This document shows positions 1 through 64,000 of a stretch of 64,000 nt of DNA, piece after piece. Position 1 is the first letter of the stretch. Each line of letters starts with the position of its first letter. The DNA is from Cyanobium sp. M30B3. Lineage in GTDB: Bacteria; Cyanobacteriota; Cyanobacteriia; PCC-6307; Cyanobiaceae. Location of the stretch: contig CP073761.1 of NCBI GenBank assembly GCA_018399015.1, forward strand, positions 1,736,001-1,800,000. Direction: 5' to 3'. Position numbers and translations under genes: made by a program. The notes under the pieces were generated by a model that saw only the letters and a program-made list of their open reading frames with translations, was not told the origin of the DNA and ran no database searches.

Positions 1-143
1 TGGCCAGCATGAGCCTGGCCGAACTGCGCCTGCTGGCGAAGAGCCTGCGGCTCTGGGGCTACGGCCGCCTGCGGCGCGAGCAGCTCAGCGGCCGGCTGCT
101 GCGCCGCTTGCAGCGGGGCCAGCCCGGGCGCAAAGGGCTGTGA
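1..143 (+). CDS. C-terminal end of an unidentified protein (partial)
   Basis: An open frame enters from the left edge and stops with TGA at 141-143. The visible 46 or so residues are rich in Leu and Arg (MSLAELRLLAKSLRLWG is the start of the segment) and look like a short helical, SAP/Rho-N-like DNA- or RNA-binding tail, but that is only an impression. There is an internal ATG at 9, so a free-standing 44-residue peptide is possible; a C-terminal fragment of a longer gene is more likely. The tRNA follows 36 bp downstream. Confidence 0.45.
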   Translation, partial: ASMSLAELRLLAKSLRLWGYGRLRREQLSGRLLRRLQRGQPGRKGL

Positions 144-179
144 TAGCTTGCCGTTGCCGACGCAAGCCGACGGCACAAC

Positions 180-253
180 CGGGGCGTAGCGCAGCTTGGT
201 AGCGCACCACTTTGGGGTAGTGGGGGTCGTGGGTTCAAATCCCGCCGCTCCGA
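180..253 (+). tRNA. tRNA-Pro (anticodon GGG)
   Basis: A full cloverleaf can be folded. The acceptor stem CGGGGCG (180-186) pairs with CGCTCCG (246-252) with one G-U, and A253 is the discriminator. The D-arm contains AGCTTGGTAGC. The anticodon stem CCACT/AGTGG (207-211 with 219-223) encloses the seven-base loop TTGGGGT, which puts GGG in the anticodon at 214-216. The T-arm has GTGGG-TTCAAAT-CCCGC. No CCA is encoded, as usual in cyanobacteria. The overall sequence closely resembles bacterial proline tRNAs. The GGG assignment depends on the five-pair anticodon stem; shifting it by one would force an eight-base loop. Confidence 0.93.
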
Positions 254-279
254 TCCTTCAACCTCAGTCTCCACTGCAG

Positions 280-301
280 CCCGCGGGAGTTCCTGCGGGT
301 T
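280..301. terminator. possible hairpin between tRNA-Pro and the convergent gene
   Basis: CCCGCGGG (280-287) and CCTGCGGG (292-299) can pair as eight base pairs including one G-T around the loop AGTT. It lies just after the tRNA and before the end of a convergent minus-strand frame. There is no real T-run on either side, so a terminator role is only a suggestion. Confidence 0.25.
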
Positions 302-312
302 CAGGTGTTGGC

Positions 313-654
313 TCACGGATTGAGGCGTGTGATGACGCCAAAGCGCACCAGCCAGCGGTTCACCCGCCCTCGCAGCCGTGGTGGCACTTCCGTGATCAGC
401 GCCCCCAGCTCCTGGGCCGCAATCCGGTGCATGGCGCGCACATCCACCCGCCAGAGGCCTTCCGCCTCCCGGATCAGCCGGGCCCAGGTGCGGCTCACCT
501 GCCAACAGGAGAGGCTGTGGCGCAGCGGGTCGGATGGAAGTGGGGGATCGGCATGATGGTGAGCCAGGGCTCCCTCCAGACGCTCCCGCCAGCTTGAAGA
601 GTGGGGAGCGCGGCGGATGAAGACAACCGGGGGAACTTCAGCAAGCCGAAGCAA
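313..654 (-). CDS. hypothetical protein, about 113 aa
   Basis: A minus-strand frame continues from inside the exonuclease gene to a stop at 313. The segment after the exonuclease stop codon reads like a real basic, Trp-containing protein (for example WRERLEGALAHHHADPP and GRVNRWLVRFGVITRLNP near the end). The only reasonable start after the upstream gene is TTG at 654, 17 bp past its stop, so start and existence are both uncertain. I do not recognise the family. It would be co-transcribed with the exonuclease gene. The alternative is non-coding space between the exonuclease gene and the tRNA. Confidence 0.4.
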   Translation of the reverse strand: MLRLAEVPPVVFIRRAPHSSSWRERLEGALAHHHADPPLPSDPLRHSLSCWQVSRTWARLIREAEGLWRVDVRAMHRIAAQELGALITEVPPRLRGRVNRWLVRFGVITRLNP

Positions 655-670
655 AAGCGAACGTGCGATC

Positions 671-1615
671 TCAAGCCGCCTCAAGCGGCTGCACCGCAAA
701 CGGCAGGGCCGCCGCCTCCCGCTCGCTGAGGCGGCGGCTCCAGGCCCCCCGCACCGGCTCATTCCAGCGGAAGCCGGCCTGCTTGGCCTGCTGGCGCTCG
801 CTGTAGGAGAGGCAGGCGCGGAACAGGCGCCGCGGCTCCAGGGCAGCGACCAGCAGTTGTTCGAGGTCGGCGCAGCGCTCCAGCACCTGGGCCAGGTAGA
901 TGCAGTCGGTGAGGGCCCGGTGGGCGGCCCACACCGGCACGCCATAGGCCAGGGCGAGATCGCGCACCGAGGGACTGGCGCGCAGATGGCGTTCCGCCGG
1001 CCAGCGGATGTCCTCCATCGAACAGATCCAGGGCTGGCTGATCGCCGGCAGGGGTCCGTGGCCAAACCACTGGCGATCGAAGGCGGCGTTGTGGGCCAGC
1101 ACCGCATCGGCGGCGGCCAGCATCGCCTCAAAGCACTGCAGGCCCGCCTGCCAGGGCTGGGGCAACTGGGTGATCGCCGCGTCGATGCCGTTCACGTGGG
1201 CCGCGGGGTTGCTGGTGGCGGGCATCAGGAACGACACCTGGGCCAGCACCGCCCGCTCGGCCACGCGGAACAGGATCGCCCCCACCTCGATGCAATGGCC
1301 CTCCGCGGGCGAGAGGGCCGTGGTCTCGGTGTCGAGGATCAACAGGCTGGCTGGCCCCACGGAGCCCGGCTCAGCGGACTGCGGCTGGGTGTGGCTGGCG
1401 GCTTGAATCGGCGGCAGGCTGGGGGAGCTGGCGGCGGGCCTGACCCTCTCCGCTGCCGGGGCCACGTCTTTGGGCACCGCCGGGGCCAGTGGCGTCTGGG
1501 GCGGAGCTGACGCGGCAGGAGGGGCCGGCAGGCCGAACAGGTCGGGCTGCTGCCAGGGGACGCTGGGCTCGGCGGAGTTGGCCGTCACGGACTGCGCGTA
1601 GACCTCACCTCCCAT
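671..1615 (-). CDS. 3'-5' exonuclease, DnaQ/DEDD family
   Basis: The 314-residue protein has a low-complexity Pro/Ala-rich N-terminus of about 90 residues and then an exonuclease domain. Visible motifs are ExoI (LILDTETTALSP, catalytic Asp and Glu), the central segment HNAAFDRQWF, and ExoIII (HRALTDCIYLAQVL, His and Asp), which fits the DEDDh class of DNA polymerase III epsilon-like proofreading nucleases. A short basic C-terminal segment (RACLSYSERQQAKQAGFRWNE) follows; this module is common in stand-alone cyanobacterial and proteobacterial members. It is not fused to a polymerase or GIY-YIG domain, so a repair or trimming role is likelier than being the replicative epsilon subunit. It is transcribed divergently from prxQ across 57 bp. 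Confidence 0.9.
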   Translation of the reverse strand: MGGEVYAQSVTANSAEPSVPWQQPDLFGLPAPPAASAPPQTPLAPAVPKDVAPAAERVRPAASSPSLPPIQAASHTQPQSAEPGSVGPASLLILDTETTALSPAEGHCIEVGAILFRVAERAVLAQVSFLMPATSNPAAHVNGIDAAITQLPQPWQAGLQCFEAMLAAADAVLAHNAAFDRQWFGHGPLPAISQPWICSMEDIRWPAERHLRASPSVRDLALAYGVPVWAAHRALTDCIYLAQVLERCADLEQLLVAALEPRRLFRACLSYSERQQAKQAGFRWNEPVRGAWSRRLSEREAAALPFAVQPLEAA

Positions 1616-1672
1616 CCTCCCAGGCCTGGCAAGCCGATTCCTAGGGTTGCTCCACGTTCATTCCCTGGCTGC

Positions 1673-2131
1673 ATGGGCCTCAGCGCCGGCGACACCGCCC
1701 CCCTGATCGACCTGCCCGATCAGCATGGCCAGCAGCGGCGCAGCGACCAGCTCGCTGGCCGCGCCCTGGTGCTGTTCTTCTATCCCAAGGACGACACCCC
1801 GGGCTGCACGATGGAGGCCTGCGCCTTCCGTGACAGCTATGCCGAGCTGCAGGCCCTCGGTGCCGAGGTGTGGGGTGTGAGCGGCGACGATGCCGCCAGC
1901 CACCAGCGCTTCGCCCAGCGCCACAGCCTGCCCTTCCCCCTGCTCGTGGACCGGGGCAACGGCCTGCGCAGGGCCTTCGGCGTTCCCAGCGTGCTCGGCC
2001 TGCTGCCCGGCCGGGTCACCTATGTGATCGATGGCCAGGGGGTGATCCGCCACGTGTTCAACAACCTGCTCGACGGGCCGGCCCACAGGCGCGAGGCCCT
2101 GGCGGCGCTGCAGCAGCTGCAGCAGGGCTGA
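1673..2131 (+). CDS. prxQ: peroxiredoxin Q / bacterioferritin comigratory protein
   Basis: This 152-residue protein is a thiol peroxidase that reduces H2O2 and organic hydroperoxides with thioredoxin as donor. The PrxQ motif PGCTMEACAFRD carries the peroxidatic Cys (residue 43) and the resolving Cys five residues later, the arrangement of atypical two-Cys PrxQ. The FFYPKDDTPGCT block and C-terminal TYVIDGQGVIRHVF are standard. No signal peptide is visible, so it should act in the cytosol. The next gene starts six bases after its stop, which suggests a small operon. Confidence 0.95.
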   Translation: MGLSAGDTAPLIDLPDQHGQQRRSDQLAGRALVLFFYPKDDTPGCTMEACAFRDSYAELQALGAEVWGVSGDDAASHQRFAQRHSLPFPLLVDRGNGLRRAFGVPSVLGLLPGRVTYVIDGQGVIRHVFNNLLDGPAHRREALAALQQLQQG

Positions 2132-2136
2132 GCGCC

Positions 2137-2850
2137 ATGGCCCGCTGGCGCCAACGGGGAGAGATCTGGGAGCTGGGCAGTGCCGCCGCCAACCCCGTGG
2201 GCAGCGTGGAATTCATCGGCGGCAGCTATCTGGCGGCCACACCCCAGCTCAGCTACCGGCGGCTGCTGGAGTCCCTGGCTGCGCGCGGCTGGCACGTGCT
2301 GGCCTGGAGCTATGTGCCGGGCTTCGACCACCAGAGCCAGGCCAACCAGGCCTGGCGGCAGTTCCGCGCCCTGCGCTCCGACGGCGCGCCGCCCCTGCGG
2401 CTCGGCCACAGCCTGGGCTGCAAGCTGCACCTGCTGGCGCCCGATGGTGGCCGCAGTGGCCGAGGCCTGGCGGCGCTGAGTTTCAACAACTTCTCCGCCG
2501 AGCGTTCCGTGCCCCTGCTGGCGGAGCTGGGTCAGCAGCTGAACTTCCGCAGCGAATTCAGCCCGTCGCCGGAGGAAACCCTGCGGCAGGTGGCCGGCAG
2601 TTACCGCCAACCGCGCAACCTGCTGGTGCGCTTCAACCGCGATGGGCTCGACCAGAGCGGCCGGCTGCTGGCCGCCCTGCGCCAGCGCCCTGAGGACAGC
2701 AGCACCGTGCTGGAGCTGCCGGGCGACCACCTCACCCCCGCCAGTGCCGGCCTGCGCCGCAACCTGCTGGGCGACTGGGCCGACGACCCGGCCCGCCAGC
2801 GCCAGATCGACGCCCTGGCCAATCAGATCACCAGCTGGAGCAGGGGTTGA
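2137..2850 (+). CDS. DUF1350 family protein (alpha/beta-hydrolase-like)
   Basis: The 237-residue protein matches the DUF1350 family of cyanobacteria and plastids: an N-terminal FIGGSYLAATPQLSYRRLLE segment, LAWSYVPGFDHQSQAN, then RLGHSLGCKLHLL with the Gly-His-Ser-Leu-Gly nucleophile-elbow pattern of alpha/beta hydrolases, and a late GDHLTP that could hold the catalytic His. No substrate is established for the family. The ATG at 2137 gives a six-base gap after prxQ, so the two are probably co-transcribed. Confidence 0.88.
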   Translation: MARWRQRGEIWELGSAAANPVGSVEFIGGSYLAATPQLSYRRLLESLAARGWHVLAWSYVPGFDHQSQANQAWRQFRALRSDGAPPLRLGHSLGCKLHLLAPDGGRSGRGLAALSFNNFSAERSVPLLAELGQQLNFRSEFSPSPEETLRQVAGSYRQPRNLLVRFNRDGLDQSGRLLAALRQRPEDSSTVLELPGDHLTPASAGLRRNLLGDWADDPARQRQIDALANQITSWSRG

Positions 2851-2916
2851 GTCGCGACGAAACCCACACCGTTGGTTGACGGGCGCCCACCAGCCGCGCA
2901 CCCTGCACGGGACAAC

Positions 2917-3258
2917 ATGTTCACCATGGACAACCTGATCACGGCCTTCACCGCCGCCTGGCAGCGCAGCTTCGACTACACCGGCCGCTCCAACCGCGGC
3001 GACTACTGGTGGTATGCCCTGGCCAACCTGATCATCAGCGTGGTGCTGCTGATCCTCAGCGCCGCCTCCGACTTCTTCGGCTGGATCTACTCCATCTGGG
3101 CCGTCGCCACGATCGTGCCCAGCCTGCCGGTCACCATTCGCCGGCTGCGCGATGCCGGCAAGCACTGGGCCTGGATCTTCATCGGCCTGATCCCGCTGCT
3201 GGGCAGCATCTGGCTGATCTGGCTGCTGGTGCAGCCCTCGGCAGCCAGCCTGGGCTGA
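2917..3258 (+). CDS. DUF805 family membrane protein
   Basis: A 113-residue integral membrane protein. It opens with an amphipathic segment (FTAAWQRSFDYTGRSNRGDY) typical of DUF805, followed by hydrophobic stretches WWYALANLIISVVLLILSA, FFGWIYSIWAVATIV and WIFIGLIPLLGSIWLIWLLV, with the conserved RRLRDAGKHW loop between the last two. The ATG at 2917 is preferred over a GTG at 2872 because it fits the usual family N-terminus. The function of DUF805 proteins is not known. It converges on acsA with only 3 bp between the two stops. Confidence 0.87.
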   Translation: MFTMDNLITAFTAAWQRSFDYTGRSNRGDYWWYALANLIISVVLLILSAASDFFGWIYSIWAVATIVPSLPVTIRRLRDAGKHWAWIFIGLIPLLGSIWLIWLLVQPSAASLG

Positions 3259-3261
3259 CCC

Positions 3262-5352
3262 TCACACCCGCAGCTGGTCGAGCACGGAGCGGTCCTCCAG
3301 GGTGGAGGTATCGCCGCTCACCGCCTGGCCGGACGCCAGGGAGCGCAGGATGCGGCGCATGATCTTGCCGCTGCGGGTCTTGGGCAGGGCGTCGCTGAAC
3401 TTGATCAGGTCGGGCCGGGCGATCGGCCCGATCTCCTTGCCCACGTGGCTGCGCAGCTCCGCCATCAGGGCGTCATCGCCACTGCGGCCGGCCTCCAGGG
3501 TCACGAAGGCCACGATGCCCTCACCCTTGAGGTCGTCGGGGCGGCCCACCACGGCAGCCTCGGCCACGGCAGGGTGGCTCACCAGGGCACTCTCGATCTC
3601 CATCGTGCCCAGGCGATGGCCGCTCACGTTGATCACGTCATCGACCCGGCCCATCACCCAGAAGTAACCATCGGCGTCGCGGCGGGCGCCATCGCCGGCG
3701 AAATAGAGGTGGGAGCCATCGGCAGGCCGCACCTCCTCCCAGTAGCTGCGCCGGAAACGGTCGGGATCGCCGTGCACGGTGCGCATCATCCCCGGCCAGG
3801 GCCGGCGCACCGCCAGGTAGCCGCCGGCATCGGCAGGCTGCGACACGCCGTCATGGTCGACGATGTCGGCGGCGATGCCCGGCAGGGGCAGGGTGCAGGA
3901 GCCGGGCTTGGTGGGGGTGGCGCCGGGCAGGGGGCTGATCATCACGCCGCCGGTCTCGGTCTGCCACCAGGTGTCCACCACCGGGCAGCGGTCGCCGCCG
4001 ATCACATCGCGATACCACATCCAGGCCTCAGGGTTGATCGGCTCGCCCACGGTGCCGAGGATGCGCAGGGAGCTCATGTCGTATTGGTCGGGTACCTCGC
4101 GGCCGCTCTTCATGAAGGCGCGGATCGCCGTGGGCGCCGTGTAGAAGATCGTGCAGCGGTGCTTCTGGATCACCTCCCAGAAAGCACCGGGCTTGCTGGG
4201 GCGGGGCGCGCCCTCATACATCACCGTGGTGGCGCCGTTGGAGAGCGGGCCATACACGATGTAGCTGTGGCCGGTGATCCAGCCCACATCGGCCGTGCAC
4301 CAGTGAATGTCGTTGTCCTTGATGTCGAAGATCCACTGGAAGGTGAGGTGGGCCCAGAGGTTGTAGCCGGCGGTGGTGTGCACCACCCCCTTGGGCTTGC
4401 CGGTGGAGCCTGAGGTGTAGAGCACGAACAGGCGGTCTTCGCTGGCCATCGGTTCGGCCGGGCAGTCGGCGCTCTGGCCGTCCACCAGTGCGTGCCACCA
4501 GTGGTCGCGGCCGGCTGTCATGGATCCGGCACTGCCGTCGCCATCCCCGTCTGCAGCGCCAATCCGCCGCACCACCAGCACGGCCTCGACGCTGGGGGCG
4601 CCGCCCTTGGCGCTGAGGGCCTCGTCCACCGCCGGCTTGAGCGGCACGGGCTTGTCCTTGCGGAACCCGCCATCGGCGGTGATCACCGCCTTGGCCTGGC
4701 CGTCGATCAGCCGGTCGCGCAGGGCGTCGGCGGAGAAGCCGCCGAACACCACCGAGTGGGGGGCACCGATGCGGGCGCAGGCCAGCATGGCAATGGCGGC
4801 TTCGGGCACCATCGGCATGTAGAGGGCCACCAGATCCCCTTTGCCGATGCCCAGGGCCTTGAGGGCGTTGGCGGCTTTACACACCTCGGTGTGCAGCTGG
4901 CGGTAGGTGAAGGTGCGGGTGTCGCCGGGTTCGCCCTCCCAGATCAGGGCCGGCTTATCGGCGCGGGGGCCATCGAGGTGGCGATCGAGGCAGTTGAAGC
5001 TGAGGTTGGTGCGGCCGCCCTCGAACCAGCGGGCAAAGGGAGGATTGCTCCAGTCGAGCACGGTGTGGAAGGGCTCGAACCAGTGCAGCTCCTGGCGGGC
5101 CAGCGCGCCCCAGAAGCTGTCGGGGTCGGCCTCCGCCCGGGCGCAGAGCTCCCGGTAGGCCTCCATGGAGCCGATGCGGGCGCCTGCAGCCAGGGCGGCG
5201 GGAGGCGCGAACAGCCGCTGTTCCTGCAGCACCGACTCGATCGTGACCGTGGCGGCGGTTGCAGTGTCCGGGGTCACGGATTCCGGGGGCACGGATTCCG
5301 GCGTCAGGGCCTCGGACATGGCAGCTGCGGCAACAAGGGAGGTCGAGCCCAT
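3262..5352 (-). CDS. acsA: acetyl-CoA synthetase
   Basis: This AMP-forming ligase makes acetyl-CoA from acetate, ATP and CoA. The 696-residue frame shows the adenylation P-loop [11 protein letters not shown] (about residues 312-322), the GEPINPEAW and WWQTETGG motifs, the hinge/A8 region and the C-terminal [14 protein letters not shown] that carries the catalytic Lys normally controlled by acetylation. The conserved N-terminus begins near [16 protein letters not shown], and about 35 residues before it are low-complexity Thr/Val/Pro repeats (PESVTP-like), so the ATG at 5319 (MSEALTP) is as good a start as 5352. Divergent from the HAD gene across 60 bp. Confidence 0.96.
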
Positions 5353-5412
5353 TCAAGCGGGGCAGGGGGGGCGTCGGCAGGGCCCCGGTCCCTGATCGCC
5401 GAGAATCGGGGC

Positions 5413-6102
5413 ATGCCCATCCCCTCCGCCTGCCTGTTCGACCTGGACGGGTTGCTGCTGGATACCGAACCCCTCCACGCCCGGGCCTGGCACGAGGCTG
5501 CCGGCCGGTTCGGCTGTCCGCTCAGCCCGGCGCAGCTGCTGGCCCTGCGCGGCCGCCGCCGCCTGGACTGCGCCCGGCAGGTGCAGGCCTGGATCGCCGA
5601 ACGGCAGGGCAGCGGCCCCGGCCAGGAGCAGCTGCTGGCGGTGCGCCAGCCGATCGCCGAGGCGATGCTGGTGCAGGCCGTGCCGATGGCCGGGGCCCGG
5701 GAACTGGTGGAGCACTGCGCGCGGGCCGGCATCCCCATGGCCCTGGCCACCAGCAGCGCCCGTGAGGCGGTGGCCCTCAAGGCCAGACCCCACCCCTGGC
5801 TCGAGCTGATCCAGGTGCGGGTGCACGGCGATGATCCGCAGCTGCGGGCGGGCAAGCCCGCCCCGGATGTGTTCCTGCTGGCGGCGGAGCGGCTCGGGGT
5901 GGCGGCCGACGGGCAGTGCTGGGCTTTTGAGGATTCCCCGGCGGGGGCCGCAGCGGCCCTGCGGGCCGGCTGCCGGGTGCTGGTGGTGCCGCCGCCCCAG
6001 CTGGGTGCCGGGGAGCTGGAGCAGCTGTTTCCTGGTATCGAGCCACCGCACCGCCTGCTTCCTTCGCTGGCGTGGGCTCTGGAGGAGCTGGGCGTTCCCT
6101 AG
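5413..6102 (+). CDS. HAD superfamily hydrolase (beta-phosphoglucomutase/phosphatase-like)
   Basis: The 229-residue protein has HAD motif I CLFDLDGLLLDTEPLHARAW with the nucleophilic Asp and the cap-type helical domain behind it. Motif II is in MALATSSA (Ser/Thr after the hydrophobic strand), motif III Lys is in RAGKPAPDVF, and motif IV is FEDSPAGAAAALRAG. This is the subfamily of sugar-phosphate phosphatases and beta-phosphoglucomutases; substrate cannot be read from the sequence. The start ATG at 5413 directly precedes the motif I strand. It converges on sds with six bases between stops. Confidence 0.9.
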   Translation: MPIPSACLFDLDGLLLDTEPLHARAWHEAAGRFGCPLSPAQLLALRGRRRLDCARQVQAWIAERQGSGPGQEQLLAVRQPIAEAMLVQAVPMAGARELVEHCARAGIPMALATSSAREAVALKARPHPWLELIQVRVHGDDPQLRAGKPAPDVFLLAAERLGVAADGQCWAFEDSPAGAAAALRAGCRVLVVPPPQLGAGELEQLFPGIEPPHRLLPSLAWALEELGVP

Positions 6103-6108
6103 TTCAGC

Positions 6109-7080
6109 TCAGTAGAGCCGGCTGAGCACGAAATCTGCGAGACCGCGCAGGGCCCGGCTGGGCTCGCTGCTGGGCAGCCAGGCCAGGGAATCGGCGGCCT
6201 GGCGGGCGAACTGCTCGGCCAGGGCGCGGGAGCGGGGAATGGCCTCACAGCCGCGCACCAGCTCGAGGGCCTGCTGCAGATCGCCGTCCTGGCTGAACTC
6301 CCGCTCGATCAGACCGGCCAGGGCAGGGCGTTCCTCGAGGGCGTAGAGGGCAGGAGCCGTGAGGTAGCCCGAGGCCAGGTCGCTGGCGGCGGGCTTGCCC
6401 AGCTGCTGGTCGCTGCCGGTGAAGTCGAGGATGTCGTCCACCACCTGGAAGGCCAGCCCGAGCTGGCGGCCGAAGCGCTGGAGCTCATCGAGCTGGTGGG
6501 CGGGCAAGCCGGTGAGCACACCGGTGGCCCGGGCGCTGTTGGCAATCAGCGAGGCGGTTTTGCAGTAACTCTTCTCGAGGTAGGTCTCGAAGCTCTGGCC
6601 GGTGTCGTAGCGGAACAGGCCCTGCTTCACCTCGCCATCGGCCAAGTCCATGATCACCCGGCTGAGCAGCTTCACCACCTCCAGGTCGTCGAGGTTGGCC
6701 AGGTGCCAGCTGGCCTGGGCAAACAGAAAATCACCGGCCAGCACGGCCACCCGGTGGTTGAAGCGGCTGTGCACGGTGTCCACGCCCCGGCGGGTGGCGG
6801 CCTCGTCCACCACGTCGTCATGCACCAGAGATGCCGTATGGATCATCTCGGTGATCTCGGCCAGGCGTCGGTGGCGCGGCGTGAGCTCCCCATCGGGGGC
6901 AACGGCCCGGGAGAGCAGCAGCACGATGCCGGGCCGCAACCGCTTGCCACCGGCGGCGAACAGGTGCTCGGCGGCGGCCTGCAGAATCGGGTGGCCGGCG
7001 CCGATCAGGCTGCGCAGATCGGCCAACAGAGCATCGAGATCACCCTCCACAGGCTGGAGCAGCTCTGCAACCGTTGCCAC
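6109..7080 (-). CDS. sds: solanesyl diphosphate synthase (all-trans polyprenyl synthase)
   Basis: It chain-elongates farnesyl/geranylgeranyl diphosphate with IPP to the nonaprenyl tail of plastoquinone. The 323-residue protein shows GGKRLRPG, the first Asp-rich motif LVHDDVVDEAATRRG, the second Asp-rich motif FQVVDDILDF and the GDFLFAQA segment. I place the start at GTG 7080 because it gives the family's usual N-terminus (VATVAELLQPVEGDL) and is preceded by GGGAGGTG; the frame itself runs to 7212, overlapping murI. It follows murI by 32 bp on the same strand and probably belongs to the same transcript. Confidence 0.94.
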   Translation of the reverse strand: MATVAELLQPVEGDLDALLADLRSLIGAGHPILQAAAEHLFAAGGKRLRPGIVLLLSRAVAPDGELTPRHRRLAEITEMIHTASLVHDDVVDEAATRRGVDTVHSRFNHRVAVLAGDFLFAQASWHLANLDDLEVVKLLSRVIMDLADGEVKQGLFRYDTGQSFETYLEKSYCKTASLIANSARATGVLTGLPAHQLDELQRFGRQLGLAFQVVDDILDFTGSDQQLGKPAASDLASGYLTAPALYALEERPALAGLIEREFSQDGDLQQALELVRGCEAIPRSRALAEQFARQAADSLAWLPSSEPSRALRGLADFVLSRLY

Positions 7081-7112
7081 AACACCTCCCTTGTGGCCAG
7101 ATCCTAGAAGGC

Positions 7113-7928
7113 TCAAGCCGCCGACCGCAGATCCACCCAGCTCACCTCGGGGTGGTGGCCCAGCCAGCGCTGGGCGGCCGCCGCGAAACTGCTGGCGCAG
7201 CCGGTGACACACACCCGCGACCCCACCGCGGCAGATGCAACGGAGGTGAGCGGCTGTTCGGCCTCGGGGGAATCACCCAGGCTGGCCAGCAACGGCCCCA
7301 GGCGCTCCACAGCGGCCAGGGCCGGGTCCACCAGGCGGATGCCCGGCGGCAGCAGCTGTTTCAGCAGGGGCCGCAACAGGGGGTAGTGGGTGCAGCCCAT
7401 CACCACCGTGTCCGCCTCGGCCTGGAGCAGCGGTTCCAGGTAGGTTTCGGCTGCAACGCGCAATTCGGCGCAGCCCAGGTCGCCGGCCTCAATCAGCGGC
7501 ACGAACGCCGGACAGGCCACCTCCGTGACCCGGGCGGTGGGACGCACGGCATGCAGGGCACGGCGGTAGGCACCGCTGCTGGCGGTGGCCGGGGTGGCCA
7601 GCACCCCGACCCGGTCGCTGTCGATCACGGCCGCCACGCTGTCGATCAACCCCACCACCGGCACCCCCGCCTCAGCCACGGCCACGTCCAGGGCCAGGGC
7701 ATTGGTGGTGTTGCAGGCCATCACCAGCACGTCCACCCCCTGCTGATGCAGCCAGCGCACCACCTCGCCGGCGATGGCCCGGATGTCCTCCACCGTGCGC
7801 GTGCCATAGGGCACCCGAGCCGTGTCCCCCAGGTAGAGACAGGGGGTGTGGGGATAGCTGGCCTGCACATGGCGCAGCACGGTGAGCCCCCCCAGGCCGC
7901 TGTCGAACAGTCCAACCCGCAGGTTCAT
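7113..7928 (-). CDS. murI: glutamate racemase
   Basis: MurI supplies D-glutamate for peptidoglycan. The 271-residue protein begins MNLRVGLFDSGLGGLTV with the conserved Asp-Ser pair, has the first catalytic Cys in VMACNTTNA, the second in VMGCTHYPLL, and the AVIDSDRVGVLATPAT segment between them. Both catalytic cysteines are present, so it should be active. Its start codon overlaps the stop of the amidase gene (TGATG), which indicates translational coupling of two cell-wall genes. Confidence 0.96.
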   Translation of the reverse strand: MNLRVGLFDSGLGGLTVLRHVQASYPHTPCLYLGDTARVPYGTRTVEDIRAIAGEVVRWLHQQGVDVLVMACNTTNALALDVAVAEAGVPVVGLIDSVAAVIDSDRVGVLATPATASSGAYRRALHAVRPTARVTEVACPAFVPLIEAGDLGCAELRVAAETYLEPLLQAEADTVVMGCTHYPLLRPLLKQLLPPGIRLVDPALAAVERLGPLLASLGDSPEAEQPLTSVASAAVGSRVCVTGCASSFAAAAQRWLGHHPEVSWVDLRSAA

Positions 7929-9031
7929 CAGCGGCCTCCCAGAAAGTCGAGGATGCCGGCGGCGATGGCCAGGGCCATCGTGCGGCGGAAATTGGCGTTG
8001 CCCAGCCGCGGCGCGTCGATATCACCGGTGACGAAGCCCATCTCCAGCAACGCCGCCGGCATCACGGCGCGGCGGATCACAAAGAAGCGGCCGGGTTTCA
8101 CACCCCGGTTGGGGGTGCCGGAGGACACGGCCATCATCCGGGCCTGCAGGGCTGAGGCCAGGGAGCGGGCGGGGGTGCCGGCACCATCGAAGAAGAAGGT
8201 TTCCACGCCGTTCACATCCGGTCTGGCCATGCTCAGGGCGTTGGCGTGGATGCTCACGAAGGCGGTGGCCCGGGCTCTGTTGGCCATCGCCACCCGTGGC
8301 GGCAGGTCCACGTCCACCTCGCTGGTGCGCGTCATCAGCACCTGCACCCCACGGGCCTGCAGCAGCCGGGCCACCTGCAGGCTCACATCCAGCACCACAT
8401 CGGTTTCCCGCAGACCGCCGATGCCCACGGCGCCGGGGTCAGGCCCGCCGTGGCCCGGATCGATCACCACCAGAAACCGTCCCCGCGGCACCACCGGCAG
8501 ACCATCGGCCGAAAGGGGCGCTGAGGCGGTGGGGAAGGGGGCCCGGGCCGTCCAGGTGCCACTGCTGCTGGTGCCCTCCAGCTCGCCCTCCCCCAGGGCG
8601 AGGGCCGGGGCGCGATCCAGGCCCTTGATCTCCATGCGCCAGCGGTCCCGGGCCGTGCCCACCAGGCGCAGGTCGGCGGGATTGAGCCGGGTGCCGGGCA
8701 CGAACTCCATCACCAGGCGGGTGGTGCCGGCGTCGGGCCGGCCGATGCGCACCTCCTGGATCGAGCCGCTGCCGCGAATGGTGCGGCTGCGCCGGGGCGC
8801 GCCGGGCAAATCGATCCACACCCGTGGTCCCCGGCCGCCGGAGCCCGCCTCGTAGAACGCCTGCAGGGAAACGTTCGGGGTGGTGCGCAACTCGAGCTGC
8901 CCCTGGCGGTTGATCCGCCAGGCGGCCAGGCTGGAGGCCAGGGCCGGCAGGTCGGCCAGCAGCAGGGCCAAGAGCAGCAGCGCCCGGGACCCGCGGACTC
9001 CCCAGCTGCGAACACGCCGGAAGCCTGCCAT
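7928..9031 (-). CDS. N-acetylmuramoyl-L-alanine amidase with AMIN domain (AmiC-like)
   Basis: The 367-residue exported enzyme cleaves the amide between MurNAc and the stem peptide. It has an N-terminal signal segment (SRALLLLALLLADLPALASS), an AMIN peptidoglycan-targeting domain at about 35-140, and a zinc Amidase_3 domain from about 180. The metal and catalytic positions are seen in VIDPGHGGPDPGA (His), GLRETDVVL (Glu), FVSIHANAL (His) and LLEMGFVTG (Glu). Cyanobacterial AmiC proteins act in cell separation. It sits between a nitrilase-like gene and murI with overlapping ends on both sides. Confidence 0.94.
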   Translation of the reverse strand: MAGFRRVRSWGVRGSRALLLLALLLADLPALASSLAAWRINRQGQLELRTTPNVSLQAFYEAGSGGRGPRVWIDLPGAPRRSRTIRGSGSIQEVRIGRPDAGTTRLVMEFVPGTRLNPADLRLVGTARDRWRMEIKGLDRAPALALGEGELEGTSSSGTWTARAPFPTASAPLSADGLPVVPRGRFLVVIDPGHGGPDPGAVGIGGLRETDVVLDVSLQVARLLQARGVQVLMTRTSEVDVDLPPRVAMANRARATAFVSIHANALSMARPDVNGVETFFFDGAGTPARSLASALQARMMAVSSGTPNRGVKPGRFFVIRRAVMPAALLEMGFVTGDIDAPRLGNANFRRTMALAIAAGILDFLGGR

Positions 9032-9897
9032 CAGCGGACGGCGAACAGGGACGGACGGCAGTGCCGCAGGCTGGGCATCTGGGCCCGTACCCGCAGGGCA
9101 TGGCCGGGATCCACCGGCGCCACCGCCAGCCCGGGAGCCACGCCGGCATCGGCCAGCACGGTGCCCCAGGGGTCGATCACCAGGGCATGGCCGTGGGTGT
9201 GGCGACGGCCGTAGTTCGCACCGGTCTGGGCCGGGGCCACCACGTAGGCCGTGTTTTCAATCGCCCGGGCCTGCAGCAGCACCTGCCAGTGATCCTTGCC
9301 GGTGAAGGCCGTGAAGGCGGCGGGCACCATCAGCACATCGGCCCCCTCGCGGGCCAGGTGGCGGTAGAGCTCCGGAAAGCGCACGTCGTAGCAGATGGAG
9401 AGCCCGATCCGGCCCAGCCCCGGCACAGCCACCACCGGCGGCAGATCCTGGCCCGGCTCCACCGTGGACGACTCCCGGTAGGTGATGCCGTCGGGGATGT
9501 CCACATCGAACAGATGGATTTTGTCGTAGCGGGCCAGCAGCTGGCCCTCGGTGCCCACCAGTTCGGCCCGGTTGCTGGTGAGTCCCTCACCGGCGGGCAC
9601 GGGAAACCCCCCACCCAGCAGGGTCACCTGGTAGCGGCGGGCCATGGTCACCAGGAAGCGGCTGCAGCGCTCGGCCAGGGACGGGGCCAGCTCCAGCCGC
9701 AGGCTGTCTTCCCCCATGAAGGCGAAGTTCTCCGGCAGCCCCACCAGCTCGGCGCCGCGGCGGGCCGCCAGCTCGATCTGCTCCTCGGCGGCGGCGAAAT
9801 TGGCATCCGGATCCGGCGTGCTGGTGAGTTGCACCGCTGCCGCCAGAAAACTGCTCACCCCGAATCCATCTGAACCGGGCCGAACTGTAGGGGACAT
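9031..9897 (-). CDS. carbon-nitrogen hydrolase (Nit1/Nit2-type amidase)
   Basis: The Glu-Lys-Cys triad of the nitrilase superfamily is visible: LPENFAF (Glu), YDKIHLFDVDIPDG (Lys) and LSICYDVRFPELYR (Cys). The HLFDVDIP pattern is typical of Nit1/Nit2 proteins, which hydrolyse deaminated glutathione or omega-amides, so metabolite repair is the likeliest role. The frame is open to 9999, but ATG at 9897 gives a normal N-terminus; GTG near 9862 is another option. Its stop overlaps the amidase start, making it part of the minus-strand run from comB to sds. Confidence 0.9.
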   Translation of the reverse strand: MSPTVRPGSDGFGVSSFLAAAVQLTSTPDPDANFAAAEEQIELAARRGAELVGLPENFAFMGEDSLRLELAPSLAERCSRFLVTMARRYQVTLLGGGFPVPAGEGLTSNRAELVGTEGQLLARYDKIHLFDVDIPDGITYRESSTVEPGQDLPPVVAVPGLGRIGLSICYDVRFPELYRHLAREGADVLMVPAAFTAFTGKDHWQVLLQARAIENTAYVVAPAQTGANYGRRHTHGHALVIDPWGTVLADAGVAPGLAVAPVDPGHALRVRAQMPSLRHCRPSLFAVR

Positions 9898-9913
9898 GCC
9901 GGATCTGACCAGC

Positions 9914-10669
9914 TCAGGCCGCCCGCAGCACGCCGGGCTCAAACTGCTGGGGCACCACCTGCAGCGTGTCCACCGCACTGCAGCAGGCGAAGTCAGCATC
10001 GTGGTCGCCCAGGCCGATCAGCCGCTGGCCATGGCTGGCGGCCCGCAGACAGGTTTCCGGCTCGTGGTGCCACTGGTCCCAGAGGGCCATCGCCGCCAGC
10101 ATTTCGTCGTTGCCGATGGTGACGCCGCGGTGGGGCGCCACGGCCTGCTCCAGGGCCGCCGAGGCCACCGCCCCCGCCGCCAGGCTGTCCTCGAGGGAGT
10201 AGGCACCCTCCCAGCCGCTGCCCACGATCCACACATGCTCGCAGCCCTGCTGCAGCAGGCGCCGGGCCACGGCACTGCGGTTGGGCAGACAGGCCGTGAG
10301 CAACAGCGGCACCGCCCGCACGGCCGCCAGGGAGCGGGTGCCGTTGGTGGTGCTCATGAAGATGCGCTTGCCGCCCACCACCTCAGGCGTCACCGCCAGG
10401 GGGGAATTGCCCAGATCAAAGCCCTCCAGCCGGCTGCCGCCGCGCTCCCCGGCCCGCAGCCGGCGCTCGGCCGGCCAGGCCTGGGCAGCGGCATTGAGGG
10501 CATCGAGGTCGGCGAAGGCCTCCACGGCCTCGGCCCCGTTCTCCAGGGCCCAGGCGATGGTGGTGGTGGCCCGCAGCACGTCGATCACCACCGCCGCATC
10601 GGGCCCGCCCTGCGCCACGGGGTGCAGGGGCGGCACGTTTTCAGACGTGTGGAAATAGTGGAGTTGCAC
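9914..10669 (-). CDS. comB: 2-phosphosulfolactate phosphatase family protein (ComB)
   Basis: The 251-residue protein matches ComB: an N-terminal [12 protein letters not shown] segment, [43 protein letters not shown] and [13 protein letters not shown] are the hallmark blocks. In methanogens this Mg-dependent enzyme makes sulfolactate for coenzyme M; cyanobacteria lack that pathway, so the physiological substrate here is unknown. I place the start at GTG 10669, which yields the family's VQLHYFH beginning; the open frame extends much further upstream only because of base composition. It lies divergently from ubiD across 127 bp. Confidence 0.9.
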
Positions 10670-10796
10670 GGCCGCAGCAGGCGGGTGGGGTGCGTCAGAG
10701 TACGCAGGCCATTGGGCACGGATGGCCAGGCCTTGCCAGAACGCTGGTTCGAGCCTGGTCACAAGCCTGCTCACAAGCTCCGTGCCACCCACCTCC

Positions 10797-12371
10797 ATGA
10801 CCGCGACCGTCGCCAGCCCGCGCAGCCGCCGCGACCTGCGCGGTTTTCTGCAGGTGCTGGAGGGGCGCGGCCAACTGCGCCGGATCACGGCGCCAGTGGA
10901 TCCGGACCTGGAGCTGGCGGCGATCGCCGACCGGGTGCTGGCCGCCGGCGGACCGGCCCTGCTGTTTGAGAACGTGATCGGCTCAACCATGCCGGTGGCG
11001 ATCAACCTGCTCGGCACCCAGGAGCGGGTGCTCTGGAGCATGGGAATGGAGCGGGCCGAGGAGCTGGAGGTGCTGGGGGAGCGGCTGGCCCTGCTGCAAC
11101 AGCCCCGCCCGCCCAAGGGGCTCAAGGAAGCCGCCCGCTTTGGTGGGGTGCTCTGGGATGTGCTCAAGGCCAGGCCCGATCTGGACCTCACCCCCCCCTG
11201 CCGCCAGCAGGTGTTCAAGGGGGAGGCGGTGAACCTCGACGCCCTGCCGCTGCTGCGGCCCTGGCCGGGCGACGGGGGGCGGATCATCACCCTGGGCCTG
11301 GTGATCACCAAGGACCCGGAAACCGGCACCCCCAACGTGGGCGTGTACCGGCTGCAGCAGCAGGGCGTCAACACGATGACCGTGCACTGGCTGAGCGTGC
11401 GCGGCGGCGCCCGCCACCTGCGCAAGGCGGCGGCGCTGGGCAAGAAGCTGGAGATCGCCATCGCCATCGGCGTGCATCCGCTGCTGGTGATGGCGGCGGC
11501 CACGCCGATCCCGGTGCAGCTGAGCGAGTGGCTGTTCGCCGGGCTCTACGCCGGTGAAGGGGTGCGGCTGGCCAAGTGCAAGACCGTGAACCTGGAGGTG
11601 CCCAGCCACAGCGAGGTGGTGCTGGAGGGCACGATCACGCCGGGTGAGGAGCTGGCCGACGGCCCCTTCGGCGACCACATGGGCTTCTACGGCGGCGTCG
11701 AGGAGTCGCCTTTGGTGCGCATCCAGTGCGTCACCCAGCGGCGCGAGCCGATCTACTTCACCACCTTCAGCGGCCGGCCGCCCAAGGAGGACGCGATGCT
11801 GGCGATCGCCCTGAACCGGATCTACACGCCGATCCTGCGCCAGCAGATCCCCGAGATCGTGGATTTCTTCCTGCCGATGGAGGGGCTCAGCTACAAGCTG
11901 GCCGTGATCGCCATCGACAAGGCCTACCCGGGCCAGGCCAAGCGGGCGGCGATGGCCTTCTGGAGCGCCCTGCCCCAGTTCACCTACACCAAGTTCGTGG
12001 TGGTGGTGGACAAGAGCATCAACATCCGCGATCCGCGCCAGGTGATCTGGGCGATCAGCGCCCAGGTGGATCCGCAGCGGGATCTGTTCGTGCTGGAGGA
12101 CACCCCCTTCGACACCCTCGATTTCGCCAGCGAGCGCCTGGGCCTGGGCGGCCGCCTGGCGATCGATGCCACCACCAAGATCGGGCCGGAAAAACGCCAC
12201 CCCTGGGGCGAGCCGCTGCGCCGGCCTGCCGAGCTGGAGGCCCGCCTCGATGCGCGCTGGGCCGAGCTGGGCCTGGCCGACATCGGCGGCAGCGAACCGG
12301 ATCCGGCCCTGTTCGGCTACACCCTGGAGCACGTGCTGGAGCGGCTGGCGGGGCAGGCGGCGGCCGGCTGA
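10797..12371 (+). CDS. ubiD: UbiD family decarboxylase (prenylated-FMN dependent)
   Basis: UbiD decarboxylates a prenylated 4-hydroxybenzoate intermediate; in cyanobacteria it serves plastoquinone synthesis and needs prenylated FMN made by UbiX. The 524-residue protein aligns in pattern with E. coli UbiD along its length: [12 protein letters not shown] at the N-terminus, [11 protein letters not shown] with the cofactor Arg region, [43 protein letters not shown] and [20 protein letters not shown]. The ATG at 10797 is preferred to a frame start at 10722. An Rrf2 gene begins 9 bp downstream. Confidence 0.93.
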
Positions 12372-12380
12372 GGGCGATCC

Positions 12381-12818
12381 ATGCTGTCGCGCCAGGCCAG
12401 CCACGCCCTCAAGGCCCTGCTGGAGCTGGCCGGTGTACCGGGGCAGTGGCGCTCCACCCAGCAGCTGGCCAACAGCCAGCAGCTGCCCGAGCCGATGCTG
12501 GAGCAGCTGCTGCTGCGGCTGCGCCGGGCCGGGCTGCTGCAGGCGCGGCGGGGACGGCATGGGGGCTACAGGCTGGCCCAGCCAGCGGCTGCGATCAGCC
12601 TGGCGGCGGTGCTGGCCGGCCTCGGGGAACGCGGCGGTGGGGGCGGGGACGGGGAGCCAGGCTGCACACCCGCCGACCAGGTGACGGCTGCCCTGCAGCG
12701 GCGGCTGGAGAGGGCCCGGGAGCAGGCCCTGGCCGCCCTCAGCCTGGAAGACCTGCTGTTCGACCTGCGCAGCGCCGAGGCCAGCGCCGACAGCGATGCC
12801 GGCCTGCTGCTGGGCTGA
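12381..12818 (+). CDS. Rrf2 family transcriptional regulator
   Basis: A 145-residue DNA-binding protein with the Rrf2 winged helix: MLSRQASHALKALLELA, STQQLANSQQLPEPMLEQLL (recognition region) and LLQARRGRHGGYRLAQPAAAISLAAVL. IscR-type members carry three cysteines for an Fe-S cluster; here I see only one Cys in the region after the wing (GCTPADQV), with a Gly-rich insert just before it. So a canonical three-Cys cluster cannot form, and it may sense something else. It is probably co-transcribed with ubiD, nine bases upstream; the targets are unknown. Confidence 0.88.
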   Translation: MLSRQASHALKALLELAGVPGQWRSTQQLANSQQLPEPMLEQLLLRLRRAGLLQARRGRHGGYRLAQPAAAISLAAVLAGLGERGGGGGDGEPGCTPADQVTAALQRRLERAREQALAALSLEDLLFDLRSAEASADSDAGLLLG

Positions 12819-12821
12819 GGA

Positions 12822-13289
12822 TCAGTCGCAACCCTGCACCGAAACCCGGTAGCTGAAACCGGTGGAGGCAGGCATCGTGGTGGCGCCGACGCGCACGTTC
12901 ACCTGGTTGGTGCGCTTGCCTGGCACGGCCGGGAAAGGTCCGAAGCTCACCTCCTGGCCCGGTTCCAGGCTGCGGTTTTCATTCACCACCCGCAGATCGG
13001 TGTTGTCGGTGAAGCGCAGGAAAGCGGCGATCGGAAACACGCCCCGCTCGCTGGATGCAGACTGGAGAAAAATCCGGTAGCTGGCGAAGGTCCGGTCCAC
13101 GGCGAAGTCGGTGTTCCAGTTGTTGCGGCGCACCAGCCCATCCGGACTGATCCGCTTGGTCACCACCGGCTCACCGCCGCCGCCGATGGGCATCAGAAAG
13201 CGACAGGACGCCAACCCTGCTCCGGCATCAACCACCAGGGCAGCGCCGGCCGCAGCCAGCAGCGGGCTGAAAAGGCGTGAATGAACCAT
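12822..13289 (-). CDS. small secreted protein of unknown function
   Basis: A 155-residue protein with a short hydrophobic N-terminal export segment (FSPLLAAAGAALVVDAGAGLA), then a Cys soon after it (SCRFLMP) and a second Cys two residues from the end (VQGCD), which could form a disulfide joining both ends of the mature domain. The middle is beta-rich (FASYRIFLQSA, IAAFLRFTDNTDLRVVNEN, VNVRVGATT). I do not recognise a family. The adjacency of its stop to the Rrf2 stop (3 bp, convergent) argues for a real gene boundary. It may be transcribed with the upstream ATPase gene, 38 bp away. Confidence 0.75.
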   Translation of the reverse strand: MVHSRLFSPLLAAAGAALVVDAGAGLASCRFLMPIGGGGEPVVTKRISPDGLVRRNNWNTDFAVDRTFASYRIFLQSASSERGVFPIAAFLRFTDNTDLRVVNENRSLEPGQEVSFGPFPAVPGKRTNQVNVRVGATTMPASTGFSYRVSVQGCD

Positions 13290-13327
13290 CGATGCAGCCC
13301 TCGAAACGGCGTGGGAGCAGAGGGATC

Positions 13328-14011
13328 CTATGGCTGCGACTCGGCTTCGAACAGAACTGACAGGAAGCGTTCCGGAGCGTTGAGAAAGCTGCGGGTGAGC
13401 TGCACATGCTCGCAGTCCCTATAGGCGATCGGGCGGATGCCCTCGCCACTGAAGCTGTAGAGGGTGGCGCCTGGAAAGGCCAACAGGATCGGCGAATGGG
13501 TGGCGATGATGAACTGGCCGCAGCCGGGGGTGCTGAGGTCGTGGATCACCCGCAGGAAGGCGAGCTGGCGCTGGGGCGAGAGGGCCGCCTCCGGTTCATC
13601 GAGAAGGAAGAGTCCCCGGGAGAAGCGGTTGGTGAACAGCGCCAGAAACGACTCCCCGTGGGACTGGGCGTGGAGCGAGCGGCCCCCGTACGACTCCAGC
13701 GTGGAGACGCCATCGAGATAGGTGGCGACATTGAAAAAGCTCTCAGCCCGCAGATAGAAGCCCTCGCTCACCCTGGGCAGCCAGGCCAGCCGCAGGGCGC
13801 TGGCCAGGGCCGAGGGCTCGGCGTCGGCCGGGCGCTGGTGATCGCGGCTGCCGCCCTCGGGATTGAAGCCACAGCATTCGGCGATCGCCTGCAGCAGGGT
13901 GGACTTGCCGCTGCCGTTCTCGCCCACCAGAAAGGTGACCGGCGAGGGGAACGGCAGATCAATGCCCGCCTGGAGGGCCGGCACCGTGAAGGGGTACCGG
14001 GCAGCAGCCAT
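13328..14011 (-). CDS. AAA/SMC-like ATPase (ABC-type, single protein)
   Basis: The 227-residue protein is a compact ABC/SMC-type ATPase. Walker A is VTFLVGENGSGKSTLL (about residues 25-40), a Q-loop-like segment follows, the ABC signature region is degenerate around QSHGESFLALF, Walker B is LFLLDEPEAALSP and the H-loop is FIIATHSPILL. There are no membrane segments. This family (AAA_21-like, often annotated as a predicted ATPase) includes stand-alone proteins of unknown role as well as defence-system ATPases. No nuclease or toxin partner lies beside it here, so a defence role is not supported. Confidence 0.85.
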   Translation of the reverse strand: MAAARYPFTVPALQAGIDLPFPSPVTFLVGENGSGKSTLLQAIAECCGFNPEGGSRDHQRPADAEPSALASALRLAWLPRVSEGFYLRAESFFNVATYLDGVSTLESYGGRSLHAQSHGESFLALFTNRFSRGLFLLDEPEAALSPQRQLAFLRVIHDLSTPGCGQFIIATHSPILLAFPGATLYSFSGEGIRPIAYRDCEHVQLTRSFLNAPERFLSVLFEAESQP

Positions 14012-14082
14012 GCGCTCCGGCCGGCTGCTGACGCGGCGGAGAAAGGGGGAGCGGCGCTGGACGCGGGAGGCCAGAGGTGGGG

Positions 14083-14928
14083 TCAGGAGCGGGCCAGACC
14101 ATAGAAGCCTGTGGCGTACAGCACGGCCAGCAGCAAGTTGCGCAGCGATTCCCGGGTGAGCAGGAAGCGGGCCTGGCCTGCCTTGCGGTTGGTCTCCTGC
14201 TTCACCTGGGTACGGCGGTCCTGCAAGCGCTCGAAGGGATCGTCGGACTGGCCGGCAGGTGCAGGGGGCAGCCCGAGCCGCTGAAACGCCTGATCGAGAC
14301 GCTCGGGAGGCAACTGCTTGAGCTGTTGCTGCAGCACGCCGAAGCGCTGATCAATCACCTGGCTCTCACCCACCTGCCGGGCATCGATCTGGCCGAGCGA
14401 GCCGGCGAACAGCACCAGCTGCCACACCGCCAGCAGCACCATGCCATAGAAGCCGAGCATGGCCATGAAGCGAAGGTCGCCATCCTTGGCCAGCGGTGGG
14501 CGGTCGGGCTTGTCGTTGTCCTCTTCGGAACCGCCCCGATCAGCTCGAACCAGCGATGCTGCAGGCCTGGCGTCACCCGCCGCCAGCCGGGCCTGAAGTT
14601 GCTCGCGCTGCTGCAGCGTCACGCCGAGGAAACCGAGGGCCAGGGCCAGCCAGGGCAACACGCACACATTGAGAATGGCGCTGGAGAACTGGTGTCCCCA
14701 CACCTGCGAGCGCAGATTGAGGGGCAGGGCGGCGGTGATCACAAACAGAACGAACGCGATCATCAACACCCGGTAGGTGAGCCGAAGCACCTTCGTCTGG
14801 GTGGTGGTGATGCTCCCGAAGGTCACCAACATGGAGGGGTGCAGGGGCATGGAGAGAACAGGGGCAGGAAAGAAGGATGAGAAAAGAGCGGAGTCCGATC
14901 CCATTGATGGGTGGATGCTGGTGGGCAC
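14083..14928 (-). CDS. HpsJ-like membrane protein
   Basis: A membrane protein of up to 281 residues. Hydrophobic segments are seen at VLMIAFVLFVITAALPL, the ILNVCVLPWLALALGFLGV region, MLGFYGMVLLAVWQLVLFA and a last one near LLLAVLYATGF. Between the third and fourth lies a polar, Gln/Arg-rich stretch (VLQQQLKQLPPERLDQAFQR). This order of segments, the DLRF block and the coiled polar region resemble the HpsJ family, which is linked in cyanobacteria to cyanoexosortase and hormogonium-polysaccharide systems. The start is unclear: GTG 14928, ATG 14904 and ATG 14850 are all possible. The next gene upstream encodes a PEP-CTERM-like protein, which supports the assignment. Confidence 0.65.
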   Translation of the reverse strand: MPTSIHPSMGSDSALFSSFFPAPVLSMPLHPSMLVTFGSITTTQTKVLRLTYRVLMIAFVLFVITAALPLNLRSQVWGHQFSSAILNVCVLPWLALALGFLGVTLQQREQLQARLAAGDARPAASLVRADRGGSEEDNDKPDRPPLAKDGDLRFMAMLGFYGMVLLAVWQLVLFAGSLGQIDARQVGESQVIDQRFGVLQQQLKQLPPERLDQAFQRLGLPPAPAGQSDDPFERLQDRRTQVKQETNRKAGQARFLLTRESLRNLLLAVLYATGFYGLARS

Positions 14929-15254
14929 ACCTCAGGCAAGGCTTCCAGGCCGGTGGAACATCAGAAATCGAGTATCGAAAACACTCGGCAGCCAGCCAAT
15001 CGTAGGGATGTGTCAAGCAAGCGAGCAGCTCCGACAGCGACGAAACCGCGAGAAATCAATTGCGCAAATCGTCACTTCCAGGCCCGAACGCCTATGGCTC
15101 AGCCTCTTGCTGGCATGCGCTTGAACAGCGGCCTGCTGATGCCGACCGAGGAACCGGGATGTCAAGCATGCCCGCCCAGCCGGCAGGTTAGCGGGCTCCC
15201 AAGGGGGCCTGGAGTCGCTGACACCCGGGGATCGAACAAGATGAACAGGCATCC
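14929..15254. other. non-coding spacer between HpsJ-like and PEP-CTERM-like genes
   Basis: About 400 bp lie between the two minus-strand genes. The part next to the PEP-CTERM-like gene is its terminator and 3' region. The rest is visibly less GC-rich than its surroundings and contains short open frames without convincing codon patterns. TTGACA-like hexamers appear on the minus strand near 15015 and 15160, but I could not pair either with a good -10 box at normal spacing. No RNA gene could be recognised. Confidence 0.4.
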
Positions 15255-15287
15255 AAAAAAGCCCAACGGCAGGGGTTGCCGCTGGGC
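15255..15287 (-). terminator. intrinsic terminator of the PEP-CTERM-like gene
   Basis: On the minus strand GCCCAGCGGCA (from 15287) and TGCCGTTGGGC (down to 15261) pair over eleven positions with one G-T around the loop ACCCC, and the hairpin is followed directly by six T (15260 to 15255). This is a strong rho-independent terminator placed about 50 bp after the stop codon of the gene starting at 16122. Confidence 0.9.
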
Positions 15288-15336
15288 AATTTCGAATGCG
15301 GAGAACTGTGACCTGAAAGCCTGGCCAGGGGTACGG

Positions 15337-16122
15337 TCAGAGACCAGCGCCAGCCTTCTGTTTGCGCCGCAGCCGGCGGCTCCAGGCGAAGGCCGCACCG
15401 GCGCCGGCAATCGGCAGCGGACCGGGAACCTGGGTGGTGAAGAAACCGCCAACAGTGGAACCAGGGTCTGGAATCCCGCCAGGGCCGGCCGCAAAACTGA
15501 TGATATTCGTGGCACTCGGATCGCCGGTCCCCACACTGTCGAGCTGGCCGGTGATGATGAAACTGGTGACCGAAGTCAAGCTGATCTCGTCAGGTGATGC
15601 TTTCCAACTACCGAAACCGCCAACGCCGGTGTTATTGAAGGCAAAGCTGATTTCCCGGAATGCGTTGAAAGGTGCAACTGGACCGTTGCTGGCCGCGTAG
15701 GAGAAGTTGGTAGTGGCTGATCCGAAGGGATTGGGATCACCCAAGGGGATAGGGGCACCACCCAGATCTCCACCCCAAATGGCAATGGGAGAAGAAGTGA
15801 AGGGGAAGCTATTGGCAGTGCCAGTAACCACGGCCCTCACATTGGAGAAGGAAACCTGTGACTGGCCGGAGGTAATGACCCCGATTCCAAACTGGGTTAG
15901 ATCAAAGGGATCAGTACCAAGACCAGCAAAAAAACTGGTGACATCCAGTTCAAAGGTTCCACCAACGCCCAGGAAACCGCAGTTGGCACCCGAGCCCGCC
16001 GCGGCACTGCCGAAGGAGGAGTTGCCCGTGCACTGAACAACAGCCTGGGCTGGGGTGCTGAGAGCCAGCGCACCGATCGCGGAAGCCAGACTCCCCATCA
16101 ACAAGCCGTTAAGCCGTTTCAC
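15337..16122 (-). CDS. secreted protein with VPGPLP-type PEP-CTERM sorting signal
   Basis: The 261-residue protein has a signal peptide (LLMGSLASAIGALALSTPAQA), a Gly/Ser/Thr/Phe-rich beta-type body with two cysteines near the N-terminus, and a C-terminal tripartite tail: QVPGPLPIAGAGAAFAWSRR followed by a basic cluster. VPGPLP plus a short hydrophobic helix plus Arg/Lys cluster is the form that PEP-CTERM signals take in cyanobacteria, recognised by exosortase. It should be exported, anchored and then processed at the surface. The body has no recognised domain. Start is GTG 16122. It has its own terminator and a leader inverted repeat, so it is likely a single-gene transcript. Codon use looks more AT-tolerant than in neighbouring genes. 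Confidence 0.85.
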   Translation of the reverse strand: MKRLNGLLMGSLASAIGALALSTPAQAVVQCTGNSSFGSAAAGSGANCGFLGVGGTFELDVTSFFAGLGTDPFDLTQFGIGVITSGQSQVSFSNVRAVVTGTANSFPFTSSPIAIWGGDLGGAPIPLGDPNPFGSATTNFSYAASNGPVAPFNAFREISFAFNNTGVGGFGSWKASPDEISLTSVTSFIITGQLDSVGTGDPSATNIISFAAGPGGIPDPGSTVGGFFTTQVPGPLPIAGAGAAFAWSRRLRRKQKAGAGL

Positions 16123-16166
16123 TGAACAAACGCAAAAGTTGCGCCAAACCTACGGTGAAAGACGCG

Positions 16167-16192
16167 GTTGTGCCGCAGGTTGCGGCACCAAC
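16167..16192. promoter_or_regulatory. inverted repeat in the leader of the PEP-CTERM-like gene
   Basis: GTTGTGCCGCA (16167-16177), the spacer GGT, and TGCGGCACCAAC (16181-16192) form an inverted repeat whose arms match except for one extra base. It lies 45 bp upstream of the GTG start at 16122 and about 75 bp before the start of the divergent gene at 16267. It could be an operator in the shared upstream region or an RNA hairpin. No T-run follows, so it is not an intrinsic terminator. Confidence 0.5.
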
Positions 16193-16266
16193 ATGCGATT
16201 CGGTATCCACGGCTACTGGATTTCCGCTGATCTCCGCTGTTCAGTCAGGCCATCCCCATCATCCCC

Positions 16267-17007
16267 TTGAACACCGGCACCAACCCTGCGCCCCAGCCCC
16301 TGCTCGAGCGGCTCGCGCCAATGGAGCAGCTCCCCGAACTGGCAGCGGGCCGGCGCCGGTTGGTGGTGGTGATGGGCCAGCTGGGCGACTTCGACAGCCT
16401 GGAGTACGCCCAGGCCCTGGCGGCCTCACTGCCGCGGCTGAAAGCCGCCGGGATCGGCCTGCTGGCGATCGCCATCGGCAATGACGCCGGCGCCGAGCGC
16501 TTCTGTGCCTACACCGGCCTGCCCCGGCCCTGCCTGGCAGTGGATCGGGGCCCCGAGCTGCACCGGGCCCTGGGGCTCTACGCCGGCCTGCGGGCGGGCG
16601 GACCCTGGCCTTCGCTGCTGCTGATGTGCGCGGGCATCGGCTCCCCCGGCACCCTGGCTGAAGTGCTGCGCGGCTACAGCGGCGACCGCCAGGCGCCGCA
16701 ACGGCTGCAATCCCCCCTGTTCGCGCTGCTGGGCAGTGGCTGCCAGCGTCCCTTCGAAGTGGCCAGCGTGCGCCTGGGCAACATGGTGGAGGTGCTGGGC
16801 CGCTGGCGCACCTATGTGCCCAGCGATGCCCACCTCACCCAGCGCGGTGGCACCTTCCTGCTCGATGGCGACAACCGCCTGCTGTACGAGCACCGAGACC
16901 GGGGGATCCTCGGCTTCTCGGAAACCATGGCCCGACCGCTCAGCTTCCTCGAGCCCTTCCTCGATCCTGAGGGATCGGGTCAGGCTGGGTCGGGCACGCA
17001 GGCATAA
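16267..17007 (+). CDS. peroxiredoxin-like family protein (AhpC-TSA_2 / PRXL2-like)
   Basis: The protein of up to 246 residues has the thioredoxin-like fold blocks of the AhpC-TSA_2 family common in cyanobacteria: LVVVMGQLGDFDSLEYAQAL, GIGLLAIAIGNDAGAERFCAYTGLP and LLLMCAGIGSPGTLAEVLRGYSGD. Unlike PrxQ it shows no TxxC or CxxC motif at the peroxidatic site; the remaining cysteines (FCAYTGLPRPC) sit after the second strand. Redox activity is therefore an inference. The first possible start is TTG at 16267; ATG at 16321 (MEQLPELAAG) is the alternative. It overlaps the convergent MliC-like gene by 28 bp. Confidence 0.83.
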   Translation: MNTGTNPAPQPLLERLAPMEQLPELAAGRRRLVVVMGQLGDFDSLEYAQALAASLPRLKAAGIGLLAIAIGNDAGAERFCAYTGLPRPCLAVDRGPELHRALGLYAGLRAGGPWPSLLLMCAGIGSPGTLAEVLRGYSGDRQAPQRLQSPLFALLGSGCQRPFEVASVRLGNMVEVLGRWRTYVPSDAHLTQRGGTFLLDGDNRLLYEHRDRGILGFSETMARPLSFLEPFLDPEGSGQAGSGTQA

Positions 17008-17354
17008 GTGGTGATGCTGGCGCGCCGTTGCCTGAACTCCGGCGCCTGCGGATCCGCCGGGCTCCACCACCAGCGGCCGTCGGTGTAGCTGGGGGCTCCG
17101 GCGTTGTTGGTGCGCGGCAGCTGCAGGCTGAGGCCGCGCCACTGCAGCACCACATAGGCCCCCGGCACGGTGCCGGCAACGCTGTTGGGGATGTCGGCGG
17201 CGTCCACGGCGCCCGCGTACACCTCGGCCAGCAGCGGATCGCCGTCGCACAGGTAGCGATCGCGCTGCAGGGGCCCCGGCCCGGCGGCCCCGGCGGGTAC
17301 GGCCAGCAGCAGGCTGAGCAGCAGGGAAAGCAGCCAGGTCATCGGCATCGCCAT
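16980..17354 (-). CDS. MliC-like C-type lysozyme inhibitor domain protein
   Basis: A secreted protein of about 124 residues. The N-terminus is a signal peptide ([20 protein letters not shown]), and the mature part fits the MliC fold pattern: [14 protein letters not shown] near the start, [28 protein letters not shown] and a final TTYACVP, with the two cysteines that form the family's disulfide. MliC proteins inhibit C-type lysozyme in the periplasm or at the envelope. ATG at 17354 (MAMPMT) or 17348 is a better start than the earlier frame start at 17378. Its 3' end overlaps the convergent peroxiredoxin-like gene. Confidence 0.7.
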
Positions 17355-17395
17355 GCACGGTCCATAGGATCGCCCCACCAGCGCCTTCTCTGCCC

Positions 17396-18721
17396 GTGGT
17401 TGTCACCACCGCCCAGCCCAGCCCCCTGCCGATCAGCGGCGGCGGCAGCCTGGGCGGCACGGTGCGGGTGCCGGGCGACAAGTCGATCTCCCACCGCGCC
17501 CTGCTGTTCGGGGCCATCGCCGAGGGCACCACCCGGATCGAGGGCCTGCTGCCCGCCGAAGACCCCCTCTCCACCGCCGCCTGCCTGCGGGCCATGGGGG
17601 TGGAGGTGTCGGCGATCCGCGCCGGTGAACCGGTGAGGGTGCAAGGGGTGGGGCTCGATGGCCTGCAGGAACCGGCCGACGTGCTCGACTGCGGCAACTC
17701 CGGCACCACCATGCGGTTGATGCTGGGGCTGCTGGCCGGCCGCACGGGCCGCCACTTCGTGCTCAGCGGCGACGCCTCCCTGCGGGGGCGGCCGATGCGG
17801 CGCGTGGGGGCGCCCCTGGGCCAGATGGGTGCCGTGATCCACGGCCGCAAGGACGGTAACTTCGCCCCCCTGGCGGTGCTGGGTCAGGGCCTGAGGGGCA
17901 CCACGATCCGCACGCCGGTGGCCTCGGCCCAGGTGAAGAGCGCCATCCTGCTCGCCGGCCTCACCGCCGCGGGCCCCACCACCGTGATCGAGCCGGCCCA
18001 GAGCCGCGACCACAGCGAGCGCATGCTGCGGGCCTTCGGCGCCGAGCTGGCGGTGGGCGGGCCCGGGAACACCGAGGTCACCGTGGTGCCCGGCGCCAGC
18101 CTGCGGGGCCAGGGCGTGGTGGTGCCAGGTGACATCAGCTCGGCCGCCTTCTGGCTGGTGGCCGCCGCCATCACCCCCGGGGCCGATCTCACGGTGGAGA
18201 ACGTGGGCCTCAACCCCAGCCGCACCGGCATCCTCGAGGTGCTGGAGCAGATGGGTGCACGGATCGAGGTGCTCCATGCCCGCGATGCGGCCGGCGAGCC
18301 GGTGGGCGATTTGCGGGTGCGCCATGGCCCCCTGCAGGCCTTTGAGATCGGCGGCGAGCTGATCCCCCGCCTGGTGGATGAGATCCCGGCGCTGGCGGTG
18401 GCGGCCTGCTGCGCCGCAGGCGTCAGCCGCATCCGCGATGCCGCCGAGCTGCGCGTCAAGGAAACCGACCGGCTGGCGGTGATGGCCCGCCAGCTCGGCG
18501 CCATGGGCGCCCGCATCGAGGAATTCGAAGACGGCATGGCCGTCACCGGCGTCACCGCCCTGCGGGGCGCCTGCGTGGACAGCGAGACCGACCACCGGGT
18601 GGCCATGAGCCTGGCGGTGGCGGCCCTGGTGGCCGAGGGTACCACCAGCCTGGCGCGCCCGGAGGCGGCGGCCGTGTCGTACCCGCGGTTCTGGGATGAC
18701 CTGCAGCGCCTGCGGGGCTGA
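17396..18721 (+). CDS. aroA: 3-phosphoshikimate 1-carboxyvinyltransferase (EPSP synthase)
   Basis: AroA joins shikimate-3-phosphate and PEP in the shikimate pathway to aromatic amino acids and quinones. The 441-residue protein has the substrate-binding [20 protein letters not shown], the [19 protein letters not shown] signature, [13 protein letters not shown] and the C-terminal [15 protein letters not shown] segment, with [10 protein letters not shown] holding the catalytic Asp region. Start is GTG 17396. Its end overlaps the start of the methyltransferase gene by 26 bp. Confidence 0.96.
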
Positions 18722-19643
18722 GGCCGGGCCCCTGCGGCCCCGCCTTGGCGCCGACGGCAGCTTCAGCCTCTGGAGTGAACGCTTCGGTGAGGGCTTCCAC
18801 GGCGGCATCGGTGCCCTGAGCGAGGCCCGGGCCAAGTTCGTGCACCCAGCCCAGCTGGAGCGCTTCCCCCCCGGGCGGCGGCTGCGGGTGGTGGATGTGG
18901 GCTTCGGCCTGGGCACCAACAGCGCCGCCCTGCGCGAGGCCGCCGAAGACTGCGGCCTGGAGCTGGAGGTCTGGGGGCTGGAGTGCGACCCGCAACCCCT
19001 GCGCCAGGCCCTCGCCACTCCCACCTTCCGCAACCAGTGGCGGCAGCACACCGTGTGCTGGCTGGAAGGGCTTCTGGCCGGAGGTGGCCAGGGCAGTCGC
19101 GGTGGCGTGCTGCTCTGGGGCGATGCCCGCCTGCGGCTGCCGGAGCTGCTGGGCGCGCGGCACCTGGCCGGCCGCTGTGATCTGGTGCTGCTGGACGCCT
19201 TCTCCCCCCAGCGCTGCCCTGAACTCTGGAGCCATGAGTTCCTCGGCCAGCTGGCCCGCCTGCTCGAACCCCAGGCAAGGCTGCTCACCTACTGCTGTGC
19301 CGCCGCCGTGCGCCGCAGCCTGATGCAGGCCGGACTGCAGCTGGCCTCGATCCAGGCGCCGCGCGACCAGTCGCCCCGCAATGGCGACCTCTGGAGCTTC
19401 GGCACTGCCGCCAGCCCCACCGGCCTGCCGGGCGCGGCCACGGCGGGAGGCGGCCCCCTGCGGCCCCTCAGCGCCATGGAACGGGATCACCTGGACACCC
19501 GCGCCTCCGAGCCCTACCGCGACCCCAGCGGCCAGACCGACGCCACGGAGATCCTGGCGGCCCGCCGGCGGGCCCAGGCCGCGAGCAGCGCCTCCTCCAC
19601 CAGCGCCTGGCGGCGCCGCTGGGGCCTGGAGCGGGGCACGTAG
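18696..19643 (+). CDS. MnmC-like tRNA methyltransferase domain protein
   Basis: The 315-residue protein has a Rossmann SAM-binding motif ([17 protein letters not shown], with acidic [11 protein letters not shown] after it) and the DUF752/MnmC2 signature [21 protein letters not shown], where the DAFSP motif is diagnostic. MnmC2 methylates aminomethyl-uridine at tRNA position 34. It lacks the FAD-dependent MnmC1 half of E. coli MnmC, as is usual in cyanobacteria. The upstream [18 protein letters not shown] block is also typical. The ATG at 18696 overlaps aroA by 26 bp; no better in-frame start was found. Confidence 0.87.
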
Positions 19644-19669
19644 ATTCCGCTCCAGCCGTTGCCTGGTCC

Positions 19670-21019
19670 ATGCTCGCCGTTGCCGTGTTGGCTGCTGGAA
19701 AGGGCACCCGCATGAAGAGTGCCCTGCCCAAGGTGCTCCAGCCCCTGGCCGGCGCCACGCTGGTGGAGCGGGTGCTGGCCAGCTGCGAGCACCTCAGCCC
19801 CGAGCGGCGCCTGCTGATCGTCGGCCACCAGGCCGAGCGGGTGGAGCACTCCCTGGCCCACCAGCCCGGGCTGGAATTCGTGCTGCAGCATCCCCAGAAC
19901 GGCACGGGCCATGCGGTGCAGCAGCTGCTGCAGCCCCTGGAGGACTTCAGCGGCGACCTGCTGGTGCTCAACGGCGACGTGCCCCTTCTGCGGCCGGACA
20001 CCCTCGAGCAGCTGCTGGAGCAGCACCGCAGCAGTGGCGCCGCCGTGACCCTGCTCACTGCCCGCCTCGACGACCCCACCGGCTACGGCCGCGTGTTCGC
20101 CACTGACCGGGGCCTGGTGGAGCGAATCGTGGAACACCGCGACTGCAGCGGCGCCCAGCGCAGCAACACCCTGATCAACGCCGGCATCTACTGCTTCAGC
20201 TGGCCGAAGCTGGCGGCCGTGCTGCCCCAGCTCAGCGCCGACAACGACCAGGGCGAGCTCTACCTCACCGACACGGTGGCCATGCTCAGTCCGGCCATGC
20301 ACCTGGAGGTGGCCGACGCCGATGAGATCAACGGCATCAACGACCGCCTGCAGCTGGCCCAGTGCGAGGCGGTGCTGCAGCAGCGGCTGCGGGAGCACTG
20401 GATGCGCGAGGGGGTGACCTTCACCGATCCGGCCAGCTGCACCCTCAGCGATGGCACCCGCTTCGGCCGCGACGTGGTGGTGGAGCCCCAGTGCCACTTC
20501 CGCGGGGCCGTGACCATCGGCGAGGGCTGCCGCATCGGCCCGGGCTGCCTGATCGAGCAGGCGCAGATCGGCGAGCGGGTGGCGATCGTGCAGTCGGTGG
20601 TGCGGGAAGCGGCGGTGGCGGCCGACTGCGCCATCGGCCCCTATGCCCACCTGCGGCCCGGGGCCGAGCTGGGCGAGGGCTGCCGGGTGGGCAACTTCGT
20701 GGAGGTGAAGAAGAGCAGCCTGGCGCCGGGTTGCAAGGTGAACCACCTCAGCTACATCGGCGACGCCGAGCTGGGCGCAAACGTGAATGTGGGCGCCGGC
20801 ACGATCACCGCCAACTACGACGGCGTGAACAAGCACCGCACAGTAATCGGCGCCGGCAGCAAGACCGGCGCCAACTCGGTGCTGGTGGCACCGATCACCA
20901 TCGGCGAGAACGTGACCGTAGGGGCCGGATCCACCCTCACCAAGGACGTGCCCAGCGGCGCCCTGGCCCTGGGCCGTGCACGCCAGCTGGTGCGGGAAGA
21001 CTGGCGGGGCCAGGCCTAG
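19670..21019 (+). CDS. glmU: bifunctional UDP-GlcNAc pyrophosphorylase / GlcN-1-P acetyltransferase
   Basis: GlmU makes UDP-GlcNAc for peptidoglycan and lipopolysaccharide. The 449-residue protein has the nucleotidyltransferase signature [20 protein letters not shown] at the N-terminus, NGDVPLLRP in the active site, and from about residue 230 a left-handed beta-helix of hexapeptide repeats ending in the acetyltransferase site ([24 protein letters not shown]). Both catalytic halves are present. It converges on murF with a four-base overlap of the stops. Confidence 0.97.
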
Positions 21020-22413
21020 ACCAGGTCCTCCAGCAGCGGCAGCAGGCGCTCCAGAGCCACACCGCGGCTGGCCTTGAGCAACAGCACATCGCCGGGGGCC
21101 AGCCACTCCGCCAGCGGGGCGGCGGCCTGCTCGGGCGTGGCCACCACCGCCAGCCGGGGCAGGCCGCCGGCGGCTTCAGCCATCGCCACCGCCTCGGCCC
21201 CGGAGGCCACCACCACCAGGCCATCGAGCCCCCGCTCCCGGGCCCGCTCGGCCACCTGCCGGTGCAACGCCTCGCTCTGCTCCCCCAGTTCCAGCATCGT
21301 GCCCAGCACCGCGAAGCGCCGGCCGCCCTGACTCGCCAGCAGGTCGAGGGCGGCCAGCACCGCCTCCGGTGAGGCGTTGTAGGTCTCATCCAGCACGGTG
21401 AGTCCGCCCAGCTGCAGCCGCCGGTTGCGCCCGTCCGACACCGCCACCTCCAGGGCCTCCATGGCGCCCAGGGGCACTCCCAGCTCCCGCGCCACGGCGG
21501 CGGCCAGGAGCAGGTTGCGGGCGTTGTGGCGGCCATCGAGGGGGAGCCTCAGGCGCTGGTGCTCCAGATCCAGGCAACCAGCCGCGCCGTCGTAGCGGCC
21601 CACCAGGTCGGCCCCTTCCACGCCGGGCTCATCGGCCAGGGCAATGCGGCAGACGCGCCCCTGCCACACAGCCGCCACCGCCGCCTCCAGCAGGGGGTCG
21701 CCGGCGGGAATCACCAGCAGGCCATCCGGCTTGAGGCCCGTGGTGATCTCACACTTGGCCCGGCCGATGGCCTCGCGGCTGCCCAGGCGACCGATGTGGG
21801 CGGTGCCGATGTTGGTGATCACCGCCACGTCCGGCTCGGCACACAGGCTCAGCCGCTCGATCTCCCCCAGCCCGCGCATGCCCATCTCGATCACCAGGGC
21901 ACGGTGCTCCTGGGTGGCCTTGAGCAGGGTGAGGGGCACGCCCACGTCATTGTTCTCATTGCCGGTGGAGGCCAGCACCGGCCCCAGTGGCCCCAGTGCC
22001 GCCCGGATCAGCTCGCGGGTGCTGGTCTTGCCGGCCGAGCCGGTCACCGCCACCAGCGGCAGCCCCAGCTGCCGCCGCCACTGCCGTGCCAGCTGCTGGT
22101 AGGCCAGCAGGGTGTCGTCCACCGCCCAGATGGCACAGCCGCTGGCGCCAGCCTGCTGGCACAGGCTCTCCAGGGCGGCGGGATCAACGCGATCGGGCTG
22201 CAGGAGAAGTGCCCGGCAGCCGGCCGCCACGGCGTCGGCCAGGAAGTGGTGGCCGTCAAACCGCTCGCCCACCAGCGGCACGAACAGGCTGCCGGGCGCC
22301 AGTGATCGGCTATCGGTGCTGATCGCGCCCAGCTGCGGCGCAGGGCTCTCGCTGGCATCCCCCACCAGGGGCGCACCCCAGAGCTGCTGCAGGCAGGTGA
22401 GATCAAGGGGCAT
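21016..22413 (-). CDS. murF: UDP-MurNAc-tripeptide--D-alanyl-D-alanine ligase
   Basis: MurF adds D-Ala-D-Ala to UDP-MurNAc-tripeptide. The 465-residue Mur ligase shows the ATP P-loop [14 protein letters not shown], the central [12 protein letters not shown] segment that is MurF-specific, the catalytic [13 protein letters not shown] and the C-terminal [13 protein letters not shown] block. Its start overlaps the end of the upstream membrane-protein gene by 11 bp, so it is the last gene of the menD-menB-ldt-glgA-unknown-murF minus-strand run. Confidence 0.96.
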
Positions 22414-23125
22414 GCGCAGACGACGGAGGAGCGAGCAGGATCATGCCTGAGCCCACCCGGGCGCTGCGCGCCAGCGGCGTTCCCTGGGAATCCAGCAGCC
22501 ACAGGCGCCCCGAGCCCAGGAATTCAGCCCGCAGCTGCCACTGCTCCGCCAGCTCCTGGCGCTCGGCCGCCGGCAGCGCCTGCCAGCCAGTCGGATCCAG
22601 CACCAGCTCCAGATCCCCATCGGCTTCCCGCAGCCGCGCCGCCCCCAGCAGCCCTGCCCTCGGCTCGGCGGCAAAGGCCTGCAGCAGGGGGTCGGGCTCA
22701 GGGAGTTCAGCGTTCTCTGGGGGTTCCTCAGCCAGGGGTTCCTCAGCCAGGGGTTCCTGAGCGGGTGGGGGCTCGGCGAGCGGTTCGTCAACGGGGCGCT
22801 CCACAGCCCGGGACACCTCGGCGGCGGGAGCCTCAGGGAGCCTCTCACCAGGGGATGGACTGCCCAGGCTCCCCAGCCCCCAACCGGCCGCCACCAGCAG
22901 GCTGAGCAGCAAGGCCAGCAGCAGCGGCCAGAACCAGGCCGCCAGCGCCTGGGGCCAGAACACCGGCCGGGGCAGATCACCCTGGCGGTTGCGCCGCCAC
23001 AGCTGCCACAGCCCCAGCCGCATGGAGGCCAGCACCGCCAGCAGGTCGCGGCGCAACAGGCCCCAGGGATTCACATACGGGGCGGGCAGATCCTCGCCGT
23101 CCGGCCGATCCCGCAGCTCAGCCAC
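22403..23125 (-). CDS. membrane-anchored protein of unknown function
   Basis: The 240-residue protein has a polar N-terminus of about 60 residues, a single strong membrane span (FWPLLLALLLSLLVAAGWGLG), then a Pro/Glu-rich linker with LAEEP repeats, and a C-terminal domain of about 90 residues (LVLDPTGWQALPAAERQELA through GSGRLWLLDSQGTPLARSARVG). I know no family for it. Start is GTG 23125, nine bases after the glgA stop, and the end overlaps murF, so it is tightly embedded in that operon. The spacer-like linker suggests a periplasmic domain held off the membrane. Confidence 0.75.
   Translation of the reverse strand: MAELRDRPDGEDLPAPYVNPWGLLRRDLLAVLASMRLGLWQLWRRNRQGDLPRPVFWPQALAAWFWPLLLALLLSLLVAAGWGLGSLGSPSPGERLPEAPAAEVSRAVERPVDEPLAEPPPAQEPLAEEPLAEEPPENAELPEPDPLLQAFAAEPRAGLLGAARLREADGDLELVLDPTGWQALPAAERQELAEQWQLRAEFLGSGRLWLLDSQGTPLARSARVGSGMILLAPPSSAHAP
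22721..22765. repeat. 15-bp in-frame tandem repeat
   Basis: The unit gggttcctcagccag occurs at 22721-22735 and 22736-22750 exactly, and at 22751-22765 with changes. Read on the minus strand it encodes the LAEEP-type repeats in the linker of the membrane protein. The unit is a multiple of three, so copy-number change would keep the frame. Confidence 0.85.
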
Positions 23126-23134
23126 CAGGAACGA

Positions 23135-24607
23135 TCAGCGCCGCTTGAGCAGCCCGGCCAGCCCGCGGCGGCTGGGGTCGGCGTCCTGCCCCTGGGAGAA
23201 CTGCTCCACCGCCGCCGCCTCCGGTGTGGGCTCCTTCACGCCGCACACGTCGCGGTACATGGCGTCGTACTCCAGGGCCGAGCGCTCCCAGCTGAAGTCC
23301 ACCGCCATCGCCCGCTTCTGCAGCTCGGCCCAGGCGGTGGGGTTGCGGTAGGCCTCCCAGGAGCGCACGATCGCCGTGTAGAAGTCGATCGGTTCGTAGC
23401 GATCGAAGCCGTAGCCGGTGCCGCGCCCGGCGGCCGGATCGTTGGGGGGCACGGTGTCCACCAGGCCGCCCACCATGCGCGCCACCGGGATCGAGCCGTA
23501 GCGCATCGCCAGCATCTGGCTGATGCCGCAGGGCTCGAAGCGGCTGGGCATCAGGAAGGCGTCGCTGCCCCCGTAGATCAGCCGGGAGAGGGCGTCGTCG
23601 TAGGTGAGGAACACCGCAAACCTGCCGGGATGGCGGGCGGCCATCTGCCAGAGGCCGGCCTCGTAGGTGCGGTCGCCGGTGCCCAGCACCACAATCTGGC
23701 TGTCGGTGTAGGCCAGCACCCGGTCGGCCACCTGCAGCAGCAGATCCACCCCTTTCTGGTCCACCAGCCGGCTCACCATGCCCATCAGGTAACTGCGGGG
23801 GGCCACCGTCAGCCCGAAACGCTCCTGCAGCTGGCGCTTGTTCTGCGCCCGTGGCCCGAGATCGTCGGCCGAGAACCGGGCCGGCAGCAAGGCATCAGTG
23901 GCCGGATTCCAGTCGTCCAGGTCGATGCCGTTGAGGATGCCGCGCAGCTTGCCGCTGATGAAATTGAGCAACCCCTCCAGCTTCTCGCCGTACTCCGCCG
24001 TGCGGATCTCCTGGGCATAGGTGGGCGACACCGCATTCACCCGGTCGGCATAGAGCAGGGCTGCCGCCATCGTGTGGTCGCCCTGCATGTACCAGGGGCA
24101 CCAGGTGATGCGGTCGAGCTTCCAGCGCCAGGGGCCCTGGTACTTGAGGTTGTGGATGGTGAACACGGTGCTGATCTCCGGGTCCTGGTGCATCCACACC
24201 GGCAACATGCCGGTGTGCCAGTCGTGGCAGTGCAGCACCTGGGGTTTCCAGTGGTGCCAGCAGAACTCAGCGGTGGCACTGGCGAAGAAGGTGAAGCGCC
24301 AGTCCTCGTCATCGCCGCCGTAGATGCGCTCGGCATCGAACACCGGATGGCCCACCAGATACAGGGGCAGTCCGGTGGTGGGATGGCGGGCTTCGAACAC
24401 GGCGAAGTCGTTGCCCATCGTGTGGCCCCGCCACACCGGCTCGGCCGGAATCGAGAGCCTCGACCACAGCCGGCCGTAGCCCGGCAGGATCACGCGCACG
24501 TCATGGCCGAGGCGGGCCAGGGCGGGAGGCAGAGAACCCACCACATCGCCCATGCCGCCCACCTTCACCAGGGGGGCGCACTCAGCCGCTGCGAACAGGA
24601 TGCGCAT
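23135..24607 (-). CDS. glgA: glycogen synthase (ADP-glucose starch synthase type, GT5)
   Basis: GlgA transfers glucose from ADP-glucose to growing alpha-1,4-glucan. The 490-residue protein opens [27 protein letters not shown], with the ADP-glucose-binding KxGG motif in its [10 protein letters not shown] form. The C-terminal GT-B half shows [38 protein letters not shown] and [10 protein letters not shown]. Start ATG 24607 is clear from the family N-terminus, although the frame stays open to 25414. glgB lies 36 kb away in the same window, so the two glycogen genes are not in one operon. Confidence 0.96.
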
Positions 24608-24666
24608 CCCACCACTCACCAGGTGGGCGCAACTGTAAGGGCGATCTTCCCCCGCTCCTGCCGGGA

Positions 24667-25401
24667 TCAGGGCAGCACGGTGACGGGGGTACCCAGCTGC
24701 ACCAGCTCGAACAGCTCCTGCACGTGCTCGTCGAACAGCCGCACACAGCCATGGGACACGGCCTGCCCCACGCTGTCGCGGTTGGGGGTGCCGTGGAAGC
24801 CGGAGCTCACGCAGCCCTGCACCACCAGGTGCTCGCGGCCGTTGAAGCCGGAGCGGCCCAGGCAGTCGCGGTGGAAGCCGATCCAGCGGCTGCCCAGGGG
24901 ATTGGTCGGCCCCGGCGGCACCGTCTCGCCGGTGGCCGGATGCTCCCAGCTGGGGTCGGCCACCCGCTCGATCACGGCAAAGCGGCCCACCGGCGTCTCC
25001 CAGCCGGGTCGGCCGACGGCCACCGGGAAGCTGCGCAGCTCCTGGCCGTTCTCCAGCACCCTGAGCAGGCGGTTGCGGCGATCGAGCACCAGTTCCCGCT
25101 GGGCTTGCGCCTGCTCCTGCAGCACAGCCACCTGCCCAGGGGCTGGCTCGGCAGCGCGGAACGGGGCGGGGCGGAAGGGCGCGGACATGCTGAGGCCATC
25201 GCCGAGCACGGAAGCTGCCGGCACAGGGGCGTCCGTGGAGAGGGGTTGCGGCAGGGATCCGGAGCCCTCTGCTGAGCTGGGAGCGGCCCGCAGCGCAGCC
25301 ATGGGCAGCAGGCCCAGGGCCAGAGCGCCGCAGAGAACCGGAAGCAACCTGGGGGAACGCATCCTGAGGACGATCGGCCTTTGGGCCTGGCTGCACATCA
25401 C
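24667..25401 (-). CDS. L,D-transpeptidase (YkuD domain)
   Basis: This exported enzyme makes 3-3 peptidoglycan cross-links or attaches proteins to the wall. The 244-residue frame has an N-terminal export signal ([22 protein letters not shown]), a spacer, and a C-terminal YkuD domain with the catalytic motif [20 protein letters not shown] (His, then the SHGC nucleophile) followed by [14 protein letters not shown]. The substrate-side [11 protein letters not shown] is also typical. ATG at 25362 (MRSPRLLPV) is a likelier start than the frame start at 25401. It sits 59 bp before glgA on the same strand. Confidence 0.92.
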
Positions 25402-25410
25402 ATCCGCAGC

Positions 25411-26247
25411 TCAAGGTAGCCAGGGCTCGGCGGAGAAGTCGGGCGGACGCTTCTCCAGAAAGGCATTGCGGCCCTCCTGGCCCTCGGCCGTCCGGTAGAA
25501 GAGGTGGGTGGCCTGGCCGGCCAGCTCCTGGATCCCTGCCAGCCCGTCGGTTTCGGCATTGAAGGCCGCCTTCAGGCAGCGGATCGCCGTGGGGCTGTGC
25601 TGCAGCACCTCCCGCGCCCAGCGCACCCCTTCCTCCTGGAGCTGGTCAAGGGGCACCACCGCATTCACCAGCCCCATCGACAGGGCCTCATCCGCCCCGT
25701 ACTGGCGGCAGAGAAACCAGATCTCCCGCGCCTTGCGCTGGCCCACCACCCGGGCCAGGTAGCCGGCGCCGAAGCCGCCATCGAAGCTGCCCACCCGAGG
25801 ACCGGTCTGGCCGAAGCGGGCGTTGTCGGCCGCCAGGGAGAGATCGCAGAGCAGGTGCAGCACCTGGCCGCCGCCGATGGCGTAGCCCGCCACCAGGGCG
25901 ATCACCACCTTGGGCAGGCTGCGGATCAGCCGCTGCAGATCCAGCACGTTGAGGCGGGGCAGGCCGTCCTCATCCACGTAGCCACCGTCGCCGCGCACGC
26001 TCTGGTCGCCGCCGGCGCAGAAGGCCCAGCCGCCATCGGCCGCCGGCCCGGCGCCGGTGAACAGCACCACGCCGATGCGGGGGTTGTCGCGCACCCGGGC
26101 GAAGGCGTCGCAGAGCTCGGACACGGTGCGGGGCCGGAAGGCGTTGCGCTTGTGCGGTCGGTTGATCGTGATCCGGGCGATGCCCTCCTCGCTCAGCTCC
26201 AGGCGGATGTCCTCGTAGGAGCCGGCGGGCTGCCAGGCGACGCTCAT
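25411..26247 (-). CDS. menB: 1,4-dihydroxy-2-naphthoyl-CoA synthase
   Basis: MenB cyclises O-succinylbenzoyl-CoA to the naphthoate ring, a step toward phylloquinone, the electron carrier of photosystem I. The 278-residue crotonase-fold protein shows [19 protein letters not shown], the oxyanion segment [40 protein letters not shown] and [15 protein letters not shown], all strongly MenB-specific. Its ATG overlaps the menD stop by four bases (ATGA), so translation is coupled. Confidence 0.97.
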
Positions 26248-28163
26248 GGCGAATCGGCCAGGGAGCAGGCCATTCTGCGCAGGGCCAGTCGCCAGGCCGC
26301 GTCAGCGCGGCGGTCGGTGCGCAGCACCAGCAGGGCCAGGGGCTGCTCCAGCCCCCAGGCCACCCCTGCCTCCAGGCCCGCCCAGCTCTCCACCTGGCGG
26401 CTGGGCACCCCATGGGCGGCGGCCAGGGCGGCCTGATCCACCGCCTGGGGCATGGCGAACAGGCGCTCGAAGTCGGGCGGGAACGAATCCGGGGGGAGCG
26501 AGGAACCCTGCGGCCCCTGGTCCTGGGGCCGGATCGGCAGCTGCTCGAAGATGCCACCGCCGCCGTTGTCGATCAGCACCACCAGCAGGCGGCCACCGAG
26601 CTGCTGGCGCCACAGCCAGCCGTTGCTGTCGTGCAGCAGGGCCAGATCGCCGCTGAGCAGCACCGCCTGGCCGGCCGCCTCGGCCACGCCGCAGGCGATC
26701 GAGAGGGTGCCATCGATGCCCGACGCCCCGCGGCAGCCCAGCAGGCGCCGGGCCGGGCCGCGGCTGTCCGTGAACGTCTCCCAATCCCGAACCGGCGAGC
26801 TGTTGGCCAGCACCACCGGCACCCCCGCCGGCAGGAGACGGGCCAGGCGGCGGGCCAGGGCCGGTTCCCCCCAGGGCACACGCCGGCCGGCCGGGCTGGC
26901 CAGCAGCTGCTGGTCCAGCAGGGCCTGCAATCGCCGCTCCAGATCCAGCCAATGGTCGGCGAACAAGCGACAGACCCCGGCGGGGGAACCCTGCAGACAC
27001 TCCGGCCCCAGCTGGGCCAGCCAGCCGGCCAGGCCGGCGGAGCACTGCGCGGCGCAGCGGCCCAGGGGGTCGAGCGGGCGGGGGTCCCCCTCCGTGATCA
27101 ATAGCTGCGAACCACCGCAGGCCTCGAGCAGGTCCTGCAGGCGGCGGCTGGCCGGCAACGGTCCCAGACGCAGCACCTGCAGGCCCGGCAGGCAGGTGGC
27201 CAGGGACGGGGGCAACGCCGCGCCCACCAGGTCGTAGGCCGACACCAGGCGGAGCCCCCTGCAGCCGCGCAGCCCGCTGAGGCCATCGGCCAGCACCGGC
27301 CAGCCCGTGCGCGTCTGCCAGCGCTTCAGCGCCTGCACGAACCCCGGCCAGGCGCTGGGATGGCCGCGCCAGGGGCCCGCCACCACCAGGCCGGGCAGGT
27401 CGGGATCCAGGCCGGCCAGCCTCGTGCGTTGCGGGGGGGCGGGCTGATCCCCTGCCCAGCCCTCCTGGGCACAGCAGTCCTGTCGGGCATCCGCGGTGAT
27501 GAAGGGCTGCCGGGCCGGGGAGCCAGGGACATGCAGCGGCTCGTCGAAGGGCAGGTTGAGATGCACGGGCCCGGGGGCCTGGCCGCGGGCGCCGCGGCAA
27601 TGGGCAAGGGCGGTGGCGGCCAGGCCCACCAGGGACTGCGGCTCCATCACGGCCAGGCCCCGGCCATCCCCCTGGCCCAGCCAACGCGCCGAGGGCGCCA
27701 GAAAACACTCCTGGTTCACCGTCTGGTTGGCGCCGCAGCCCTTGAGCCGGGCCGGACGGTCGGCGCTGAGCAGCAGCAGCGGCAGCCCGCCATGGTCGGC
27801 CTCCACCGCCGCGGGCAGCAGGTTGGCCACCGCCGAGCCGGAGGTCGTGATCACGGCGGCCGGCTCGCCGCTGGCCAGGGCCAGCCCGAGGGCGAAGAAC
27901 GCCGCCGAGCGCTCATCGATGGCGGTGTGGAGGCAGCCGCGCCCGCCAGCCACCAGCAGGCCCACGCCGCTGGCCAGGGGGCCGGAGCGGCTGCCGGGGC
28001 AGAGCACCCAGTGCTGCACGCCACCAGCGCTGAGCGCCGCCAGCAAGGCGAGGGCCGCATCCAGATTGCGGCCGGCCAGGGCGGGATCGGGGGTTGCCGG
28101 ATCGGGGGGGGCTGGTGTGGATGGGGCCGGGGATGGGGCCAACGGCAAACCGGAGCGCTGCAA
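26244..28163 (-). CDS. menD: SEPHCHC synthase (2-succinyl-5-enolpyruvyl-6-hydroxy-3-cyclohexene-1-carboxylate synthase)
   Basis: MenD is the ThDP-dependent enzyme that commits isochorismate and 2-oxoglutarate to phylloquinone. Diagnostic segments are [48 protein letters not shown], the [14 protein letters not shown] cofactor region and [19 protein letters not shown] with the ThDP metal ligands. The start is uncertain: no ATG precedes the conserved part, only TTG codons at 28205, 28163 and just after. I give 28163, because the 28205 start would run into the divergent lepB start. Coupled to menB by a four-base overlap. Confidence 0.93.
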
Positions 28164-28183
28164 GATGGTTCTGCCATCCTCCT

Positions 28184-28774
28184 GTGCCCTTGTCCACGAC
28201 CCCAAAGCCAGCGGAGGGCCTCTGGCGCCAGCTGCGCACCCTGCTGCTCTGGGTGCTGGTGGCCCTGGCGCTGCGCTGGGCCGTGATCGAACCCCGCTGG
28301 ATCCCCTCGGGCTCGATGCTGCCCACCCTGCAACTGGAGGACCGGGTGCTGGTGGAGAAGCTGCGGGTGCGGCTGCACCGGCCCCTGCCCACCGGCACGG
28401 TGGTGGTGTTCCACCCGCCGCCGCAGCTGCAGGCGGCGGGTTACGGCGCCGAGACCGCTCTGATCAAGCGGCTGGTGGGGCTACCCGGCGATCGCATCGC
28501 CGTGCGCGACGGGCAGCTCTGGCGCAACGGCCAGGTTGTGCAGCCCGACTGGCGGGCCGAACCGATGACCTATGAACTGCCGCAGCTCACCGTGCCCCCG
28601 GGCGAGCTGCTGGTGCTGGGGGACAACCGCAATGCCAGCCTCGACTCGCACCTCTGGGGCACCCTGCCGGAGAGCGAGCTGATCGGCACGGCGGTGCTGC
28701 GCTACTGGCCCCTGAGCCGGTTCGGAGCGATTCGGTTCTCCCCAACGGCAGAACCGTCGGGAGCTGCAGGGTAA
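28184..28774 (+). CDS. lepB: signal peptidase I
   Basis: LepB removes signal peptides on the periplasmic or lumenal face. The protein of about 196 residues has one N-terminal anchor (LLLWVLVALALRWAVIEPRW), the catalytic Ser in IPSGSMLPTLQ and the general-base Lys in ETALIKRLVGLPGDRIAVRDG. Boxes D and E follow (VPPGELLVLGDNRNASLDSH). The start is non-ATG: GTG 28184 or TTG 28190 fit best, since upstream in-frame ATGs would place the start inside menD. The gene is followed by DUF760 after 40 bp. Confidence 0.93.
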   Translation: MPLSTTPKPAEGLWRQLRTLLLWVLVALALRWAVIEPRWIPSGSMLPTLQLEDRVLVEKLRVRLHRPLPTGTVVVFHPPPQLQAAGYGAETALIKRLVGLPGDRIAVRDGQLWRNGQVVQPDWRAEPMTYELPQLTVPPGELLVLGDNRNASLDSHLWGTLPESELIGTAVLRYWPLSRFGAIRFSPTAEPSGAAG

Positions 28775-28814
28775 CTCGACTAGGGTGCACAAGTGACGCA
28801 GAGCACACCGAGGC

Positions 28815-29171
28815 ATGTTCAACCCGGAGTTCCTGACGAGCGACAACGAGTCGATCAGCGGCAATGCCCTGATCCAATACCTCCAGGATCAGTCCCCGGA
28901 TGTGCTGCAACGGGTGGCCCGCTCAGCCAGCGGTGAGATTCAGGACATCATTCGCCACAACGTGCAGGGCCTGCTGGGCATGCTTCCCGGCGAGCACTTC
29001 GAGGTGAAGGTGCAGACCAACCGCGAAAATCTCGCCAGCCTGCTGGCCTCGGCCATGATGACCGGCTACTTCCTGCGGCAGATGGAACAGCGCATGGAGC
29101 TGGAGGCCAGCCTGATCGCCAGCGGCGGCACCGACGAGCTGGACGCCGATCCCGGCCCCCTGCGCCTCTGA
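28815..29171 (+). CDS. DUF760 family protein
   Basis: A 118-residue soluble protein conserved in cyanobacteria and plastids. It shows the family's NALIQYLQDQSPDVLQRVAR, IIRHNVQGLLGMLPGEHFEV and NLASLLASAMMTGYFLRQME blocks. There are no membrane segments or catalytic motifs that I can identify, and the molecular role was not established to my knowledge beyond plant homologues in plastids. It lies 40 bp after lepB and converges on the DUF4336 gene with seven bases between stops. Confidence 0.9.
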   Translation: MFNPEFLTSDNESISGNALIQYLQDQSPDVLQRVARSASGEIQDIIRHNVQGLLGMLPGEHFEVKVQTNRENLASLLASAMMTGYFLRQMEQRMELEASLIASGGTDELDADPGPLRL

Positions 29172-29178
29172 GCTGGGG

Positions 29179-30381
29179 TCAGAGCTGGGGATCGCGGGGC
29201 ACCAGCCCCAGACGCAGCAGCGTGTCATCCAGGCGGGCCAGGGTGGCCCAGCTGTCCCGCTCCGGTGCCCAGGGGCGGCTGCCCAGTTCACCCGCCAGAG
29301 CGGCCAGGCGGGCAGCGTCACAGGGCACCGGGGCCTCGTAGTGGGCGGGGATCAGCCAGCGCAGCTCGTGGAGCTGGGCCAGACGGCCGATCCAGTCCAC
29401 CAGGGCGCCACGGCAGCGGGGAAACACCAGCCGCTCCAGCACAGGCGCCACCTGCAGACGGGGCTGGTCGCCTGGCACCAGCTCCCGGAAGGCCTCCTGC
29501 CAGTCGGGTTGCCAGCGAAAGGGGTACAGCCCGAAGTAAACCCGCGGCCGGCGCAGACCGGGGGCCATGGCCCGGGCCAGCACCTCTCCCCAGCCCGGCA
29601 CCTCCAGGGGGGCCGGCCGCAGGTAGGACGCAAACAGCACCAGCCTCTGCCAGCCCTTGCGTCGAGACTCCGGCGTGTCCTCCAGGGGCTGGTCCCCCCG
29701 GTCACGGGCATGGAACAACAGCGGCGTGGGATCGGCGTCGAAGACGGCCGGCGGATCGGCGCCGATGGCCACCAGGGCATCGGTGAGCAGCAGGCTGCCG
29801 CTGGGCCGGTGCAGGCAGGCCACCTCCATGAACCGCCCCAGCCCCAGATCCAGGGGGCCGAGACCGCACCAGTCGAGTTCGTCGGTGTGGGGCAGTCCCT
29901 GCTCGAACAGCACCCGGGTGCGGCCGGCCGGGAATCCCAGCCAGCTGGACGGCAGGGGCAGGGGGAAACTCCACTGGCCGGGGGCCACCCACACCTCCGC
30001 GGTGGGGAAGGCCCGGGCCAGGGCAGGGGTGGGCAGCTTGTGCTCCAGGCCTGAGGCGGTGGGCAGCACGATCGTGCGCACGGGGCCATGGCACCGCTCC
30101 AGCTCAGCCAGGGCCGCCAGGAGCTCACCGGTGGGCGGCAGGGGGGCATAGAGCAGCAATCCCTGGCGCAGCCGCAGCACCGTCATGCGGATCGGCACCG
30201 CCACATAGAAGATGCCCTGCAGCTGCTCAAAGCCCCACACCTGGCCCGGGACCAGTTCCCGCACCAGCGTGCGGCGGCGTCCGTAGGGGTAGAGCGGCAG
30301 CAGGGGCCACCAGGGCCAGCGCTGCTGGCTGGGCCCAGCCGGGGTGGAGGGGGCGAGGGAGGACGGGCCGGAGGACAGCAC
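29179..30381 (-). CDS. DUF4336 family protein (metallo-beta-lactamase-like fold)
   Basis: The 400-residue protein carries the DUF4336 N-terminus (WWPLLPLYPYGRRRTLVREL, VWGFEQLQGIFYVAVPIRMT) and then blocks resembling a beta-lactamase fold: IVLPTASGLEHKLPTPALAR and TDELDWCGLGPLDLGLGRFM; near the end, LRWLIPAHYEAPV recalls the His-containing motif. The metal-binding HxHxDH of true metallo-beta-lactamases is not evident. Common in cyanobacteria and plants; function unknown. Start GTG 30381 is the only candidate before the conserved N-terminus. Confidence 0.85.
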   Translation of the reverse strand: MLSSGPSSLAPSTPAGPSQQRWPWWPLLPLYPYGRRRTLVRELVPGQVWGFEQLQGIFYVAVPIRMTVLRLRQGLLLYAPLPPTGELLAALAELERCHGPVRTIVLPTASGLEHKLPTPALARAFPTAEVWVAPGQWSFPLPLPSSWLGFPAGRTRVLFEQGLPHTDELDWCGLGPLDLGLGRFMEVACLHRPSGSLLLTDALVAIGADPPAVFDADPTPLLFHARDRGDQPLEDTPESRRKGWQRLVLFASYLRPAPLEVPGWGEVLARAMAPGLRRPRVYFGLYPFRWQPDWQEAFRELVPGDQPRLQVAPVLERLVFPRCRGALVDWIGRLAQLHELRWLIPAHYEAPVPCDAARLAALAGELGSRPWAPERDSWATLARLDDTLLRLGLVPRDPQL

Positions 30382-30409
30382 GCGGAATCCAGGAAACGGT
30401 GGCTGGTGC

Positions 30410-31261
30410 TCAGCCCAGCAGCACCAGGCTGATGCTCATCACGGCCATGCCGGCCAGCACACCGCCGATCATCAGATAGTGGTGGGAGGCCAGGCGCTGG
30501 GCCGTGGGCAGGAGTTCATCGAAGCAGATGTAGATCATCACGCCGGCCACGCTGGCGAACACCAGCCCCAGCAGGATGTCGGTGAGCACGGCCCGCAGGA
30601 ACACATAGCCCACCAGGGCTCCCAGCGGCTCGGCCATGCCCGAGGCCAGGGAGATCCAGAAGGCCTGACGCCGGCTGCCGGTGGCGTAGTAGATCGGCGC
30701 CGACACCGCCAGCCCCTCAGGGATGTTGTGGATGGCGATGGCGATGGCAATCCCGATGCCCAGGCGCGGGCTGGAGAGGGCGCCCAGAAAGGTGAGCAGC
30801 CCCTCCGGAAAGTTGTGGATGGCGATCGCCAGCGCTGAAAACAGGCCGGTGCGCATCAGATTGGCCCTGGCCTGCTGGTCGCGGGCTGCGATCGGGCCCG
30901 GCCCCTCCCGACTGGCCTGCAGGGCCGGGGAGAGAGCCGTTTCCGGGATCGGCAGCAGCCGATCGATCAGGGCGATTGCCCCCATGCCGGCGAACAGGGC
31001 CAGCACCGCCAGGCCATGACCGGACTGGTTGCCCAGCGGGCCACTGAGGATCTCCCGGGCCTTGGGCAGGATCTCCACAAATGACACATACAGCATCACT
31101 CCCGCCGAAAAACTGAGGGCGATGCTGAGCACGCGGGGACTGAATCCCCGGTTGAACAGGCCCAGCAGACTGCCGACGCCCGTGGACAGTCCGGCAGCCA
31201 GGGTGAGCAGAAAGGCGAACACAACCCGCGAATCCAGAAGCTGGGAGTCCGGCACTGGCAC
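30410..31261 (-). CDS. ZIP family metal transporter (ZupT-like)
   Basis: An inner-membrane divalent-cation importer of 283 residues with about eight hydrophobic segments. Metal-site motifs of ZIP helices IV and V are plain: ALAIAIHNFPEGLLTFLGA and IAIAIAIHNIPEGLAVSAPI, and ASGMAEPLGALVGYVFL follows. A variable cytoplasmic loop (about 100-135) is polar, with few histidines. ZupT-type members import Zn and other metals. GTG 31261 is the start on the frame. It lies 107 bp downstream of psbA on the same strand, with no strong terminator seen between. Confidence 0.92.
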   Translation of the reverse strand: MPVPDSQLLDSRVVFAFLLTLAAGLSTGVGSLLGLFNRGFSPRVLSIALSFSAGVMLYVSFVEILPKAREILSGPLGNQSGHGLAVLALFAGMGAIALIDRLLPIPETALSPALQASREGPGPIAARDQQARANLMRTGLFSALAIAIHNFPEGLLTFLGALSSPRLGIGIAIAIAIHNIPEGLAVSAPIYYATGSRRQAFWISLASGMAEPLGALVGYVFLRAVLTDILLGLVFASVAGVMIYICFDELLPTAQRLASHHYLMIGGVLAGMAVMSISLVLLG

Positions 31262-31367
31262 AGGTCAGCTCCCGTTCAACGGGGTTGATGATCGCAGGCG
31301 GTCCCGCGGGGGTTGGGATTCGGCCCATGGCGGTGCCCGTGAAAAACCCGCCACCATGCCTTCCAGG

Positions 31368-32444
31368 TCAGCCGATGGCCGGGGCCGAGAGCGCCACGGG
31401 CACGGCGGTGGTGGTGGCCAGATCCAGCGGGAAGTTGTGGGCGTTGCGCTCGTGCATGACTTCCATGCCCAGGTTGGCGCGGTTGAGCACATCGGCCCAG
31501 GTGGGCAACACCCGACCCTGGGCATCCAGGATCGACTGGTTGAAGTTGAAGCCGTTCAGGTTGAAGGCCATGGTGCTGATGCCCATGGACGTGAACCAGA
31601 TCCCCACCACGGGCCAGGCACCGAGGAAGAAGTGCAGGCTGCGGCTGTTATTGAAGCTGGCGTATTGGAAGATCAGGCGGCCGAAGTAACCGTGGGCAGC
31701 CACGATGTTGTAGGTCTCTTCCTCCTGGCCGAACTTGTAGCCGTAGTTCTGGCTCTCGGTTTCGGTGGTTTCACGCACCAGGCTGGAGGTCACCAGCGAG
31801 CCGTGCATGGCCGAGAACAGGCTGCCGCCGAACACACCGGCCACCCCCAGCATGTGGAAGGGGTGCATCAGGATGTTGTGCTCAGCCTGGAACACCAGCA
31901 TGAAGTTGAAGGTGCCGCTGATGCCGAGGGGCATGCCGTCGGAGAAGGAGCCCTGACCGAAGGGATACACCAGGAACACGGCAAAGGCCGCCGACAGCGG
32001 TGCGCTGTAGGCCACACAGATCCAGGGGCGCATGCCCAGGCGGTAGCTGAGCTCCCACTGGCGGCCCATGTAGGCCGAGATGCCGATCAGGAAGTGGAAC
32101 ACCACCAGCTGGTAGGGGCCGCCGTTATACAGCCACTCATCCAGGGAGGCCGCCTCCCAGATGGGGTAGAAGTGCAGGCCAATGGCGTTGCTGGAAGGAA
32201 CAACGGCGCCGGAGATGATGTTGTTGCCGTAGATGAACGAGCCGGCAACGGGTTCGCGGATGCCGTCGATATCGACCGGGGGAGCGGCGATGAAGGCAAT
32301 GATGAAGCAGATCGTGGCAGCCAGCAGGCAGGGGATCATCAACACGCCGAACCAGCCCACATAGAGGCGGTTGGTGGTGGAGGTGACCCACTGGCAGAAC
32401 GTCTGCCAGTTGCTGCTCGTGCCGCTGCGGATGGCAGTGGTCAT
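31368..32444 (-). CDS. psbA: photosystem II reaction-centre protein D1
   Basis: D1 binds the P680 chlorophylls, pheophytin, QB and the Mn cluster. The 358-residue protein is intact. [12 protein letters not shown] has Gln at the position usually numbered 130 (129 here, since the N-terminus is one residue shorter), the low-light D1:1-type residue rather than Glu. Tyr-Z lies in VYPFGQGSF, the P680 His in MHPFHMLGV, the QB region in [21 protein letters not shown], and Mn ligands in [21 protein letters not shown]. After DLA there is a C-terminal extension for CtpA processing. ATG 32444 is preceded by GAGGTC. Codon choice is strongly biased, as expected for a highly expressed gene. Confidence 0.98.
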
Positions 32445-32679
32445 GGCACAGACCTCAACGTGGAAAGAGGTGAAAGCTGAAGGATGAGAACGGCCGCAGC
32501 GGGGGTTGACTCCGCTCACACCTCTGCCAGCCCAGGGGCAGACAGCCCCGGGGCAGACAGGCAGGGGACTACCTCAGGCTGCGGTTGATCAAACCTAATC
32601 ACGCCCATCCTGATCAGCACTGGACGCAATCATTCGCCCAGTTGCGTTACAGCACTTCAAGCCGCCCCGTTACACACCT
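32445..32679 (-). promoter_or_regulatory. psbA upstream region (promoter and leader)
   Basis: The 235 bp before psbA is non-coding and less GC-rich than the surroundings. On the minus strand a Shine-Dalgarno-like GAGGTC precedes the start by 8 bases. Candidate promoter elements are TTGAAG near 32660 followed, about 19 bases on, by GAATGA, or a TAGGTT box near 32598; none is convincing. It contains direct G-run/CAGAC repeats around 32540-32560. I cannot fix the transcription start. Confidence 0.4.
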
Positions 32680-34074
32680 TCAGGTTGTCGTCAGGGCGCC
32701 CGGCTGGCTGGCCCGCGCCTGCTCGGCCAGCCACTGGCGGCCCTGGCGCAGAAACGCCGGCCAATCGAGCTTTTCGGCCTGTGCAGCCTGCGCCACCAGC
32801 AGGGGGGCCTCCCGGCGGATGCGCTCCAGGTCGGGTTCACCCACGCCCACCGAGCGGGCCAGGGTGTCGGCCATCGCCCGACCCACCACCCGGGTGAGAT
32901 AGGCGGCGCTGAGGGCCTGCACCGCACTTCCCAGCAGCCAGGTGGGCCCGTGCCACTTCACCACGCCGGCCAGGGCCTGGCTGCTCCACTCCACCACCCC
33001 CAGGGAGAGGGCAGCCTGGGCCAGTTCCACCGCCGTGGCCTTGAGCTGGTCCGCCCCCCAGGGGCAGTCCCACAGCCGGGCCATCTCCTTCACCATCAAC
33101 CCGTTGGCCACCGCCAGCACCAGCAGATCCAGGCTGGGCAGGGGGGCGGCCACCACCCCGGCGGCCACCAGCCACTGGGTGCGCTGCTGCAGCTGCTGGA
33201 ACCGGCCCCGCCGCAGCCCCTCCAGTTCACCCTGCCAGCGGCCGTGCAGGGCCGCCAGGCAGCGCTGTTGCCGCTGGATGCGCAGGTCGGCGGCCTCCCC
33301 GGCCCAGCGGGCGCCCAGGCCGCGCACCTGGGAGCTCAGGGCGGGCAGGTCGTGCCAGCACAGCACGTCCAGCGCGGCAGCGGTGGGCAGCTGGGCCCGC
33401 AACGCGCCAGCCACGGCGGCGCTGGCATCCTGGCTGGGCACCTCCACCAGCAGCACGAGGGGCAGACCGGCGGGCACCGCCTGGATCCAGCGCAGGTCGG
33501 CCGCCAGCAGGGGCGGTTTCAGGGCATAGAGAAGGACGTCGCAGCTGGCAAAGGGCTCCGGCCAGCTCCATTGGTCGGTCGCCGGGGGCAGGGGGCGGCT
33601 CCAGTGCAGGCTGAGGGCGGCAGGGCCCCGCAGACTCGCCGCCAGCTGCTCCCGCCAGGAGGTGTCCTCCGGGCAGGCGCCCACCAGGCCCAGATGCAGG
33701 CCGGGCCGCTCGAGCTGGGTCCGCTGCCACGCGAGCTGGTCACTGCGGCGGGCGCTGGCGTCCCGGTCCGGATCCAGCTGCTCGAACTGCTGGTGCAGGC
33801 GCTCCAGCCGCTGCAGCCAACCCGCACTGGTGGTGTCGCCGAGCCGGGGGGAGCGACCGGCCGAGCGGGACCAACCCCTGAACAGCAGCAGTCCGGCGGT
33901 GGCCGTGGAGGCCGCCAGCAGGGGCACATGCAGCACCTGGCCGAGGCCCTCGAGCAGCACACCACCACCCACAGCAACGGCTGCCATCGGCAAGAGACGG
34001 CGAGCGAGCTGATCGGTGAGGGACGGGGTGGCTGGGCTGGTGCCGGCGCTGCTGGCGGGCTGCGGGGTGGTCAA
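32680..34074 (-). CDS. DUF697/YcjF-like membrane protein with degenerate GTPase domain
   Basis: A 464-residue protein with two N-terminal hydrophobic stretches (about 28-70), a GTPase-like central domain, and a C-terminal DUF697 membrane domain (LPSLDLLVLAVANGLMVKEM, WGADQLKATAVELAQAAL and a further segment around WLLGSAVQALSAAYLTRVVG). At the P-loop position the protein reads LHLGLVGACPEDTSWREQLA, so the GKS/T of Walker A is missing, while the strand before it is normal. Related cyanobacterial DUF697 proteins keep a working GTPase. It may be a non-hydrolysing structural member. Confidence 0.8.
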   Translation of the reverse strand: MTTPQPASSAGTSPATPSLTDQLARRLLPMAAVAVGGGVLLEGLGQVLHVPLLAASTATAGLLLFRGWSRSAGRSPRLGDTTSAGWLQRLERLHQQFEQLDPDRDASARRSDQLAWQRTQLERPGLHLGLVGACPEDTSWREQLAASLRGPAALSLHWSRPLPPATDQWSWPEPFASCDVLLYALKPPLLAADLRWIQAVPAGLPLVLLVEVPSQDASAAVAGALRAQLPTAAALDVLCWHDLPALSSQVRGLGARWAGEAADLRIQRQQRCLAALHGRWQGELEGLRRGRFQQLQQRTQWLVAAGVVAAPLPSLDLLVLAVANGLMVKEMARLWDCPWGADQLKATAVELAQAALSLGVVEWSSQALAGVVKWHGPTWLLGSAVQALSAAYLTRVVGRAMADTLARSVGVGEPDLERIRREAPLLVAQAAQAEKLDWPAFLRQGRQWLAEQARASQPGALTTT

Positions 34075-34171
34075 CGCCCTCGGTGCGATCCCCGTCTCTT
34101 TAGCTCAACACCCCCCATCCCGACCAGGCCCGGTGCCGATAGGTTGGCAGTGAAACAGTTGTCGATGCGCC

Positions 34172-35080
34172 GTGGTCAGGCCCGACCGCCGGCAGTCCGT
34201 GCAGAAGGTGCTGCTGCTGGCGCTGACGCTGAATGTGCTGCTCAGCCTGGTGAAGCTGGTGGTGGGACTGCTCAGCGGCTCCCTGGCGGTGCTGGCGGAC
34301 GCCATGCACAGCGCCACCGATGGACTCTCGAGTGTGGTGGCCCTGCTGGCCAACCGGCTGGCCGACCCCCGGCCCGATCGCAATCACCCCTATGGACACC
34401 GCAAGGCGGAAGCCCTCGGCTCCCTGGTGATTGCCCTGTTCATCCTGGTGGCGGCCTGGGAAATCCTGCAGACCGCCGCACAGCGCCTGCTCGCCGGCCT
34501 GGAGCCCCTGCGGGTGAGCTGGGCGGAGCTCGGGCTGCTCCTGCTGGTGCTGACCTGCAACATCGCCCTGGCCGGTTACGAGCACTGGCAGGCCCGCCGC
34601 CTGGGCAGTTCCCTGCTGCGCGCCGATGCGGCCCACACCCGAAGTGACGTGGGCACCTCGGTGATGGTGCTGCTGGGACTGGCCGGGGCGCTGACCCTGG
34701 GGATCCCCTGGCTGGATGTGGCCCTCGCCCTGCCGCTCTGCGCGCTGATGCTGCGGGCCAGCTGGCAGGTGCTGCACCAGACCCTGCCCCAGCTGATCGA
34801 CCAGATGGCGGTGGCCCCGGAGGCGATCCGGGATGTGGCCCTGGGGGTGCCCGGGGTGGTGAACTGCCACGCCGTCGCCAGCCGGGGGGTGGTGGGTGAC
34901 CAGGTGTTCATCGAACTGCATCTGGTGGTGCGGCCAACCGATCTGGCAACCGCCCACCGAATCAGCCACCAGGTGGAGCAGCAGCTCGATGCTCGCTACG
35001 GGCCCCTGCGCTGCACGGTGCATCTCGAACCCCTGGACCATGCCCGCCCGACCCTGATCGCGGGGGCCGAGGATGGCTGA
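34172..35080 (+). CDS. cation diffusion facilitator (CDF) transporter
   Basis: A 302-residue metal efflux protein of the cytoplasmic membrane. Six hydrophobic segments are seen, beginning VLLLALTLNVLLSLVKLVVG; metal-site motifs are LADAMHSATDGLSSVVAL (helix II) and RADAAHTRSDVGTS (helix V, His and Asp), and NHPYGHRKAEALGSLVIA lies between. A C-terminal cytoplasmic domain of about 90 residues ends in the His-bearing CTVHLEPLDH. CDF members export Zn, Co, Fe or Mn; the ZIP importer lies 3 kb away on the other strand. The start is GTG 34172. The last eight bases overlap the next gene. Confidence 0.93.
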   Translation: MVRPDRRQSVQKVLLLALTLNVLLSLVKLVVGLLSGSLAVLADAMHSATDGLSSVVALLANRLADPRPDRNHPYGHRKAEALGSLVIALFILVAAWEILQTAAQRLLAGLEPLRVSWAELGLLLLVLTCNIALAGYEHWQARRLGSSLLRADAAHTRSDVGTSVMVLLGLAGALTLGIPWLDVALALPLCALMLRASWQVLHQTLPQLIDQMAVAPEAIRDVALGVPGVVNCHAVASRGVVGDQVFIELHLVVRPTDLATAHRISHQVEQQLDARYGPLRCTVHLEPLDHARPTLIAGAEDG

Positions 35081-35636
35081 ACCCAGCGGCCGTCAGGCTG
35101 AACCCAGAGGCCATCCGGTGGAGGCGAATTCGATCATCGCCTCCCTCACGCCCCGCCAGCGGCAGCTGTTGCGGGGTTGGCAGGCCGAGGTCACGGCTGC
35201 GGAGAACTGGACGGGTCATCTGCCCGTGGCGGTGCTGGAGCGCTGCTGGATGCGGCTGCGCCGGGTGCCGGTGGCCCAGCTGGCCTCCACCCTGCCGCCG
35301 GATGCCAGCGCCGAGGCACCCGAACTGGTGCGTTACCGCGACTGGCTGGCGCGGGGCCTGACCAGCTGGCAGGCCGAGTGCCTCTGCTGGCAGGAATTCG
35401 GCAGCGAGGCCTGTCAGCAGGCGCTGCGCCGCCACTGGCAGCAACGGGAGCAGGATCCGGGTGCCTGGACCCTCAACCGCTACCTCGAGCTGGTGTCCTG
35501 CTATCGCGCGCAACTCGACGGCCAGGCGGAACGGCGACTGCCGCTGCTGGTGCTGGGCAGGGCTGGAACCCGGGATCCACACCGGCTGCAGTGGTTGCGT
35601 GGAACCTGGCTGTCGATGCGGCACACTTGCGCCTGA
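35073..35636 (+). CDS. hypothetical protein
   Basis: A 187-residue soluble protein that starts inside the last codons of the CDF gene (ATGGCTGA overlap), so translation is probably coupled. It is Trp/Gln/Arg-rich and looks helical (SLTPRQRQLLRGWQAEVTAA, LTSWQAECLCWQEFGSEACQ, WTLNRYLELVSCYRAQLDG). There are no signal peptide, membrane span or catalytic motifs that I can identify. I do not recognise a family. Confidence 0.75.
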   Translation: MAEPSGRQAEPRGHPVEANSIIASLTPRQRQLLRGWQAEVTAAENWTGHLPVAVLERCWMRLRRVPVAQLASTLPPDASAEAPELVRYRDWLARGLTSWQAECLCWQEFGSEACQQALRRHWQQREQDPGAWTLNRYLELVSCYRAQLDGQAERRLPLLVLGRAGTRDPHRLQWLRGTWLSMRHTCA

Positions 35637-35652
35637 TTCCCAGGTTGCCGTC

Positions 35653-35931
35653 ATGGCCGACGAGACGAGCACAACGCCACCCCAGGGCGCCCGCGGTGGT
35701 GGCAACCGCGAACCGGGTGGTTTCCGCATCCGCCTGAGCGACAACGAGATGCGCTCAGCCCGGGCCCTGCAGGAGGCGTTCCGCCTGCGCTCCACGGTGG
35801 CGGTGCTGGGGTTCTGCGTGCGCACCCTCGGCCAGATGCTGGAGGAGGGCAAGCTGGATGAGCTGGTGGAGCAGCAGCGTGCCCAGGCCGGCAACCGGGA
35901 GGGCGGCCGCCCCCCGCCGCGACGGCGGTGA
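35653..35931 (+). pseudogene. small helical cyanobacterial protein, probably frameshifted at a C6 tract
   Basis: The frame from ATG 35653 gives 92 residues: a Gly/Thr-rich start, the core FRIRLSDNEMRSARALQEAF, STVAVLGFCVRTLGQMLEEG, then a basic tail that stops at 35931. The +1 frame, however, continues in the same style (RRDGGERQHRAAAERAPRVD, then DPFARPSRPAPA and an acidic Pro-rich end) to a stop at 36118, ten bases before trpS. Removing one C from the C6 run at 35910-35915 joins them into one 154-residue protein. I call it a likely frameshift (or sequencing error); the 92-residue form could still be functional because the conserved core is intact. Function unknown. Confidence 0.65.
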
Positions 35932-36128
35932 GCGGCAGCACCGCGCTGCCGCGGAGCGGGCCCCCCGGGTGGATCCCTTCGCCAGGCCTTCCCGTCCCGC
36001 CCCGGCAGCCACCGCTGAGGCCGGCGAGCCCAGCCCTGCCGATCCGGCCCCCGAGGGAGCGGAGCAACCCAACGCGGCGTTCCCCGAGACCGGCGACACC
36101 ACCCCTAGCGAGAGCTGAGCACAGGTCG

Positions 36129-37160
36129 ATGAGCAAGCCCCGGGTTCTCTCCGGCGTCCAGCCCACCGGCGCCCTGCACCTGGGCAACTGGCTCGGGGCC
36201 ATCCGCAACTGGGTCGACCTGCAGGACAGCCACGACACCTATTTCTGCGTGGTGGACCTGCACGCCATCACCGTGCCCCACCGGCCGGAGCAGCTGGCCG
36301 AGGACACCCTCACCACGGCGGCGCTTTACCTGGCCTGCGGCATCGACCCGCAGCGCTCCACCGTGTTCGTGCAGAGCCAGGTGAGCGCCCACAGCGAACT
36401 GGCCTGGCTGCTGAACTGCGTGACGCCGCTCAACTGGCTGGAGCGGATGATCCAGTTCAAGGAGAAGGCGATCAAGCAGGGCGACCAGGTGTCGGTGGGC
36501 CTGCTCGACTACCCGGTGCTGATGGCGGCCGACATCCTTCTCTATGACGCGGACCGGGTGCCGGTGGGGGAGGACCAGAAGCAGCACCTGGAGCTGGCCC
36601 GCGACATCGCCCAGCAGCGCATCAACGCCCGCTTCGGCCGCAGGGGGCCAGACGGCGAACCGGAGACGATCCTCAAGGTGCCCGAGCCCCTGATCCTCAG
36701 GGAGGGGGCCCGGGTGATGAGCCTCACCGACGGCAGCAGCAAGATGAGCAAGAGCGACCCCAACGAGGGCTCGCGCATCACCCTGCTCGACCCGCCCGAG
36801 CTGATCACCAGGAAGATCAAGCGCGCCAAGACCGACCCCACCCTGGGGCTGGAGTTCGGCAACCCGGAGCGGCCCGAGGCCGACAACCTGCTGGGGCTGT
36901 ACGCCGTCCTCTCGGGGATCGGACGGGAAGCGGCGGCCCGGGAGTGCGCCCAGATGGGCTGGGGCCAGTTCAAGCCCCTGCTGGCGGAGGCCACCGTGGA
37001 GGCCCTGCGCCCCGTGCAGGAGCGCTACCGCGAACTGCGCCAGGACCCAGGCGCCCTCCTGGCGGTGCTGCGTGAGGGGCGGCAACGGGCAGCAGCGGTG
37101 GCCGAGACCACCCTCGGGCGGGTGCGGAATTGCCTTGGTTTCCTGACAGACGCTGCATGA
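36129..37160 (+). CDS. trpS: tryptophanyl-tRNA synthetase
   Basis: A class I synthetase of 343 residues. The Rossmann fold signatures are the HIGH-type VQPTGALHLGNWLGAIRNWV and the KMSKS-type SSKMSKSDPNEGSRITLLD; the tryptophan-binding PVGEDQKQHLELARDIAQQR and MAADILLYDADRVPVG blocks lie between. ATG 36129 is clear from the family N-terminus; the open frame upstream is the tail of the frameshifted gene. Start is ten bases after that gene's corrected stop, so the two are probably one transcript. Confidence 0.97.
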   Translation: MSKPRVLSGVQPTGALHLGNWLGAIRNWVDLQDSHDTYFCVVDLHAITVPHRPEQLAEDTLTTAALYLACGIDPQRSTVFVQSQVSAHSELAWLLNCVTPLNWLERMIQFKEKAIKQGDQVSVGLLDYPVLMAADILLYDADRVPVGEDQKQHLELARDIAQQRINARFGRRGPDGEPETILKVPEPLILREGARVMSLTDGSSKMSKSDPNEGSRITLLDPPELITRKIKRAKTDPTLGLEFGNPERPEADNLLGLYAVLSGIGREAAARECAQMGWGQFKPLLAEATVEALRPVQERYRELRQDPGALLAVLREGRQRAAAVAETTLGRVRNCLGFLTDAA

Positions 37161-37349
37161 ACGCAGCCGATCGACGCCCCGCACGCCTTAACAATCTCTT
37201 CGGGATCGATCAGCTGCCCTGATGGTTGAGGCGCTCAGAGGCCAGGCACTCCTGCCCGGGGGCACTGGGTGAAAATACCCATTCCCCTGCTCCAGCACGG
37301 CCATCTCAGGCGGGACCCGGCATGAGCCAGCCAGCGCGAACACACGCTG

Positions 37350-38060
37350 TTGCATTTGTCCACCCCCCAGCGGCGGGGCTGGCCGGCGCCCGGCTCCAGG
37401 CAGCAGGGTCACAGCGCGTCACCGATCGCCCATCTGACTAGCCCGCTGATCACCCGCCTCACGGTTCTTGGCCTGAGTGCCGTGCTGCCGATCCCGATGG
37501 CAGCGACCGCCGTGTCCAGGCCGTCCTTCGCGCTGCGTCTGCCCGACCCCGCACCGGCCGTGAGCGTCCGCCGGGCCGGGCCGGGGCCTTACAGCCTCAC
37601 TCCCGAACGCCGGGCCCTGCTGGACACGATCCGCTACGCGGAGGGCACCTGGACCGGCGGCAGGCCAGATGGTTACCGCATGCTGTACGGCGGCAGCCTG
37701 GTCCGGGCGCTCGACCGTCATCCCGAGATCGTGGTGCGTCGCCGCTACACCAGTGCCGCAGCCGGGGCCTACCAGTTCCTGCCGGACACCTGGCATGGGG
37801 TGGCCCGCCAGCTGGGACTCACCAGCTTCGAGCCCCACAACCAGGACCAGGCGGCCCTGCACCTGATCCAGCGCCGTGGCGCCCTCAACCTGTTCGACCG
37901 CCAGGGGCTGACGGTGGACGTGCTGGCCCGGCTCGCCCCCGAGTGGGCCTCACTGCCGGCCCATCACGGCGGCAGCTACTACGGCCAGCCGGTGAAACAG
38001 CGCCAGGAGCTGATCGGGTTCTACCAGTCCGCCCTGGTCCGCCACCGCAACGCCGGCTGA
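37350..38060 (+). CDS. GH104-like lysozyme / muramidase domain protein
   Basis: The protein of about 236 residues carries a lambda-lysozyme-type (GH104) domain: LLDTIRYAEGTWTGGRPDGY with the probable catalytic Glu in YAEGT, MLYGGSLVRALDRHPEIVV, SAAAGAYQFLPDTWHGVARQ and QDQAALHLIQRRGALNLFD. An N-terminal stretch (LITRLTVLGLSAVLPIPMAA) looks like a signal peptide, so it is probably exported and acts on peptidoglycan. The start is unresolved: the only candidate before the signal region is TTG 37350. The 189 bp between trpS and this gene holds no recognised element. Confidence 0.85.
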   Translation: MHLSTPQRRGWPAPGSRQQGHSASPIAHLTSPLITRLTVLGLSAVLPIPMAATAVSRPSFALRLPDPAPAVSVRRAGPGPYSLTPERRALLDTIRYAEGTWTGGRPDGYRMLYGGSLVRALDRHPEIVVRRRYTSAAAGAYQFLPDTWHGVARQLGLTSFEPHNQDQAALHLIQRRGALNLFDRQGLTVDVLARLAPEWASLPAHHGGSYYGQPVKQRQELIGFYQSALVRHRNAG

Positions 38061-38067
38061 GCGGCGT

Positions 38068-38442
38068 TCAGCCCGGAAAGGCCGGAGGCTCCGGCCAGTG
38101 CAACTGGGGCAGGGGCACCTGCAGGGCCCGCAGTCGGGCCGACAACCCCCACAGCCGCATCACCAGCTGGTGCCAGGGGGCCAGGGTCTCCAGACTGAGG
38201 GCCACCGGCGAGCTGGTGGCGTTGCGCAGGGCCGAGGCGGCCGCCAGTTCGCGGCTGGCCGTCTCAATCTCCGCCCGCAACTGCTGGCGCTCAACCGCCG
38301 ACATCACGGCGTCCGGGCAACAATCCAGCAGGGTGTCGCCCCGCTCAAACCAGACGCGGAAGTCGTCCAGCAACGAGCCCAGCAGGTGATTCAGCAGATC
38401 GGCCCCGGACTCCGGATGGCCAGGGGGTGGCACGGCACTCAT
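38068..38442 (-). CDS. DUF2605 family protein
   Basis: A 124-residue soluble protein of the cyanobacterial DUF2605 family. The pattern is clear: LLNHLLGSLLDDFRVWFERG, DTLLDCCPDAVMSAVERQQL, then a helical stretch (ETASRELAAASALRNATSSP) and TLAPWHQLVMRLWGLSARLR at the C-terminus. No function is known. It converges on the GH104-like gene with seven bases between stops and is divergent from thrS across 59 bp. Confidence 0.9.
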   Translation of the reverse strand: MSAVPPPGHPESGADLLNHLLGSLLDDFRVWFERGDTLLDCCPDAVMSAVERQQLRAEIETASRELAAASALRNATSSPVALSLETLAPWHQLVMRLWGLSARLRALQVPLPQLHWPEPPAFPG

Positions 38443-38501
38443 CCCAGCAGCCTAGGAAGGGCTGCGTAGGATCGGATCTCCCTGTGCAGGTGTGCAAGCC
38501 C

Positions 38502-40373
38502 GTGTCCCCATCCGCCGCCGCGTCCAGCTCCGCTCCGGTCGCTTCGGTTGCCCAGGACACGGCAGAAACCACAGGCACACCGCAGGGCAATGGCCAGGTT
38601 GACGCCCCGGTCCACCTGCCCAGAACGAGCGAGAGCGAGCAGCTGCTGAAGATCCGCCACTCGATGAGCCACGTGATGGCCATGGCGGTGCAGAAGCTGT
38701 TTCCCCAGGCCCAGGTCACGATCGGCCCCTGGACCGAGAGTGGCTTCTACTACGACTTCGACAGCCCCGATCCCTTCAGCGAGGCCGACCTCAAGGCCAT
38801 CAGGAAGGAGATGATCAAGATCATCAACCGGAAGCTGCCGCTCGAGCGCGTTGAGGTGAGCCGCGCTGAGGCTGAGCAGAGGATCAAGGCCCAGAACGAG
38901 CCCTACAAGCTGGAGATCCTGGCCGGGATCAGCGAGCCGATCACCCTCTACACCCTGGGTGAGGAGTGGTGGGACCTCTGCGCCGGCCCCCATGTGGCCA
39001 ACACCAGCGAGCTCAACGCCAAGGCCTTCGAGCTGGAGAGCGTGGCGGGGGCCTACTGGCGCGGCGACGAGAACAACGCCCAGCTGCAGCGCATCTACGG
39101 CACCGCCTGGGAGACCGCGGAGCAACTGGCCGAATACAAGCGCCGCAAGGAAGAGGCGCTGCGCCGCGACCACCGCCGCCTGGGAACGGATCTGGATCTG
39201 TTCTCGATCGAGGACGAGGCCGGCGCCGGCCTGGTGTTCTGGCACCCCCGCGGCGCCCGCATGCGCCTGCTGATCGAGGACCTCTGGCGGGAGCTGCACT
39301 TCAAGGCCGGCTACGAGCTGCTCTACACCCCCCACGTGGCCGACATCAGCCTGTGGAAAACCTCCGGCCACCTCGACTTCTACAGCGAGTCGATGTTCGG
39401 ACCGATGCAGGTGGATGAGCGGCAATACCAGCTCAAGCCGATGAACTGCCCGTTCCACGTGCTCACCTACGCCAGCAAGCTGCGCAGCTACCGCGAGCTG
39501 CCGATCCGCTGGGCCGAGCTGGGCACCGTGTATCGCTACGAGCGTCCCGGCGTGATGCACGGCCTGATGCGCGTGCGGGGCTTCACCCAGGACGACGCCC
39601 ACGTGTTCTGCCTGCCCGAGCAGATCAGCGATGAGATCCTGCGCATCCTCGATCTCACCGAGCAGATCCTCAGCACCTTCGATTTCCGCAGCTACGAGAT
39701 CAACCTCTCCACCCGGCCGGAGAAGTCGATCGGCGAAGACGGGGTGTGGGAGCTGGCCACCCAGGGCCTGATCGAGGCGCTGGATCGCAAGGGCTGGGCC
39801 TACAGGATCGATGCGGGCGGCGGTGCCTTCTACGGACCGAAGATCGACCTCAAGATCGAGGACGCCATCGGCCGGATGTGGCAGTGCTCCACGATCCAGC
39901 TCGACTTCAACCTGCCGGAGCGCTTCCAGCTGGAGTATGTGGCCGCCGATGGATCGCGCCAGAGGCCGATCATGATTCACCGCGCCATCTTCGGCTCGCT
40001 GGAGCGGTTCTTCGGGATCATGACCGAGAACTACGCCGGCGATTTCCCCTTCTGGCTGGCCCCCGAGCAGATCCGCCTGCTGCCGGTCACCGATGGGGTG
40101 CGACCCTATGCCGAAGAGCTGCTGGCCCAGCTCCAGGAGGCTGGCGTGCGGGCCACGATCGACCACTCCGGCGATCGCCTCGGCAAGCTGATCCGCAACG
40201 GCGAACAGATGAAGATTCCCGTGCTGGCGGTGATCGGCGCCAAGGAGGCAGACAGCGGCCAGGTGAGCCTGCGCAGCCGCCGCGACGGGGATCTGGGCAG
40301 CGTTTCGGCGGCCGACCTGGTGAGTGCCGCCCGCCAGGCCAACAGGGAGCGGGCCGCCGGCCTGCAGCCATGA
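38502..40373 (+). CDS. thrS: threonyl-tRNA synthetase (without TGS domain)
   Basis: A class II synthetase of about 623 residues. The N-terminal TGS domain of typical ThrS is absent: about 50 Ala/Ser/Thr/Pro-rich residues come directly before the editing domain, which is intact (IRHSMSHVMAMAVQKLFP with the HxxxH pair, and WWDLCAGPHV). The catalytic core shows GLVFWHPRGARM (motif 1), MNCPFHVLTY, VYRYERPGVMHGLMRVRGFT (motif 2) and SLERFFGIMTENYAGDFP (motif 3); an anticodon-binding domain ends the protein. GTG 38502 is my start; GTG 38484 and 38490 are alternatives. Overlaps glk by four bases. Confidence 0.94.
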   Translation: MSPSAAASSSAPVASVAQDTAETTGTPQGNGQVDAPVHLPRTSESEQLLKIRHSMSHVMAMAVQKLFPQAQVTIGPWTESGFYYDFDSPDPFSEADLKAIRKEMIKIINRKLPLERVEVSRAEAEQRIKAQNEPYKLEILAGISEPITLYTLGEEWWDLCAGPHVANTSELNAKAFELESVAGAYWRGDENNAQLQRIYGTAWETAEQLAEYKRRKEEALRRDHRRLGTDLDLFSIEDEAGAGLVFWHPRGARMRLLIEDLWRELHFKAGYELLYTPHVADISLWKTSGHLDFYSESMFGPMQVDERQYQLKPMNCPFHVLTYASKLRSYRELPIRWAELGTVYRYERPGVMHGLMRVRGFTQDDAHVFCLPEQISDEILRILDLTEQILSTFDFRSYEINLSTRPEKSIGEDGVWELATQGLIEALDRKGWAYRIDAGGGAFYGPKIDLKIEDAIGRMWQCSTIQLDFNLPERFQLEYVAADGSRQRPIMIHRAIFGSLERFFGIMTENYAGDFPFWLAPEQIRLLPVTDGVRPYAEELLAQLQEAGVRATIDHSGDRLGKLIRNGEQMKIPVLAVIGAKEADSGQVSLRSRRDGDLGSVSAADLVSAARQANRERAAGLQP

Positions 40374-41407
40374 CCACCCTGCTGGCCGGCGACATCGGCG
40401 GCACCAAGACCCTGCTGGCCCTCTATACGCTTGCAGGCCAGCAGCTCGAACGGCTGGCTGAGGAGCGCTACAGCTCAGCGGACTGGGACGATCTCACCCC
40501 GATGGTGCGGCGGTTCCTCAGCACAGCTGGCCAGTCCCTGCCAGGCCGTGAGGCCCAGCCGGCGGCGGCCTGCTTCGCGGTGGCGGGGCCGGTGCAGGGG
40601 GGGCGGGCCCGGCTCACCAACCTGCCCTGGCTCCTCGACCAGACCGCCCTCGCCGCCGCCATCGGCATGGCCAGTGGCCGGGTGGAGCTGGTGAATGATT
40701 TCGCCGTGCTGATCTACGGGCTGCCACACCTGAAGCCGCAGCAGCAGGCTGTGGTGCGGTCAGGCTGTGGGGATCCTGACGGCACCCTGCTGGTGCTCGG
40801 TGCCGGCACCGGCCTGGGTGTGGCCTACGGCCTGCGCACCCCCCAGGGGCTGGTGGCCCTGGCCAGTGAGGCGGCCCATGCCGAATTTGCCCCGCGCAGC
40901 GAGGAGGAATGGCGGCTGAAGCGCTGGCTCCAGGCCGATCTGGGTGTGGAGCGCCTGTCGATCGAGCGGGTGGTGAGTGGCACCGGTTTGGGCCAGGTTG
41001 GACGCTGGCTGATGCAGGAACGTCACGCCGATGGCAGCCATCCCCTGCAGCGCAATCCGCCAGCAGACCTGCCCGCGGCAATGGCCGAGGCGGCAGCTGC
41101 CGGCGATGCCCTGGCCCGGGACGCGCTGGACCTGTGGCTTGGGGCCTATGGCAGCGTGGTGGGCGACCTGGCGCTCACCGGCCTCAGCAGGGGCGGCATC
41201 TGGCTGGCGGGAGGAACGGCCGGAAAGTTGCTGCGGGCCCTGGGCCAGGCCAGCTTTGCGCAGGCGTTCCTGGCCAAGGGGCGGCTGGCCCCCGTGCTGG
41301 AGAAGCTGCCGATCACGGCCATCACCGATCCGGCGATCGGCCTGTACAGCGCCGCCTGCAGGGCCCGCATGCTGCTGAAGGGATCAGCCGCCGCGCCCGC
41401 AAGCTGA
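40370..41407 (+). CDS. glk: glucokinase (Glk family)
   Basis: A 345-residue ATP-dependent glucokinase of the bacterial Glk (non-ROK) type. The phosphate-1 loop is LLAGDIGGTKTLLALYTLAG, the sugar-binding block is VELVNDFAVLIYGLP, and LGAGTGLGVAYGL is the phosphate-2 segment. SEAAHAEFAPRSEEEWRL carries the Glk-specific HxEF-like motif. It feeds glucose from glycogen breakdown or uptake into glucose-6-phosphate. Its ATG overlaps the thrS stop (ATGA), so they are co-translated even though the functions differ. A second sugar kinase (ROK) lies 10 kb downstream. Confidence 0.94.
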   Translation: MTTLLAGDIGGTKTLLALYTLAGQQLERLAEERYSSADWDDLTPMVRRFLSTAGQSLPGREAQPAAACFAVAGPVQGGRARLTNLPWLLDQTALAAAIGMASGRVELVNDFAVLIYGLPHLKPQQQAVVRSGCGDPDGTLLVLGAGTGLGVAYGLRTPQGLVALASEAAHAEFAPRSEEEWRLKRWLQADLGVERLSIERVVSGTGLGQVGRWLMQERHADGSHPLQRNPPADLPAAMAEAAAAGDALARDALDLWLGAYGSVVGDLALTGLSRGGIWLAGGTAGKLLRALGQASFAQAFLAKGRLAPVLEKLPITAITDPAIGLYSAACRARMLLKGSAAAPAS

Positions 41408-41434
41408 GACACTGGCAGCAACAGGAGCAGTCGG

Positions 41435-42382
41435 ATGGTGCGGCCCAAGGTTGGCCAGGGTGTTGTGGTTCACGTGCCGGCCACCACGGCCAACATCGGC
41501 CCGGGGTTCGACTGCCTCGGGGTGGCCCTCGACCTCGACAACGTGTTCGAACTCCGCTGCGTGGAGGGGGGCAGCCACCGCTTCGACCTGATCATCGAGG
41601 GCAGCGAAGGCGCCCACCTGCGCGGCGGTCCGGACAACCTGGTGTACCGCTCGGCCCAGCGGGTATGGAAGGAGGCGGGTGAGGAGCCGGTGGGCCTGGA
41701 GGCCCGGGTGCGCCTGGCCGTGCCGCCGGCCCGCGGCCTGGGCAGCAGCGCCACCGCCATCGTGGCCGGCCTGATGGGGGCCAATGCCCTGGTGGGTGAA
41801 CCGCTCAGCAAGGAGAAACTGCTCGAGCTGGCGATCGACATCGAGGGCCATCCCGACAACGTGGTGCCATCCCTGGTGGGTGGTCTGTGCATGACGGCCA
41901 AGGCCGCTTCCCACCGCTGGCGGGTGGTGCGCTGTGAATGGTCGAGCGAGGTGGTGGCTGTGGTGGCGATCCCCGCCATCCGACTGGCCACCAGCGAGGC
42001 ACGCCGGGCCATGCCCAAGGCGATTCCGGTGGCCGACGCGGTGATCAATCTCGGGGCTCTCACCCTGCTGCTGCAGGGATTGCGCAGCGGCAACGGCGAT
42101 CTGATCAGCGATGGCATGCACGACCGCCTGCATGAGCCCTACCGCTGGGGATTGATCGTGGGGGGCACCAAGGTGCGCGATGCGGCGCTGGAGGCGGGAG
42201 CCTGGGGCTGCGTGATCAGTGGCGCAGGGCCGAGCCTGCTCGCCCTCTGCACGGCGGAGCGGGCCGAGGCCGTGGCTCGCACGATGCTGCTGGCCTGGCA
42301 CAAGGCCGGGGTGGAAAGCCGCACCGAAGTTCTGCATGTGCAGCAGGAGGGCAGTCGCTGGCAGCCCCTGCCCGATCGCTGA
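41435..42382 (+). CDS. thrB: homoserine kinase
   Basis: ThrB phosphorylates homoserine for threonine synthesis. The 315-residue GHMP kinase has VVHVPATTANIGPGFDCLGV at the N-terminus, the ATP-binding VPPARGLGSSATAIVAGL, the GHPDNVVPSLVGGLCM segment and the C-terminal SGAGPSLLALC motif. It lies 27 bp after glk on the same strand, so thrS, glk and thrB form one likely operon in which the first and last genes both concern threonine. Confidence 0.96.
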   Translation: MVRPKVGQGVVVHVPATTANIGPGFDCLGVALDLDNVFELRCVEGGSHRFDLIIEGSEGAHLRGGPDNLVYRSAQRVWKEAGEEPVGLEARVRLAVPPARGLGSSATAIVAGLMGANALVGEPLSKEKLLELAIDIEGHPDNVVPSLVGGLCMTAKAASHRWRVVRCEWSSEVVAVVAIPAIRLATSEARRAMPKAIPVADAVINLGALTLLLQGLRSGNGDLISDGMHDRLHEPYRWGLIVGGTKVRDAALEAGAWGCVISGAGPSLLALCTAERAEAVARTMLLAWHKAGVESRTEVLHVQQEGSRWQPLPDR

Positions 42383-42574
42383 AGCGCCCCGATCAAGTGG
42401 ATCAGGGCCGATCGCGCAACGGATCTGCCGCAGGCAACTGATTCTCAGCAGTCGCAAATCAGGGCGATCGGCCTATGGGGATGCATAGACAGTGCAGCAT
42501 CTGGCATCGTCGACCGAGCAAAGGTGCACGCTTTCAGGTGTGCTGAATAGGCTTTGCCTTCTCCCCTTTCAGCA

Positions 42575-43516
42575 ATGCGCAATTCACGCAAGGCTTTTCT
42601 TTTCGTGGCGGCAGCCGCTGCCGCCGGCTCCAGCCTGATCGCTGCGCCTGGGCGCGCCGGTGAAACCGTCACCGACGAGGCCGCCTCCACCCTGGCCGCC
42701 CTGCCCAGCGCAGCCGCGACTCCCGCCGAGTCCCAGGACACCCTGATCAGCCAGTCCGTGATCGTGGACGAAGCCGTCGTCTACGAGCAGGGCACCGGCT
42801 TCTACGGCACCATCGGCATCGGCGGCACCTGGGCCAACGACATCACCGGCAACGTCAAACGTCGTAACCGGCCCAACCGCAGCGTCGAGCTGGAAACCGA
42901 AGGTGGTTTCGCCCTTGACGCCGGTGTCGGCTACGACTTCGGCCCGATTCGTGCCGAGCTCACCTACGTCTACAACCGCATCGGTGTGGACGACATCACC
43001 CGCCCCCGCAACTGGCGCTCCACCCGCACCAACGGTGGCAACCAGAACGGCATCATGGCGAGCGCCTACTGGGACATCAACACCGGTAGCCGCTGGACCC
43101 CCTACATCGGCGGCGGCATCGGCTGGATCAACCAGTCCATGGGCAACAACACCCTGGTGAAGAGCCGCAACGGCAACGTTGTGAACCGGATCAACACCGG
43201 CGATGGCAGCGATGACCTGTTCGGCTGGCAGGCCAAGGCCGGTGTGGCCTATGGCGTGAACTGGAACACCGACATCTACGCAGAAGCCGTGTACCAGGGC
43301 GCTGAGTCGTTCCGGGCCGGCCGCACCAACTGGAGCGCCCTCGACAACAACTGGGGCTTCAAGATCGGTGCCCGCTACCGCTTCGGTGGCCCGGTGGTGG
43401 AAGAAGTGGTGGAGGAGACCGTGATCACCCCTGCCCCCGCTCCTGCTCCCCGTCCCCAGCCCGCTCCCGCTCCGGTGTTCCAGCCCGAGCCCGCCCCGAT
43501 CCGCGGCCTCTGGTGA
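42575..43516 (+). CDS. outer-membrane beta-barrel protein (opacity/OmpA-like barrel)
   Basis: The 313-residue protein has a signal peptide (AFLFVAAAAAAGSSLIAAPG), a spacer, and a beta-barrel of alternating strands with aromatic ends: FYGTIGIGGTWANDI, GGFALDAGVGYDFGPIRAEL, IMASAYWDINTGSRWTPYIG, AKAGVAYGVNWNTDIYAEAV and NNWGFKIGARYRFGGP. This is the outer_membrane beta-barrel (OMP_b-brl) family. The C-terminal 50 residues are a Pro/Ala-rich extension with alternating AP motifs, absent from simple barrels and possibly wall-facing. The gene has its own upstream gap of 190 bp and its own terminator. Confidence 0.88.
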   Translation: MRNSRKAFLFVAAAAAAGSSLIAAPGRAGETVTDEAASTLAALPSAAATPAESQDTLISQSVIVDEAVVYEQGTGFYGTIGIGGTWANDITGNVKRRNRPNRSVELETEGGFALDAGVGYDFGPIRAELTYVYNRIGVDDITRPRNWRSTRTNGGNQNGIMASAYWDINTGSRWTPYIGGGIGWINQSMGNNTLVKSRNGNVVNRINTGDGSDDLFGWQAKAGVAYGVNWNTDIYAEAVYQGAESFRAGRTNWSALDNNWGFKIGARYRFGGPVVEEVVEETVITPAPAPAPRPQPAPAPVFQPEPAPIRGLW

Positions 43517-43554
43517 GCCTCGGCTGATCAGCCGGGTTCTGGCGACCCATCCAG

Positions 43555-43580
43555 GGAGTGGCTTCGGCCACTCCTTTTTT
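43555..43580 (+). terminator. intrinsic terminator of the outer-membrane protein gene
   Basis: GGAGTGGC (43555-43562) and GCCACTCC (43567-43574) form a perfect eight-pair stem closed by the TTCG tetraloop, followed directly by six T (43575-43580). It lies 38 bp past the stop codon. This is one of the clearest terminators in the window. Confidence 0.96.
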
Positions 43581-43745
43581 GTTGGCCAGTCCCTGCCGCA
43601 GGGCCGGCACCGCAGGACGGCGGGCCATGGGTACAAATGCCCATCGGCCATGGGGTGACTGGTAACGTGGCCGCCGGGTCAGTCCATGGCGGTGCAGACC
43701 GCGCTGGCGTCAGCCCGCCCCACTCGCCACCCGTCCTGGAGCCCG

Positions 43746-45296
43746 ATGGACGCCTCCCTGCCCAGCCAGGCCTTCCCCTGGCTCAGCCTGATCGTGCTGC
43801 TGCCGGCGGCCGTGGCCCTGGTGATGCCGCTGCTGCCCGGCGATGGCAGCGACCCGCGCCTGCCCCGCACCCTGGCCCTCGGCACCCTGGCCGTGGACCT
43901 GGGGCTGATGCTGGTGTGCTTCAGCCAGCACTTCAACGGCGCCAGCAGTGAGCTGCAGCTGGTGGAGCGGCTCAGCTGGGTGCCGGCCCTGGGCCTCGAA
44001 TGGTCGCTGGCGGCCGATGGTCTCTCGGCGCCGCTGGTGGTGCTCTCCGGCCTGGTGACCCTGCTCTCGGTGGCCGCCAGCTGGAACATCGGCCGCAAGA
44101 GCCGGCTCTACTTCGCCCTGATGCTGGTGCAGGCCTCCGCCCAGTGCCTGGTGTTCCTCTCCCAGGACTTCCTGCTGTTCTTCCTGGCCTGGGAACTGGA
44201 GCTGGTGCCGGTGTACCTGCTGATCGCCATCTGGGGCGGCAAGCAGCGCCAGTACGCCGCCACCAAGTTCATCCTCTACACGGCCACCGCCTCGCTGCTG
44301 ATCCTGGTGAGCGGCCTGGCCCTGGCCTTCAACGGCCCCTTCACCTTCAACCTGGCCGAGCTGGCCAGCCGCAGCCCCGGCGGCACCTTCGGCCTGCTCT
44401 GCTACCTGGGTTTCCTGGTGGGCTTTGGCGTGAAGCTGCCGATGTTCCCGCTGCACACCTGGCTGCCCGATGCCCACGGCGAGGCCAATGCGCCGGTGTC
44501 GATGCTGCTGGCCGGCGTGCTGCTGAAGATGGGCGGCTACGCCCTGCTGCGCTTCAACGTACAGATGTTGCCCGAGGCCCATCTCACCCTGGCGCCGGCC
44601 CTGGTGGTGCTGGGCATCGTCAACATCGTGTACGGCGCGCTCAACGCCTTCGCCCAGGACAACGTCAAGCGCAGGATCGCCTGCAGCTCGGTGAGCCACA
44701 TGGGCTTCGTGCTGCTGGGCATCGGCGCCATCGATGCCCTGGGCATCAGCGGGGCGATGCTGCAGATGATCAGCCACGGCCTGATCGCGGCAGCGATGTT
44801 CTTCGTGACCGGGGTGTTCTACGAGCGCACCGAAACCCTGTCGATTCCCAACATGGGCGGGCTGGCCAAGGCCCTGCCGATCACCTTCGCCTTCTTCCTG
44901 GCCAGCTGCCTGGCCTCGCTGGCGCTGCCGGGGATGAGCGGCTTTGTGAGCGAGATCACCGTGTTCCTGGGCGTGACCGCCAACGACGGCTTCACCACGG
45001 GCTTCCGGGTGATCACGATCGTGCTGGCGGCCATCGGCCTGGTGCTCACCCCGGTGTACCTGCTCAGCCTCTGCCGGCGCGTGTTCTTCGGCCCCCGGAT
45101 TCCGGCCCTGGCCAGCACCGGCGACATGCGGCCCCGGGAGCTGCTGATCGGCCTCACCCTGCTGGTGCCCACGCTGGTGATCGGCTTCTGGCCGCGGGTG
45201 GCCATCGACCTCTACGAGGCCAGCACCAATGCCCTCTCCACCCAGCTCCTGGCTGGGGTGAGCGTGGCGGCAGGTCGGTTCACCCCCTTCGCCTGA
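43746..45296 (+). CDS. ndhD: NAD(P)H-quinone oxidoreductase subunit 4 (NdhD)
   Basis: A proton-pumping antiporter-like membrane subunit of thylakoid NDH-1, serving respiration and cyclic electron flow. More than a dozen hydrophobic segments are visible. Conserved blocks are [20 protein letters not shown] (functional Glu), [40 protein letters not shown] and [20 protein letters not shown]. The sequence is nearest the D1/D2 respiratory type rather than the CO2-uptake types, but I cannot prove that here. ATG 43746 ([10 protein letters not shown]) is a more natural start than ATG 43686. Confidence 0.93.
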
Positions 45297-45341
45297 GCCA
45301 CAGCACGGCCTGGACATGCCCTGGAATAGGCGGCAGTTGCA

Positions 45342-47453
45342 ATGCCGGCCATGGCCGCCGCCTCCAGCCCTTCACCCCTGCTGCGGGGGCAGGGCCTTCC
45401 CCCGTTTGAGGCCATCACCGCCGCGCAGGTGGACACGGCCATCCCCGAGCTGCTGGAGCAGCTCAACGGCGAACTCAGCCAGGTGGAGGAGCAGCTGGAG
45501 CGCCGCCTGCGTGAGGCCGATGATGGCGGTATGCCCCTCACCTGGGCGGAGGTGATGGACCCCCTGCACCTGCTGGGCGAGCGGCTGCGCTGGAGCTGGG
45601 GGGTGGTGAGCCACCTCAATGGGGTGTGCAACACGCCCGAACTGCGCACGGCCCACCAGAACCAGCAGGGGGCGGTGGTGGCCTTCGGCAGCCGGGCCGG
45701 CCAGAGCGCCGTGATCTATCGGGCCCTGGGCCAGCTGCTGGAGCAGCGCCAGCAGCTCGATGCCACCCAGCTGCGCATCCTCGAGGCCGAGCGCCGCGAC
45801 ATGGAGCTGCGCGGCGTGGGCCTCAGCGGAGCAGAGCAGGAGGCCTTCAATGCCGCCACCGCCGAGCTGGCGAAGCTGGCCAGCGACTTCGGCAACCACG
45901 TGCTCGACGCCACCAACGGCTGGAGCCTCACCCTCACCAGCGAGGCGGAGCTGGCCGGCCTGCCCGAGAGCCTGCGCGAGCTGCTGGCCCAGGCCGCCCG
46001 CGATGCAGGCGACGAGGGCTGGCGCCTGGGGCTCGACATGCCCCGGGTGGTGCCCTTCCTCAAGTACAGCCAGCGCCGCGACCTGCGCGAAACGGTGTAC
46101 CGGGCCCAGGTGGCCCGGGCCTCCAGCGGCGAGCTGGACAACGGGCCCCTGATCGAGCGCATCCTGACGCTGCGGGGCGAGCAGGCCCGGCGGCTGGGCC
46201 ATGCCAGCTGGGCCGAGGTGAGCCTGGCCAGCAAGATGGCCGGCTCGGTGGCGGAGGTGGAGCAGCTGCTGGAGGAGCTGCGCGCGGCGGCCTATCCGGT
46301 GGCCGAGCGGGAGCTGGAGGAGCTGCGCGCCATCGCCCGCCGCCATGGCGCCCCGGAAGCCGCCGACCTCAAACCCTGGGATGTGGCCTACTGGGCCGAG
46401 AAGCTGCGCCAGGAGAGCTTCGAGCTCGACAGCGAGGCGCTGCGCCCCTGGTTCCCGCTGGAGCAGGTGCTGCAGGGGCTGTTCGGCCTCTGCCAGCGCC
46501 TGTTCGACATCCGCATCGTGAGCACCGATCCCGGCGAGGCCCCCACCTGGCACCCGGATGTGCGCTACTTCCGCGTGCTCGACGGCGCCAGCGGCGCCCC
46601 CCTTGCCGCCTTCTATCTGGATCCCTTCAGCCGGCCCGGCAGCAAGCGCGGCGGCGCCTGGATGGATGAGTGCCTGGGCCGCAGCACCAGCCGCGCCGGC
46701 GAGCCCGTGCTGCCGGTGGCCTACCTGATCTGCAACCAGAGCCCGCCGGTGGGCGACACCCCCAGCCTGATGACCTTCGAGGAGGTGGAGACCCTCTTCC
46801 ACGAGTTCGGCCACGGCCTGCAGCACATGCTCACCACCGTGGAGCGGCCCCAGGCCGCGGGGATCAACAACGTGGAGTGGGATGCGGTGGAGCTGCCCAG
46901 CCAGTTCATGGAGAACTGGTGCTACGACCGCGCCACCCTGATGGGCATGGCCCGCCACTGGCAGAGCGGCGAGCCCCTGCCCGAGGCCGAGTACCAGAAG
47001 CTGCTGGCCGCCCGCACCTTCATGGGCGGCAGCGCCACCCTGCGCCAGGTGCACTTCGCCCTCACCGACCTGCGCCTGCACAGCGAGTGGAGCCCGGAGT
47101 GCAGCCAGAGCCCGGAGCAGCTGCGCCGCGAGATCGCCCGCACCACCACCGTGCTGGAGCCGATCCCCGAGGACGCCTTCCTCTGCGCCTTCAGCCACAT
47201 CTTCGCCGGCGGCTACTCGGCCGGCTACTACTCCTACAAGTGGGCCGAGGTGCTCAGCGCCGACGCCTTCAGCGCCTTCGAGGAGGTGGGCCTCGATGTG
47301 GAAGACGAAGTGGTGGCCACCGGCCGCCGCTTCCGCGACACCGTGCTGTCGCTGGGCGGCAGCCGCTCACCGGCGGAGATCTTCGAGGCCTTCCGCGGCC
47401 GGCCGCCCAGCAGCGAGGCCCTGATTCGCCACTCGGGCCTGGTGGGCGCCTGA
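45342..47453 (+). CDS. M3 family oligopeptidase (OpdA/PrlC-like)
   Basis: A 703-residue cytosolic zinc metallopeptidase that degrades short peptides, including cleaved signal peptides in E. coli. The HEXXH motif lies in VETLFHEFGHGLQHMLTTVE, and the third ligand Glu is in GINNVEWDAVELPSQFMENW. GGSATLRQVHFALTDLRLH and AGYYSYKWAEVLSADAFSAF are typical. The N-terminal helical part (LPPFEAITAAQVDTAIPELL) matches oligopeptidase A. Start ATG 45342 lies 45 bp after ndhD. Confidence 0.95.
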   Translation: MPAMAAASSPSPLLRGQGLPPFEAITAAQVDTAIPELLEQLNGELSQVEEQLERRLREADDGGMPLTWAEVMDPLHLLGERLRWSWGVVSHLNGVCNTPELRTAHQNQQGAVVAFGSRAGQSAVIYRALGQLLEQRQQLDATQLRILEAERRDMELRGVGLSGAEQEAFNAATAELAKLASDFGNHVLDATNGWSLTLTSEAELAGLPESLRELLAQAARDAGDEGWRLGLDMPRVVPFLKYSQRRDLRETVYRAQVARASSGELDNGPLIERILTLRGEQARRLGHASWAEVSLASKMAGSVAEVEQLLEELRAAAYPVAERELEELRAIARRHGAPEAADLKPWDVAYWAEKLRQESFELDSEALRPWFPLEQVLQGLFGLCQRLFDIRIVSTDPGEAPTWHPDVRYFRVLDGASGAPLAAFYLDPFSRPGSKRGGAWMDECLGRSTSRAGEPVLPVAYLICNQSPPVGDTPSLMTFEEVETLFHEFGHGLQHMLTTVERPQAAGINNVEWDAVELPSQFMENWCYDRATLMGMARHWQSGEPLPEAEYQKLLAARTFMGGSATLRQVHFALTDLRLHSEWSPECSQSPEQLRREIARTTTVLEPIPEDAFLCAFSHIFAGGYSAGYYSYKWAEVLSADAFSAFEEVGLDVEDEVVATGRRFRDTVLSLGGSRSPAEIFEAFRGRPPSSEALIRHSGLVGA

Positions 47454-47473
47454 TTTGAGGTGAAAGCCTGCGT

Positions 47474-48076
47474 TCAGGGCCGCAGCAGCTCGGCCACGAT
47501 CGGCCCCAGGGCCGCCGGGCTGCTGATCAGCTGCTTGTGGTGCCACACCGGCAGCCGCTGGCGGCGGCCCAGCGGCAACACGCCGCTCCAGCTGGGGATC
47601 ACCAGGGTGTCGGCCAGACACCAGAAGCTGCAGCAGTCCACATCGGCCAGGGCGGTGAGGTCGCCGTTGAGCTGGCGCAGCAGCGGGCTGCCCGGCCGCA
47701 TGTCGGCGATGCTGGCCAGCCAGCGCCCCGGCCAGGGCGCGGCCACCAGGCTGCCCCGCTGGGGGCTGCCCACGCTGATCAGCCGGCGCACGCGACCGGC
47801 CCCGCCGGCGAGCTGGATCCAGCAGCGGCCCACCACGCCGCCCATCGAAAAACCCAGCAGATCCACCGGCTGATCCGGGCCGAAGCGCTGGTTCACCAGC
47901 CGCCCGAGCTGGGTGGCCAGCTCCAGCAGGGGCCGCTGGCCGAGGCCATGGGGCAGGTGGGGCACCAGCAGGGGCTGGCGACGGCCCTGGAGTTCCTCCT
48001 CCAGCCGGCGGAACAGGCGGGGGGTATCCCACAGGCCGTGCACCAGCACCAGGGGCGGGGATTGGGGGGTAGCCAT
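47474..48076 (-). CDS. alpha/beta hydrolase, triacylglycerol lipase-like
   Basis: A 200-residue protein with the lipase elements PPLVLVHGLWDTPRLF (oxyanion region), the nucleophile elbow VDLLGFSMGGVVGRCWI with catalytic Ser, and LISVGSPQRGSLVA after it. Downstream Asp (DTLVIPSW) and His (WHHKQLI) could complete the triad. No signal peptide is evident; the short length is typical of cyanobacterial esterase/lipase-like proteins. It converges on the M3 peptidase gene with 20 bp between stops. Confidence 0.88.
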   Translation of the reverse strand: MATPQSPPLVLVHGLWDTPRLFRRLEEELQGRRQPLLVPHLPHGLGQRPLLELATQLGRLVNQRFGPDQPVDLLGFSMGGVVGRCWIQLAGGAGRVRRLISVGSPQRGSLVAAPWPGRWLASIADMRPGSPLLRQLNGDLTALADVDCCSFWCLADTLVIPSWSGVLPLGRRQRLPVWHHKQLISSPAALGPIVAELLRP

Positions 48077-48133
48077 CCGCCAAACAGGCCGACGGGCAAC
48101 CTATGCCATCACCCGGGCCGGGAGGATGGAGGA

Positions 48134-49333
48134 ATGGTCAACCCGTCCCAGGACCGCGGCGCCCCGACAGAGCCCAGCGGGCTGCAGGACCGCCCCAGCC
48201 CAGCCCTGCAGGAGATCGCCGAGGCCTTTGCCCTGCCCGCCGCCGTGACGGCGATCGAGCCCCTCGGCCAGGGCAATGTGAATGACACCTACCGGGTGAG
48301 CTGCGCCGCCCGGGCCGGGGCGTCTGCCCAGTTCGTGCTGCAGCGCCTGAACACCAGCGTGTTCGAGCGGCCGGAGTGGGTGATGGCCAACCTGGCCCGG
48401 CTGGGCGAGCACGCCGCCGGTCGGCCCTGGCCCCAGCCCGAGCGGCCGCGCCGCTGGGAACTCCCCCAGTTGCTGCCCACCCGGGACGGCGGCGAGGGGG
48501 ATGCCGGTACCTGGCTGCGCCGCGGCGCCGACTGCTGGCGCATGCTCAGCTTCGTGGCGGACACCACCAGCCCGGACACCGTGCTCAGCGATGCCCACGC
48601 CGCCGAGGTGGGCCGGGCCCTGGGCGGGTTCCACCGGCTCGTGCACGACCTGCCCTGTGAGCAGCTGCACGACACCCTCGAGGGGTTCCACGTGACCCCG
48701 GGCTACCTGCACCACTACGACCAGCTGCTGGAGCAGGGGGCGGCAGGGGCCGGCACGGGCAGCGGCAAGCCAGAGGCGGAGAGCTGGTGCCACCGCTTCA
48801 TCGCCGAGCGCCGAAACCTGGCGCCGGTGCTGGAGCAGGCGAGGGCCAGCGGGCAGCTGCAACCGCGGCCCATCCACGGCGACCCCAAGGTGAACAACGT
48901 GCTGCTCGACCGCCGCAGCGGCCAGGCCGTGGCACTCGTGGATCTGGACACGGTGAAGCCGGGCCTGCTGCACTACGACATCGGCGACGCCCTGCGCTCC
49001 GGCTGCAATCCGGCCGGGGAGGAGACCAGCGACCTGGCCAGCGTGCAGTTCGACCCCGGCCGCTGCCGGGCGATGCTGGCGGGCTACCTGGAGCTGGCCC
49101 GGCCGATCCTCAGTGCAGCCGATCTGGAGCTGATCCCCACAGCGGCGCGCCTGCTCAGCTTCGAGCTCGGCCTGCGCTTTTTCAGCGATCACCTGGCCGG
49201 CAACCGCTACTTCAGGTGCCGCCATCGCGGCCACAACCTGCAGCGGGCCCTGGTGCAGTTCACCCTCACCGAGCGGGTCGAGGCCCAGCAGGGTGAGCTG
49301 GAGGAGCTGGTGCGCGAACTCAGCGCCGGATGA
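48134..49333 (+). CDS. aminoglycoside phosphotransferase (APH)-fold kinase
   Basis: A 399-residue soluble kinase-like protein. The nucleotide region is IEPLGQGNVNDTYRVSC, followed by the Lys-like strand FVLQRLNTSVFE. The catalytic loop is PRPIHGDPKVNNVLLDRRSG (HGDxxxxN pattern), and VALVDLDTVKPGLLHYDIGD holds the metal-binding Asp. Such proteins include N-acetylhexosamine kinases and choline/homoserine kinases; NahK-type kinases share the GNVNDTY motif, so a sugar substrate is plausible. A GGAGGATGGAGG precedes ATG 48134. It overlaps the next gene by four bases. Confidence 0.88.
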   Translation: MVNPSQDRGAPTEPSGLQDRPSPALQEIAEAFALPAAVTAIEPLGQGNVNDTYRVSCAARAGASAQFVLQRLNTSVFERPEWVMANLARLGEHAAGRPWPQPERPRRWELPQLLPTRDGGEGDAGTWLRRGADCWRMLSFVADTTSPDTVLSDAHAAEVGRALGGFHRLVHDLPCEQLHDTLEGFHVTPGYLHHYDQLLEQGAAGAGTGSGKPEAESWCHRFIAERRNLAPVLEQARASGQLQPRPIHGDPKVNNVLLDRRSGQAVALVDLDTVKPGLLHYDIGDALRSGCNPAGEETSDLASVQFDPGRCRAMLAGYLELARPILSAADLELIPTAARLLSFELGLRFFSDHLAGNRYFRCRHRGHNLQRALVQFTLTERVEAQQGELEELVRELSAG

Positions 49334-49950
49334 CCCACCAAGACACAGCGCACGACGCGGGATCTGAACCATCAGCAGGCGGGCAGCCTCCGGCCCGCCA
49401 GGCCTTCTCCCTGCTGCCCTTCGCTGCAGGGTCCGCCTGCCTCGCCGGCATCTGCGTCGAGGGCTGGCTGGAGCGGCGCGGGGAGCACCTCACCCTGGAG
49501 TTCCAGCTGACCTGCCATGCGGAGCACGGGGAGGACGCCATCCTCTGGCCGGCAGCCGTCACGCCGCCGCAGCGGTGCGACGGCCTCTGGGAGCACACCT
49601 GCCTCGAGTGGTTCGTGGCCCGGCCCCAGCAGGACGCCTACTGGGAGTTCAACCTCTGCCCCAACGGCAACTGGAACGTCTATGCCCTGGATGGCTACCG
49701 CCGCGGCCTGAAGCCCGATCCCCTCTACACCGCCCTGCCGCTGGTCGCCGGCGACGGCGGGGAGGGCAGCCGCTTCAGGGTCACCGCAGCCCTGCCCGCT
49801 CCTCTGGCGTCCGCCCAGCCCAAGGGCCTCGAACTGGCGGTGACGGCCGTGCTGGAGCAGCGCAGCGGAATGATCAGCTACTGGGCCCTGCACCACGGCG
49901 GAGCGGAGGCCGACTTCCACCGCCGTGATGGCTTTCGGCTGCGGATCTGA
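49330..49950 (+). CDS. DOMON-like domain protein
   Basis: A 206-residue protein with the beta-sandwich blocks of the DOMON-like family linked to MurB/kinase neighbours: LTLEFQLTCHAEHGEDAILW, GLWEHTCLEWFVARPQQDAY, WEFNLCPNGNWNVYALDGYR and DFHRRDGFRLRI. DOMON-like domains bind heme or sugars; the ligand here is unknown. Its ATG overlaps the kinase stop (ATGA), so the two products probably work together, perhaps on the same carbohydrate. Confidence 0.8.
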   Translation: MTHQDTAHDAGSEPSAGGQPPARQAFSLLPFAAGSACLAGICVEGWLERRGEHLTLEFQLTCHAEHGEDAILWPAAVTPPQRCDGLWEHTCLEWFVARPQQDAYWEFNLCPNGNWNVYALDGYRRGLKPDPLYTALPLVAGDGGEGSRFRVTAALPAPLASAQPKGLELAVTAVLEQRSGMISYWALHHGGAEADFHRRDGFRLRI

Positions 49951-49979
49951 GGCGGATCAGGGGTTGGCTCCAAGGTGCC

Positions 49980-50351
49980 TCAGCAGCTGCGGCGCACCGC
50001 CACCATGCCGTTGAAGCCCGGCACAGGGGCGGCGCACTTGCGCAGCTCCAGCTGCAGCGGCAACGGCCCGCAGCGCTCGGCAATCAGGGTGAGGATCTGT
50101 TCGCTGTAGTGCTCCAGCGTGTGGCAGCGGATGGCGCGGGCCTGGTGCTGCAGGGCCGTGATCAGCTGGGCGTAGTCGAGGGTGTCGGCCAGCAGGTCGC
50201 TGCGGCCGGCGGGTTTGAGATCCACGCCCAGCTCCAGATCCAGCTCGAACCACTGGCCCTGCTCGCGCTCGACATCCAGCACCCCCACGTGGGCCCAGAG
50301 GCGCAGGCCCCGCACCACGATCCGATCGCCCCGGCCAGGAGGGGCCATCAC
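49980..50351 (-). CDS. folB: dihydroneopterin aldolase
   Basis: FolB converts dihydroneopterin to hydroxymethyl-dihydropterin in folate synthesis. The 123-residue protein opens with [20 protein letters not shown], continues [18 protein letters not shown] and [20 protein letters not shown], and has the substrate site [18 protein letters not shown]. All standard positions are present. It starts inside the end of proA with a four-base overlap (ATGG/TGA region at 50348-50351), so translation is coupled. Confidence 0.94.
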
Positions 50352-51667
50352 AGCGGCAGGCTGCGGTGGCTGAACCGGCGCGCACCACTGGCGAAGTCGG
50401 CGGCGATGTGGCCCTCGCCGCGGAGGCGGTAGCGGTAGGTGACCAGCCCCTCCAGGCCCACCGGGCCCCGCGGCGGCAGGGTCTGGGTGGAGATGCCCAC
50501 CTCGGCGCCGAAGCCGTAGCGGAAGCCATCGGCAAAGCGGGTGGAGCAGTTGAGGAACACGCCGGCGCTGTCCACCGACGCCAGAAAACGCTCAGCCGCC
50601 GCCGCATCAGTGGTGCAGATGGCATCGGTGTGGCGCGAGCCGTAGCGGCGGATGTGCTCCAGGGCCTCCTCCAGGCTGGCCACCACCTTCACCGCCAGGA
50701 TCAGGTCGGCGTACTCCGTGCTCCAGTCGTCCTCGCTGGCCGGGTGGGGTACGCCGTGGGCCAGGGCCTCGGCGTCGCCGCGCAGCTCCACCCCCGCCGC
50801 CGCGAAGGCCTTGGCGGCCGCCGGCAGGAAGCTGGCGGCCACGGCGCGGTGCACCAGCAGGGTTTCGATCGCGTTGCAGGCGGCCGGGTACTGGGTCTTG
50901 GCATCGAGGGCCACCCGCAGGGCCTGGTCGAGGTCGGCGGCCTGATCCACATAGAGGTGGCAGACGCCATCGGCGTGGCCCAGCACCGGGATGCGGGTGT
51001 TCTCCTGGATGAAGCGCACCAGGGCATTGGAGCCGCGCGGAATGATCAGGTCCACCAGGCCGTCGAGCTTGAGCAGCGCCAGGCTCTCCTGGCGGCTGGT
51101 GAGCAGTTCCAGGGCCTGGGGGGCCACGGTGGTGGCGGCCAGGCCGGCCTGCAGGGCCTCCAGGATGGCGGCACAGCTGCGCACCGCCTCCCGGCCGCCC
51201 TTGAGGATGGCGCCATTGCCGGAGCGGATCGCCAGCGAGGCGATCTGCATCACGGCGTCGGGGCGGGCCTCGAAGATCACGCCCACCACCCCCAGGGGAA
51301 CGGTGACCCTCTCCAGCACCAGCCCCGCATCCAGCTCGGTGTGCAGCTGGCGGCGGCCGATCGGATCCGCCAGGGCCGCCACCTGGCGCACCCCGGCGAT
51401 CGCCCCATCGAGCTTGGCGGCGTCCAGTTTCAGCCGGGCCACCAGGGAGGCGGCCAGCCCCTCGGCGGCCGCGGCCTCCAGGTCGGCCTGGTTGGCCGCC
51501 AGGATCGCCTCGCGCCGGGTCTCCAGGGCAGCGGCCATCGCCTCCACGGCCCCGCGGCGCTGCTGATCGCTGCACTGGCCGAGGGCCATGGCACTGCGCC
51601 GCACCGCCGCCGCCCGCTGCAGCAGCTCGGGGCTGGGATCGGGAACGGCCGGGCTGGAGGAGTTCAT
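50348..51667 (-). CDS. proA: gamma-glutamyl phosphate reductase
   Basis: ProA reduces gamma-glutamyl phosphate to the semialdehyde in proline synthesis. The 439-residue aldehyde-dehydrogenase-fold protein shows [40 protein letters not shown], and the catalytic Cys region [17 protein letters not shown]. The C-terminal [20 protein letters not shown] and [20 protein letters not shown] are classic. ATG 51667 ([10 protein letters not shown]) is more natural than the frame start at 51703. Confidence 0.96.
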
Positions 51668-51736
51668 GGAGGCCATCATCCCAAGTGGCTGTTCCACGCC
51701 CAAATGGCTGCCCCAGCCAGGAGGCGGCCGGCCCGC

Positions 51737-52675
51737 TCAGGCGCCGCCCAGCCGCTCCAGGGCCAGCCGGGCGGCGCCGAGGCGACCGGCGCCATTGCCG
51801 AGGGCACAGCGCTCAATGCGCAGCTCCTCCCGGCTCACCGCCAGCACCCGCTGCTCCACCTGCCGCCACAGCGCCGGCAGAAACAGGGGCGCAGCGGCGC
51901 TGAGGCCGCCGCCGAGCAGCACCAGCTCCGGCGTGAACAGGTAGAGCAGGGAGCTGATGCCGGTGCCCAGCAGCCGGCCGTAGGCCTCCCACACGGCCAG
52001 GGCCTCGGGCTCGCCGGCCTCAGCCCGGCGGCAGAGCTCCTGGGGCTCCAGCGGGCTGAGCCGGGCCAGGCCGGCGATGCTGCAGTAGCTCTCCAGGGAG
52101 CCGCGATTGCCGCTGTTGCATGGGGGGCCATCGGGCTGGATGCCGATCAGCCCCGGTTCGGCCGCCGCCCCTCCCCGGCCGATGAACAGCGCACCATCCA
52201 GCAGCACGGCCCCACCCACGCCGGTGCCGAGGGTGAGCAGCAGGGCGTCGCGGGCGCCGCGGGCGGCCCCATGCCAGCGCTCGCCCACCAGGGCGCAGTT
52301 GGCGTCATTGGCGCAGGTCACGCGCCGCTCCAGCAGCGGCTCCAGCCAGGCGGCCAGGGGCACATCGCGCCAGCCGGGCAGGTTGATGGCGATGCGGGCC
52401 ACGCGGCCGTGGCGGTCGCTGGGTCCGGGATGGCCCACCCCCACCAGCGGCGCCAGGCGCTGGGGATCGAGCCGCTCCACCGCCTCGGCGATCGCCACCG
52501 TCACCGCCCCGGGCACGGCCGGCCGGGGAGTCGGCACCTCCAGGCCCTCCAGCAGGGTGCCGTCCTGGGCGAAGCGACCCAGCTTGATGGCGGTGCCGCC
52601 CAGGTCGACGCCGATCAACTGGCCATCGCCGGGGGAGGCCGGGGCGGAGGGGTCGGCGGTGGGGGATGGGGCCAT
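51737..52675 (-). CDS. ROK family sugar kinase, zinc site absent
   Basis: A 312-residue ROK-family kinase, probably of glucose or another hexose. The N-terminal ATP loop is LIGVDLGGTAIKLGRFAQDG; substrate contacts are INLPGWRDVP and VTCANDANCALVGERWHGAA with the catalytic Asp in NDAN; LLTLGTGVGGAVLLDGALFI follows. The usual zinc motif HxxxxxxxxxCxCGxxGCxE reads GLIGIQPDGPPCNSGNRGS, so its His and three of the four usual residues are replaced and zinc binding is unlikely. Its ATG overlaps the tamB stop, so it is probably transcribed with tamB. Confidence 0.9.
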   Translation of the reverse strand: MAPSPTADPSAPASPGDGQLIGVDLGGTAIKLGRFAQDGTLLEGLEVPTPRPAVPGAVTVAIAEAVERLDPQRLAPLVGVGHPGPSDRHGRVARIAINLPGWRDVPLAAWLEPLLERRVTCANDANCALVGERWHGAARGARDALLLTLGTGVGGAVLLDGALFIGRGGAAAEPGLIGIQPDGPPCNSGNRGSLESYCSIAGLARLSPLEPQELCRRAEAGEPEALAVWEAYGRLLGTGISSLLYLFTPELVLLGGGLSAAAPLFLPALWRQVEQRVLAVSREELRIERCALGNGAGRLGAARLALERLGGA

Positions 52676-55600
52676 CAGAAGCGGAAGAACACCTGCAGCT
52701 GGGTCTGCCAGTTGCCGTCCGTATCCACGGAACCCTGCAGGTTGAGCAGCTCTGAGGCCTTGTAGTTGAGGTTCACCTGGGGGGGCACATTGTCCACGTT
52801 GGGGGCGGACAGCAGGGACACGCTGAAGCGTTCGGTGAGATCGATCCCGGCCTCGGTGGCCAGCACCAGCTGCGGTGGCACACGGCCGGAGCGCCGCACG
52901 TCCGCACGGCTCACACCCTGGTTCACATAGGCGGGATAGATGGCCAGGCTGAGGCGCTGGCCAAAGGCATCGCCGAGGGTGCCAAGAAGGGGCGAGAGCA
53001 GCGACTGGCCCACCACCGTGGCCAGGGCCGTGCTGGCACCGGCACCGCCCACCACCCCCGCGAGGGTGTTGCCGCCGATCAGGGCCATCAGCCGGTCCTG
53101 GGGCAGGGGCGGGCTGCTGCGCAGGCTGATGTTGTCGGCGAGACGATCGGCCGGACCACTCACACTCAGGTACACCTGCACCAGGTTGAGCTGGTTGAGT
53201 GAGCTGAAGCCCTGGGTTTCCAGTTGGGTGGTGGAGGTGGTGAAGGGGGAGCCCCCTCCGGCGGGGTCGGCGCCCATGCCGGCCATGGTCAGGCTGTCGG
53301 ACACCCGGGTGCGCAGCGTGATGTCGAGGAACGGCACCAGGCCCAGCGACGGGGTGAACACGGCCACGTTGGGCGAGTCGGGATCGAGGCTGAAGGTGGT
53401 GGTGAACAGCCCCAGCCGCCCCTGCTTGAGACGCACCACCCCCCGGGCCTGGATGGAAGGGTCAAACGGACCGTCGATCCGCAGGTTTCCCTCGGTCTGG
53501 AAGCTGGCCAGCCGCGGCACCCCCACACCCAGGTCGGGACCGAGGCTGAGCCTGAGGTTGTCGAAGCGCACCAGAGGCAGATTCGGCACCAGCGCCCGCA
53601 GCTGCTCGCTGGTCTCGCTCTCCACATCGGGGCCGTAGAGCACCAGGGGCTGCTGGAAGGTCCAGCGCTGCTCCGCCAGTTCCGCCACGCTGGTGGGGCT
53701 GCCGGGCCTGGCTTCCTCCCCATTGCCGAGGCTGCCGGGCTGCACGTTGATCGAGCCCTTGGAGAGGGCCAGATCACCGCTGATGCGCAGGCCCGCCAGG
53801 CTGCCGCCCACCTGCAGGTCGCCGTTGGTGACGGCATTGATGCGGGGGAAGCGGAAGGGCAGGGCCGCGAGGCGGAGGGAGAGCTGGGCGGGTTCGCCCT
53901 CGGCGGTGAGCTGGGGGCTCACCAGGCCCAGGCTGCCCACGCCACTGATCCGGCCCTTCGGCCCCACGGCGGCGCCGAACTCCTGGAGGATCAGCTTCTC
54001 GAAGTCGAACAACATGGTGGCCTGCAGATCGGTGACGCTCTGCCCCACCAGGTCCAGCTCACCGTCCTGGAGCCGCAGAAAGCCATTGGCGATCGGTCGC
54101 AGCAGGCTGCCGCGCACCAGCAGCTGCAGATCGGCACTGCCCTCCTTCCAGTCCACGGCGGGCTGGGCCAACCGGCTGAGAAAGATCAGACCGTCGTCCC
54201 GGCTGCTCAGGCGAAGCTCCACCCCATCGGCGGCGGGATCCAGGGGAATGCGACCGGCCAGGTCGATGCCACTGCCGGCGCCGGCCGCACGCAGGGCCAG
54301 ATCCACCAGCATCGCCTCCCCTTCCAGGTTGACGCTGCCGCGCTCCAGGCTGAGGTCGGTCTCTGCGAAGCCCGCCCCCGCCAGGCCCAGATCCAGGTCC
54401 AGGCCCTGCTGCTGGCCAAGGCGATAGCGGCCGCTGGCCGCCAGGGTGCCCCGCAGCTCCTCGGGCACCGGCGTGAGCAGGGCCAGCAGGGCCAGGGGCA
54501 GACCCTCCACCGCCAGGCTGCCGCTGCCCTGCCGCAGCGGACCCTGAATCCGCACCTGCAGCGGCTGGGCGCTGAGGGCCAGGTCCCGGTCCTCGCCGGG
54601 CAGCCACACATGGCCCTGCAGATCGAGGTCGAGCCTGGAGTCCACCAGGCGGGGGCCGCTGAGATCGGCGTCAAAGTCGAAGCGGGCCGCCAGCCGCTCC
54701 AACCGCTCGGCGGCGGTGAGCGACTCGAGCTGGCTGCGCCGCTGCTGGGCCACCAGGGCATGGGCCCGGTTGAGAGCCGCCAGCTGGGCATCGACGCTGC
54801 CGGCGAAGGTGTCGATCAGCAGCGTGCCCAGATCCCCGGCCCGTCCGGGATCGCGGGCCACGCCGCCGTTCCAGGCCGGCCAGGCCTCGAGCAACTGGCG
54901 CACCAGCCCATCCTCCAGGGCCCTGCCGCTGAGGCGGGCCCGGTAGGCCCCCTGCCATCGACCACGCCAGTCAACGTCGAGCTCGCCGCCGGACTGGGGT
55001 TCCACCAGCCCGCGGGCCTGGTAGCGGCGATCGCGGTAGCTGCCCTCGAGCTGCAGGCGCCGGGCCACCACCCCCAGCACGCTGGCCTGCTCCAGCTCCA
55101 CCTCGCCCTGGAAGGCCAGGGGCTGCAGGCCGAGGTTGCCCCGGCCGCTGAGCCTGCCTTCCAGGGGCTGGAAGCGGCCCATGGGTCCGAGGGCCAACCG
55201 CAGGCCATCCAGGGGCAGGGCATCCGCCGTCCATCGATAGGAACGGGGCGTGCCGGCCAGGCTGAGACGCCCCTGCTGCCGGCGCAGGTCGATCGCCACC
55301 GGCACCCAGCGGTTGTCGAGCCGGGCCTCCAGCAGCCCCTCGTCTCCCCTGGGCCGCAACGCCAGGCGGCCGCCGCCGGCCGCCTGGCCGAACCAGTCGC
55401 CCTGCCAGTCCTGCGCCAGCTGCAGGGGCCCCACCTCCAGGCGCTCCAGCAGCAGCCGGAAGTCGGGGGTGAGACCGGAGAGCGGCCCGCGGATCGTGCC
55501 CTCGGCGGTGAGGGTGCCAGCGAGCGTGGTGCCCAGAAGGGCGCTGAGACGATCCAGGGGATAGCCCCGCAGCTGGGCCTCCACCGCCAGGTCTCCCAGC

Positions 55601-56955
55601 TGCAGCCCCGCGGGGCCGCCCAGAGCGAGGGGCAACCGGCCACGGCCGCTCAGGTAGGGGCTGCTGAGCCGGTCAAGCAGCAGCGCCCGGTCCTGCCAGC
55701 GCAGCTGGGCGCGCCAGCCGTCCAGCAGCGGGTTGCTGGCCTGGGAGAGGCGGCTGATCAGGCGCGGCTGCCGCCAGCTGCCCGCCAGCTGCAGATCCCC
55801 CTGGATCACCGAGCCCAGCAGCTCGACGGGGGTGCCCGGCTCCAGCGGCAGGTCGGTGGGCTGCAGCTGCCAGTCGCCGGTGAGGGCCAGGTCGCGACCG
55901 ATGCGGCCGCGGCCGCGCAGCCAGGACCTGCCGCTGCGCAGCTCCAGGGCCTGCACCTGCCACTGGGAGGGGCTCCAGGAGGTGAGCAGGGCCAGCTGGC
56001 CGGAGCGGTTGCCCCAGCGCCAGTCCGTGGAGGGCAGGCGCAGCTGGGTACCCCGACACTGCACGGGCAGCAACGGCACCTGCAGTGCCGGTTGGCCGGC
56101 TGGGCTCCAGCGCAGCTCGCGGCCGCGCAACTCCCCCTGGCAGTCCGGGCCCCCGTCTGCCCAGGCCAGCCGCAGGCGGCCATCGAGACGGCCCCGCAGC
56201 TGGCCGCTCAGGCGCCCTGGAGGAAGCAGGCCCCGGAACCAGGTGTTGAGGTCGAGATTGCGGCTGGTCAACTCGCCGCGCCAGTTGCCCTCGCTCCAGT
56301 TGCCTCCAGCCCGCAGGCGCAGAGGCAACGCTGCGTCCCCGGCCAGCCCGAGCTGCAGCTGGCCGCTGAGCAACTGGCGGTGGGGCTGCAGCGAGCCGCT
56401 GCTGAGCACCTGCAGCGCCAGGCCGGCAGGCTCCACCCGCACCGAGGCCGGCTGGCGCAGCCGCCAGCGCACATCCATCCGAGGGGGAGGCTGGCTGGGA
56501 TCGGCCCGCCCCAGCCGCCAGTAGCGCCCCTCGTCGTTGGGACGCAGGTCCACGGCGACGCCCGCGAGACTGAGATTCAGCACCGGCAGCCGGCGCCGCA
56601 GGCTGCTGAGGGGATCGAGGCTCACGCCCAGGGCCGCCATGCGCACACTGGAGGGATCCCTGGGATCGGGCAGCAGCCGCGTGGGGCCCAGCTGCAGGCC
56701 GGACCAGCCCAGCCCCTGGTACGGCCCGAGCTGGAGCGGGTGCCCCAGGGCCGCACCCAGCTGGCGCTCCAACCTGGGCTGCAGGCGCGCGTAGACCCGC
56801 CGTGCCACCTGGTCGAAGGACAACACCCCGGCCACGGCAACGGCTGTGCAGCCGCCAGCCAGCAGCCAGGGGATCAGGGTGCGGGGGCGAATGGGAAGGC
56901 GGCAGGCGCGTGGGGCGCAATATAAAAGGCGTTTTCCAGCCGAGCCAGACACCAT
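52675..56955 (-). CDS. tamB: TamB-type translocation/assembly protein (DUF490)
   Basis: A protein of about 1,426 residues anchored in the inner membrane and spanning the periplasm, thought to move lipids to the outer membrane. After an N-terminal span (TLIPWLLAGGCTAVAVAGVL) come AsmA-like and long beta-strand repeats of the form ...GxLxLxxGxLxGxGxLxLxxG..., and a C-terminal DUF490/TamB domain ending FRLNYKASELLNLQGSVD-like, with a terminal aromatic (FFRF). Start uncertain: ATG 56955 shares CATG with the divergent ycf51 start and the conserved part begins about 20 residues later. No signs of breakage. Confidence 0.91.
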   Translation of the reverse strand: MVSGSAGKRLLYCAPRACRLPIRPRTLIPWLLAGGCTAVAVAGVLSFDQVARRVYARLQPRLERQLGAALGHPLQLGPYQGLGWSGLQLGPTRLLPDPRDPSSVRMAALGVSLDPLSSLRRRLPVLNLSLAGVAVDLRPNDEGRYWRLGRADPSQPPPRMDVRWRLRQPASVRVEPAGLALQVLSSGSLQPHRQLLSGQLQLGLAGDAALPLRLRAGGNWSEGNWRGELTSRNLDLNTWFRGLLPPGRLSGQLRGRLDGRLRLAWADGGPDCQGELRGRELRWSPAGQPALQVPLLPVQCRGTQLRLPSTDWRWGNRSGQLALLTSWSPSQWQVQALELRSGRSWLRGRGRIGRDLALTGDWQLQPTDLPLEPGTPVELLGSVIQGDLQLAGSWRQPRLISRLSQASNPLLDGWRAQLRWQDRALLLDRLSSPYLSGRGRLPLALGGPAGLQLGDLAVEAQLRGYPLDRLSALLGTTLAGTLTAEGTIRGPLSGLTPDFRLLLERLEVGPLQLAQDWQGDWFGQAAGGGRLALRPRGDEGLLEARLDNRWVPVAIDLRRQQGRLSLAGTPRSYRWTADALPLDGLRLALGPMGRFQPLEGRLSGRGNLGLQPLAFQGEVELEQASVLGVVARRLQLEGSYRDRRYQARGLVEPQSGGELDVDWRGRWQGAYRARLSGRALEDGLVRQLLEAWPAWNGGVARDPGRAGDLGTLLIDTFAGSVDAQLAALNRAHALVAQQRRSQLESLTAAERLERLAARFDFDADLSGPRLVDSRLDLDLQGHVWLPGEDRDLALSAQPLQVRIQGPLRQGSGSLAVEGLPLALLALLTPVPEELRGTLAASGRYRLGQQQGLDLDLGLAGAGFAETDLSLERGSVNLEGEAMLVDLALRAAGAGSGIDLAGRIPLDPAADGVELRLSSRDDGLIFLSRLAQPAVDWKEGSADLQLLVRGSLLRPIANGFLRLQDGELDLVGQSVTDLQATMLFDFEKLILQEFGAAVGPKGRISGVGSLGLVSPQLTAEGEPAQLSLRLAALPFRFPRINAVTNGDLQVGGSLAGLRISGDLALSKGSINVQPGSLGNGEEARPGSPTSVAELAEQRWTFQQPLVLYGPDVESETSEQLRALVPNLPLVRFDNLRLSLGPDLGVGVPRLASFQTEGNLRIDGPFDPSIQARGVVRLKQGRLGLFTTTFSLDPDSPNVAVFTPSLGLVPFLDITLRTRVSDSLTMAGMGADPAGGGSPFTTSTTQLETQGFSSLNQLNLVQVYLSVSGPADRLADNISLRSSPPLPQDRLMALIGGNTLAGVVGGAGASTALATVVGQSLLSPLLGTLGDAFGQRLSLAIYPAYVNQGVSRADVRRSGRVPPQLVLATEAGIDLTERFSVSLLSAPNVDNVPPQVNLNYKASELLNLQGSVDTDGNWQTQLQVFFRF
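56905..56953. promoter_or_regulatory. short AT-rich stretch between tamB and ycf51, possible promoter
   Basis: TATAAAA at 56921-56927 could be a -10 box for the plus-strand ycf51 gene, which starts at 56954; on the minus strand the same stretch reads TTTTATATT. No matching -35 hexamer at 16-18 bp could be seen. It lies inside the first codons of tamB if that gene begins at 56955. Confidence 0.35.
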
Positions 56956-57421
56956 GAGCACCGACCCGATCCTGCTGGTGGCCGGGGAATGGCTGGGGGC
57001 GGCCAGCGGGGTGCTGGCCGTGGCCACGATCGCCGCTTACGCGCTGCGCTGGGGAGTGCGCTTCCGCCTGGTGGGCATCACCAGTTTCACCGCCCTGCTG
57101 GCCCTGTCCTGTCTGGCCTTCGCTGTGAGCTACCGACCGCGGGTGGTGGTGGACGGCGCCGTGAGCGTGCCGGTGGTGTTCGACAACGGCGCCGAACTGG
57201 TGGTGGCCGCCGCGCCAGCCGACCTGCCGGCGGCGGCCGCCGCCCCCACGGCCGAACAGGTGGCCCGCAACCTGCGGGGCAATGGGCGCCAGAGCGACGA
57301 CGCCATGGTGCGGGTGCGGGTGCGGCGGGTGGAGACGGTGGCTCCAGGCCTCAGCCGGCCGGTGATCCTGGCCGAGGTGCGCCGGGATCTGGTGAGTGGT
57401 GAGATCAGCCTGCAGCCCTGA
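56954..57421 (+). CDS. ycf51: Ycf51 / DUF2518 family protein
   Basis: A 155-residue membrane protein with two N-terminal hydrophobic spans (AGEWLGAASGVLAVATIAAY and LVGITSFTALLALSCLAFAV) followed by a soluble domain (PRVVVDGAVSVPVVFDNGAE, RVRVRRVETVAPGLSRPVIL). The family is found in cyanobacteria and red-algal plastids and its function is unknown. The DUF4332 gene starts four bases after its stop, and both are probably co-transcribed. Confidence 0.88.
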   Translation: MSTDPILLVAGEWLGAASGVLAVATIAAYALRWGVRFRLVGITSFTALLALSCLAFAVSYRPRVVVDGAVSVPVVFDNGAELVVAAAPADLPAAAAAPTAEQVARNLRGNGRQSDDAMVRVRVRRVETVAPGLSRPVILAEVRRDLVSGEISLQP

Positions 57422-57424
57422 TCG

Positions 57425-57814
57425 ATGGACGGTTTCCAGGACCTGCCCGCCCACGCGCGGCGGGAGCGGGCGGCCCTGGAGCAGGCCGGCTGCCACGACT
57501 GGGCCGGCCTGGCCCGGCTGGAGGACCGGCAGCTGGCCGGGCTGGCCCTTGCCGGCAGCGCCAGCCTGCCCAGCCTGGTGCGCCTGCGGGGCCAGGCCCG
57601 GCTGGTGGTGGACCTGGATCTCCAGCCAGGCCAGGCGGCCCTGCTGCTCCATGCCGGCATCCCCGACCGGGGCAGCCTGGCCGCCGCTGACCCCCAGCAG
57701 CTCTGGCGCCAGACCGGCCGGCTGCAGCGCCGGCTCACCGGCGGGGCGGTACCACCTCCCGATCTGGCCCAGGTGCGGCGCTGGATTGCCCGGGCTCGCC
57801 GGGCCACAAACTGA
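57425..57814 (+). CDS. DUF4332 family protein (helix-hairpin-helix-like)
   Basis: A 129-residue soluble protein. It has two tandem helical units with HhH-like turns: ERAALEQAGCHDWAGLARLE then LAGLALAGSASLPSLVRLRG, and AALLLHAGIPDRGSLAAADP, ending LAQVRRWIARARR. This fits DUF4332, a family with DNA-polymerase-beta-like HhH repeats of unknown role. It starts four bases after ycf51. Confidence 0.85.
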   Translation: MDGFQDLPAHARRERAALEQAGCHDWAGLARLEDRQLAGLALAGSASLPSLVRLRGQARLVVDLDLQPGQAALLLHAGIPDRGSLAAADPQQLWRQTGRLQRRLTGGAVPPPDLAQVRRWIARARRATN

Positions 57815-57876
57815 CCCAGGGCGGCGCCTGGCTGTCGCAGTTGAGTTCTGAAATAGGAACAGCTGACTCCGCGGCC

Positions 57877-58215
57877 ATGGACAGCGCACGACGCCGACCC
57901 ACTTCCAGACACCGCGTTGCGGGGGGCCTGCTTGTTGCCGCCGCCGTGGGCGTCACAGCGATGGCGATCCTGCCGGGTGCGCCCCTTCACCCGCAGCGGG
58001 TCCAGGCCCAGTCGAATCTGCTGGAGAGCGTGCGACGCGACCCCGCCCGGGCCAAGCGGCTGTGCCGGGAGCTGCGCCAGATGAATCAGCAGGGCATCTC
58101 CTACACGAGCAAGCAGGCCATCCGCCAGATCGCCAGCCAGGAAAACCTCAGCCTGATGGATGCGGAAGTGCTCACCACCTATGTGGTGGGGCTGCACTGT
58201 CCGGACGTGCGCTGA
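57877..58215 (+). CDS. small exported protein of unknown function
   Basis: A protein of about 112 residues with a basic N-terminus, a hydrophobic export segment (VAGGLLVAAAVGVTAMAILP), and a mature helical domain of about 60 residues (ARAKRLCRELRQMNQQGISY, QIASQENLSLMDAEVLTTYV, GLHCPDVR) with two cysteines. I do not recognise it by name. ATG 57877 is a better start than TTG 57841. The downstream hydrolase GTG directly follows its stop. Confidence 0.78.
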   Translation: MDSARRRPTSRHRVAGGLLVAAAVGVTAMAILPGAPLHPQRVQAQSNLLESVRRDPARAKRLCRELRQMNQQGISYTSKQAIRQIASQENLSLMDAEVLTTYVVGLHCPDVR

Positions 58216-59934
58216 GTGGCCGCCGCCCACGGCAGGGATGGCTGGATGCGCTGCCGTGACGGCACGTGCCTGCTCAGTCGGATCTGGCAACCGGAGGGGG
58301 AGGGTTCCTGGCCGGTGCTGTTGATGCGCCAGCCCTATGGCCGGGCGATCGCATCCACGCCCACCCTGGCCCACCCCGGCTGGTGGGCCGAGCAGGGCTT
58401 TCTGGTGGTGGTGCAGGACGTGCGCGGGCAGGGGGAGTCGGAGGGGGAGTTCGGGGGCTTCGGCCAGGAGGCCAGCGACACGGCCGACACGGTGCGCTGG
58501 GCCCGCCGACTGCCCGGCAGCAATGGCCGAGTGGGCACCTACGGCTTTTCCTATCAGGGCTTCACCCAGCTGGTGGGCGACGGTGATACCTCCTGTGCCC
58601 GGAACGCCGGTGCTGGCGATGGCCTGCCGGACTGCCTGCCGGACTGCCTGCCGGACTGTCTGGCGGTGGCCATGGCCGGGCTGGATGAACGGCTGCACTG
58701 GGCCAGCATCGGCGGCGCCCACTGGTGGGCCCTGGGCCTGGGCTGGGGCCTGCAGCTGGCCGCCCTGCGCTGCCGCCGCCGGGGGGATGGCCAGGGCTGG
58801 CAGGCGATCCGCCGCAGCCTGAGCAGCGGCCGCTTCATCGATGAAGGCACGGAGCTGCTGGAGCGCCACGACCCCCAGGGCATGGCCCTGCGCTGGCTGC
58901 GCCAGGATCCGGCCCGGGCAGAGGAGTGGACCCGCCACGCCCCGGCCGCCGGCCTGTGGCGGCGCCCGCTGCTGCTGCTGGGCGGCTGGCACGATCCCCA
59001 CCTGGAGGGGGTGCTGGACCTCTGGCGGCAGGCCCGTGCGGCTGGCGGAGAGCCCCTGCTGCGCATCGGCGCCTGGAGCCACCTCAACTGGCGGGAGGGG
59101 GCAGACCAGCTCCAGCTGGCGTTCTTCCGCCGCCATCTCCAGCGCGACGGCGTCGCCGCCGCGGAGGCCGGGCCTGGGCCCGTGGCCGCCGTTGCGGTGC
59201 AGGCCGAACGCACGGGCCAGTGGCACAGCCTGGGGCCTGCGGCGCCCGCGGCACCGGGCGGCTGGCCAACGTGGTGGTTGAGCTGCGCTGGTCAGGCCAC
59301 GGCGGAAGGGGGCAGGCTGCTGCCGGATCCCGGAACGGCGGATGGGGGGCGCGCTCCGGTGCAGTGGCTGGTGCACGACCCCTGGAGACCGGTCCCCGGG
59401 CGCGGGGGCCATCTGGACCCCAACCCGGGCCCCTGCGAGCGGGCCGACCTGGATCAGCGCCGCGATGTGGCCTGCTTCACCTCGGCGCCGTGGCCGGAGG
59501 TCGCCCTTCCCGAAGGACTGCAGGGCCTGGTGGTGCGGCCCCAGCTGCGGCTGCGGGTGAGTGCCGATCAGCCGGGCTTCGACCTCTGTGCCGTGCTGTC
59601 CAGGGTCGCAGTCGATGGGCGTGTGGACCAGCTGGCGGTGGGCGTGGCGCGCCACCTGGGAGAGTCCTGTCTGGAGAGCCGCTGGCGGCAGGTGAGCCTG
59701 CAGCCGCTGCTGCTGGAGCTGGGGGCGGGCGAGCGGCTGCGCCTGTCCCTGGCGGCGGCGGCCTGGCCCCAGATTGCGGTGAATCCCGGCAGCGGCCGGC
59801 AGCCCCGGGGCGGCAGCGGCATCGAGCACCGGGTGATCAGCCTGCGCCTGGAGCTGGAGCAGGCCTGCCTGGTGCTCGAGCCGGCCCTGGGGGATGCGGG
59901 CGACGGACTGCTGGGGCAGACTGCCCCCAACTGA
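58216..59934 (+). CDS. CocE/NonD family hydrolase (S15 Xaa-Pro peptidase-like)
   Basis: A 572-residue alpha/beta hydrolase. The N-terminal domain shows LLSRIWQPEGEGSWPVLLMR, VVVQDVRGQGESEGEF and the nucleophile elbow RVGTYGFSYQGFTQLV with catalytic Ser; Asp and His are near GGWHDPHLEG and RIGAWSHLNW. The C-terminal half is a jelly-roll domain as in S15/cocaine esterase enzymes (LRLRVSADQPGFDLCAVLSR, ERLRLSLAAAAWPQIAVNPG). Substrate cannot be inferred. Between the elbow and the next conserved block is an insertion with a triple LPDC repeat. Start GTG 58216 abuts the previous stop. Confidence 0.88.
   Translation: MAAAHGRDGWMRCRDGTCLLSRIWQPEGEGSWPVLLMRQPYGRAIASTPTLAHPGWWAEQGFLVVVQDVRGQGESEGEFGGFGQEASDTADTVRWARRLPGSNGRVGTYGFSYQGFTQLVGDGDTSCARNAGAGDGLPDCLPDCLPDCLAVAMAGLDERLHWASIGGAHWWALGLGWGLQLAALRCRRRGDGQGWQAIRRSLSSGRFIDEGTELLERHDPQGMALRWLRQDPARAEEWTRHAPAAGLWRRPLLLLGGWHDPHLEGVLDLWRQARAAGGEPLLRIGAWSHLNWREGADQLQLAFFRRHLQRDGVAAAEAGPGPVAAVAVQAERTGQWHSLGPAAPAAPGGWPTWWLSCAGQATAEGGRLLPDPGTADGGRAPVQWLVHDPWRPVPGRGGHLDPNPGPCERADLDQRRDVACFTSAPWPEVALPEGLQGLVVRPQLRLRVSADQPGFDLCAVLSRVAVDGRVDQLAVGVARHLGESCLESRWRQVSLQPLLLELGAGERLRLSLAAAAWPQIAVNPGSGRQPRGGSGIEHRVISLRLELEQACLVLEPALGDAGDGLLGQTAPN
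58624..58659 (+). repeat. 12-bp tandem repeat (three units) inside the CocE/NonD gene
   Basis: The unit ctgccggactgc is present at 58624-58635 and 58636-58647 and, with one change, at 58648-58659. Each unit encodes Leu-Pro-Asp-Cys in frame, so the protein carries LPDC three times in a surface-loop position. The unit length is a multiple of three and copy number could change without breaking the frame. Confidence 0.93.
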
Positions 59935-59946
59935 CTCTCCTCCCTG

Positions 59947-60738
59947 ATGGCACGCGCCGCCCTGTTGGCCCTTGGCCTGCTGAGCAGCCTCGGCCTCGGC
60001 CTCAGCCAGCCGCCAGCGAGCGTCGCCCAGACCCAGCCCGGCAGTGCACGACTCCAGCCGCAGCCGAACGGCGAGGCCCCGCGCAACACCCTCAGCGTGG
60101 AGCAGGCCCGGGCAGCGGCCAACCGCATCCTGGAGGCGATCAAGACCGGCGATCCCAACCTGCGTTACAGCCAGTTCTCCGATCAGCTCAAGGCGATCAG
60201 CAGCCCGACGATGGTGGCCGAGACCATGCGCCGGCAGCCGAAGCTGCTGAGCTGGACCCTGTTGAGCGTGCGCGGCGGCCTGCGCACCACCACGGTGGAA
60301 GCCGCCCTGCAGACCAGCGCCGGCACCCGCGACCTGTTCATGGTGCTCAACGACCAGGGACAACTGGACGGCTACCACCTCGATCTTGCCGACGAGAAGT
60401 CCACCACCGTGGCGGCGGACTTCGTGAAGGCGCTCAGCGGCGGCCACTTCATCACCGCCCGCAGTTTTCTCAGCCTGCCCCTGCAGCGGGAGCTCACAGC
60501 GGCGACGCTCCAGGCCAAATGGCAGCAGCTGCAGCGCTACACCGGCAACTTCATCCGGGTGGGCAAGGTGGTGGCCGCCGAATACAACGAGGACAGCCAG
60601 CTGGTGCTGGTGAACACCGAGTTCAACCGCACCACCGACACCCTGTTTGTGGTGCTGAACAGGGCCAACGAGATCATCAGTGTGGATTTTCCCCAGGATC
60701 CGATCCGGCCCCGGCCCGTCGCCGGCCCGCTTCCCTGA
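59947..60738 (+). CDS. DUF3887 domain secreted protein
   Basis: A 263-residue protein with a signal peptide (ALLALGLLSSLGLGLSQPPA) and a mature part with two repeated cystatin/NTF2-like modules: EQARAAANRILEAIKTGDPN, SWTLLSVRGGLRTTTVEAAL and FMVLNDQGQLDGYHLDLA in the first, then VAADFVKALSGGHFITARSF and NTLFVVLNRANEIISVDF-like strands in the second (about residues 150-255). DUF3887 proteins are periplasmic and their ligand is unknown. It follows the CocE gene by 12 bp and precedes glgB by 60 bp. Confidence 0.82.
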   Translation: MARAALLALGLLSSLGLGLSQPPASVAQTQPGSARLQPQPNGEAPRNTLSVEQARAAANRILEAIKTGDPNLRYSQFSDQLKAISSPTMVAETMRRQPKLLSWTLLSVRGGLRTTTVEAALQTSAGTRDLFMVLNDQGQLDGYHLDLADEKSTTVAADFVKALSGGHFITARSFLSLPLQRELTAATLQAKWQQLQRYTGNFIRVGKVVAAEYNEDSQLVLVNTEFNRTTDTLFVVLNRANEIISVDFPQDPIRPRPVAGPLP

Positions 60739-60798
60739 TCAGGACGCCGGGAACGGACCTCAGCCCGCCTAAGCTCCGGCCATCACTGCCGAGCTGCG

Positions 60799-63135
60799 AT
60801 GGCCGTCCCTTGTCTCGACTGGATGGTTGAGGACGCCCATCGCCTGGCGGATTGCCGCCACGATCACCCCTTCGCCGTCCTCGGCCCCCAGCCCCTCGAC
60901 GACGGCCGCTGGGTGGTGCGGGTGTGGATGCCGGACGCCGAGAGCGTCGAGCTGCTCCAGGGAGGCGACAAGGGCGATGGGGGAGGAGCCCTGGGGATGG
61001 AAACCCCCCACCATCCCTGGGTGTTCGAGGCAAGTCTCGACCACAACCCCGGCAGCGGCTACCGGGTGCGGGTGCAGCGGGGGGGAATCACCCATGAGGC
61101 CCACGACCCCTGGGCCTTCCGCGAGGAGTGGATGGGGGAGCTCGATCGGCTGCTGTTCGCCGAGGGCAACCACCACCACATCTGGCGCAAGATGGGTGCC
61201 CACCTCACCACGCGTGACGGCGTCGCCGGGGTGATGTTCTGCCTGTGGGCGCCCAACGCCCGCAGCGCGGCCGTGCTGGGCCAGTTCAACGGCTGGGATG
61301 GGCGCCACCACCCGATGCAGAGCCGCTTCGGCGGCTGCTGGGAGCTGTTTGTGCCCGGCCTGCAGGCCGGCGAGATCTACAAATATGAAGTGCGGGCCCA
61401 GAACGGACACTGCTACGCGAAGGCCGACCCCTACGGCTTCCGCCATGAGGTGCGGCCGGCCAACGGCTCAATCGTGCAGCCCCTCGGTGGGGACTTCTCC
61501 TGGGCAGACGCCGCCTGGATGGCGGAGCGCGACAGCCGCAACCCCCTCGACCAGCCGGTCGCGGTGTATGAGCTGCATCTGGGCAGCTGGATGCACGCCG
61601 CCGCCGACCAGCCCTACATCGAGGCCGATGGCACGCCGCGCCCGCCCGTGCCCGCCGCCGATCTCAAGCCCGGCGCCCGCCTGCTCACCTACCCGGAACT
61701 GGCCGACCGCCTGATCCCCTATGTGAAGGCCCGGGGTTTCACCCACATCGAGCTGATGCCGATCTCGGAGCACCCCTTCGACGGCTCCTGGGGCTATCAG
61801 GTCACCGGCTGGTATGCCCCCACCAGCCGCTTCGGCACCCCCGATGAATTCCGAGCTTTTGTGGATCGCTGCCACGCCGAGGGCATCGGCGTGATCCTTG
61901 ACTGGGTGCCGGGGCACTTCCCCAAGGACGCCCACGGCCTGGCCTTCTTCGATGGGGCCCACCTCTATGAGCACGCCGACCCGCGCATCGGCGAACACAA
62001 GGAGTGGGGCACCCTGATCTTCAACTACAGCCGCAACGAGGTGCGCAACTTCCTGGTGGCCAACCTCGTGTACTGGTTCGAGGAGTTCCATATCGATGGC
62101 ATCCGCGTCGATGCGGTGGCCTCGATGCTCTACCGCGACTACCTGCGCCCCGACGGCGAATGGCTGGCCAACGAGCACGGCGGCCGCGAGAACACCGAGG
62201 CCGTGCATTTTCTGCAGCAGGCCAACCACGTGCTGTTCCAGCACTTCCCCGGCGCCCTCTCGATCGCCGAGGAATCCACCACCTGGCCGATGGTCACCCA
62301 GCCCACCCACATCGGTGGCCTCGGTTTCAACCTCAAGTGGAACATGGGCTGGATGCACGACATGCTCGATTACTTCGAGCTGGATCCCTGGTTCCGCCAG
62401 TTCCACCAGAACAATGTGACGTTCTCGATCTGGTACGCCTTCACCGAGAACTTCATGCTCGCCCTCAGCCACGATGAGGTGGTGCACGGCAAGAGCCACC
62501 TGCTGCACAAGATGCCCGGCGATGACTGGCAGAAGTTCGCCAATGTGCGGGCCCTGCTGGCCTACATGTGGACCCACCCCGGCAAGAAGACGATCTTCAT
62601 GGGGATGGAGTTCGGCCAGCGGGCCGAGTGGAACGTGTGGGGCGACCTGCAGTGGGAGCTGCTCCAGCACGCACCGCATCAGGGCCTGCAGCACCTGGTC
62701 GACGATCTCAATACCTTCTACAAGTCGGAGCGGGCGCTCTGGGGCGACGACTTCAGCGAGTACGGCTTCCAGTGGATCGACTGCAATGACAACCGCCACT
62801 CGGTGATCAGCTTCATGCGCCGCGAGAGTGCCACCGGCCGCTGGCTGGTGGTGGTGGCCAACTTCACCCCCCAGAGTCACTCCCACTACCGGGTGGGCGT
62901 TCCGCTGGAGGGCTTCTACGAGGAGGTGTTCAACACCGATGCCGAGCGCTACGGCGGCAGCAACCTCGGCAACCTGGGCGGCAAGTTCACCGACCAGTGG
63001 TCCATTCATGGCTACGGCAACTCGCTCGATCTCTGCCTGCCACCGCTGAGCGTTCTGGTGTTCCGGCGCGATCCGATCCGCAGCCAGCCACCCAGCGGAG
63101 CAGGGCTGAACACACCCCCACTCACCACGCCCTGA
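60799..63135 (+). CDS. glgB: 1,4-alpha-glucan branching enzyme
   Basis: GlgB adds alpha-1,6 branches to glycogen. The 778-residue GH13 protein has an N-terminal CBM48 region ([20 protein letters not shown]), then the conserved GH13 regions: [13 protein letters not shown] (I), [16 protein letters not shown] (II, catalytic Asp), [16 protein letters not shown] (III, catalytic Glu) and [16 protein letters not shown] (IV, catalytic Asp). The ATG at 60799 gives the [19 protein letters not shown] start; ATG 60823 is also possible. The end converges on the MscS gene with six bases between stops. Confidence 0.97.
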
Positions 63136-63141
63136 CGGCCC

Positions 63142-64000
63142 TCAGCTCGAACCCTCCGGTGGGACCGGGGCGTCCACCGGGGCGTCCTCCCCTGCCGGTG
63201 CGGTGAGGATGCCCCTCGCTTCAAAGCGCTTCCAGATCTCCAGCAGCAGGCCGGCTGTGATGCGCGAAGCCCTGAGCGGATCGGCGATGGTGTAGCTGAG
63301 GCCATAGCGGTTCATCTCCGGCCCGAACTCCACCAGCCGGGCGGTGGCCGGTGGCTGGAGCAGCACATCGGGCTCAGCCGCGGCGATCTCCACCAGCAGG
63401 GCAATGATCTGCACGGGTGGCCAGCTCGCGGCCGCCTGGATCTCCAGCCGGCAGCGACGGGTGCGGTCGCTGCGGGTGTAGGTGGTGGTGGTGTGGGTGA
63501 AGAAGGTCTGGTTGGGTACCACCAGTTCGGCGTTGTCGCTGCCGCGCCAGAGGGTGGCGGCCCGCAGCCCCAGGCGCCGCACCTCGCAGGCCTCACCCTC
63601 GTGCATCAGCACCTCACCGGGACGCACCGACCCCTCGAACAGCAGCCACAGGCCGGAGATGAAGTTGGAGAACACCTCCTTGATGCCGAAACCCAGACCC
63701 ACCGAGAGGCCACCGGCCACGGCCAGCAGTCCGGTCTGGTTGATGCCCAGGGCATTGAAGGCCCACAGCACCCCGAGCGACACCAGCACGTAGCGGATCA
63801 CCAGTTCCAGGGCCCGGCGGCCGCCATCGCCGAGCTGGAGACCGCGCTGGGCGAGCCAGCTCAACCAGGCCGCCGGCAGGGCTGAACCCATCACCACCAG
63901 ATAGAGCAGGGCAGACACCCAGGCCAGTTGCCCCAGCTGAATCGAACTGCCCAGCCACACCCCCAGGGGCAGATCCGCCACCGTCTGCAGGCTGTCGAGG
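63142..64000 (-). CDS. mechanosensitive channel, MscS family (partial, C-terminal part)
   Basis: The frame runs off the right edge, so only the C-terminal 286 or so residues are seen. They include at least three membrane spans and the pore and beta domains: LLAVAGGLSVGLGFGIKEVF, NFISGLWLLFEGSVRPGEVL, then the MscS beta domain (EACEVRRLGLRAATLWRGSD, VVPNQTFFTHT) and the alpha/beta C-terminus. It releases osmolytes on hypo-osmotic shock. It converges on glgB. The start and N-terminal region lie outside the window. Confidence 0.92.
   Translation of the reverse strand, partial: LDSLQTVADLPLGVWLGSSIQLGQLAWVSALLYLVVMGSALPAAWLSWLAQRGLQLGDGGRRALELVIRYVLVSLGVLWAFNALGINQTGLLAVAGGLSVGLGFGIKEVFSNFISGLWLLFEGSVRPGEVLMHEGEACEVRRLGLRAATLWRGSDNAELVVPNQTFFTHTTTTYTRSDRTRRCRLEIQAAASWPPVQIIALLVEIAAAEPDVLLQPPATARLVEFGPEMNRYGLSYTIADPLRASRITAGLLLEIWKRFEARGILTAPAGEDAPVDAPVPPEGSS

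Follow-up and report, generated by a model that had tools for sequence, protein, structure and literature searches.

What does a gene for an HpsJ-like membrane protein do beside a single exosortase cargo, at a locus where no exosortase is encoded? In the sorting by cyanoexosortase B in Nostoc, as described in PMC12188702, the C-terminal domain retains the cargo up to the point at which the enzyme acts; the system is also linked to extracellular polysaccharide, and how exosortase cargos, once cleaved, cross the outer membrane is named there as an open question. The locus considered here lies in a window of 64,000 nucleotides (C1:1736001-1800000; the whole stretch of DNA that was analysed) of Cyanobium sp. 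M30B3, whose genome is one contig of 3,180,296 bases. The new element is the placement of an HpsJ-like gene beside individual cargos, and such a partner gene provides a directly testable component of exosortase sorting.

The Cargo Gene and Its Membrane Neighbour

The locus comprises the following features (window positions).

15337..16122, minus strand: cargo gene for a secreted protein, 261 aa from GTG at 16122 or 253 aa from ATG at 16098
16042..16098, minus strand: predicted signal peptide MGSLASAIGALALSTPAQA from ATG at 16098, read by eye from the translation
15361..15441, minus strand: exosortase sorting tail (VPGPLP, hydrophobic stretch, SRRLRRK), identified with tail profile A4
15261..15287, minus strand: terminator-like hairpin (11-pair stem, then TTTTTT) between the cargo gene and the HpsJ-like gene
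14083..14928, minus strand: HpsJ-like membrane protein with four predicted helices and a charged helical stretch, rich in Gln and Arg, that links TM3 to TM4 (NCBIfam, structure model)

The ATG at 16098 is likely the better start of the cargo gene, and the signal peptide is probably cleaved after AQA. The C-terminus of the cargo, QVPGPLPIAGAGAAFAWSRRLRRKQKAGAGL, carries the motif, the hydrophobic stretch and the basic cluster of a PEP-CTERM-type exosortase substrate, and the tail matches profile A4, of which it is itself one row, at C1:1751361-1751441 (E 7.1e-17). The curated sorting-domain HMMs TIGR02595 and TIGR04155 gave no match for this cargo in the NCBIfam scan. An earlier, sequence-only reading of the locus had described the cargo body as devoid of a recognised domain, which agrees with the searches of NCBIfam (no match up to E 1, nor up to E 10) and Pfam (nothing above cut-off). 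The structure model of the cargo, made from the single sequence, has a mean pLDDT of only 31.

The HpsJ-like gene lies 0.4 kb downstream of the cargo gene, and both are on the minus strand. Five terminator-like sites are present in the scanned region, compared with 3.8 expected in shuffles; the hairpin at 15261..15287, with its run of six T, has the longest stem among the five. This hairpin and the 0.4-kb interval separate the two genes, suggesting that the pair may not share one transcript.

For the HpsJ-like gene, the better start is likely the ATG at 14850 or 14832. The sequence-only reading had likened its product to HpsJ, and three NCBIfam HpsJ models indeed match it, all below their curated cut-offs: NF050013 (HpsJ_like_A; E 1.5e-6, 28 bits, cut-off 140), NF038305 (HpsJ_fam; E 5.8e-6, 26.4 bits, cut-off 60) and NF050014 (HpsJ_like_B; E 9.2e-5, 22.2 bits, cut-off 260). 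The matches are collinear, the N-terminal part of the protein aligning with the N-terminal part of the profile and the C-terminal part with the C-terminal part. As all scores fall under the curated cut-offs, the protein is termed HpsJ-like here and is filed under none of the three models; judged by its sequence, the 14083-14928 product is a distant HpsJ relative. The cut-off of NF038305 was passed by 2 of the 18 relatives scanned (L154, 60.7 bits; L179, 67.4 bits) and that of NF050013 by none of 19 HpsJ-like proteins, the top score being 85.8 bits (L070). The window protein and 16 of the 18 relatives scored highest with NF050013, and only HpsJ models appeared at E 0.001 or better in the NCBIfam scans of the 19 proteins. 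The window protein, the only one of them scanned against Pfam, had no match there. A profile built from six HpsJ-like sequences of the M30B3 genome recovers, by construction, those six at E 1e-93 or better, followed by a drop to 1e-7. A chance membrane ORF was considered for the window gene and is rejected on the basis of the three HpsJ model matches together with the six-sequence profile.

The helix order and the polar, Gln/Arg-rich segment that had been read from the sequence are recovered in the structure model of the protein (mean pLDDT 77, 7 sequences). This model has the HpsJ-like architecture TM1-TM2-loop-TM3-long polar helix-TM4, with four membrane helices, of which TM3 and TM4 are extended as a long hairpin. 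Hydropathy analysis of 64 HpsJ-like proteins gives four strong segments in 46 and three in 18, the window protein having three. Mean identity is 0.31-0.48 in the TM helices and the TM1-2 loop, 0.22-0.29 in the TM3-4 segment and 0.25-0.28 in the TM2-3 loop; since this short loop varies no less than the TM3-4 segment, variability alone is no mark of a cargo-binding site. The HpsJ-like copies of the M30B3 genome have basic residues at their C-termini, so that, from charge counts and the positive-inside rule, the hairpin would be periplasmic, on the same side as the cargo. Foldseek with the model gave no match below E 0.41. A second structural comparison returned mostly helical bundles; the best was a designed protein (116 residues, rmsd 2.7) with a Z of 11.7, which falls short of the threshold, about 13, recommended by the tool when the model is helical.

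The Exosortase and the Sorting Tails of the Genome

A PF09721 search found no exosortase within the 64-kb window, in line with the sequence-only reading. The only match above the cut-off in the genome is at C1:2172796-2173548 (90 bits, cut-off 25.7), 0.42 Mb from the window, and a second match (E 0.03) is under the cut-off. The best subfamily model for this enzyme is that of cyanoexosortase A, TIGR03763 (93.3 bits, below the cut-off of 150), by which measure it is cyanoexosortase-A-like. Residues C154, R200 and H223 are invariant in all 11 exosortase sequences aligned, and we take these Cys, Arg and His residues to be catalytic. The exosortase profile matched none of the solved structures at E 0.01.

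A three-row tail profile, which includes the window tail as one of its rows, finds 12 VPGPLP-type tails in the genome, all with E values no higher than 3.5e-9, followed only at E 0.208 by a further match. The tail of the window cargo is far beyond chance, and its reading as an exosortase-type sorting signal is upheld. A degenerate DNA pattern for the tail motif was uninformative, since its matches (1444 forward, 1499 reverse) were outnumbered by those of its control. Two options had been offered for the missing enzyme, namely that it is encoded elsewhere or that the pathway is incomplete: the former stands, with an exosortase gene 0.42 Mb away whose product has the three invariant residues, and the latter is rejected because the genome contains both this enzyme and 12 tails. 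The two findings on which the interpretation of the locus depends, an exosortase in the genome and an HpsJ match for the neighbour, are both present, the HpsJ match being below the curated cut-offs.

Pfam was run on 10 of the 11 other cargos of the genome; it names a P-domain in L024 and a trypsin domain in L056, and the other 8 of the 10 have no match at E 0.1. The cyano_PEP model TIGR04155 gave weak matches, below cut-off, in 2 of the 10. By eye, the tails of paired and unpaired cargos in this genome are similar.

The profile search assigns six HpsJ-like paralogues and one remote copy (L026, E 1e-7) to the genome, seven in total. Three of the seven genes closely follow a VPGPLP cargo gene in the same orientation (the window, C1:546026 and C1:3149943), and one (L003) is located directly upstream of the exosortase on the same strand; unlike this paralogue, the window gene is not adjacent to the exosortase. 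L021, L025 and the remote L026 adjoin neither cargo nor exosortase, and no tail is present in the stretches read. The strongest HpsJ_fam match of the genome, C1:112203 (91.7 bits, above cut-off), is near neither tail nor exosortase and falls outside the HpsJ-like profile group (E 0.11); it was left out of the HpsJ-like counts, as was C1:2110765 (L027). An HpsJ_fam match at C1:805794 was rejected, as its sequence looks, in our own reading, like an ATP synthase b-type subunit. A further HpsJ_fam match, at C1:1366318, is weak (E 0.16).

Recurrence of the Pairing in Related Genomes

Beyond the claims of the sequence-only reading, the pairing of a cargo gene with an HpsJ-like gene at sites distant from the exosortase recurs across related genomes. 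Eight Cyanobiaceae genomes, five of which belong to one genus (g6), were hand-picked from 400 for having matches and few contigs. They contain 57 HpsJ-like genes (58 rows before one split G222 row was merged) and at least 105 tails, the tail counts being lower bounds because 150 of 248 to 337 candidates per genome were scored. In these selected genomes, 45 of the 57 HpsJ-like genes have a tail no more than 2.5 kb away, compared with about 1.5 expected if uniform placement is assumed, and the 45 genes adjoin 43 tails. The paired fractions are 12/12 in G216, 9/9 in G225, 11/12 in G195, 5/6 in G115, 5/7 in G088, 3/7 in G000, and 0/2 in both G222 and G102. G216 and G195 have about 12 HpsJ-like genes and at least 14 tails each; the two genomes with no pairing have at least 8 (G222) and at least 16 (G102) tails, and one G222 copy is 3.0 kb from a tail. 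The 45 pairs comprise 30 in tandem with the cargo gene followed by the HpsJ-like gene, 9 divergent, 5 convergent and 1 in reversed tandem order. One of the paired copies, G225:C1:648901, also adjoins an exosortase.

Circular shifts, which preserve gene clustering, were applied to the three single-contig genomes G000, G115 and G088, in which 3, 5 and 5 pairs were observed compared with means of 0.15, 0.10 and 0.09. In all, 63,606 shifts were tried for G000, 66,848 for G115 and 73,447 for G088; among those displaced from zero by over 6 kb, 73 in G000 attained the observed count, whereas G115 and G088 had none. Across 400 genomes of the family, with up to 7 HpsJ-like and up to 20 tail candidates scored per genome, HpsJ-like matches occur in 66 and tails in 61 among the matches listed; on the same basis, both are present in 58 genomes, only HpsJ-like matches in 8, only tails in 3 and neither in 331. 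TIGR03763 gave one match in 9 of 10 genomes searched and two in G225, and in none of the 10 was a match above the cut-off.

Linkage of HpsJ-like genes to the exosortase is the exception among 41 exosortase loci found by a scan of named genomes, since only 6 of the 41 have an HpsJ-like gene in their flanks (up to 4 kb, some ended by contig ends). Of these loci, 39 are cyanobacterial (Cyanobium, Synechococcus, Aphanothece and others) and two are from a Thiodictyon MAG. In a set of 40 genomes (M30B3 and 39 relatives), 11 gave HpsJ-like matches. The match is within 1 kb of the exosortase in G003, G010, G011, G012, G028 and G032; G017 has three HpsJ-like genes on contigs other than that of the exosortase, and all three are close to a VPGPLP or VPGPVP tail; in G030 and G034 the HpsJ-like match is weak and no exosortase is found at E 1e-5. 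Among the 17 relatives that have an exosortase, 9 lacked any HpsJ-like match. Within 2.5 kb, no HpsJ-like gene is found for 9 of the 12 tails in the M30B3 genome or for 62 of the at least 105 tails in the eight genomes (43 have one), indicating that some loci can do without a partner. Searches of an open-access literature library, in which most subscription papers are absent, turned up no report of HpsJ-like genes paired with cargos.

Phylogeny and Co-inheritance

The tree of HpsJ-like proteins includes 64 sequences, the split G222 copy (L177), L022 and L027 being left out. Exosortase-adjacent copies from G000, G010, G012, G222 and G225 group with the six paralogues of the M30B3 genome (100/99), and this group includes three cargo-paired copies. 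The remaining 52 proteins stand apart, and 47 of them are labelled cargo-paired. Cargo-paired copies are thus present in both main clades, and cargo pairing occurs in both HpsJ-like types. The M30B3 exosortase has 41 percent identity with that of G222, 46 percent with the second G225 enzyme and 34 to 36 percent with the others; as the exosortases split in a way similar to the HpsJ-like tree, the HpsJ-like type goes with the exosortase type. Several end branches of the tree are long, that of the window copy among them.

Exosortase adjacency needs one change on this tree and cargo pairing needs seven. The conclusion that pairing arose at least twice was withdrawn, as with seven changes for the paired label the tree does not settle it; either repeated gain of the pairing or an old pairing with losses could account for the seven.

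Similarities among HpsJ-like proteins and among cargo bodies are correlated over 47 pairs from seven genomes, the regions having been fetched around known pairs (Mantel r 0.59; reached by 0 of 5000 permutations, the largest giving 0.18). Spearman rho for the 47 pairs decreases from 0.44 to 0.30 when close HpsJ-like pairs are left out. The sample includes orthologous pairs, and within clusters some HpsJ-like genes share an assigned cargo, so that the correlation shows co-inheritance and not co-adaptation. The cargo bodies of the 47 pairs form 22 clusters, and thus one membrane-protein family is found beside very different bodies. Pfam, run on ten paired cargos from relatives, names two of them, a DUF1194/VWA protein and an amidase.

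Proposed Role of the HpsJ-like Partner

These genomes directly show the genes, the tails, an enzyme whose Cys, Arg and His are invariant, and HpsJ-like genes repeatedly paired with cargos. On balance, we favour the view that the window is one unit of a dispersed exosortase system, in which the HpsJ-like protein is a four-helix inner-membrane partner of an individual cargo. The cargo would be exported by Sec and would stay in the inner membrane, tethered by its C-terminal VPGPLP helix; the tail would be removed by the single cyanoexosortase-A-like enzyme encoded elsewhere. The membrane core of the HpsJ-like protein might contact a shared part of the system (the tail or the enzyme), and the variable helical segment between TM3 and TM4 might reach into the periplasm and engage the body of its own cargo, or the polymer joined to it, before release. 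By such contacts the protein could serve as an adaptor, a chaperone or a secretion partner. A partner acting on the neighbouring cargo at the membrane would be the simplest account, and as the pairing recurs with mostly one enzyme per genome, many exosortase cargos may have a membrane helper of their own. A strict one-to-one requirement is disfavoured, because the majority of tails lack a neighbouring partner and pairing is absent from two of the eight genomes. We advance only tentatively the more specific idea that HpsJ-like proteins are cargo-dedicated adaptors, one enzyme being served by paralogous four-helix partners that are matched to neighbouring cargos and belong to two clades.

The main rival explanation is a general role in polysaccharide, in which HpsJ-like proteins would take part in exopolysaccharide assembly or export and would share a matrix layer with the cargos, with no cargo-specific contact. 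PMC10581220 lists Nostoc hpsJ (Npun_F0077) among hormogonium polysaccharide genes, and PMC12188702 ties an exosortase to exopolysaccharide in Nostoc. However, pairs are scattered over numerous unlinked sites (in eight genomes, 45 HpsJ-like genes adjoin 43 tails), and the similarities of HpsJ-like gene and cargo correlate; we regard this explanation as rather unlikely. Adjacency might instead result from shared mobility, the cargo and HpsJ-like genes being duplicated and moved as cassettes, so that it would reflect a common recombining block and not joint function. Such cassettes would be consistent with the clusters of tandem pairs in G216, G195, G225, G249 and G115 and with the joining of 22 cargo-body clusters to one HpsJ-like family, but the occurrence of pairs in tandem as well as in divergent and convergent orientation does not resemble the copying of a single intact cassette, and over 400 genomes the presence of HpsJ-like genes follows that of tails, which makes mobility an improbable explanation.

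The same adjacency data, together with the long helical hairpin of a membrane protein, could also be reconciled with quality control, in which the HpsJ-like protein would retain unprocessed cargo or help to degrade it, thereby acting as a check and not as a helper. The scans mentioned above name only HpsJ models for the 19 proteins in NCBIfam and no Pfam family for the window protein, and nothing favours a check over a helper role; we consider quality control very improbable.

Comparison with Known Systems

Adjacency to cyanoexosortase A as the defining feature of NF050013 HpsJ_like_A is taken from the name of this model, 'HpsJ-like protein, cyanoexosortase A-associated'. The M30B3 paralogue directly upstream of the exosortase has this arrangement, whereas most copies in the eight sampled genomes are near cargos and not beside an exosortase. 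With HpsJ of Nostoc (NF050014 HpsJ_like_B, parent NF038305), the window protein has detectable similarity (22.2 and 26.4 bits) but is far under the respective cut-offs of 260 and 60. According to the two Nostoc studies, hpsJ is Npun_F0077 (PMC10581220), away from crtB, which would be Npun_F0456 as deduced from its neighbours F0455 and F0457 (PMC12188702).

Cyanoexosortase/PEP-CTERM sorting (CrtA, TIGR03763; CrtB; EpsH) is similar to the present system in having an enzyme of the exosortase family, in which Cys, Arg and His are invariant, and cargos with a C-terminal motif, a hydrophobic helix and a basic cluster; the N-terminal signal of such cargos would be shared too if the signal peptide predicted here is real. 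The present system differs in its VPGPLP tail and in its enzyme, which scores 93.3 bits compared with the CrtA cut-off of 150.

Tetraspanins such as CD81, with its partner CD19, provide an architectural analogy, as they have four membrane helices and dedicated membrane partners. Their larger extramembrane part is located between TM3 and TM4, as in the HpsJ-like protein. A chain of the CD19-CD81 complex (Z 6.7, rmsd 4.2 over 137 residues) and a CD81 chain (Z 6.0, rmsd 9.2 over 111 residues) are among the structural matches of the HpsJ-like model, with Z within the range that the tool gives any helical bundle, and no kinship is claimed. By analogy only, cargo-dedicated HpsJ-like adaptors would be the bacterial counterpart of tetraspanin-partner pairs.

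Genes beside the HpsJ-like and exosortase genes in Cyanobium sp. M30B3

Two genes follow the HpsJ-like gene of the window (14083-14928, minus strand):
13328-14011, minus: AAA_21-type ATPase (Pfam, E 5e-18)
12822-13289, minus: 155-aa protein with a hydrophobic N-terminus

The ATPase gene shares its strand with the HpsJ-like gene and begins about 70 bases 3' of it; it is possibly a read-through neighbour. There is no known link between this type of ATPase and the HpsJ-like gene. Scans of the 155-aa protein against Pfam and NCBIfam to E 1 gave no match.

At the exosortase locus (stretch L003), a further gene lies directly 3' of the exosortase:
L003 9058-9702, minus: small gene

Its product, which had no match in an NCBIfam scan, shares an LLLPRQPxLPQLP segment, read from the sequences, with that of the gene following the exosortase of the relative G012 (L059).

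The sole own-genome match exceeding the HpsJ_fam cut-off falls outside the paired HpsJ-like group, and none of the sorting tails found in this genome is close by:
C1:112203-112829 (L022 about 7984-8841): HpsJ_fam match, 91.7 bits

Variation among relatives and beyond

Two loci in other stretches are candidates for frameshifts:
L177 5933-6446, minus: HpsJ-like match in G222, split across two frames
L135 7758-8108, minus: VPGPVP tail within a short open frame

The former is probably a frameshifted copy; the latter, whose end differs from the usual sorting tail, might be a frameshifted cargo. In G195 (L159, contig C12), a single HpsJ-like gene has three VPGPLP tails in the approximately 2.4 kb upstream.

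G225 carries a second exosortase:
L171, G225:C1:648042-649626: exosortase with adjoining HpsJ-like gene

This HpsJ-like gene belongs to the other clade; G225 has eight further copies, all of the main clade.

Two contigs (L217 and L218) of a metagenome-assembled genome named Thiodictyon also have a related exosortase, accompanied by an HpsJ-like gene and by tails of the VPGPLP or VPAPLP form, which may reflect either a binning error or transfer; the order in L218, on a single strand, is tail, HpsJ-like gene, exosortase.
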